Shown here piece after piece: positions 1-30,180 of a stretch of 30,180 nucleotides of DNA (position 1 is its first letter; every line of letters starts with the position of its first letter). The notes beneath the pieces are model-generated. The model ran no database searches. It was not told the origin of the DNA and saw nothing but the letters and a program-made list of their open reading frames with translations. Source of the DNA: a virus; IMG/VR virus record IMGVR_UViG_3300011416_000029, positions 1 through 30,180 of that record. One strand, 5' to 3'. The position numbers were made by a program, and so were the translations under genes.

Positions 1-2
1 TA

Positions 3-245
3 ATGACGGGATCCAAAAATTTCGTGGCCGATGCCAACGCCCTATCGTTTCACTTAGCCAAAAACAAAAGCCGGGCGAAATATTGCTGGATCACGTTGGA
101 CGCCAACGATACGTACACGGTAAAGTTTATGGCGGCGGCGGATAAAAATTTTAATTTCGCGACCGTGGCCGAATTTTCGGACGTTTATTGCGATATGTTA
201 CAATCAATTTTCACCGACGTTACCGGTTTATATACTAAATTTTAA
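3..245 (+). CDS. Small hypothetical phage protein (possibly 5' truncated)
   Basis: An 80-residue frame with no family that I recognise. It has a basic, Lys/Asn-rich start and a C-terminal half rich in Phe, Asp and Thr. Only two bases precede the ATG, so the true start may lie outside the window and this Met may be internal. It ends just before a strong hairpin terminator, so it is the last gene of an upstream transcription unit. There is no signal peptide or membrane segment. Its size and neighbours fit the small early or accessory genes that follow it. Confidence 0.55.
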   Translation: MTGSKNFVADANALSFHLAKNKSRAKYCWITLDANDTYTVKFMAAADKNFNFATVAEFSDVYCDMLQSIFTDVTGLYTKF

Positions 246-251
246 TAAAAC

Positions 252-281
252 GGCCGGGCGCGTCCCGGCCACCCTTTTTTT
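252..281 (+). terminator. Rho-independent terminator after the first small gene
   Basis: A 7-bp GC-only stem (GGCCGGG at 252-258, CCCGGCC at 264-270) with a 5-base loop is followed by ACCC and a run of seven T (275-281). The T run touches the ATG of the next gene at 282, so that gene has no separate leader after the terminator. Confidence 0.8.
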
Positions 282-515
282 ATGAATACAACAACCCTTC
301 GCCAACGCGAATTTACAAACGGTTGGATCGTTAAATTGTGCGCAGATCCCGCCGGGTACGTGATCCGCATGGCGCAGCATGGCGCAGAAATGGCAACGCA
401 CGTGCGCCCGGCATTAGTGGACGCCGAAAGGTATTACGCAAGCGTGTGTCGCATAATGCAGCAATCCGCCGACCGGGCGTTGGCGTCGGCGGTGGCAAAA
501 TATAATATCCGATAA
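282..515 (+). CDS. Small hypothetical phage protein
   Basis: A 77-residue protein of unknown function. It is probably mostly helical, with Ala-, Arg- and Met-rich stretches (for example AERYYASVCRIMQQSADRAL) and a basic C-terminus. No domain is recognised. The start ATG lies directly behind the T run of the preceding terminator and no promoter of the type used further downstream is visible, so its expression may depend on read-through. The next gene starts one base after its stop codon, which suggests the two are expressed together. Confidence 0.55.
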   Translation: MNTTTLRQREFTNGWIVKLCADPAGYVIRMAQHGAEMATHVRPALVDAERYYASVCRIMQQSADRALASAVAKYNIR

Positions 516-516
516 A

Positions 517-687
517 ATGGAAAAAATTAAATGTGAAAAATGCGGCGAAGTTTTGAAAACCATTGTATGGTTGGAACTTAGCCAAACCGACGGCCGTTAT
601 TACGTTGAAATACCACCCGGCCACGTTTCGCAAGGGTCGTTCCCGTTTGGCACGGCGTGTGCGGCGCGGGTGGTAAAAAATAAGTAA
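517..687 (+). CDS. Short protein with a CxxC knuckle, hypothetical
   Basis: A 56-residue protein. The N-terminus is MEKIKCEKCG, so Cys6 and Cys9 form a CxxC pair like half of a zinc ribbon. A single further Cys lies at residue 48 and a His at 42, so complete four-ligand zinc binding is possible but not shown. The ATG follows the previous stop codon by one base, which supports translational coupling. The sequence after the stop leads into the first copy of the repeated promoter module. The function is unknown; a small nucleic-acid- or protein-binding role is only a guess. Confidence 0.6.
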   Translation: MEKIKCEKCGEVLKTIVWLELSQTDGRYYVEIPPGHVSQGSFPFGTACAARVVKNK

Positions 688-704
688 AATATTTTTTACA
701 TTAT

Positions 705-759
705 ATTTGGTGGTTACGATCCCGCAACGTATTTTTGATTTCTAAACAACAAACAAATG
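705..759 (+). promoter_or_regulatory. Repeated early promoter/leader module, copy 1
   Basis: A -33 box TTTG at 706-709, a 20-base spacer and a -7 box TATTTTTG at 730-737 match the Bacteroidota promoter form TTTG-N19-21-TAnnTTTG. The spacer holds GGTTACGA (712-719). A fixed A-rich leader, TTTCTAAACAACAAACAA, runs up to the ATG at 757. All 55 bases from ATTTGG to the ATG are identical to copy 2 at 996-1050. Confidence 0.85.
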
Positions 760-990
760 AAAAGCATAAAAGACCTAAAAACCGGCGATCGTTTCATGTA
801 CTTTGGCGCAAAATTTCAAGCCACGGCGGATGCCACCATTTACGCGCAGTATGGCCAAATAAAGTATTATAAAATCGGTTGCGTTGGTTTCGATAACGCG
901 CAAGCGGATGATAAATCCATCATCAGCAAAACCGTAAACAATTTAACAAGTTTAACCGGGTTGGATACCACGCGTTTTGTAACTCTTTAA
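757..990 (+). CDS. Small hypothetical early protein
   Basis: A 77-residue protein. It starts MKSIKDLKTGDRFMYFGAKF, a pattern that resembles the opening strands of small beta-barrel phage proteins (K-DLK-GDRF). I cannot assign a family. It lies directly behind promoter copy 1 with the shared leader, and is followed immediately by copy 2, so it looks like a single-gene transcription unit. No Cys pair, signal peptide or membrane segment that would suggest a role is evident. Confidence 0.65.
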   Translation: MKSIKDLKTGDRFMYFGAKFQATADATIYAQYGQIKYYKIGCVGFDNAQADDKSIISKTVNNLTSLTGLDTTRFVTL

Positions 991-995
991 AATAA

Positions 996-1050
996 ATTTG
1001 GTGGTTACGATCCCGCAACGTATTTTTGATTTCTAAACAACAAACAAATG
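996..1050 (+). promoter_or_regulatory. Repeated early promoter/leader module, copy 2
   Basis: It is identical to copy 1 over 55 bases: TTTG at 997-1000, a 20-base spacer with GGTTACGA at 1003-1010, TATTTTTG at 1021-1028, and the A-rich leader up to the ATG at 1048. Confidence 0.85.
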
Positions 1051-1341
1051 GCAAAAATTACTCTCACCACGGTTAAAAGTTTCATTAAGAAAAACAACGG
1101 CGCGTTGTGGATCAACGTTAAATCTAAATTTTCCGGTATGACGGATGGTTGCGAAAGCCAACACGGCGGATTTCAGACGGCCGAAATGACGGACGAATAC
1201 CGCCAACACCGCCACGGCGTCGCCGGCGCGTGGTTTGTGGGATCATCCCGCGATTACTTTACCGCATACGACGCCGATGGTTTTACCGGTATCGAAGTTT
1301 ACAATTGTTGCGGAAAGTTCATTTTAGCAATCAAAAAATAA
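1048..1341 (+). CDS. Small hypothetical early protein with a conserved-looking GAWFVGSSRDYF core
   Basis: A 97-residue protein of unknown function. The N-terminal helix (TLTTVKSFIKKNNG) is followed by a beta-rich part with FSGMTDGCE, GAWFVGSSRDYF and IEVYNCCGKFILAI. The regular alternation of aromatic and glycine residues suggests a compact folded domain. It is expressed from promoter copy 2. The next gene begins eight bases behind the stop and so is probably in the same transcript. No catalytic motif can be named. Confidence 0.65.
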   Translation: MAKITLTTVKSFIKKNNGALWINVKSKFSGMTDGCESQHGGFQTAEMTDEYRQHRHGVAGAWFVGSSRDYFTAYDADGFTGIEVYNCCGKFILAIKK

Positions 1342-1348
1342 TCATCCC

Positions 1349-1540
1349 ATGCAAATTAAAGATCCATACGAAAGCGCATTTAATAAACTCTATTTTGTAA
1401 ACTTGTTTTTGTCTAAAGGATCGAAGAAAACCGGGTTTACCGACGCCAAAAAAGCGTATCCGATAATGGGCGCCATCGCCGAAAAATTGACCGAAACCGA
1501 ATTAAAAGTATTAATCCGTAACATTGAAAACCTGTTATAA
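1349..1540 (+). CDS. Small hypothetical early protein
   Basis: A 63-residue, probably all-helical basic protein ending in a leucine-rich helix (LTETELKVLIRNIENLL). No family is recognised. The start ATG is preceded by CATCCC and lies eight bases after the previous stop, and the downstream gene starts two bases after this stop. It is therefore an internal gene of the operon that begins at promoter copy 2. Confidence 0.6.
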   Translation: MQIKDPYESAFNKLYFVNLFLSKGSKKTGFTDAKKAYPIMGAIAEKLTETELKVLIRNIENLL

Positions 1541-1541
1541 T

Positions 1542-1877
1542 ATGACAAGAGAAGAAAGAAAAATGGAAACGCAATTTAACGAAATGCTAAAACGCCACGG
1601 CCACGCATTAGTACACGACAATCCACCGCCGCCGCCGCAACCAAAGTACGCCAACGAAGTATTATACGCCGCCCAACGTTTCGGGTTGGATCCCGCAAAC
1701 GTTGTATGGTACAATTGCGGCACGTGTTACGACCGGATCGGCGTACGCACCAAAGCCGATGCGGATAAAGTATCGGCAAAGGTAAAAGGATCCACGGCCA
1801 ATGGCGGAATGTTGGACGGGATGCCATTGGGTGGGCAAAGTAGGCACAACGACGGCACGTACGAAATTTATTGCTAA
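1542..1877 (+). CDS. Hypothetical protein with a proline run
   Basis: A 111-residue protein. I chose the ATG at 1542 because an in-frame ATG at 1524 would overlap the previous gene by 17 bases. A charged N-terminal helix leads to five consecutive prolines (residues 28-32) and then a segment with LYAAQRFGLDPANVVWYNCGTCYDRIGV, which contains a CGTC pair. The C-terminal part is Gly/Met-rich and ends in Cys. The CGTC pair might be redox-active or bind metal, but no known fold is recognised. The stop codon directly abuts the ATG of the next gene. Confidence 0.6.
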   Translation: MTREERKMETQFNEMLKRHGHALVHDNPPPPPQPKYANEVLYAAQRFGLDPANVVWYNCGTCYDRIGVRTKADADKVSAKVKGSTANGGMLDGMPLGGQSRHNDGTYEIYC

Positions 1878-2132
1878 ATGTATAAACTATTAAGGATTGA
1901 AACGGGCGCCAAAGTTGGCGCCCATTACCATTACAAAGTAATTGAAACGGCAACCGGGCGCCGCGTGTCCGAACGGTATTCCAACCGCCGGTACGTGGCG
2001 GCCACCATCGATGGACGGTTTTACTTTAGCCGGACGGATTTGGTTGGCAAAAACGCCCACGGCCGCCACAACGCGTGGCGCAAAAAAACGATGGGCATGG
2101 ATCCCGTGCCGGTTGCGTACGTTGAAAACTAA
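1878..2132 (+). CDS. Small basic hypothetical protein
   Basis: An 84-residue, strongly basic protein (many Arg and His) with predicted beta-strand alternation: YKLLRIETG, YHYKVIETATGRRVSERYS, RYVAATIDGRFYFSR. It starts directly behind the TAA of the preceding gene. The composition suggests nucleic-acid or phosphate contacts, but this is inference only. No relative is named. Confidence 0.6.
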   Translation: MYKLLRIETGAKVGAHYHYKVIETATGRRVSERYSNRRYVAATIDGRFYFSRTDLVGKNAHGRHNAWRKKTMGMDPVPVAYVEN

Positions 2133-2139
2133 AAAACTT

Positions 2140-2355
2140 ATGAAACTATTATTGGAGCAAAAAAAAGTGTTGCGTGTGGTCGCATTAGACGTAAATCCGG
2201 ACGGCCACCGGCGGATCCGGGCATTTGTATTACGGCGCCATGGATCGGCGTTTTACGTGTATCAGGGACGCGCACGGGTGCAGATCGAAACGTTGGACGG
2301 TTTGTTGGAAGATACGCCGGCCAACCGGCGCAAACTTCGCCGAAATATTTATTAA
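2140..2355 (+). CDS. Small basic hypothetical protein
   Basis: A 71-residue basic protein. The open frame extends upstream to 1942, but that part lies inside the previous gene, so the ATG at 2140, seven bases behind the previous stop, is preferred. The sequence looks beta-rich (VLRVVALDVNPDG, IRAFVLRRHGSAFYVYQG) and ends in an Arg-rich helix (NRRKLRRNIY). It is the last gene before promoter copy 3. The function is unknown. Confidence 0.55.
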   Translation: MKLLLEQKKVLRVVALDVNPDGHRRIRAFVLRRHGSAFYVYQGRARVQIETLDGLLEDTPANRRKLRRNIY

Positions 2356-2360
2356 AATAA

Positions 2361-2415
2361 ATTAGGTGGTTACGAAAAAGCCACCTATTTTTGTTTTCTA
2401 AACAACAAACAAATG
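2361..2415 (+). promoter_or_regulatory. Repeated early promoter/leader module, copy 3
   Basis: The -33 position reads TTAG (2362-2365), followed by a 20-base spacer with GGTTACGA at 2368-2375 and the -7 box TATTTTTG at 2386-2393. The same A-rich leader leads to the ATG at 2413. In this copy the spacer can also fold, because GGTGG and CCACC bracket it. Confidence 0.8.
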
Positions 2416-2574
2416 GAAAAATTAACAGTAATGCAGATGGCCGTAAAAATGGCAATTTTGGACGTGATCGAAAACGGTTTGACGGACACCGAAAACGTGA
2501 TCGCCTACATGGACACCGACGCGTTTAAAAAAACCGTTTCCCACTACGTTTTATTAATCAATAAAAACTTTTAA
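2413..2574 (+). CDS. 53-residue hypothetical early protein
   Basis: A short protein, MEKLTVMQMAVKMAILDVIE at the start, ending SHYVLLINKNF. It is probably one long helix followed by a short second one. The start is fixed by the shared leader of promoter copy 3, which gives more support than length alone would. The next gene begins three bases after the stop. No function is recognised. Confidence 0.6.
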   Translation: MEKLTVMQMAVKMAILDVIENGLTDTENVIAYMDTDAFKKTVSHYVLLINKNF

Positions 2575-2577
2575 GCC

Positions 2578-2817
2578 ATGGTAAAAAATTCTAAAGAAGC
2601 ATTGGCGCAGCATATTGGATGGGATCGCGACGAACTAAAAGAATACCGGTATCACGCCGGCCATACCAACTTGCCGGTGTATTCGATCGGCGACGGGTTT
2701 ATGGCAGCCACGCGCGCAAATCAAAAACCGCCCAAACACAGATCCATGGATTTTGAATGGATCGAAGTTAAGGACGCATTTATTAACGCCGCCGGGTATA
2801 AAATTTGGAAATCGTGA
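2578..2817 (+). CDS. Small hypothetical early protein
   Basis: A 79-residue protein containing HIGWDRDELKEYRYHAGHTN and a C-terminal FEWIEVKDAFINAAGYKIWK. The aromatic-rich pattern suggests a small alpha/beta domain, with no family recognised. It is the second gene behind promoter copy 3. Its TGA stop overlaps a GTG that probably starts the next gene, which is typical of translational coupling. Confidence 0.6.
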   Translation: MVKNSKEALAQHIGWDRDELKEYRYHAGHTNLPVYSIGDGFMAATRANQKPPKHRSMDFEWIEVKDAFINAAGYKIWKS

Positions 2818-3008
2818 AACAAATAATTTTTGAGTATTACGGCGCGTTTGTCGTCGTGGAAAAATCCGGCGATAAATGGGATTTCGTTATTATTAACCCT
2901 AAAACGCAAAACGAAATCCATTGCGGTTTCGATTGTCGCACGTACGACGACGCCGCCGGCGATGCGCGCGCATTTCTTCAATCATATTTCGTTTACCATA
3001 CAATTTAA
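2814..3008 (+). CDS. Small acidic hypothetical protein, GTG start
   Basis: A 64-residue protein. No ATG is available near its beginning. The GTG at 2814 overlaps the previous stop in the arrangement GTGA and is preferred over a TTG at 2805. The protein reads as a small beta-alpha domain (YYGAFVVVEKSGDKWDFVII, then DAAGDARAFLQSYF). The function is unknown. The following gene starts four bases after the stop. Confidence 0.55.
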   Translation: MKQIIFEYYGAFVVVEKSGDKWDFVIINPKTQNEIHCGFDCRTYDDAAGDARAFLQSYFVYHTI

Positions 3009-3012
3009 CCCA

Positions 3013-3642
3013 ATGACAAATCCACGCGATTTTTACGCCCTAAACATTACCGAAGATCAAATAAATAAAATGATCAAATTAACGGAAGCGGAAATGGCCG
3101 GCCAAATGGCCGACCTTGCCATTAAAGAACCACCGTTTTTGGAAGCCGAACAATTATATTTATCGTACAAACGCGATTTTGATCTAATCAAAAACGCATT
3201 AGACGACAATAAACTATTGTTGGAAAGTTTGTCCCGGTTTAAAACCAACACCAAATCCAACAAGGAAATCCGGGTTATGCGCACCACGTCCCACGTGGAC
3301 GCCAAACCGGCGAAGAAAACCCGCAATGTTAAGTGGATCAAATTGGCGGTTAATCTTCTTATCGCCGAAGATAAATACCTATCGGGCGACGATATCGTGG
3401 CCATGCTGCACAAGATCGGTGCGCCCGATATGACAGATATGCAGCGATACGCACTTAAACGAAATATGTTACGGGCGGCCGAAATCGTGATGGCCGGGAA
3501 GCGTAAAAAGAAATCGCATATCGATTCGTTGGTAATGTATAAAAACCGGTTTGGATTGCTTAGTTGGTGCCACGACGATTTCACGCCCGACGCGCACCAT
3601 ATCCGGGAATTTATGTACGACAAAGTGAAAAAAGTAATTTAA
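3013..3642 (+). CDS. Hypothetical protein, helical and basic, with a possible winged-helix-like centre
   Basis: A 209-residue protein and the largest of the small-gene region. I prefer the ATG at 3013 because the open frame upstream (from 2830) overlaps the previous gene. Residues 10-75 look like long charged helices. Residues 78-106 form a Lys/Thr-rich linker. Residues 107-160 (KWIKLAVNLLIAEDKYLSGD onward) have the helix spacing of a winged-helix-like domain, followed by the basic stretch GKRKKKSH. A DNA-binding role is plausible. A terminase small subunit is an alternative suggested only by its position upstream of the portal gene. Confidence 0.6.
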   Translation: MTNPRDFYALNITEDQINKMIKLTEAEMAGQMADLAIKEPPFLEAEQLYLSYKRDFDLIKNALDDNKLLLESLSRFKTNTKSNKEIRVMRTTSHVDAKPAKKTRNVKWIKLAVNLLIAEDKYLSGDDIVAMLHKIGAPDMTDMQRYALKRNMLRAAEIVMAGKRKKKSHIDSLVMYKNRFGLLSWCHDDFTPDAHHIREFMYDKVKKVI

Positions 3643-3698
3643 ATTTGGTGGTTACGATACCGCGCCCTATCTTTGTTTTCTAAACAACAAACAAAATG
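3643..3698 (+). promoter_or_regulatory. Repeated early promoter/leader module, copy 4
   Basis: TTTG at 3644-3647, a 20-base spacer with GGTTACGA at 3650-3657, TATCTTTG at 3668-3675, then the shared leader with one extra A before the ATG at 3696. Confidence 0.85.
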
Positions 3699-3932
3699 AC
3701 AATTTTTCAACAAATCGAAGCGGCGGCAAAAGCAAAAGGAATAAATTATTGTAATGAAGGCGACCGGATCGGCGTGGAATTATCCAACCTTATCTATTAT
3801 TGGTTTATGGATTGCGGCACGGCCGGCGTTTTATTTCGTCATCGATATAGCCAACGCACCGGCCATACCCGTCGCGGCAATATTTGTCAAGCGTACCAAA
3901 TATTGGAAAGGAAATTAGGAATAAAAGTATAA
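3696..3932 (+). CDS. Small hypothetical early protein
   Basis: A 78-residue protein with an N-terminal helix (IFQQIEAAAKAKGI), a central aromatic segment (LIYYWFMDCGTAGVLF) and a basic, Arg/His-rich C-terminal part. The order helix, hydrophobic strands, basic helix is seen, but no family is recognised. It is a single-gene unit between promoter copy 4 and a strong terminator that separates the small-gene region from the structural operon. Confidence 0.65.
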   Translation: MTIFQQIEAAAKAKGINYCNEGDRIGVELSNLIYYWFMDCGTAGVLFRHRYSQRTGHTRRGNICQAYQILERKLGIKV

Positions 3933-3937
3933 AGCAG

Positions 3938-3966
3938 ATCCGGCCAAATGGCCGGATTTTTTATTT
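3938..3966 (+). terminator. Rho-independent terminator at the end of the small-gene region
   Basis: A perfect 8-bp stem (ATCCGGCC at 3938-3945 with GGCCGGAT at 3950-3957) and a 4-base AAAT loop are followed by a T-rich tail. It ends the small-gene region just before the structural operon. Confidence 0.9.
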
Positions 3967-3996
3967 TTTCTCTACCTTCGCCCGTAAATCATCCAA
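3949..3996 (+). promoter_or_regulatory. Possible late promoter of the structural operon
   Basis: TACCTTCG at 3973-3980 differs from the Bacteroidota -7 consensus TAnnTTTG at one base. No TTTG lies at the expected -33 distance, where the terminator arm sits. Neither the GGTTACGA element nor the shared leader of the early modules is present. If used, transcription would start very close to the TTG of the portal gene. A late promoter needing another factor is possible, but this is inference. Confidence 0.3.
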
Positions 3997-5247
3997 TTGT
4001 CGTGGTTTAGCAACTTATTCGGCACCGCGTATTTACGGGATAGTATGTACCACCAATGGTATCCGTACCACGTATGGGGCGTTGCGCCCATGTTTAACGA
4101 TTACCACCGGGACGCCGAAAAACTCACGGCCATTTTTTCCAACCCGGCATTACTCAAAATTTTTTCCATTCAATGCGATTTGTTTTCGTTGGCGCGTCCG
4201 TACGTGTATAAGAAAAACGGCAATACCGACGATGGCGATCCGGCGTTGGAACGGTTGGCGCAGCCAAACCCGATGCAATCCAAAACGGATTGGCTATGGT
4301 GCTATATGTTTTATAAAATGTTAGGCAACGCGTATTTGTACATGGATAGCGACGTGGTGGAACGTCCCAACGCGCCGATGTATTGGTTGGAAAACCACAA
4401 AATCGAATGGCCAACCGAAATGGAAAAACATAAAGACAAACTAATACTATCGGAAAGCAAATTGCGCCGCATATTAGACACGCAATTGATCTATCGATAC
4501 GAAGATGGCAGCAAAATGGATATCCCGTTAAAACAAATCGTTATCATCACGGATTTAACCAACGGGACGGGCAATTGGTTTAAAGGGTTTAGCAAAATCG
4601 ACGCACTTTACAAGATCGTTTCCAATTCCGAAATCGCGTTGGATTCCAAAAATATAAACGTCCGTTATTCGGGCAAATTTTTGGTGGCCGGGACAACGGA
4701 TCCGGCCGACGTTACCCGGAAAATAATGGGCGAAGATGAAAAACGGGACATTGAGCAAAAAACAAATGGCGATAAACCGGTACACGCGCTAAAATCGATG
4801 ATCGATATAAAACGATTTGTGGACGATTTAAAGGTGTTGGAACTGGATAAAGCATATTTGGCCGATTACTTTTTAATCGGCAATATGTACGGCATACCGC
4901 GCGATATACTGGAAGCCTACCAAAGCAGTACGTACGAAAATCAGGAAAAAGCGCAAGCGCGCCACGTGGCGTACACGATGGAGCCGGCCGGGGAAATGTT
5001 AGGATCCGCACTTGCCAAACGTTGGGGATACGATGCCAAAGGAAAACGAATTGTATTTGGTTGGGATCACTTGCCGTTTACGCAAGTTTTTGAACGCGAA
5101 CGGGCGGCCATCCAACAAACCAAAATGCAGACGTTTAATATGATGGTTGCCGCCGGGATCCCGTTACCCGAAATAAATACATTTTTGGACACAAATTTTA
5201 CCATCGATGAAAAAGAACCAATCGAAGCAACAAGCGGAAACGATTAA
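3997..5247 (+). CDS. Phage portal protein (HK97 type)
   Basis: A 416-residue protein whose family builds the dodecameric ring at one capsid vertex through which DNA enters and leaves. The TTG at 3997 gives MSWFSNLFG, the usual short amphipathic start of HK97-type portals. The first ATG (4045) would remove it. The C-terminal half holds the typical pattern IGNMYGIPRDILEAYQSSTY followed by ENQEKAQARHVAYTMEPAGE and LGSALAKRWG (residues about 295-350). The length fits the family. The directly following protease and capsid genes confirm the head module. No terminase large subunit precedes it in this window. Confidence 0.9.
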   Translation: MSWFSNLFGTAYLRDSMYHQWYPYHVWGVAPMFNDYHRDAEKLTAIFSNPALLKIFSIQCDLFSLARPYVYKKNGNTDDGDPALERLAQPNPMQSKTDWLWCYMFYKMLGNAYLYMDSDVVERPNAPMYWLENHKIEWPTEMEKHKDKLILSESKLRRILDTQLIYRYEDGSKMDIPLKQIVIITDLTNGTGNWFKGFSKIDALYKIVSNSEIALDSKNINVRYSGKFLVAGTTDPADVTRKIMGEDEKRDIEQKTNGDKPVHALKSMIDIKRFVDDLKVLELDKAYLADYFLIGNMYGIPRDILEAYQSSTYENQEKAQARHVAYTMEPAGEMLGSALAKRWGYDAKGKRIVFGWDHLPFTQVFERERAAIQQTKMQTFNMMVAAGIPLPEINTFLDTNFTIDEKEPIEATSGND

Positions 5248-5338
5248 AAAGTTGCGCGAAAAAGCTGCAAAAAATCCGCATTTGAAAACCGAAATCGAAA
5301 ACAAAATAAAGCAGATCGGAAAAGCAATTAAAAAATGA
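5207..5338 (+). CDS. 43-residue basic overlapping ORF between portal and protease
   Basis: ATG at 5207 opens a frame (MKKNQSKQQAETIKKLREKA onward, ending QIGKAIKK) that overlaps the last 41 bases of the portal gene in another frame. It ends in an ATGA overlap with the protease start. The product is a Lys-rich, probably single amphipathic helix. The portal and protease genes would otherwise leave an 87-base gap, unusual in this tightly packed operon, and the junction is of the coupled type. The function is unknown; a coupling ORF or a small scaffolding or DNA-contact protein is possible. Confidence 0.5.
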   Translation: MKKNQSKQQAETIKKLREKAAKNPHLKTEIENKIKQIGKAIKK

Positions 5339-6177
5339 TTTGCAAAGAATTAAACCGGGATTTCGCCACGACGGCCGATATGTATGCGGCGTTGAAAATT
5401 CATAAATCGCGGATCATTAGTTTGAAAAAAGCAGCAATAAAATGCAGCGATCCAATTGATTTGTGTATTACCACGGCGCAAATGCGCGATGGTGAAACGA
5501 TTAAAAACGATCCCGGCACAACCTTAAATTACGGCGACCATATTTACCCGGTGATCAATACCACCAATTATTTGGATAGCCATGGCGATTTACATTTAAA
5601 CGGGATATGGAACAAATCGGCCACGGAGCAAAACGGCAAAACGTACTATCTTATCAACCACGATTTATCCATTGGTAAAGTAATCAGTTATCCGGCCGAC
5701 GTTGAAATAATGGTAAAAAATATGGCGTGGAAAGATTTGGGACGCGATTACGATGGATCCACCGAAGCGTTAATATTTAAAGCCAAATTAACCGAAGATA
5801 GCAACGCCGACGCGTACCGCGCCATTAAGGGCGGCGCGCCGATCCAAAATTCGATCCGCATGGTGTACGTTAATTTGGATTTGGCCATAAATCAAAAGGG
5901 TAAAGAATACGTCGCCGAAAAGAAATTATGGGATCAGTATTACCCGGATATTGCCAATAAAACGGACGCCGACGAAGCCGGATATTTTTGGGCAATTTAC
6001 GAAGCTAAAATATATAAAGAAGGATCGGCCGTATTGTTTGGATCAAACGATGCGACCGGTATTTTATACGATGAACCCAAACACGGATCGCCCGATGGCA
6101 CCCGTGAACGTGCGGCCGCAGATCGCACCCGCGTTAAGGTGGAATTAAATAATTTACTCAAAAAATTAAAAAAATGA
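5335..6177 (+). CDS. HK97-family prohead protease
   Basis: A 280-residue protein. In this family (peptidase U35, herpes-protease-like fold) the enzyme cleaves the N-terminal delta domain of the capsid protein inside the prohead. Visible signs are the histidine in INHDLSIGKV (His109), then AYRAIKGGAPIQNSIRMVYV, where Ser173 is the likely nucleophile. A further family-like motif, KIYKEGSAVLFGSNDATGIL, lies at residues 225-244. The N-terminal 65 residues are extra. The gene starts in an ATGA overlap with the small ORF before it and ends in an ATGA overlap with the capsid gene, which is the normal gene order. Confidence 0.8.
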   Translation: MICKELNRDFATTADMYAALKIHKSRIISLKKAAIKCSDPIDLCITTAQMRDGETIKNDPGTTLNYGDHIYPVINTTNYLDSHGDLHLNGIWNKSATEQNGKTYYLINHDLSIGKVISYPADVEIMVKNMAWKDLGRDYDGSTEALIFKAKLTEDSNADAYRAIKGGAPIQNSIRMVYVNLDLAINQKGKEYVAEKKLWDQYYPDIANKTDADEAGYFWAIYEAKIYKEGSAVLFGSNDATGILYDEPKHGSPDGTRERAAADRTRVKVELNNLLKKLKK

Positions 6178-7649
6178 AACGCAAATTTTTAAAATTTCCA
6201 ACGCGGCCGGTAAGTTATTTACCAAAGATCCGCAGCCGTCGCCAACAAATCGGTGCCATCCGCCACAATATCGCGTACAAAAGTGATGGCGGGACGACAA
6301 CAACCACCGAAGATTTGACGGAAGCCGAAGCCATTGCCGCCATTGGAAAACAGGTGGACGACTTTCAAACCATGTTGGGCGAAAAAGCCGACGCCGCCGA
6401 ATTTGAAACGCTGAAAAAACAATTGGCGGATCTTCAAACCAATATCGGCAAGATGGAAGCGGCGCAAATTTCGGATTCCATTAAACGTATCAACGACGCC
6501 AACGAAAGTATCCACAAACAATTGGTGGAATTACAGGAAAAAGCGGCGGCCGAAAAAGAAAGCGGCACGGGCGGCAAGGGCAAAACAAAATCAATGTTTA
6601 CCACAAAGGACGTGGAAGATTTTGTAAAGGCCACGTTTGAAGATGGTAAGAAAACAAACAACAAAGCCGAAATCGTAATGAAAGCGCCGGAAATATTTTC
6701 GACGACGACGTTTTACATGGGCGGTGCCGGCACCGATATTTCGGCCGTTACCGGGCGTTTGGTGGATCCCGAATTACATTTCCGTAAAAGGAAAACCAAT
6801 ATAATTTTGGATTACATGAATATCCGGCCGATCAGCGTGCCGACGTTGGTTTACTTAATTAAAGTGGAAGATGGTACGGATCCCGATAGTTTGTCCGGCG
6901 ATAGCGGCGGCGCGGCATGGATCACGTGCGGCGAAGCAAAGCCAATGCGATCATTCCGGGTAACAACCGGCACGGCACAGGCAAAAAAGGTGGCCATATT
7001 TGGCACCGTGGAAGATTGTTTATTACAGGACGTGCCATCGCTTGAACGTTGGATCCGGGAAGATTTCATGGATGAAATGCGCGAAGAAATAAATAATGGA
7101 TTACTAAATAATAATCCTGCTGTTGATCCCGACGCGCCAATGGGACTAAAACAAAACGCGTCCCAATATATCGTTACGCCCGGATACAACAATAAGTTTA
7201 CCGCCAATACCACCAATTATATCGACCAATTAATTGCGGTATTTGCTATGATGCGGTATTACAAGGAACAAGCCGGGATGGCATTTGTTTCGTCCGATGT
7301 ATGGTACCAAATTTTACATTTAAAGGATACGCAACAACGTTACCAAAACCAAAATTTAGTGTACACGTCCACCAATGGCCAAATCTATATTGCCGGCGTG
7401 CAAGTGGTGGCCGTGGATGAAGAAGATGTGCCATCCACGCACGTATTGGTTATTGGTGCGGAATTAGGTTTTAAAATTTACGCATACGGCGCCATGGTGT
7501 TTGAACGTGGTTTAAACGGTGAAGATTTCCGGTATGACCGCACGTCGTTCCGTGGATATCAACGGTTTTTATCGTTCATCCCGGAAAACCGCGAAAAATC
7601 CGTGGTGTACGACACGTGGGCAAACATTAAAGCCGCAATCGAAGCGTAA
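6174..7649 (+). CDS. Major capsid protein (HK97 fold)
   Basis: A 491-residue protein. Residues about 45-130 form a charged, heptad-like coiled coil typical of the delta scaffolding domain (for example FETLKKQLADLQTNIGK). A Gly/Lys linker follows, and then the HK97-fold shell domain from about residue 145. The section with TAQAKKVAIFGTVEDCLLQD, SLERWIREDFMDEM and the late FVSSDVWYQILHLKD matches the usual order of spine helix, A-domain and P-domain. The protease just upstream probably cuts in the linker. The start codon overlaps the protease stop (ATGA). The protein forms the icosahedral shell. Confidence 0.9.
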   Translation: MKRKFLKFPTRPVSYLPKIRSRRQQIGAIRHNIAYKSDGGTTTTTEDLTEAEAIAAIGKQVDDFQTMLGEKADAAEFETLKKQLADLQTNIGKMEAAQISDSIKRINDANESIHKQLVELQEKAAAEKESGTGGKGKTKSMFTTKDVEDFVKATFEDGKKTNNKAEIVMKAPEIFSTTTFYMGGAGTDISAVTGRLVDPELHFRKRKTNIILDYMNIRPISVPTLVYLIKVEDGTDPDSLSGDSGGAAWITCGEAKPMRSFRVTTGTAQAKKVAIFGTVEDCLLQDVPSLERWIREDFMDEMREEINNGLLNNNPAVDPDAPMGLKQNASQYIVTPGYNNKFTANTTNYIDQLIAVFAMMRYYKEQAGMAFVSSDVWYQILHLKDTQQRYQNQNLVYTSTNGQIYIAGVQVVAVDEEDVPSTHVLVIGAELGFKIYAYGAMVFERGLNGEDFRYDRTSFRGYQRFLSFIPENREKSVVYDTWANIKAAIEA

Positions 7650-7685
7650 ATCCGCCCGATCGATGCCATTTAAAAATCAACCATA

Positions 7686-7931
7686 ATGAACAACAAGGAA
7701 AAAAACACGCGGATCGTTACGTTTAAAGAAGATTACCAAAGCGCGCCCGGCAAACTTCAAACCGTGCCGGAAACGATTTACCGTAAAGGATCCACGCACG
7801 CCATCCATTATTCGATTGTAAAGAAGTTGGAAGCAAAGGGCGTAAAAATGGACGTGCGCAAACACGATCCGGAACCGATCATAAAGCGTTTGAAAGCTGA
7901 AAAAAAGGCAAATCAAATAAGTGCTAAATGA
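7686..7931 (+). CDS. Small basic protein in the head-connector region, hypothetical
   Basis: An 81-residue, Lys-rich protein (IVTFKEDYQSAPGKLQTVPE, IHYSIVKKLEAKGVKMDV) with a basic C-terminal helix. No family is assigned. Its place directly behind the capsid gene is where phages of this type carry head decoration, stabilisation or connector proteins, so a virion role is likely from context only. It overlaps the next gene by four bases (ATGA). Confidence 0.65.
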   Translation: MNNKEKNTRIVTFKEDYQSAPGKLQTVPETIYRKGSTHAIHYSIVKKLEAKGVKMDVRKHDPEPIIKRLKAEKKANQISAK

Positions 7932-8506
7932 TTATCGACGAAACATATTTCCGTAATAAAACCAATTTACCACAAACCGGAAACACGGAAGGTTTGGACG
8001 ACGTGTTGGCATTTATCAACCAATATGAACCCGAATATTTACAATGTGTTTTAGGGTACAATTTGTGGCAATTGTTTGTTACCGGTACGGATGGATCCGG
8101 CGCCATCGATCAACGATGGACGGGTTTATTAAGTGGCGGCACGTTCACGCAAAACGGTTGTACTTACCGTTGGCCGGGATTTGCCGCCAAACCGTCGCCG
8201 ATTGCGCAGTATGTTTTTTATCATTACGTCGATAACCGGATTTCGGATTTTGTTTTGATCGGCACCGTTGCGTCCACAACCGATAACAACCGGAATGTGG
8301 CAAGCGTGGATCGCATGGTGGACGCGTGGAATAGGATGGTAGATTTAAACAATTTATTAAAGGGATTTTTAACGGCCAACGGTACCGTGTATCCGGAGTG
8401 GCAAATTTGCAATTATCCGAATTATTGCGAATGTGGCTGCACTTGCCACGACGACCATGGCGGATGCGGTGATTTGTTCAAAAAAATAAATTCATTGGGG
8501 TTATGA
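7928..8506 (+). CDS. Probable head-tail connector (DUF6712-like) with a cysteine-rich tail
   Basis: A 192-residue protein. The opening MIIDETYFRNKTNLPQTGNT, the helical part around FINQYEPEYLQCVLGYNLWQ and the stretch AQYVFYHYVDNRISDF resemble Bacteroidota phage adaptor proteins that sit on the portal ring. That family assignment is from memory of its pattern. The gene lies after the capsid gene and before the neck protein, as expected. The unusual part is the C-terminus: six cysteines and two histidines between residues 161 and 180 (CECGCTCHDDHGGC), which could bind zinc or form disulfides. It overlaps the next gene by four bases. Confidence 0.65.
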   Translation: MIIDETYFRNKTNLPQTGNTEGLDDVLAFINQYEPEYLQCVLGYNLWQLFVTGTDGSGAIDQRWTGLLSGGTFTQNGCTYRWPGFAAKPSPIAQYVFYHYVDNRISDFVLIGTVASTTDNNRNVASVDRMVDAWNRMVDLNNLLKGFLTANGTVYPEWQICNYPNYCECGCTCHDDHGGCGDLFKKINSLGL

Positions 8507-9066
8507 TCGCACCGGTACGCATAGTGGATATAATGGACGGCATGGTTGCAAAAACAAGCGCCACCGTATTACCCGCGTTGCAAACCGTGGATCCGATGAT
8601 TACCGGCGTACATTATCAATACGGCCATTACAACGACGTAAAAGAAAGGTTACTACAAAAGGGTAAAACGGATCGGCCAAACCGGTATCCGTTAATCGTT
8701 TTGTTTGAAGATTTCCGCGTATTGAATGGGCGGCCGGGATTGTTCGGTGTGGCGGACGTAAAAATTATGGTTTTACATTTAAGTCGTAAGGATATTACGC
8801 GGCCGCAACGCGAAACCAATGTATTTAAAACGGTGTTGGTACCGATATATGACGCGTTTATGTACCAATTATGGGTATCCGGGTTGTTTATGCAATACGG
8901 AAGATTTGAACACGCGCGGATCGATCGGCCGCATTGGGGCGATCCGGCATTGTACGGTAACGCCGGGTATTTGTTCGACGAAATTTTGGATGGGATCGAA
9001 ATAGCGGATTTGCAATTGGTAACTTATTTAAATAATTGCGTAAATTTTAAAACATGGAAGGTCTAA
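8503..9066 (+). CDS. Probable neck or tail-completion protein
   Basis: A 187-residue protein with an N-terminal helix and a beta-rich middle (NRYPLIVLFEDFRV, VADVKIMVLHLSRKDIT), then a helix and a closing strand. The position between a head-tail connector and the tail tube gene is that of tail terminator or completion proteins, and the beta-alpha arrangement would suit that fold. No diagnostic motif is seen, so the role is inferred from gene order. Its 3' end overlaps the tail tube gene by 13 bases. Confidence 0.6.
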   Translation: MIAPVRIVDIMDGMVAKTSATVLPALQTVDPMITGVHYQYGHYNDVKERLLQKGKTDRPNRYPLIVLFEDFRVLNGRPGLFGVADVKIMVLHLSRKDITRPQRETNVFKTVLVPIYDAFMYQLWVSGLFMQYGRFEHARIDRPHWGDPALYGNAGYLFDEILDGIEIADLQLVTYLNNCVNFKTWKV

Positions 9067-10010
9067 ACAAAATTTTTTGCGGATCCGACGTTCGTAATAC
9101 GGGTATTTGCGAATGTTTTTTTGATCCCAAATTAATCATCGGCGCAATATACACGCCGAAAAATAAAGTATTTACGGCGGACGAACTATCGGACGCCAAC
9201 ATTGCCGACACATTAACCGACGCGACGATGGCGCCGGAAGGTGAACGTATTTACCCGTTTCAACCATTTGAAGCCATCACCGATAACACGGAAGATCCAA
9301 CCCGGCAAACGTTCGGGTATGGTACCGTAAAAACAGTACGCGAAGGGAAATACAATTGGGCATTTCAGTTTATTCAGGGTGGACTAAATTTATCCAATGC
9401 GTTGCGTACGTTCAATGGACTAATCGGTAAGTTTAATGTAATATTTATCGAAAGCGGCAACACGTTAATCGGTACGTCCCGCAAGGACGTAAACGGCGAA
9501 TGGGGACTCGCCGGTGTGCCAATGAGTGATATTTATACGCGGCCATGGCGTCCATCGGATGGCACCAACGTTACAAATTACACCACCGAATTTTCATTCG
9601 ATCCCGTGTACATTAACGAAGCCATCGCATTTAAACGCGTTGGCACCGACGCGTATATTTTAAACCAACTCGCCGGGTTGGAAGATATCAAATTAACCAT
9701 TATTTCGGTGGCCGGATCAACGGCCAACGTAACGGCGGAAACCGATTGCGGATCAACCGATATGTATGATTTGTATAAAACGGAATTGTCCGGATTAACG
9801 GCGTGGAAAGCGTTTACGGCGGCCGGTGCGGTTAAGACCATTTCGACCGTTACGGCCAACGATACGACCAAATCGTGGGCGTTGGCGTCGTCCACACCGT
9901 TTGCGGATGGCGATACCGTCGAACTATCGGCGCCGACCGTTTTAGCCAACCCGCCAATTAATATTGTTGGATACGAAAGCGTAAAAGCCACCGTGGATTT
10001 AGGATCGTAA
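9054..10010 (+). CDS. Probable major tail tube protein
   Basis: A 318-residue, beta-rich protein rich in Thr, Ala, Gly and Asn. It lies between the neck gene and the gene pair ahead of the tape measure, the standard place for the tube protein. In such phages it stacks as rings around the tape measure. Residues 1-205 probably form the tube domain. Residues about 210-318, with repeated Thr/Val strands (LTIISVAGSTANVTAET, VKTISTVTANDTTKSWALAS), look like an additional Ig-like or surface domain. The ATG at 9054 overlaps the preceding gene. It is followed by a weak hairpin at 10042-10070. Confidence 0.7.
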   Translation: MEGLNKIFCGSDVRNTGICECFFDPKLIIGAIYTPKNKVFTADELSDANIADTLTDATMAPEGERIYPFQPFEAITDNTEDPTRQTFGYGTVKTVREGKYNWAFQFIQGGLNLSNALRTFNGLIGKFNVIFIESGNTLIGTSRKDVNGEWGLAGVPMSDIYTRPWRPSDGTNVTNYTTEFSFDPVYINEAIAFKRVGTDAYILNQLAGLEDIKLTIISVAGSTANVTAETDCGSTDMYDLYKTELSGLTAWKAFTAAGAVKTISTVTANDTTKSWALASSTPFADGDTVELSAPTVLANPPINIVGYESVKATVDLGS

Positions 10011-10041
10011 AATTTGTCGGCGTGGATTTTTATTTAGGATT

Positions 10042-10070
10042 GGGGCGGCGCCGTAACGCCGTCCCATTTT
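10042..10070 (+). terminator. Weak hairpin, possible attenuator after the tail tube gene
   Basis: A 9-bp stem (10042-10050 with 10057-10065, one G-T wobble) and a 6-base loop are followed by only four T. It lies in the longest gap of the structural operon and could lower expression of downstream tail genes relative to the abundant tube and capsid proteins. Confidence 0.45.
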
Positions 10071-10076
10071 AATATT

Positions 10077-10490
10077 ATGACAACGGCGCACGATATGTTG
10101 GTGAAGTTGGAAGCCTTAAACATTCCATCGATAATGGTTAAATCCATACAGGATACCGACGACGAAATTATTGCATTGCAGCGTGGGCAATTGTCGTTGG
10201 GTTTAATGAGTACCGGCCAGTATTTGCCGCATTATTCGTGGCGATCCATTGAATGGTATGGCAAACCCGACACGCCGATAAAGTTGTACGACACCGGCGC
10301 GTTTTACGCCGGGATCCGGGTGGACGTGCGGCAAGATATTTTTATTATCAATAGCGTGGATTCAAAAAATACGATGCTGAAAAACCGGTACACCGAAGAT
10401 ATTTTCGGATTGGCCGATGCAGCATTAAAACAATATTTACAATCGTTGCGACCGGTGTTTATTAATTCAATTACACGTGGATTGTTATAA
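10077..10490 (+). CDS. Conserved-looking tail-region protein, function unknown
   Basis: A 137-residue protein with an N-terminal helix (AHDMLVKLEALNIPSIMVKS) and a central IKLYDTGAFYAGIRVDVRQD followed by INSVDSKNTMLKNRYTEDIF. I believe the LYDTGAFY and SKN-ML motifs recur in Bacteroidota phages, but I know no experimentally defined role. It lies between the tail tube and tape measure genes, where tail assembly chaperones are normally encoded. Its sequence does not look like one that I recognise. Confidence 0.65.
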   Translation: MTTAHDMLVKLEALNIPSIMVKSIQDTDDEIIALQRGQLSLGLMSTGQYLPHYSWRSIEWYGKPDTPIKLYDTGAFYAGIRVDVRQDIFIINSVDSKNTMLKNRYTEDIFGLADAALKQYLQSLRPVFINSITRGLL

Positions 10491-10497
10491 TACTAAA

Positions 10498-11073
10498 ATG
10501 GTACCGTTTATCGGTTGGTTGTTGCAGGAAACGCCGCGCCCGGATTATTGGGACGACCTATATGCGGAATACATTTCGTTAAGGGAAAACAAAAGTAGTT
10601 TGTACATTTTGGGATTGGTAAAAGAAATATCGTTTTTAAAAGCTAAATACCAAATCGTGCAACAATGTTGTACGATGATGATGGTTTGTTTTACGTCCGT
10701 GTTGATCGCGCAGTACGAAGAAGTAAAAGATATTTTACGCCAATACAATTATCGCCACCCGTTTCCCATGGATAACGAAGTAAATTTTTCCCGCGATATC
10801 CGCGCCGTCCTATCGGCGAATAAAAAAACAATAACAACGTGGCAACGAAAGGAACAAGAGTTAAACGAATACCAACAAAAGCACGATGGCAAGGGATGGG
10901 ATAAAAAAGGATTTTACGTGTGGGCGATTACGTTGGGTGAACATCAGGGGTACCGCGTGGATTTAGAAATTACGACCGTGGCGGAGTGGTGCCAATTATT
11001 AAACCAATACGAAAAATATTGCGAAGTTGTAAACGCGCAACAAAATTCCAAACAATATGGCAAGCGCAAATAG
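10498..11073 (+). CDS. Tail-region helical protein directly upstream of the tape measure
   Basis: A 191-residue protein from the ATG at 10498. A GTG at 10477 in the same frame would add seven residues and overlap the previous gene by 14 bases. It contains an N-terminal MVPFIGWLLQETPRPDYWDD, then mainly helices, including the hydrophobic CCTMMMVCFTSVLIAQYEEV that may be a buried or membrane-like helix. The C-terminus is charged and Gln/Asn-rich. By position it could be a tail assembly chaperone, but no frameshift site of the usual -1 type is seen. It overlaps the tape measure gene by 17 bases. Confidence 0.6.
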   Translation: MVPFIGWLLQETPRPDYWDDLYAEYISLRENKSSLYILGLVKEISFLKAKYQIVQQCCTMMMVCFTSVLIAQYEEVKDILRQYNYRHPFPMDNEVNFSRDIRAVLSANKKTITTWQRKEQELNEYQQKHDGKGWDKKGFYVWAITLGEHQGYRVDLEITTVAEWCQLLNQYEKYCEVVNAQQNSKQYGKRK

Positions 11074-13933
11074 GATCGATTCGATATACGACGTGGCGGC
11101 CATTGCGGCCGAACAAGCGAAGGTCGAAGCCATGGTAAAAGAAACCATCGGGTACATTCGCGAAGCCCGGAAAGTTAGTATCGATTTAAATATTAACACC
11201 AAAGATTTTGCGAAGTACCAACAACTAATAAATGATTTAGAAAAAAAATTACAGTCATTAACGAAAGCCGTGGACGCGTCCACCAAATCGTCCACCTTAC
11301 TTGCCAAACAAAAAGAAGCCGAAGCCAAAGCCATGTTGGCGCAAACCAAAGCAACCGTGGCGGCAACGAAAGAAACGGAACGGCAAGCGGCGGCGACTAA
11401 AAAGGCAGCCGACGCAGCCACCGAAGCGCAGCGACCATATAAGCAACTTGCCATGGCGTTTCAAGCGGCGGCCAAACACGCGCAAGATTTGGCCGTACAA
11501 TACGGGATGCAAGATAAACGCGCGCAAGCGGCGGCCAAATCCGCCAACGCATTAAACGACCGGTTAAAAGCCATCGACGCGTCGGTGGGCAATCACCAAC
11601 GAAACGTTGGTAATTATAGCAGCGCAATAAGCGGCGTGGGCGATAAATTAAAAGGATTGGGTTTGCAACTCGCCGCGTTTGCCGGGTTGGGATCCTTTTT
11701 TTCGGGTGCCATCGACGAATTTATTTCGATGGACAAAAACGTGCGAATGTTACAGAACACGTTAAAAAATTTAGGCGTCCCGGAAGCGTTTGCGCGCATG
11801 GAAGATAGTGCCAATAAACTTGCAACTCAATTTACGTATTTGGATAACGATGATTTGTTACAGACGTTTAACCAACTCGCCATTTACGGGAAATTAACGG
11901 AAGATCAAATAAACGAATTGATCCCGGTGATTATCGATTTCGCGGCGGCAAGTGGGCAAGATTTGGCCGGTGCGACAACGACGATAATAAAAGCATTGGA
12001 AGGGAATGGCAAAGCATTAAAGGAATACGGCATAAACATTAAGGATGCCAAAACAACGTCCGAAGCGTTTGGCGTTGTAATGGATCAGTTGGCGCCAAAG
12101 GTGGAAGGAGTGGGACAAGCGTTTGCCGATAGTGCCGCCGGCGGGTTGGCGTCGGCGCGGCAAGAGTTAAAAAATTTACAGGAAGAAGTAGGCGGCCGGT
12201 TGGTACCCGTGTTGGCGACGTTAATGGGTTGGCTTAACAAAATACTAATCGGTTTAAACTACATCGGCGAAAGCGTTGGCGGCGTTTTGGAAAATTTAAA
12301 AAATATTTTCACCGGTGATTTTTCAACCGGCACACGCGAAGCCGCCGAAACAATGGCGCGGATTGAACAAGCCGCCGGCAAGGGACTTGCCAAAACCGCG
12401 ATGGAAGGTAAAAGCGCCGGCGAAGCCATCGACGAACTAAACAAAAAGTTAGTCGATTTCCAAAGATTGGAAAAAATAGGTAAGACGGACAAAACGGGAC
12501 TTATCACCGTGGAAGAGTTCCAACGCTATCAAAAACAAATACGGGTTACGCGCATTGCACTTGCCGAATTATACAAGATGCAAGCCGGCGACACCGGCGG
12601 CACGTTGGGCGGTGGCGATCCAAACAAACCATTAACCACCGGTGCCGCGCCAAAGGGTCGCGATTTGGTAGAAGCAAATAAAAAAGCGGCGCACGATATC
12701 GCCAAAACTAATATGGAAATGGCGGCCGACGCGCAAGGTTTCATATTAGGTAATGAACAAGAAAGTTACGCGAAGCGTATGCAAGCGGCGGTCGAATTTG
12801 CACGACTTAAAAAAGATATCATCGATTTGGATGCGGAATACGAAAAAAATATTAAGGGCAAAACCGAAACCGAAAAATCGGCCATCGATGCGGACGCCGC
12901 CAAAAAACGTGTGGATCTTGAACGCAGCGTACACGATCAAATAAACGCCATCGAAATAAAAGCGCGCGACCGGCGCCAAAAAGAATTGGACGACGCGCAG
13001 AAAAAAACCGATCAGGATTTTGCCGATATGCGCAGCGCCGGCGATGAAGTATTGGACGCCGATATTGCTAAAAATAACAAAGCATTAAAAACAAAATCCG
13101 ACGATCAGAAAAAAGCCGATGAAATAGAAAAAGAATTAATCGAACGTCGCCATGAATACGAAAAACAATTGGCGATGGAAGTAAATGGATTTTTGTTTGA
13201 CCTATTTACCAACCGGATCGACGCGGAAAAAAATTTGATCGAAGAACAAATCGATATGTTGGAATTGCAAAAGCAAAAAGAAATCGAAGTGGCCGACCAA
13301 ACCATTGTAAACGCCGAAGAAAAAGCGGCGGCCATTGCCGTTATCGAAGCACGCGCGCAAGCCAAACGGGAACAATTGGAACTAAGGCAAAAACAATTGG
13401 ATCAGAAAAAAGCGCGATACGAAAAAGCGCGTGCCGTGGCAGAAATCGCGCAGGGTACCGCCATTGCCGTCGTGGGCGCGTTGGGTGCCAAACCATGGGG
13501 CGCGCAAAACATCGCATTGGCGGCCGTCGTGGGCGCGTTGGGTGCGGTGCAGATCGCGCGCGTACTCGCGCAGCCCATTCCGAAGTACGCACACGGTACG
13601 GAAGGGCATGGCGGCGGACTTGCCATCGTTGGTGATGGTGGAAGATCCGAAGGTGTATTATTGCCGGACGGATCCATTTACCGCACGCCATCCACGGGTA
13701 CGTTGGTAGATTTGCCACGTGGCGCAAAAGTGTTTCCCGATTTTGATACCATGGGATCCGGCCGGGTAAACGTGCAATCCATCGATACCACCGAAGCGTT
13801 AAAGCGTGGATTTGGGCAAGTGGTTGGAGCCATTAAGCGGATCCCGCAACCACTAATCCGCGCCGAAAGGGCGTACACGGTGGCCATGCGTACCGGGTCA
13901 AATTTTAGGAACTACATTAACCGAAGCATTTGA
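11057..13933 (+). CDS. Tape measure protein
   Basis: A 958-residue protein, the longest in the window. It sets tail length, occupies the tail tube, and is normally ejected into the host. Signs are long Lys/Glu/Ala-rich coiled coils (residues about 1-190 and 540-800), a hydrophobic Gly/Ala middle (about 195-330), and a C-terminal hydrophobic hairpin with two copies of AVVGALGA. After that comes a Gly/His-rich segment (YAHGTEGHGGGLAIVGDGG), a pattern common at the end of tape measures. No lysozyme or peptidase domain is visible. At roughly 0.15 nm per residue, a tail of about 140 nm would be expected. The stop overlaps the TTG of the next gene. Confidence 0.9.
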   Translation: MASANRIDSIYDVAAIAAEQAKVEAMVKETIGYIREARKVSIDLNINTKDFAKYQQLINDLEKKLQSLTKAVDASTKSSTLLAKQKEAEAKAMLAQTKATVAATKETERQAAATKKAADAATEAQRPYKQLAMAFQAAAKHAQDLAVQYGMQDKRAQAAAKSANALNDRLKAIDASVGNHQRNVGNYSSAISGVGDKLKGLGLQLAAFAGLGSFFSGAIDEFISMDKNVRMLQNTLKNLGVPEAFARMEDSANKLATQFTYLDNDDLLQTFNQLAIYGKLTEDQINELIPVIIDFAAASGQDLAGATTTIIKALEGNGKALKEYGINIKDAKTTSEAFGVVMDQLAPKVEGVGQAFADSAAGGLASARQELKNLQEEVGGRLVPVLATLMGWLNKILIGLNYIGESVGGVLENLKNIFTGDFSTGTREAAETMARIEQAAGKGLAKTAMEGKSAGEAIDELNKKLVDFQRLEKIGKTDKTGLITVEEFQRYQKQIRVTRIALAELYKMQAGDTGGTLGGGDPNKPLTTGAAPKGRDLVEANKKAAHDIAKTNMEMAADAQGFILGNEQESYAKRMQAAVEFARLKKDIIDLDAEYEKNIKGKTETEKSAIDADAAKKRVDLERSVHDQINAIEIKARDRRQKELDDAQKKTDQDFADMRSAGDEVLDADIAKNNKALKTKSDDQKKADEIEKELIERRHEYEKQLAMEVNGFLFDLFTNRIDAEKNLIEEQIDMLELQKQKEIEVADQTIVNAEEKAAAIAVIEARAQAKREQLELRQKQLDQKKARYEKARAVAEIAQGTAIAVVGALGAKPWGAQNIALAAVVGALGAVQIARVLAQPIPKYAHGTEGHGGGLAIVGDGGRSEGVLLPDGSIYRTPSTGTLVDLPRGAKVFPDFDTMGSGRVNVQSIDTTEALKRGFGQVVGAIKRIPQPLIRAERAYTVAMRTGSNFRNYINRSI
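13466..13545 (+). repeat. 23-bp exact direct repeat inside the tape measure gene
   Basis: The same 23 bases occur at 13466-13488 and 13523-13545, a 57-base period (19 codons). Both encode AVVGALGA in the C-terminal hydrophobic region, so a small in-frame duplication is likely. Confidence 0.8.
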
Positions 13934-16233
13934 AAAAGTTTCTTTATTTCCTGACTGAAAAGGACGGCCGAAGCCGGACAATTATAAACGGCGTTGTTAC
14001 GTCCACAAGTGCGCCGACGCCATTAGCGCAAGCGCCGGACGGCAATCAGGAAATTAGCATAGGATGGGAACGATCGCCGGTGTATTGGGGCAACATTCGC
14101 AATTTTTCGTTGCAATTGGGTTTTGTGATGGATGGCGCCAAAATATTACGTAACGATTGGTACAAGTTCAACAACGATAGGGAAATCTTTTTATTGGTAA
14201 AACGATTGACGTATGAATGGACGGACGCCACCTTTAAAGAATATTATAAACAACTTTACAAAGGGCAATTGGATTTTGCCACGTCGTCCGATGATCAGGG
14301 CGGTTATCGGTACAATATCGGGATTATGGAAGGTGGCACCCAACGCCAACTCAAAGCGGCGGAAGGTACCACGTATGAAATCCCATTCGACACCGACGCC
14401 AAAAACGTCGCCATGGATGGTATGTTTTTAAAGGGCGTGTATAAATGGTTTATCCCGCCGTTTGAATATCCCGTGCCGGGTGGATACGATGAAGGTGCGC
14501 CGGGTTTATTTTTAACGACGCAGGAAAACCGGATACCGGGATTGGCCATACTTAGCACGTCCGTTGATATATCGGGCGCACCGTTGAACGTCGATAACCC
14601 AAACTTTTTTGCCGAAGCCGCGCAAGATATCGCCGGCGTACATTTAACCGGGTTGTTTGTAAACATCACGCCGTCCACCATCCCGGCGGCCGGCACGGTA
14701 TCCATTATTTTATCCGCGTTTAATACCGTTACCAATACCATACGGTTTCAATTGGATATGGCCACCGGCGATCCGTATGCGATTGGGGCAAATATCCCGA
14801 TCGACGAAACATTCGATATGGTGGCCGGCGACCGTTTGTTTTTAAATTATGGCACGATTGCCGTGTTGGGCGAAAGTACCATGGAATTAACCGCGTTATC
14901 CAAACCGTTGCCATCCACGATCCGTGGATTTACCGTGTACGATTTGGGGCGCAAGTTGGTCGAAAAAATGACGGGCAACGCCGATAATTTCCAATCGACC
15001 GTATTACAAACGTTGGGCGTGATCCTTACAAGCGGCGATGGCGTGCGCGGGTTGGCCAACGCAGCCATTAAAACGTCGTGGCGGGATTACTTCAAGTTTG
15101 TTGATTCGTTGATAATGGCCGAAATGACAATCGTTAATGGCGTAATTACGGTCGAAGGGCGCGCCACGGCATACGTGCCAACGGGCGCCGTACCACTCGG
15201 CGAAATAAAAGCGTTGAAGGTACTCGCCGCCGTGGATCTACTTGCCACCCGCATAAGGGTTGGCCACGCCGAACAAGAAGTGGACGACCTAAATGGCAAA
15301 TTTGATTTTAACGGGTACCAAATTTGGAACACGCCATTAAAAGCCATCCCGGAAAAGGAATACGATATACAACACTCGTACAAGGCAAGCCCGTACGAAA
15401 TTGAACACACGCGGACAAATTACGATCAGAAAACAACCACGGACAAAAGTACGGACAACGACGTTTTTGCACTTGCCGTGGTGCCGGATCCCGCCGGCAA
15501 TACGTTTACCACGTCGGCCGTTATCCGCGCCGATGGTGCGCCGTTCACGCCGGGTGCGCCGTTACTATCGATCACGGCACCCGTGCCATTAATCCGCGCC
15601 GGAATGGTTATACGCGTATCGGGATCCACGCTAAACAACGGCGATTATTCGGTGGTTGGATCCGGGACGTGGTTTTTTGGTCAATTGATAGCGTTGGGCG
15701 AAAGCGTCGTGGATGAAGATCCGGTGGCACCGATCACCATTGAAATTTTGGAAGGTCAATATTATTCGTTGGATCGGTCGATACCGATCACGCAATTAAC
15801 GGATCCGGACGTGGATGCAGATTTAAAGGAAAGCGTTTTTAATGTGCCATTGACACCAAAACGGATGCTATTAAACCACGCGGGATGGATCGCCGGGATT
15901 TGCCACAATTACGCGCCGGCGTCCGTTACATTCGTTTCGGCCAACCGCAACAAAGATTTGATCGCCGGCGGGATCGCAGAAAAAGCCGACGTCCCGGTGG
16001 CGGATTTGGGCGCGCCGTTGTTTCTACCTTACTATTTTGAGTTTGACACCATTAGCCCGGTGGATATGGTATCGGCGTTGGAAGCCAACCCGAACCCGGT
16101 TTTTTCCTTTATTTGGAAGGGCGTTACGTACACGGGATTTTTAATAAGCGCCGGCATTGCCTTAAACGATTTGGACGAACAAACGTTTAAATTACTCGCC
16201 GCGCCGGATAATAATTTAATTTCGCTAATCTAA
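13930..16233 (+). CDS. Distal tail or baseplate protein (large)
   Basis: A 767-residue protein immediately after the tape measure, which is the usual place of distal tail and tail-associated hub proteins. The start is a TTG overlapping the tape measure TGA (TTGA). The next in-frame Met would lose the conserved-looking first strand. The N-terminal 180 residues (for example ISIGWERSPVYWGNIRNFSL) look like a distal-tail-type domain. The middle is beta-rich with Thr/Ile strands, and a late section includes VFNVPLTPKRMLLNHAGWIA. No enzyme motif is recognised. The assignment rests on size and gene order. Confidence 0.65.
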   Translation: MKKFLYFLTEKDGRSRTIINGVVTSTSAPTPLAQAPDGNQEISIGWERSPVYWGNIRNFSLQLGFVMDGAKILRNDWYKFNNDREIFLLVKRLTYEWTDATFKEYYKQLYKGQLDFATSSDDQGGYRYNIGIMEGGTQRQLKAAEGTTYEIPFDTDAKNVAMDGMFLKGVYKWFIPPFEYPVPGGYDEGAPGLFLTTQENRIPGLAILSTSVDISGAPLNVDNPNFFAEAAQDIAGVHLTGLFVNITPSTIPAAGTVSIILSAFNTVTNTIRFQLDMATGDPYAIGANIPIDETFDMVAGDRLFLNYGTIAVLGESTMELTALSKPLPSTIRGFTVYDLGRKLVEKMTGNADNFQSTVLQTLGVILTSGDGVRGLANAAIKTSWRDYFKFVDSLIMAEMTIVNGVITVEGRATAYVPTGAVPLGEIKALKVLAAVDLLATRIRVGHAEQEVDDLNGKFDFNGYQIWNTPLKAIPEKEYDIQHSYKASPYEIEHTRTNYDQKTTTDKSTDNDVFALAVVPDPAGNTFTTSAVIRADGAPFTPGAPLLSITAPVPLIRAGMVIRVSGSTLNNGDYSVVGSGTWFFGQLIALGESVVDEDPVAPITIEILEGQYYSLDRSIPITQLTDPDVDADLKESVFNVPLTPKRMLLNHAGWIAGICHNYAPASVTFVSANRNKDLIAGGIAEKADVPVADLGAPLFLPYYFEFDTISPVDMVSALEANPNPVFSFIWKGVTYTGFLISAGIALNDLDEQTFKLLAAPDNNLISLI

Positions 16234-16239
16234 AAAGCA

Positions 16240-17196
16240 ATGCCAAACGTTTTATACGATAGCTTTTTAAACCCGGTAAAGTTCCACAAATTGGATAATA
16301 CGCAGCCGGCAAACTATTTATCACGGTTTATAGACGATTGGGCATTTCGCCGCACGATCCAACCATGGGATCAAAAGGTTTGTTTCTACCAACCATGGAT
16401 CCCGTCGGACGCCGTGCGATTGCAATACACGTCCAATTTTGCGCCAATTGTTTTACGTATGTACGACGCCGACGGTTTGTTGGTGCATACGCAAGCGTTT
16501 GAAACCTTGCAACAGGACGAATTAAGACCAACCTATTATATCCGCCAAATATCGGTACCGCTATCGGGTTTCGATCCGGGTAAATACTTTTTTACCCGCG
16601 ACACGGGCGGCGGTTTAACTTATTCCGAACCGTTTGAAATTTTGGAAGTACCGCCACCGGATTCGATTTTTTTGGAAGATGAAAACCCGACGTTGTATAT
16701 CCAATACACGCACTACGAAAGCGTGCAAGGGATCAAATTTTTTGCACCGTTCGCGCCGGCGATCCGCGTGCCGGCGATCATCCGTTACAAAAATCCCGGC
16801 GCAAAGGATAACGTTTACGAAGATCAGTTATTAAATATGACGTTAATCAATTCGGTGCCATTCCGGGTATGGGAATTTATATTGGGCGGCGTGTACGGCG
16901 TGCCGCCGTACCTAATCGACCGGGTGGCGCGGATCTTTGGTTGTAGTGATTTAAGTATTGATGGCCGGTTGTACACCAAAAACGAAGGTGCGGGATTTGA
17001 AGGTGCGCCAATGGATCTTTACCCAATGCAGGGTTGGACGATTGAACTAAGGGAAAAACTAAACCGCGATAGCATTATTAACGAAGATGAAAACATTATC
17101 GAAGGGATCGCGGCGGCCGCCCTATTAATCGATAATAAAGGGTTTGGATTGGACGGCGGCGATACATCGTATCAGGAAATTAATTACTTACAATAA
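16240..17196 (+). CDS. Tail-tip or baseplate protein, function unknown
   Basis: A 318-residue protein rich in aromatic residues, proline and beta strands (WDQKVCFYQPWIPSDAVRLQ, SVPLSGFDPGKYFFTRD). The pattern resembles stacked beta-sandwich domains such as those in baseplate and receptor-binding adaptors of Bacteroidota phages. It is separated from the upstream gene by only six bases, and its TAA shares a base with the next ATG (TAATG). No signal peptide and no catalytic motif are seen. A structural role at the tail tip is inferred from context. Confidence 0.6.
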   Translation: MPNVLYDSFLNPVKFHKLDNTQPANYLSRFIDDWAFRRTIQPWDQKVCFYQPWIPSDAVRLQYTSNFAPIVLRMYDADGLLVHTQAFETLQQDELRPTYYIRQISVPLSGFDPGKYFFTRDTGGGLTYSEPFEILEVPPPDSIFLEDENPTLYIQYTHYESVQGIKFFAPFAPAIRVPAIIRYKNPGAKDNVYEDQLLNMTLINSVPFRVWEFILGGVYGVPPYLIDRVARIFGCSDLSIDGRLYTKNEGAGFEGAPMDLYPMQGWTIELREKLNRDSIINEDENIIEGIAAAALLIDNKGFGLDGGDTSYQEINYLQ

Positions 17197-18641
17197 TGGC
17201 ATTACAAGGGTTTCTAAATATATCCCACAACTTCGCCGGCGAAACCGGGTTTATCGTCGTGGAATGGGTGCGCAGTACGGCGCAGGGTACGCCCGTTGTT
17301 GGCCACGTGGACGGCGTGGATTTGGGCGCACAAGATGATACCGACCAAACGCAAGTATTTTACCCGTCGCCGCATACCAACCGGGCATTGCAGATAACAC
17401 AGTTGCCCGAAGTTTGGATGGTTGTACGGTTTTGGCGATCGTCCAACGGTACGGCAAAAGATACATTATTGTTGGAACTTGCCGGCAACGCACGCACCGG
17501 CGCATTATATCCATTATCCCGTTTTGAATACGTGGTGGATCGCGGATTATCGGACGGCGAAATTTGGGCGGATCCTATCGATGGCGACCATGGATTGCGC
17601 GACCAACGGTTGGCCGGTGGCGAATATTGGGTGGAAGAACGTGGCACCGGGTCGTTACTTACAACCGAAATTGTGGATCGTACGGATGCGGGTGGCGGGT
17701 TTGATTTTGCCGATCCATTAAAAACAATGAATAGCGGCGCCGTTTACGTGGTTACGTTGGTAACGCGGGTGGATACGGGCAACGGCGAAGATAGTGGCAG
17801 CGTGCCAACGCCACCGGCGCCCACCGACGATATTTTTATACTATCGTCCAATCAGGATTACAACCCGGTAACGATGGGCGGCCGCACCATTATCGCCAAC
17901 TTTGCCACCACCATTGGCACGTTAAACATTTTGGATTTGGCATTGGTGGCCGATAGTCGTTTCAAGTTGCAAACGCATTACGGCGCACAACGAAACGTCG
18001 TTATCCAATTTTCAGCCGGCAATACGATCCGGTTTTACGGCGTGGACGTGAACGCGATCGTATTGGGAAATTTTGAAGATATCGAAATACTATTTAAAGC
18101 CGGCGTGGCGTACGTGATGCAATCCCGCACCGCCCATGGCGATTTAGCGAAGTTGGTATGGGCGTATAAAACCATGGCCAATACGTTACCGGCCGACGGC
18201 GTATTACTTGCCGAAGCCAATTACCCGCGCGTTGTTCAAATACTGGATTCTTTGCCGGCGTCGTCGGTGGTTGGATCCGTGGCGTGGGCGCAATCGTCGG
18301 TGGCCGCCGACGGGCAAACCGTATTTGCCAACAAAGGGAAATGGATGCGGGAAGGTGGAAATTTCCGGGCGCCGGATTTACGGTCGCGGGTAATAAAAGC
18401 ATTGGCCGCCGTGGACGGATCGGTTGCCGCCGGCCGGTATGAACATCAAGAAACCATGGCGCACGATCACGATTTGCGTGGAAGTTTTGCGTATGGCGGA
18501 TATGGCGGTGGAAGCAATGTTTTTTTCAGGATCCGCAACACAACGGATGGTTTTGATACGGCGTCCGATTTAGTGTCCGACGCCGGCGGATCGTCCAATA
18601 TCGTTAATAATATCGGTTTATATCCCTTAATATGTATATGA
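17196..18641 (+). CDS. Tail fibre or tip protein with a C-terminal tail-collar domain
   Basis: A 481-residue protein. Residues 1-205 form a beta-rich N-terminal part. A Pro-rich linker (SVPTPPAPTDD) leads to a beta-strand section. The C-terminus has the signature of the phage tail collar family (PF07484): GNFRAPDLRSRVIKALAAVD, then AGRYEHQETMAHDHD, a Gly-rich stretch, and the closing NNIGLYPLICI. In known fibres this domain precedes or forms the receptor-binding tip. It has no signal peptide, unlike the three genes that follow. Its TGA overlaps the next ATG. Confidence 0.75.
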   Translation: MALQGFLNISHNFAGETGFIVVEWVRSTAQGTPVVGHVDGVDLGAQDDTDQTQVFYPSPHTNRALQITQLPEVWMVVRFWRSSNGTAKDTLLLELAGNARTGALYPLSRFEYVVDRGLSDGEIWADPIDGDHGLRDQRLAGGEYWVEERGTGSLLTTEIVDRTDAGGGFDFADPLKTMNSGAVYVVTLVTRVDTGNGEDSGSVPTPPAPTDDIFILSSNQDYNPVTMGGRTIIANFATTIGTLNILDLALVADSRFKLQTHYGAQRNVVIQFSAGNTIRFYGVDVNAIVLGNFEDIEILFKAGVAYVMQSRTAHGDLAKLVWAYKTMANTLPADGVLLAEANYPRVVQILDSLPASSVVGSVAWAQSSVAADGQTVFANKGKWMREGGNFRAPDLRSRVIKALAAVDGSVAAGRYEHQETMAHDHDLRGSFAYGGYGGGSNVFFRIRNTTDGFDTASDLVSDAGGSSNIVNNIGLYPLICI

Positions 18642-20356
18642 AAAAAGCATTATTAATAATCTTGTTGGCCGTTATGGCCACGGCGGCGTCGGCGCAGACG
18701 TACACGTATATCGCCCAACGCAACGAATGGTTGGCGGGAATGTTTCGGGCGTTTAACTTGCCGGCCGGCGCGTCGGCCGCGTTTCAGTCGGGGCAAATCG
18801 TACGCGCCGGGGCGTTGTATTACGATTCGGTTGGCGTGGATGCCGGGTTGTACGTTTGGAATGGTGCGGCATGGGTTGTAAGTGGTGGCGGCGGCGGATC
18901 GTCGGTTTGGGGCGGCATTACCGGATCTTTGCCAAATCAGGTGGATTTGTGGGATTCATTAAAAACGCGCGTGGATAACTCGCGAAACCAAACCGCACTT
19001 GCCGGGACGAAAAGTTGGACGGCAAAACATACGTTTACCGTTGGCGCCACGTCGGGCGTGGCCATGGAACTTAATTCGGGCGGGTTTGGAAGCACTAAAT
19101 TTATTGAGTTTAAAAATAGTGGATCCGCCACCGGTGAAATGTTGCGCCATTCGTCGGGCGGTTTAACGATAAGTACTACGGCCGGTGGCGCCGCCGAAAT
19201 GAATATTGCCAACAATGGATCGGCGGGTATCCGGGTAAATTCGTCCCACGCGTCGGGACTTGTTGAATTTATGACCAACACCATCCGGCGCGGTATTTTT
19301 AATTCAAGCGGTTTAACGTTGGGGCAATCGGGTACGTCGGTAGGTTTATTGAACCTTGCCGGCGCGACAAGCGGCACCGTAAGTTTACGCGGACAACCGG
19401 CGGCCGGTACGTGGACGTTGCAATTGCCCAACGCATTACCGGCGGCCGATGGATACGTTTTAAAATCCAGTACGGCCGGCGTAAGTTATTGGGATGAAGG
19501 TGGCGGCGGCGCGCCCGTGAATATTTATACCACCGATGGTGCATTGCCAACGGGTGCCGACCGGTTTATAAATTTGGACGCCGGATCCACGCAATGGTAC
19601 GGCGGCCGGTTTGGGATCGGATCACGTTTACCGGTGGAACCGTTTGAAGTTACCAACGACGACGGCACGCCATTAATCGTGGCGCACACCACGCCCGGCG
19701 AACAATTCACCGCCATTGGCGCCGAAAACACAACGCAATTGGGTTGGGGTCAATTTTTTGCGCAAGCCACCGACGACCATACGGAACTAAACATTTACGC
19801 CACGTATGGCGAAACGCCCAACCCGCAATACACCGTTGATATTGTTGGATACGTGGACGCCGATACATCGTATTTAGTGCAGCAAGCCGGCCAACACGTT
19901 TTTGCCGGTGGCGGCGTACGGATCGACGCATTAAGCGGCGCCGGCGGCGTTGTCGTATCCGATGGCGTGGGCAATTTGTCCGTCGCACCCGCCGGATCGG
20001 CCGATGTGCCGGCGTCGTTAATTATCCCGGTGGGCGATGAACTTACAAGTATATCCACCGGCACGGCAAAACGTACATTCCGCGTCCCATACGATATGGC
20101 CATTACCGAAGTATTTGCAAGCGTATCCACCGCGTCGTCGTCCGGTTTGCCCACCATCGATATTAAGCGTGGCGGCACCACTATTTTTTCCACGCTAATT
20201 ACGTTGGACGCCACCGAAAAAATTAGCACAACGGCCGCCGTGCCACCGGTTTTATCCACGTCGTCGTTTAATAAATACGACGAAATCACCATCGATATTA
20301 CCGTGGCCGGCACGGGCGCAAAGGGATTAATTATTTATCTAAATGGCACGCGATGA
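18638..20356 (+). CDS. Tail-fibre-like protein with an N-terminal Sec signal peptide
   Basis: A 572-residue protein. I choose the ATG at 18638 (ATGA overlap); an ATG at 18632 adds two residues. The N-terminus MKKALLIILLAVMATAASAQ is a textbook signal peptide with an A-x-A type cleavage site. The rest is fibre-like: a Gly-rich spacer, repeats of short beta strands, and GQPAAGTWTLQLPNALPAAD followed by GYVLKSSTAGVSYWDEG, which is common in phage fibres. A C-terminal jellyroll-like domain starts at LIIPVGDELTSISTGTAKRT and ends GTGAKGLIIYLNG, a module shared by many phage structural proteins. A signal peptide on such a protein is odd, since virions assemble in the cytoplasm. Confidence 0.75.
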   Translation: MKKALLIILLAVMATAASAQTYTYIAQRNEWLAGMFRAFNLPAGASAAFQSGQIVRAGALYYDSVGVDAGLYVWNGAAWVVSGGGGGSSVWGGITGSLPNQVDLWDSLKTRVDNSRNQTALAGTKSWTAKHTFTVGATSGVAMELNSGGFGSTKFIEFKNSGSATGEMLRHSSGGLTISTTAGGAAEMNIANNGSAGIRVNSSHASGLVEFMTNTIRRGIFNSSGLTLGQSGTSVGLLNLAGATSGTVSLRGQPAAGTWTLQLPNALPAADGYVLKSSTAGVSYWDEGGGGAPVNIYTTDGALPTGADRFINLDAGSTQWYGGRFGIGSRLPVEPFEVTNDDGTPLIVAHTTPGEQFTAIGAENTTQLGWGQFFAQATDDHTELNIYATYGETPNPQYTVDIVGYVDADTSYLVQQAGQHVFAGGGVRIDALSGAGGVVVSDGVGNLSVAPAGSADVPASLIIPVGDELTSISTGTAKRTFRVPYDMAITEVFASVSTASSSGLPTIDIKRGGTTIFSTLITLDATEKISTTAAVPPVLSTSSFNKYDEITIDITVAGTGAKGLIIYLNGTR

Positions 20357-22095
20357 AATGGCTTTTTTTAATCTTGTTGTTGTTACTTATTTTCTTCGCA
20401 AGGGCGCAAGAAATCGCCGACGTACGCGAACCCGGCGTGCGTCCCGGCGATTTGGATAGTACCAAAGTTGCGTTGTCCATGCGTTTAATAAAATCGTCCT
20501 ATACCGGCGCGTGCGTGAACGTGCGCCGGTCGTCCGATAATGCCACGCAAGATATCGGGTTTAAGGGGCGCGATTTTGACGTGGACGCGTTTAATACCTT
20601 TGTCGGCGGCGGATCCGGATACGTCGTTACATGGTACGATCAGGTCGGCGCCATCCACCCGACGCAAGCCACGGCGGCCAACCAACCGCAAATTGTACTA
20701 AATCAAAAGAACGGCCAACCGACTTTATTTTTCGATGGTACCGACATTTTGGAATTTACGGCAAGTACGACGACGTTTAATTTTATCCACGTAACACAGG
20801 GTGGCGTATCAATAGTCGTAAAAGCGGGAACCACCGCCGATCCAAATGCCATTTATACAGTTTTAGGAAATAATGCTTTGGCCAGTACAAAAGCCGGTTT
20901 TTATCTTGCCTTTGACGATCGCGCGGCGTCGTCGGTAAGTGAAGCACTAAACACATCGGCCACAAAAGCGGTAAGCGGACGCGCCACGTCGTCCACGTTG
21001 AACCAAAACACATGGACGCCAAACGCATACCATTTGGTACAAAGTTATTACGCGTCAAGTGGTGGAATAGTTTTACCATTTGCAAAATGGGACGGCGCCA
21101 TGGACGGTAACAATTTAATTGCCGGCGGATCCGCGCTAACACTTGAAGCAACCGTAAACGTAAACGCCGCGCATAATTTACAGATCGGCGCGGGTGGCAT
21201 TGCGACGTCGCCGTTTATCGGTTATTTGGGCGAAATCGTAATTTTTGGAACCGTCGGACAAGGCAGCCCAAAAATTTCTGAAATGGCCACAAACCAAAAC
21301 TTTTATTGGGATTTATACAACCCGAAAGAAATAGACGCCGACGCCGGTGCATATATTAACGCCGTGGCAACGGCCGGTTATTCAATGACAACGGCCGAAA
21401 AAACAGCCGTAAACACTTACATCATTGGTTTAAAGGACGCCGCCATTTGGCCGTTGGTTATTGATCGCGGATTGCCAATTTGGGGCGCCGTAACACCGGC
21501 CGCCGCACTCGTACCAATAAAGGGCGCGATTACTTTGGCCGCGTTTAATTCGCCAACGTTTAGTACGTCGGGCGTTGATTTCAATGGCACCAATCAGTAC
21601 ATTACCACGACGTATAACGCGTCCACGATGGCCGGCATAAATAGCCAACATATCGGGTTTTATAGTGGCGATAATATCGCCGGCGGCAATATCGATATGG
21701 GTGCAATAACGTCGGCGCAATGGGGCATTATTAGCGTTTATAGCGGTGGATCCGCATTAGGGCGTATGTGGAATAGTACCACGGGCGCAGTATCGACAAC
21801 CGCACCCGCCGATACGCGCGGATACATGGTTGGAAGCAGAACGGCCGCCGCCGATATGCGATTATTTTGGAACGGTGCGCAAATCGGCGCCACGCAAACG
21901 GGCGCATTAGGTACGCGGCCAACGCATTTATACTACATTGGCGCACGAAATAACGGCGGCACGGCCGACGCGTTTAGCGTCCGCAAATGTCAAATGTGGT
22001 CGGTTGGTTTGGGAATGACGGCGGCGCAAGTTGCTTTGGATAATTATTACACCGAACAATTTATGGACGCGTTAGGGATCGGCGTACAACCTTAA
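20353..22095 (+). CDS. Signal-peptide protein with an arabinofuranosidase-B-like/LamG-like domain pair
   Basis: A 580-residue protein. A very hydrophobic signal peptide (MKWLFLILLLLLIFFARAQ) comes first. Residues about 35-310 hold YTGACVNVRRSSDNATQDIG, VTWYDQVGAIHPTQATAANQ and PTLFFDG, the pattern of the arabinofuranosidase-B catalytic-like (concanavalin-type) domain seen in phage tail proteins. Residues about 375-575 form a second LamG-like jellyroll (VDFNGTNQYITTTY and YYIGARNNGG). The domains probably bind or process glycans on the host surface. I cannot confirm active-site residues, so binding is safer than catalysis. The gene starts in an ATGA overlap. Confidence 0.7.
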   Translation: MKWLFLILLLLLIFFARAQEIADVREPGVRPGDLDSTKVALSMRLIKSSYTGACVNVRRSSDNATQDIGFKGRDFDVDAFNTFVGGGSGYVVTWYDQVGAIHPTQATAANQPQIVLNQKNGQPTLFFDGTDILEFTASTTTFNFIHVTQGGVSIVVKAGTTADPNAIYTVLGNNALASTKAGFYLAFDDRAASSVSEALNTSATKAVSGRATSSTLNQNTWTPNAYHLVQSYYASSGGIVLPFAKWDGAMDGNNLIAGGSALTLEATVNVNAAHNLQIGAGGIATSPFIGYLGEIVIFGTVGQGSPKISEMATNQNFYWDLYNPKEIDADAGAYINAVATAGYSMTTAEKTAVNTYIIGLKDAAIWPLVIDRGLPIWGAVTPAAALVPIKGAITLAAFNSPTFSTSGVDFNGTNQYITTTYNASTMAGINSQHIGFYSGDNIAGGNIDMGAITSAQWGIISVYSGGSALGRMWNSTTGAVSTTAPADTRGYMVGSRTAAADMRLFWNGAQIGATQTGALGTRPTHLYYIGARNNGGTADAFSVRKCQMWSVGLGMTAAQVALDNYYTEQFMDALGIGVQP

Positions 22096-22107
22096 AAATT
22101 ACTATGT

Positions 22108-22737
22108 ATGAAATATATTTTTTTATTCTTCATTTTGGTATCGGTTTTGGCAGCCGACGCGCAAAAGATCCGCAAAGCGGTAAGGCAAAAAATAAAAGAA
22201 AAGATCGAAGCCAAACGCGACACCGTGCCGGCCACGCACAGAAAGCCAACCGACGCACGAAAATTATCGAAGGGCGAAGTACGGACGACGCCAACGGATA
22301 CGGTGCCGCAATCCGACACGCCAACGCCGCAAGCCGGAGAACCGCCGTTTAATTTAGATACCGTAATCATAAACAATCTAACTTTAAAGGCGCGGGATTG
22401 GTCGTTTTTAACGGCCAACGTAAATTTAAACGATCGCGATTCGGCGACGTATTCGCGACTTAGATTAATGCGTGATCAAATCGGCGCACAAGCCGGCGCG
22501 GGTGGATGGAACGCCAACATTACCGTAAACGGTTTACCGGGACAATGGATCGTTAATGTGTATAATTTTTTGCAGCAAATGACGGTCGGCGTGGCAAAGC
22601 AAATGGATCCGGCAACGACGACGGCGATACGTGGCAAAACCAATTTACAATTTTGGTTTGATGAAATCGACGCACGGGCGCCGGCGATATATTTGCGCGA
22701 TCGCGACGAAGGGAAACATATTTTATTAGATCAATAA
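22108..22737 (+). CDS. Signal-peptide protein of unknown function in the tail-fibre region
   Basis: A 209-residue protein. Residues 1-19 (MKYIFLFFILVSVLAADAQ) form a Sec signal peptide without a lipobox cysteine. Then follow a basic helix (KIRKAVRQKIKEKIEAKRD), a Pro/Thr-rich linker (residues about 40-78) and a C-terminal domain ending LQFWFDEIDARAPAIYLRDR. No family is recognised. It is the third consecutive gene with a signal peptide, behind two fibre-like genes and ahead of the glycosidase-like gene. The order basic helix, flexible linker, domain could suit an envelope-attached protein, but that is a guess. Confidence 0.6.
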   Translation: MKYIFLFFILVSVLAADAQKIRKAVRQKIKEKIEAKRDTVPATHRKPTDARKLSKGEVRTTPTDTVPQSDTPTPQAGEPPFNLDTVIINNLTLKARDWSFLTANVNLNDRDSATYSRLRLMRDQIGAQAGAGGWNANITVNGLPGQWIVNVYNFLQQMTVGVAKQMDPATTTAIRGKTNLQFWFDEIDARAPAIYLRDRDEGKHILLDQ

Positions 22738-22748
22738 ACCAACCAACC

Positions 22749-24548
22749 ATGCCAAATATCAATTTAGCCACCATCCCTTTTAGTACGCCGATGATCCGCA
22801 CCGGTGCCGGTGCCGAACAATGGCACAATTCCACCGCACGGATCCCAAACCCGACCGAAGATCAACCCGTGGATCAGGAAAACAGCCGCGAAGTATATTA
22901 CCGTTTCCAATGGGCGCGGATCGGTGAAGCCACCGAAGGGCAATACGATTTTGGTTATTTGGATAATTTATTGCACGACGCGATCGATCACGACCAAAAA
23001 TTAAGTTTTGGAATTATGCCGTACAATAGCGACGGCGGCGATACGTCGTACGATGGCGCGTCGTCGGCGTATCCGAAGTGGCTGCACGATAAGATGCAAG
23101 CCGAAGCAAACCCGGATTGGGTTTACAACGGCGTTTGGATCGCCAATTATAATTCGCAGCATTACATAAAAGCATTACGGGATCTACATACCGCGATCCG
23201 TGAACATTTATTGACGGGTGAATACAACGGCGTAAAATATACGGACGCGGTTTTTGTTATCGATATCCGTGGTTTCGGCGATTGGGGCGAATGGCATAGC
23301 GGCACCGTGCCATGGGATAATTTCCCGAATGGACGACAACCAACCGTATCCGCACTAAAAGCGATTGTGGACGCCCATACGCAGATATTTGACCGGTGGC
23401 CACTCGTACACATGGTCGCGATATATGACGGCGGATTTACCGGTATTAATTCGTTTCCGCCGTATCCGGAACTTGCGCACTATGCGTTAATGAGCAAAAA
23501 CGATTGGGGCGATACCGGGTTTCGCAAAGATCAATACGGCGATCCGTCCGAATATTTGGGGCGATTGCTTGAACACAACGAACAAACATACGCCGGGTCG
23601 CAGCCATTTAAAAACTACATTTTAGAAAAGTGGAAAACGGCCGCCATTACCGGCGAACCATTGCCCGGATCTTTGGATATGACGGATTTAATGCGGCAAG
23701 TGCAAACCTATCATACCACGTCCATTGGAAATGGTAATTACGGGCAATATCCGTCGTCGTTGGCCACGCGCGACCGGATCCGTGCCGCGTTTGACGCGTG
23801 CGGATATAAATTACGCATTGCCGGCGGCACGTTCACCAACACGCCATCGGCCATATCGATATCGCTAAATTGGGAAAACGGCGGGATCGGCGTGGCATTG
23901 GAGCAATGGGACGTCGAATTATTAATAAAAGATAGCGGCGGCCAAATCGTCGAAACGTTGGTATCGGAGTTTACACCGTTTTTAATGTTACCCGCAACGG
24001 TGGCCGCCGTTGATTCAATTCCACTATCGGTGCCACCGGGCGATTATTCGTTGGCCGTACGCGTGGTGGATCCCAATGGGTACCGGGAACCAATGCCGTT
24101 ATATAACGACGATCGCGCCGACGATGGATCGTACGATTTGGGATCGTTCAACGTATCGGGCGAACAACCCGGCGAAAACGTGCCACCCGTGGTGGATGCC
24201 GGCGCAGATATCGAAATTACTTTGCCCAACAATAAAGCAAATTTAACCGGATCGGCCACCGATGCCGACGGCGCCGTGCAGACGGCGCGGTGGGATAAGG
24301 TTTCCGGATCCGGATGGTTACGATCGCCGCACGGCACGGTCGCCGAAGCGCGCGGACTAATGGTTGGCCAATCCGTTTTCCGTTTGACGGCCACCGATAA
24401 CCGGGGTGCCACGGCGTCCGACGACGTTACCATTACCGTATCGCCGGCCGAAACGTCGGCGCGCGTATTGGTGGACGTGTCCGTTATCACCGAAACCACC
24501 ACCGTTAAAACGTATTCGGATGGGAGTAGTGAAACCGTTAAGACCTAA
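22749..24548 (+). CDS. TIM-barrel glycoside-hydrolase-like protein with DUF4832 and PKD domains
   Basis: A 599-residue protein. Residues 1-320 look like a (beta/alpha)8 glycosidase: YYRFQWARIGEATEGQYDFG (50-69), FGIMPYNSDGGD, and VIDIRGFGDWGEWH (170-183), where Glu181 is the likely acid/base. Residues about 345-470 match the pattern of DUF4832, a beta-sandwich found behind such barrels (ISLNWENGGIGVALEQWDVE). Residues about 480-565 form a PKD/Ig-like domain (VDAGADIEITLPNNKANLTG to ATASDDVTITV). It has no signal peptide, so a virion-bound depolymerase released at lysis is likely. The substrate is unknown. The family placement is by pattern only. Confidence 0.7.
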   Translation: MPNINLATIPFSTPMIRTGAGAEQWHNSTARIPNPTEDQPVDQENSREVYYRFQWARIGEATEGQYDFGYLDNLLHDAIDHDQKLSFGIMPYNSDGGDTSYDGASSAYPKWLHDKMQAEANPDWVYNGVWIANYNSQHYIKALRDLHTAIREHLLTGEYNGVKYTDAVFVIDIRGFGDWGEWHSGTVPWDNFPNGRQPTVSALKAIVDAHTQIFDRWPLVHMVAIYDGGFTGINSFPPYPELAHYALMSKNDWGDTGFRKDQYGDPSEYLGRLLEHNEQTYAGSQPFKNYILEKWKTAAITGEPLPGSLDMTDLMRQVQTYHTTSIGNGNYGQYPSSLATRDRIRAAFDACGYKLRIAGGTFTNTPSAISISLNWENGGIGVALEQWDVELLIKDSGGQIVETLVSEFTPFLMLPATVAAVDSIPLSVPPGDYSLAVRVVDPNGYREPMPLYNDDRADDGSYDLGSFNVSGEQPGENVPPVVDAGADIEITLPNNKANLTGSATDADGAVQTARWDKVSGSGWLRSPHGTVAEARGLMVGQSVFRLTATDNRGATASDDVTITVSPAETSARVLVDVSVITETTTVKTYSDGSSETVKT

Positions 24549-24714
24549 AAGGGATGGGCGTAATTTAATCACCGCCATTATCGTATCGGCATTTATAATT
24601 TGGTATTATAAAACGTGCAAGTACGAAGGGCAAAAAAATTTAAGCCATGCGACAAACAATAATTCGATTACTACTTGTTGTTTTATTTTTCCTGTTATTG
24701 GAGTACGTTATTAA
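24520..24714 (+). CDS. Small single-pass membrane protein overlapping the glycosidase gene (tentative)
   Basis: The ATG at 24520 lies inside the 3' end of the glycosidase gene in another frame. The 64-residue product starts MGVVKPLRPKRDGRNLITAI, with a basic segment and then one hydrophobic helix (LITAIIVSAFIIWYY). The last 23 residues overlap the next small gene and may only be its shadow. A basic N-terminus plus one membrane helix at the end of a late operon would suit a lysis or membrane protein. The evidence is limited to its hydrophobicity and position. Confidence 0.4.
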   Translation: MGVVKPLRPKRDGRNLITAIIVSAFIIWYYKTCKYEGQKNLSHATNNNSITTCCFIFPVIGVRY

Positions 24715-24808
24715 ACGCGGTAACGTCGATTCGTTACTACTTGCGTTTGTACTCGCATGGATTTTGGAAGGTGCCGTGGGCGCACTACTTACCAAAGGTG
24801 GCGTATGA
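24647..24808 (+). CDS. 53-residue two-helix membrane protein, holin-like candidate
   Basis: The ATG at 24647 gives MRQTIIRLLLVVLFFLLLEY and then a second hydrophobic helix in SLLLAFVLAWILEGAVGALL, separated by the charged turn KRGN. Two membrane helices in 53 residues at the end of the late operon are compatible with a small holin or other lysis protein. No endolysin was recognised next to it, so the lysis role is not established. It overlaps the preceding small frame by 68 bases; of the two, this one has the more convincing membrane topology. Confidence 0.5.
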   Translation: MRQTIIRLLLVVLFFLLLEYVIKRGNVDSLLLAFVLAWILEGAVGALLTKGGV

Positions 24809-24858
24809 CGCAACCCGTTTAGGCTTTTTATAAGCGATCAATAAAAATACAAACGGCG

Positions 24859-24885
24859 TGGCACAAGTGGCACAAACGGCACAAA
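24859..24885. repeat. Three tandem 9-bp repeats, TGGCACAAR
   Basis: TGGCACAAG (24859-24867), TGGCACAAA (24868-24876) and CGGCACAAA (24877-24885) are followed by TGGCGG. They lie between the end of the late operon and the 3' end of the minus-strand regulator gene. They may be protein-binding iterons or chance low-complexity sequence. Confidence 0.55.
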
Positions 24886-24894
24886 TGGCGGTTA

Positions 24895-25071
24895 TCATAC
24901 GGCGCGTTTGGATTCAGGTATTAATTTTGCGTCCACGATCAACACGTGCGCCCGGCCAAACTTTTCACGCCGAACCACGCCCGGTAATTTGTGTCCCATT
25001 TTAATTGCCTTGCGCACCGCCGCGTCCGAAATGCCGCGCATGGCGGCATATTGTTTACTTGTAAGTTTCAT
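24895..25071 (-). CDS. Small helix-turn-helix protein, excisionase/MerR-like
   Basis: This is the only convincing minus-strand gene: 58 residues, MKLTSKQYAAMRGISDAAVR at the start, then KAIKMGHKLPGVVRREKFGR. The pattern (two short helices YAAMRGIS and DAAVRKAIKMG, then a strand with LPGVVRREKFGRAHVLIVDA) is that of small MerR/excisionase-type DNA-binding proteins. Its frame is GC-rich and free of stops, unlike chance antisense frames. It is transcribed away from the replication operon, with only 92 bases between the two starts, which suggests that it regulates that operon or itself. Confidence 0.7.
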   Translation of the reverse strand: MKLTSKQYAAMRGISDAAVRKAIKMGHKLPGVVRREKFGRAHVLIVDAKLIPESKRAV

Positions 25072-25087
25072 TTAAAAAATATTTTTA

Positions 25088-25112
25088 CAAACATAGATAT
25101 TTTTTTTGGAAG
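25088..25112 (-). promoter_or_regulatory. Probable promoter of the minus-strand regulator
   Basis: On the minus strand TATGTTTG (25095 to 25088) matches the Bacteroidota -7 box TAnnTTTG. It is 16 bases upstream of the ATG at 25071. The -33 region is not a clear TTTG. It overlaps the plus-strand promoter region, so transcription in the two directions may compete. Confidence 0.5.
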
Positions 25113-25135
25113 TATCGAAAAAGAAACTATTTTTG
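25105..25135 (+). promoter_or_regulatory. Promoter of the replication operon
   Basis: TTTG at 25105-25108, a 19-base spacer and TATTTTTG at 25128-25135 match the Bacteroidota promoter form closely. The leader begins TTTTCT like the early modules but then diverges (CAAACGCTAAAACGCTAATA), and the GGTTACGA element is absent. Control therefore probably differs from that of the five repeated modules. Confidence 0.75.
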
Positions 25136-25163
25136 TTTTCTCAAACGCTAAAACGCTAATAAA

Positions 25164-25355
25164 ATGGAAGTATTTAAATTGCTACAAGTATCGAAAGGAA
25201 CGCCAATCATTACGCACATCGTAAATGAATTTCGCAAAGTACCGTTGGACGCACGCATTACGACACGCGGCGAAGGTGAACAAAAATTAGCCCGGAAGTA
25301 CGCCCACAATTACCCGCACTTAGTAAAACGTATCATCAAAAAACAATCTAAATAA
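25164..25355 (+). CDS. Small basic hypothetical protein, first gene of the replication operon
   Basis: A 63-residue, strongly basic protein. It begins MEVFKLLQVSKGTPIITHIV and ends in a Lys/Arg-rich helix (YAHNYPHLVKRIIKKQSK). No family is recognised. It is the first gene behind a strong promoter and is followed after one base by the next gene. The basic character suits DNA contact, but there is no motif to confirm it. Confidence 0.6.
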   Translation: MEVFKLLQVSKGTPIITHIVNEFRKVPLDARITTRGEGEQKLARKYAHNYPHLVKRIIKKQSK

Positions 25356-25356
25356 A

Positions 25357-25815
25357 ATGGAAATCAAAATTACCATCGACGCCACGCCGGCGTTGCTCGC
25401 CGCATTGCGCGCATTAGTTAGCCAACCCGAAGCCGTTAAACCGGATCCCGTTAAAACCGCCATGGCCGACGCCGTTTTGGAAAAACAATTGATCGCCGTG
25501 GGCGCACTTGAACCGAAGAAAAAGAAAAAGGAACCAACGGCGCAACAACTCGCCGACGCCGAAACGATCGCCAAAGTTTTTGAAGGAAAGGACACGGCAA
25601 CGGAAACCGAATTGATCGACGCATTAATTAAAGCCGACGCCACCAATGGATCCGTCCACACGATCGAAAGTTTGCGCGCCATCGCCGTCCCGAAATCGAA
25701 AGCCGGGCATAAGGACGCGATAAAAAAGTGGTTGGCCGATCGCGATTATCCATCGTTGCAAGATCTACAACCCGCCGATTTCACGCCGTTTTATAACTTT
25801 ATAAATACCCTGTAA
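25357..25815 (+). CDS. Phage replication-cassette accessory protein, function unknown
   Basis: A 152-residue protein. Residues 1-22 (MEIKITIDATPALLAALRAL) look like the short N-terminal segment of small proteins that precede DUF2800 genes in other phages. A Lys-rich linker (EPKKKKKEPT) and charged helices follow. The C-terminal part (DAIKKWLADRDYPSLQDLQP, then ADFTPFYNFI) resembles a repeated helical motif in the same group. The comparison is from memory. The TAA overlaps the DUF2800 start (TAATG), so it is probably co-translated and works with the nuclease or recombination genes behind it. Confidence 0.6.
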   Translation: MEIKITIDATPALLAALRALVSQPEAVKPDPVKTAMADAVLEKQLIAVGALEPKKKKKEPTAQQLADAETIAKVFEGKDTATETELIDALIKADATNGSVHTIESLRAIAVPKSKAGHKDAIKKWLADRDYPSLQDLQPADFTPFYNFINTL

Positions 25816-26963
25816 TGAGCCACGCAATTTTATCGCCATCGTCGGCGCACCGGTGGATGGTTTGCACGCCATCCGCCCAACTTGAAGCGTTGGAGCCATA
25901 CACCACGTCGCAATACGCCGACGAAGGAACGTTGGCGCACCGGTTGGCCGAAATAATGATATTGGAACGCACCGGCGGGATCACCAAAAAGCAATTTATT
26001 AAACGCATTGACGAAATAAAATCCGACGATCTATACACGGGCGAAATGTGGGATTACGCCGAAGGGTTTACCACGTACGTTTTGGAGCAATTTAATTCGC
26101 ACACGGGCGCCACCCTGTTTACCGAAGATCGCGTCGATTTAACGCGTTGGGTGCCGGACGGGTTTGGCACGGTCGATATCCGTATCGTTGCCGATGGCGT
26201 GTTGCACGTTATCGATCTAAAGTACGGCAAGGGCGTCCCGGTGTTTGCCGACGATAACGCCCAACTAAAATTGTACGCGTTGGGTGCATGGGATGAAATG
26301 CGGCATTTGTATAATATCCGCACGGTAAAAATGACAATTTATCAACCGCGTTTGGATAGTATATCCACGGCCGAAACGACAATTTTTGATTTGACGCAGT
26401 GGGCGGAAAACGTTTTGCGCCCACGGGCGGCGATCGCGTCGGTTGGTGCCGGCGATTTCGTACCGGGATCCCATTGCGGGTTTTGCAAGATTAAACATAA
26501 ATGCAAAGCACTTGCCACCTACAACATGGAAGCCGTGCGGGAAGCGTTTACCGATCCGGCATTACTTACACCGGACGAAATCGCGAAGATCTTACAAAAA
26601 GAAAAATCGTTTATCGATTGGATCGGCGCGGTTTCCGATTACGCGTACGATCAGGCAATAAACCATGGCGTCCAGTGGCCGCAAATGAAGTTGGTGGAAG
26701 GGCGCAGCGTGCGCACGTACACCGACGAAATAAAAGTAACGGAAGCGTTGTTGGCCGCCGGGTTATCACTTGAAGAAATCCACGTCGTTAAACTTCGCGG
26801 CATTACGGAGATATCTAAATTATTGGGAAAAAATGATTTTGAAAAAATATTGGGCGATTTTGTCCATAAACCCGCCGGGAAACCGGTATTAGTACCGATT
26901 AGCGATAAACGCGCCGCATTTGGCGCGGCCGATCGGGCGAAACAGGCATTTAAAAACGTTTAA
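25815..26963 (+). CDS. DUF2800 protein, PD-(D/E)XK nuclease-like with an iron-sulfur-type Cys set
   Basis: A 382-residue protein. The start HAILSPSSAHRWMVCTPSAQ and ADEGTLAHRLAE are the hallmark of DUF2800 (PF10926). A Cas4/RecB-like nuclease core is visible: Glu37, Asp121 (FGTVDIRI), Asp134 and Lys136 (VIDLKYGKG) and Gln150 (DDNAQLKLYALG). Cys17 together with Cys221, Cys224 and Cys230 (CGFCKIKHKC) fits the four-cysteine Fe-S arrangement of AddB/Cas4-type nucleases. Its role is probably DNA end processing in replication or recombination. It is followed by the ssDNA-binding gene, the order known from other phages. Confidence 0.85.
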   Translation: MSHAILSPSSAHRWMVCTPSAQLEALEPYTTSQYADEGTLAHRLAEIMILERTGGITKKQFIKRIDEIKSDDLYTGEMWDYAEGFTTYVLEQFNSHTGATLFTEDRVDLTRWVPDGFGTVDIRIVADGVLHVIDLKYGKGVPVFADDNAQLKLYALGAWDEMRHLYNIRTVKMTIYQPRLDSISTAETTIFDLTQWAENVLRPRAAIASVGAGDFVPGSHCGFCKIKHKCKALATYNMEAVREAFTDPALLTPDEIAKILQKEKSFIDWIGAVSDYAYDQAINHGVQWPQMKLVEGRSVRTYTDEIKVTEALLAAGLSLEEIHVVKLRGITEISKLLGKNDFEKILGDFVHKPAGKPVLVPISDKRAAFGAADRAKQAFKNV

Positions 26964-26976
26964 AAATTTAAAACAA

Positions 26977-27528
26977 ATGGAAACAAAAAATTTAACCAAA
27001 GTGATCACGGGAACGGTACGACTGTCGTATTTGCACGTATGGGAACCAACATCGATGCAGGATGGCGGACAAAAAAAATATTCCGCCGCGCTATTGATCC
27101 CAAAAACGGATAAAGCCACCGTTAAAAAAATCAATGCGGCCATCGAAGCGGCAACCGAAGCCGGGATCCCGAAATGGGGCGGCAAAAAACCGGCAACGCT
27201 GAAATTACCACTAAGGGACGGCGACGTTGAAAAACCCGGCGATCCCGTGTACGCCGGAAATTATTTTGTCAATGCGACGTCCAACCAACAACCGGGCGTG
27301 TTGGATCGCGACAAAAACGAAATGATCGACAAAGCAAAATTATATTCGGGTTGTTACGCCATGGCCGATATCAACTTTTACCCGTTCAATACAAACGGCA
27401 ACCGGGGCGTGGCGTGCGGTTTAAATAATTTGTTGAAGGTACGCGACGGCGTGGCACTCGGTGGCAAGGAACAAGCCGCCATCGCATTTGCAGACGTTGA
27501 AGTGGAAGCCGACGACGACGATATTTAA
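26977..27528 (+). CDS. DUF2815 single-stranded DNA-binding protein
   Basis: A 183-residue protein from the ATG at 26977. The frame runs further upstream to 26920, but that overlaps the nuclease gene, and the A-rich bases before 26977 are a better start context. It contains TGTVRLSYLHVWEPTSMQDG, KKYSAALLIPKTDKATVKKI and YSGCYAMADINFYPFNTNGN. The opening, the KYSAALLIPK stretch and the C-terminal acidic tail (EVEADDDDI) match the DUF2815 family of phage ssDNA-binding proteins with an OB-type fold. The acidic tail is the usual partner-docking end. A strong terminator follows. Confidence 0.85.
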   Translation: METKNLTKVITGTVRLSYLHVWEPTSMQDGGQKKYSAALLIPKTDKATVKKINAAIEAATEAGIPKWGGKKPATLKLPLRDGDVEKPGDPVYAGNYFVNATSNQQPGVLDRDKNEMIDKAKLYSGCYAMADINFYPFNTNGNRGVACGLNNLLKVRDGVALGGKEQAAIAFADVEVEADDDDI

Positions 27529-27565
27529 AAATTTTTGTTCGTTAAACTTGTCCAAACACAAACAC

Positions 27566-27595
27566 GGCCGGCGTTTCTACGTTGGCCTTTTTTTT
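27566..27595 (+). terminator. Rho-independent terminator after the ssDNA-binding gene
   Basis: An 8-bp stem (27566-27573 with 27580-27587, two G-T wobbles) and a 6-base loop are followed by eight T (27588-27595). It separates the first part of the replication operon from the gene at 27674, which has its own promoter. Confidence 0.85.
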
Positions 27596-27620
27596 AAGTG
27601 AAAAAAAATATTTCCCCAAA

Positions 27621-27676
27621 ATTTGGAAAGTATGGTTACGATACCGTATCTTTGTTTTCTAAACAACAAACAAATG
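27621..27676 (+). promoter_or_regulatory. Repeated early promoter/leader module, copy 5
   Basis: TTTG at 27622-27625, a 21-base spacer, TATCTTTG at 27647-27654 and the shared leader up to the ATG at 27674. GGTTACGA (27634-27641) is present but five bases nearer to the -7 box than in the other four copies. It lies about 24 kb from copy 4. Confidence 0.8.
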
Positions 27677-28147
27677 AATACTACTTACACACTCGCAAAC
27701 GGAAAAACGGTCGAAGCTGCATTTAAATCCTTTAAAGCCGATGGCGGCGTGCATTGGCACGTTACTATCGATGGCGTGGAATACCGGGACGCGTTTACGA
27801 TGGACGCCAATAGCGTTTTTATCTGTAATAAAACCGGGCGCGTTATCGACACCAAATCCAATTTGGGATTGGTCGAATATATCGTGGCGTTACCCAAAAC
27901 CAAAATGGGTGGCGCGATCCAATTTTTTTTCCCGGAATTTCCAAACCACCCATTAAACGGAATGTACGCGTACGGTTGCGGCGCATGGGTTGGTGAAATC
28001 GACGGCAAGATGGCACGCCGGGATATCTTTGGTTTATACGACCAATACGGCCACGTGCCGGTTACTACCGAAAATTTCCGCGCCGACCGGGTTTTGGTAA
28101 AGGAATGGTTTGGCGGCGAAGTAGAATATTTTTATTTAGTAAAATGA
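27674..28147 (+). CDS. Hypothetical early protein in the replication block
   Basis: A 157-residue protein. The start is fixed by the shared leader, and an upstream in-frame start at 27623 is rejected because it lies in the promoter. It is beta-rich: YTLANGKTVEAAFKSF, HWHVTIDGVEYRDAFTMDA, ALPKTKMGGAIQFFFPEF and a Gly/aromatic-rich middle (MYAYGCGAWVG). No family is recognised. Its TGA overlaps the next ATG (ATGA). The shared promoter suggests co-regulation with the small genes at the left end. Confidence 0.65.
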   Translation: MNTTYTLANGKTVEAAFKSFKADGGVHWHVTIDGVEYRDAFTMDANSVFICNKTGRVIDTKSNLGLVEYIVALPKTKMGGAIQFFFPEFPNHPLNGMYAYGCGAWVGEIDGKMARRDIFGLYDQYGHVPVTTENFRADRVLVKEWFGGEVEYFYLVK

Positions 28148-28377
28148 AAATCGAAAATTTAGACGACTTTTTATTTTGTGTGCAGCCCATGGACGATTAT
28201 TCGATAAAATCGGCCATGCGCGCCACGGGATTAACTTGTTACAAGTGCAAAAAATATTTGGATCAGGCAGTTGAAAAAGGATTATATAAAAAACGATTGG
28301 TGCGCGGCGATGGCGCGTCCGCCCACCGGGCGCACCGATTTTTAAAACAATGGTATTATGACCGTATTAAACATTGA
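28144..28377 (+). CDS. Small winged-helix-like protein, hypothetical
   Basis: A 77-residue protein starting at the ATGA overlap at 28144. The sequence DDYSIKSAMRATGLTCYKCK followed by KYLDQAVEKGLYKKRLVRGD has the spacing of a winged helix-turn-helix (helix, turn, recognition helix, then a basic wing). A CYKC pair lies inside it. It overlaps the start of the DNA polymerase gene by 20 bases, so a DNA-linked role in replication is likely but unproven. Confidence 0.6.
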   Translation: MKIENLDDFLFCVQPMDDYSIKSAMRATGLTCYKCKKYLDQAVEKGLYKKRLVRGDGASAHRAHRFLKQWYYDRIKH

Positions 28378-30180
28378 TATCGAAACATATTCGTCGGTGG
28401 ATCTTAAATCCGCCGGCGTTTACAAGTATTGCGAAAGCCCGGATTTTGAAATAATGCTAATCGGGTACCGGTACGACGACGGCGTGGTGCAAATGATCGA
28501 TATGGCCAACGCGCCATTTAGGGAAGTGGCCGAATTTATACACGCATTGACCAACCCGGCCATTATCAAAACGGCGTACAATGCACAATTCGAAATGGTT
28601 TGTTTGGCGCGCCGGTTTGACCTTGTTTTGGATCCGGCGGAGTGGCGTTGCACCATGGCCGACGCCGCCCGGCTCGGTTTACCATTCGGGTTGGACAAAG
28701 TTGCGCAAGTGTTACAATTAGGAACAAAAAAGGACACGCGCGGACGGGCATTAATAAAGTATTTTTCGGTACCTTGTACGTCCACCATAATCAATGGCGG
28801 ACGGACGCGAAATTTACCCCACCACGCGCCGGATCGATGGGCGGCGTTTATCGACTATTGCCGCACGGACGTAATTACAGAATCGGCCATACGGGACGCA
28901 ATATCGTTTTACACGGTACCCGATTTTGAAAAACCCATATTCGCTTTGGATCAGACCATAAACGCGCGCGGCGTGTTGGTGGATTTAGTGTTGGTAAAAA
29001 ATGCCATCCGGATCAACGACGAATATACGGCGCGGATGATTTCGGAAGCCGTGGCCATTACGGGTTTACGGAACCCAAACAGCGTGGCACAATTACGGGC
29101 GTGGTTGGAAAAGGAAACGGGCGCGGACGTGCCGGATCTTCGAAAGGACAACATACCGGCGATGATCGCGGCGGCCGATAGTGCGGCGGTGCGGCGGGTT
29201 TTAGAAATAAGGCAACGGATTAGTAAAAGTAGTATCAAAAAATATTATGCCATGCTAAACGGTGCAGGGTCGGACGGACGGATACGCGGTTTATTTCAAT
29301 ACTACGGTGCCAACCGTACCGGCCGTTGGGCGGGTCGCCATGTACAAGTACAAAACTTAATCAAAAACAATTTAGCGGATTTGGACGTGGCGCGCGGGTT
29401 AGTGCGGGATGGTGATTTGGATCAATTAGAATTAATGTACGGAAACGTTCCGGCGGTTTTGTCGCAACTAATCCGGACGGCATTTGTGCCACGACCGGGT
29501 CGGGTTTTACTCGTTTCGGATCTTGCCGCCATCGAAGCCCGGATAATCGCATGGTTGGCCGGGGAAACGTGGCGGATGGAAGTTTTTGCCGGCGACGGGA
29601 AAATTTACGAAGCGTCGGCGGCCGCCATGTTCCGGGTGCCGGTTGGGATGGTCGATCGGGATATGCGCGCCAAAGGGAAGATCGCCGAACTGGCATTGGG
29701 ATATCAGGGTGGCACCGGTGCGCTGTTAAAGATGGGATCGGCGGCCATGGGTATCCCGGACGAAGATTTGCCCGGTTTGGTGTCGCGGTGGCGCGCGGCC
29801 AACGGGAAGATCGTGGCGTTGTGGGCGGACGTGGAACGGGCGGCAATTGTCGCGGTGCAAAACGCCGGATCCATTGTTAAGGTGGGAAGGGTGGCGTATC
29901 AGGTACGGCGCGGGATCTTGTTTTGCAAGTTGCCATCGGGACGGGAAATGTGCTATTGGCGCCCACGGTTGGCACCGGGCAAGTTTGGTGGGATGCAAGT
30001 AACATACGAAGGACTAAACCAAACAACCAAACAATGGACGCGGATGGCCGCATACGGTGGACTATTGGTCGAAAATATCACGCAAGCCATCGCACGCGAC
30101 GTGTTGGCCGAAAAAATGATGGCGTTGGCCGATAGGGATATTTGTTTGCACGTCCACGATGAAATCGTTTTGGAAGTGGA
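28358..30180 (+). CDS. Phage family A DNA polymerase (3' end outside the window)
   Basis: At least 607 residues from the ATG at 28358, open to the right edge. The N-terminal 3'-5' exonuclease domain starts MTVLNIDIETYSSVDLKSAG (Asp7 and Glu9 as DxE). The polymerase part has motif A at LLVSDLAAIEARIIAWLAGE (Asp388), motif B around MRAKGKIAELALGYQGGTG, and motif C at CLHVHDEIVLEV (His600-Asp601). These are the core motifs of phage polymerases of the Pol I type. Motif A reads DLAAIEAR instead of the more usual DFSAIEAR. It copies the phage genome together with the ssDNA-binding protein and nuclease upstream. Confidence 0.93.
   Translation, partial: MTVLNIDIETYSSVDLKSAGVYKYCESPDFEIMLIGYRYDDGVVQMIDMANAPFREVAEFIHALTNPAIIKTAYNAQFEMVCLARRFDLVLDPAEWRCTMADAARLGLPFGLDKVAQVLQLGTKKDTRGRALIKYFSVPCTSTIINGGRTRNLPHHAPDRWAAFIDYCRTDVITESAIRDAISFYTVPDFEKPIFALDQTINARGVLVDLVLVKNAIRINDEYTARMISEAVAITGLRNPNSVAQLRAWLEKETGADVPDLRKDNIPAMIAAADSAAVRRVLEIRQRISKSSIKKYYAMLNGAGSDGRIRGLFQYYGANRTGRWAGRHVQVQNLIKNNLADLDVARGLVRDGDLDQLELMYGNVPAVLSQLIRTAFVPRPGRVLLVSDLAAIEARIIAWLAGETWRMEVFAGDGKIYEASAAAMFRVPVGMVDRDMRAKGKIAELALGYQGGTGALLKMGSAAMGIPDEDLPGLVSRWRAANGKIVALWADVERAAIVAVQNAGSIVKVGRVAYQVRRGILFCKLPSGREMCYWRPRLAPGKFGGMQVTYEGLNQTTKQWTRMAAYGGLLVENITQAIARDVLAEKMMALADRDICLHVHDEIVLEV

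Follow-up and report, generated by a model that had tools for sequence, protein, structure and literature searches.

Primary-sigma promoters of the Bacteroidota have a -33 box TTTG and a -7 box TAnnTTTG (PMC7366714, PMC9723704), the latter mapped at positions -12 to -5 in Flavobacterium (PMC9723704). The phylum has no Shine-Dalgarno sequences, and an A at -3 is favorable (PMC6847099). In cluster K mycobacteriophages, the short SAS and ESAS repeats stand by the start codons of certain genes that are not homologous to each other, with a function that is unproven, and about half of the cluster K repeats have imperfect inverted repeats that have been suggested to be DNA-binding sites (PMC3203893). 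In cluster A mycobacteriophages, 13-bp sites called stoperators take part in regulating transcription (PMC3203893). For phages of the Bacteroidota, the control of early genes has been little mapped.

Here we analyze a phage DNA stretch of 30,180 bp (the window, which is a whole IMG/VR record, classed linear) in which a module of about 55 bp precedes several unrelated genes. The nearest precedents for it are Bacteroidota primary-sigma promoters and, as regards design, the cluster K SAS/ESAS repeats. With the former it shares both boxes, a 19-20 bp spacer, a short leader and the lack of a Shine-Dalgarno sequence; but the phage copies recur as a unit and have a symmetric spacer element, which is missing from Bacteroidota host promoters that share its left half. 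Like SAS/ESAS, the module abuts the start codons of unrelated genes, but SAS has a Shine-Dalgarno core and ESAS is a pair of 2 x 17 bp, whereas here a single 18-bp dyad lies inside a recognizable promoter, the sequence is unrelated, and the 13-bp SAS GGGATAGGAGCCC is absent from the aligned window modules. The dyad resembles phage Cro/C1-type operators in its length of about 18 bp, its 7-bp halves and its overlap with a promoter, and in a distant relative (G006) a Cro-like gene stands behind one such site; it differs from them in being spread over ten or more promoters, and neither the window nor a close relative (G001) yielded an HTH_3 repressor or a tyrosine integrase. The stoperators of cluster A are many repressor-type sites dispersed over the phage genome, and the sites described here are likewise many and dispersed, but they are dyads inside promoters at gene starts. 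A limited literature search found no published description of the module, which is weak evidence of novelty.

Module copies in the window and in related phages

The original prediction placed five copies of the module in the window, and all five are present at its coordinates. They are listed below with matching sites in G001, a 44,465-bp contig (portal 83%) whose ends overlap by 123 bp.

705..759, + strand: copy 1; -33 box TTTGG 706-710, dyad 712-729, -7 box TATTTTTG 730-737, leader 738-756, ATG at 757 opening ORF 757-990 (77 aa)
996..1050, + strand: copy 2; dyad 1003-1020, -7 box 1021-1028, leader 1029-1047, ATG at 1048 opening ORF 1048-1341 (97 aa); matches G001 site L127:9578, downstream genes 70% identical
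2361..2415, + strand: copy 3; -33 box TTAGG, dyad 2368-2385, -7 box 2386-2393, leader 2394-2412, ATG at 2413 opening ORF 2413-2574 (53 aa); G001 matching site L007:1167
3643..3698, + strand: copy 4; dyad 3650-3667, -7 box 3668-3675, leader 3676-3695, ATG at 3696 opening ORF 3696-3932 (78 aa); G001 matching site L007:2803, also in the near-identical contig L006
27621..27676, + strand: copy 5; -33 box 27622-27626, dyad 27634-27651 (shifted 5 bp toward the -7 box), -7 box TATCTTTG 27647-27654, leader 27655-27673, ATG at 27674 opening ORF 27674-28147, immediately 5' of the DNA polymerase

A 28-base string covering the -7 box and leader, TATNTTTGNTTTCTAAACAACAAACAAA, occurs five times in the window without mismatch (at 730, 1021, 2386, 3668 and 27647) and never in 100 shuffled windows. 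The promoter that the copies were said to share is of the Bacteroidota type in the -7 box of all five (TAnnTTTG) and in the -33 box of four (TTTGG), but copy 3 has TTAGG; the -33/-7 spacer in the window alignment measures 20 bp in copy 5 and 19 bp otherwise. Copies 1 and 2, described as identical over 55 bases, are exactly so from the A before the -33 box through the ATG, and both flanks are unrelated.

G001 has 10 copies with an invariant left half of the dyad (L007:231, 1167 and 2803; L126:12978 and 13204; L127:1487, 1874, 8378, 8851 and 9578). At least six copies, one of them inverted together with its gene, are present in a third phage contig, L104. Because of its 123-bp end overlap, G001 is circular or permuted, which suggests that the window is probably a fragment of a permuted genome; about 14 kb of the non-structural arc are probably absent from it. 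This arc runs from a divergent control region through the exonuclease, ssDNA-binding protein, DNA polymerase, primase-helicase and terminase to the small genes before the portal. All modules of the window and G001 lie within it and none among the head and tail genes of either, and the L104 copies likewise lie outside the structural arc. The separation of 24 kb between the fifth copy and the others is correct as a distance, but the gap is the structural arc on a permuted fragment. The sequence supports the earlier proposal of a repeated module that links the small accessory genes with the replication block through a common control element.

The full module, with a strict -33 box and the CG/CC form of the right half, was not found in viral contigs outside this phage group, nor in any of 395 sampled genomes. 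Olleya phage Harreka_1 and Flavobacterium phage mumin6-1 have no comparable repeated set, and a TerL search of 248 genomes of an order around a Saprospiraceae MAG gave no match. Judged by a rough estimate from pattern size, most single matches to GGTGGTTACG-N9-14-TAnnTTTG in viral contigs appear to be chance, and we disregarded them.

Two other features were seen around the modules. A DnaA-box-like sequence, TGTGGATAAC, stands directly 5' of the -33 box at L126:12978, L127:1487 and L104:4660, with TGTGTATAAC at L104:4460 (- strand), and one of these four relative modules has an inverted partner; the exact DnaA box TGTGGATAA does not occur in the window. At 3930-3970 of the window, a terminator-like sequence, made up of a GC-rich inverted repeat with a T run behind it (GATCCGGCC AAAT GGCCGGATTTTTT), separates the last small gene from the portal gene.

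The spacer element is half of a putative operator

The element GGTTACGA that had been recognized in the spacer is present, but it is not complete in itself: it forms the left half of an imperfect dyad of 18 bp, GGTTACG-N4-CGnnnCC, between the -33 and -7 boxes. It occurs six times in the window against 1.56 expected, the sixth occurrence, at 24316, being intragenic. As a phage-specific signature GGTTACGA alone was ruled out, host promoters having the same left half. The dyad was examined by comparing phage copies, chosen by their left half only, with 45 distinct Bacteroidota host promoters that agree with them in left half and spacing. Symmetric positions are matched at a mean of 5.0/7 in 15 distinct phage operators versus 1.04/7 in the 45 host promoters (Mann-Whitney p 1e-9, which is indicative only and overstates independence because the copies share descent). 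Symmetry is maximal at the N4 gap (4.94 phage versus 1.02 host), and the signal drops sharply when the gap is shifted by one base or more to either side, except at the self-overlapping register -2, which is raised in host promoters too. Position 13 is G and position 17 is C in 15/15 phage operators and position 18 is C in 14/15, within a right half-site that is otherwise degenerate (4-5 of 7 in the window copies). The dyad has two properties expected of an operator, two-fold symmetry above background and overlap with the promoter, and as a predicted operator it is well supported by sequence. With GGTTACGA as its left half, a DNA-bound regulator is the stronger candidate than the RNA-binding partner originally suggested.

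The GGTTACGA element of copy 5 is 5 bp nearer the -7 box, and the whole dyad slides by 5 bp as a unit both there and at L104:5743, so the spacer element is not merely a long -33 box. In four promoters of G006 (TerL 45%), the corresponding position is taken by a different dyad, TAATNNAANNNTATTAC; this pattern, derived from these same four copies, has no matches in shuffles, and the four leaders are A-rich and not identical. The first of these promoters drives a 55-aa Cro/C1-type HTH protein (HTH_26 E 2.6e-4, slightly below the curated cut-off), the sole HTH_3 match in the G006 record. A regulator gene behind its own operator is the layout expected of a repressor-operator set and would support, by analogy, an operator in the window as well. 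Because G006 has its own dyad at that position, a turnover of operator and regulator can be tested by comparing phages.

These observations weigh on the idea that the copies are strong host-type promoters without an operator, in which TTTGGTGGTTACG would be an extended -33 box that the phage has copied from strong Bacteroidales promoters, with an incidental right half. The host form TTTGGTGGTTACG-N11-TAnnTTTG is indeed found in 49 stretches of GTDB contigs against about 2 expected by pattern size, nearly all of them Bacteroidota, and several sit just 5' of a tRNA-like sequence. In a wider genome sample, however, TTTGGTGGTT had 9 matches against 6 for the reversed control, without clear enrichment, so the host form is probably lineage-limited. 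We consider promoters without an operator quite unlikely given this result, the lack of the right half in host promoters, the sliding of the element in copy 5 and the second dyad of G006.

At L104:4460 (- strand), 4660, 4889 and 5394, GGATCC replaces the right half CGnAACC, which speaks against one shared operator; it is possibly another operator variant.

The leader diverges between phages

The leader is 96% identical among the window copies, and the original prediction had read its conservation as selection acting through an RNA-binding partner. The comparison with G001 does not bear this out: at four matching sites, identity is 100% for the left half, 88% for the -7 box, 75% for the right half, 67% for the leader, 25% for N4 and 41% upstream, and the leader figure compares with 57% for shuffled leaders. 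Kept promoters with diverged leaders had been named beforehand as refuting that reading, and this is largely the outcome; these matching-site identities led us to reject the leader as the main target of selection for most copies. G001 and L104 each have more than one leader type, the type of the window included, and the phage group as a whole has three or more. Only CACC separates the -7 box from the ATG in the G001 copy L127:8378, so that its mRNA is probably leaderless. The pair L127:8851 and L104:12917, with an identical leader, is an exception to the divergence.

The predicted 5' UTR of about 15 nt, CTAAACAACAAACAA, is set by the Flavobacterium -7 position of -12 to -5 (PMC9723704). The leader is short, A-rich and unfolded in the modelled window copies (copy 5 left out), and an A at -3 is found in 1/5 window copies. 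In viral contigs outside the phage group, the leader pattern gave one promoter-like match (L187) and three matches without a promoter.

A sixth promoter, of another type and absent from the original prediction, behaves differently.

25105..25163, + strand: sixth promoter, TTTGGAAGTATCGAAAAAGAAACTATTTTTG; leader 25136-25163, containing the direct repeat AAACGCTAAAACGCTAA; opens the early replication operon

This promoter, divergent from an HTH gene, is without the GGTTACG dyad and carries a leader of its own. Its leader (25136-25159) is 24/24 identical between the window and G001, though the downstream gene differs. This identity, like that of the leaders within the window, would fit an RNA element that a phage RNA-binding protein recognizes by its sequence. 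We regard such an element as very improbable for the module, whose matching leaders are 67% identical against 57% for shuffled ones, come in at least three types, are short and unfolded where modelled, and are dispensed with in one G001 copy. Mixed leader types, the leaderless copy and the 67% identity favor a view of the leader as an A-rich start region spreading with the cassette, and leader identity in the window looks like the product of cassette spread and the usual A-rich start context.

Gene content differs at module junctions

Copy 1 and its 77-aa gene lack a counterpart in G001, where the match is to copy 2; the identity of these two copies is confined to the module, and the gene that they flank has no G001 homologue. 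Copy 5 and L126:12978 both follow the same ssDNA-binding gene (82%) but precede different genes. L007:231 precedes an 86-aa gene, and the window homologue of that gene (84 aa) is without a module. Such differences suggest that genes may enter or leave at modules, by a mechanism that we infer to be recombination.

The repeats might then serve mainly as recombination homology for shuffling small genes, with common regulation secondary. The junctions at copies 1, 2 and 5, the module inverted with its gene in L104 and the mixture of leader types within genomes all speak for this. Simple homogenization, however, would not leave N4 and the right half as diverse within a genome as they are, nor keep the dyad where the rest varies, and as the principal function of the repeats we find recombination rather unlikely, although it is compatible with, and does not exclude, control through the dyad.

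A proposed mode of control

We favor, with a probability of about 0.6, the explanation that strong host-sigma promoters, a phage operator and an A-rich 5' UTR of about 15 nt would together make up one co-controlled regulon that is portable as a gene cassette. Each cassette would comprise a primary-sigma promoter (-33 TTTGG, -7 TAnnTTTG), an 18-bp dyad operator filling its spacer and an A/C-rich 5' UTR of about 15 nt, without a Shine-Dalgarno sequence, up to the ATG of a small gene. For the timing we infer that host RNA polymerase would transcribe all copies together at infection, expressing the small non-structural genes along with a part of the replication block; later, a phage-coded dimeric regulator, probably a repressor, would bind the spacer dyad and block the polymerase at all copies. 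Recombination between copies could insert or exchange the gene behind a cassette, because promoter, operator and start region travel as one unit of about 55 bp.

The dyad could instead bind an activator, from phage or host, that turns the promoters on at a given stage, as its conserved position relative to the promoter and its restriction to non-structural genes would allow. The region between the -33 and -7 boxes is, however, the classical place for steric repression, the dyad occupies it in near-consensus promoters, and in G006 a Cro-like HTH gene lies behind its own operator; an activator is accordingly a distinctly doubtful alternative to a repressor.

The module would offer a compact way for a phage to gain small genes already under control. 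More tentatively, and with the odds somewhat against it, the phage group may build its non-structural region from swappable start cassettes of about 55 bp (promoter, operator and 5' UTR), such that a recombined gene would acquire strong expression and the common shut-off at once, and the operator would be replaced between lineages together with its regulator. The module provides a searchable definition of a phage regulon, and it predicts transcription starts and a regulator to seek.

Candidate regulators

One candidate early regulator is encoded opposite the sixth promoter.

24895..25071, - strand: 58-aa winged-HTH-like protein; -7 box TATGTTTG on the minus strand near 25095

The protein is 74% identical in G001, where the relative has a weak HTH_17/YfeC match, and its AF2 model is a winged HTH (H-H-E-E, pLDDT 77). 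As the binder of the dyad it was rejected: it had no significant structural match, the nearest being weak ones to direct-repeat binders (BldC, Xis), and the promoter opposite which it stands is without the dyad. A Pfam search found neither HTH_3 (PF01381) nor tyrosine integrase (PF00589) in the window, a partial genome, or in the circular relative G001, which makes a classical lysogeny repressor unlikely and leaves a lytic early-to-late switch as the preferred guess.

A 68-aa Arc-like ribbon-helix-helix protein, a further candidate regulator that is not in the window, is encoded at L127:9444-9650, in a frame that crosses a module into the next gene. G001 also codes for a 49-aa HTH-like protein at L127:1717-1866, another candidate. 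Within the divergent region of the window (25069-25163), the minus-strand promoter of the HTH gene appears to overlap the plus-strand early promoter, of which the leader is conserved in G001 and the spacer is not.
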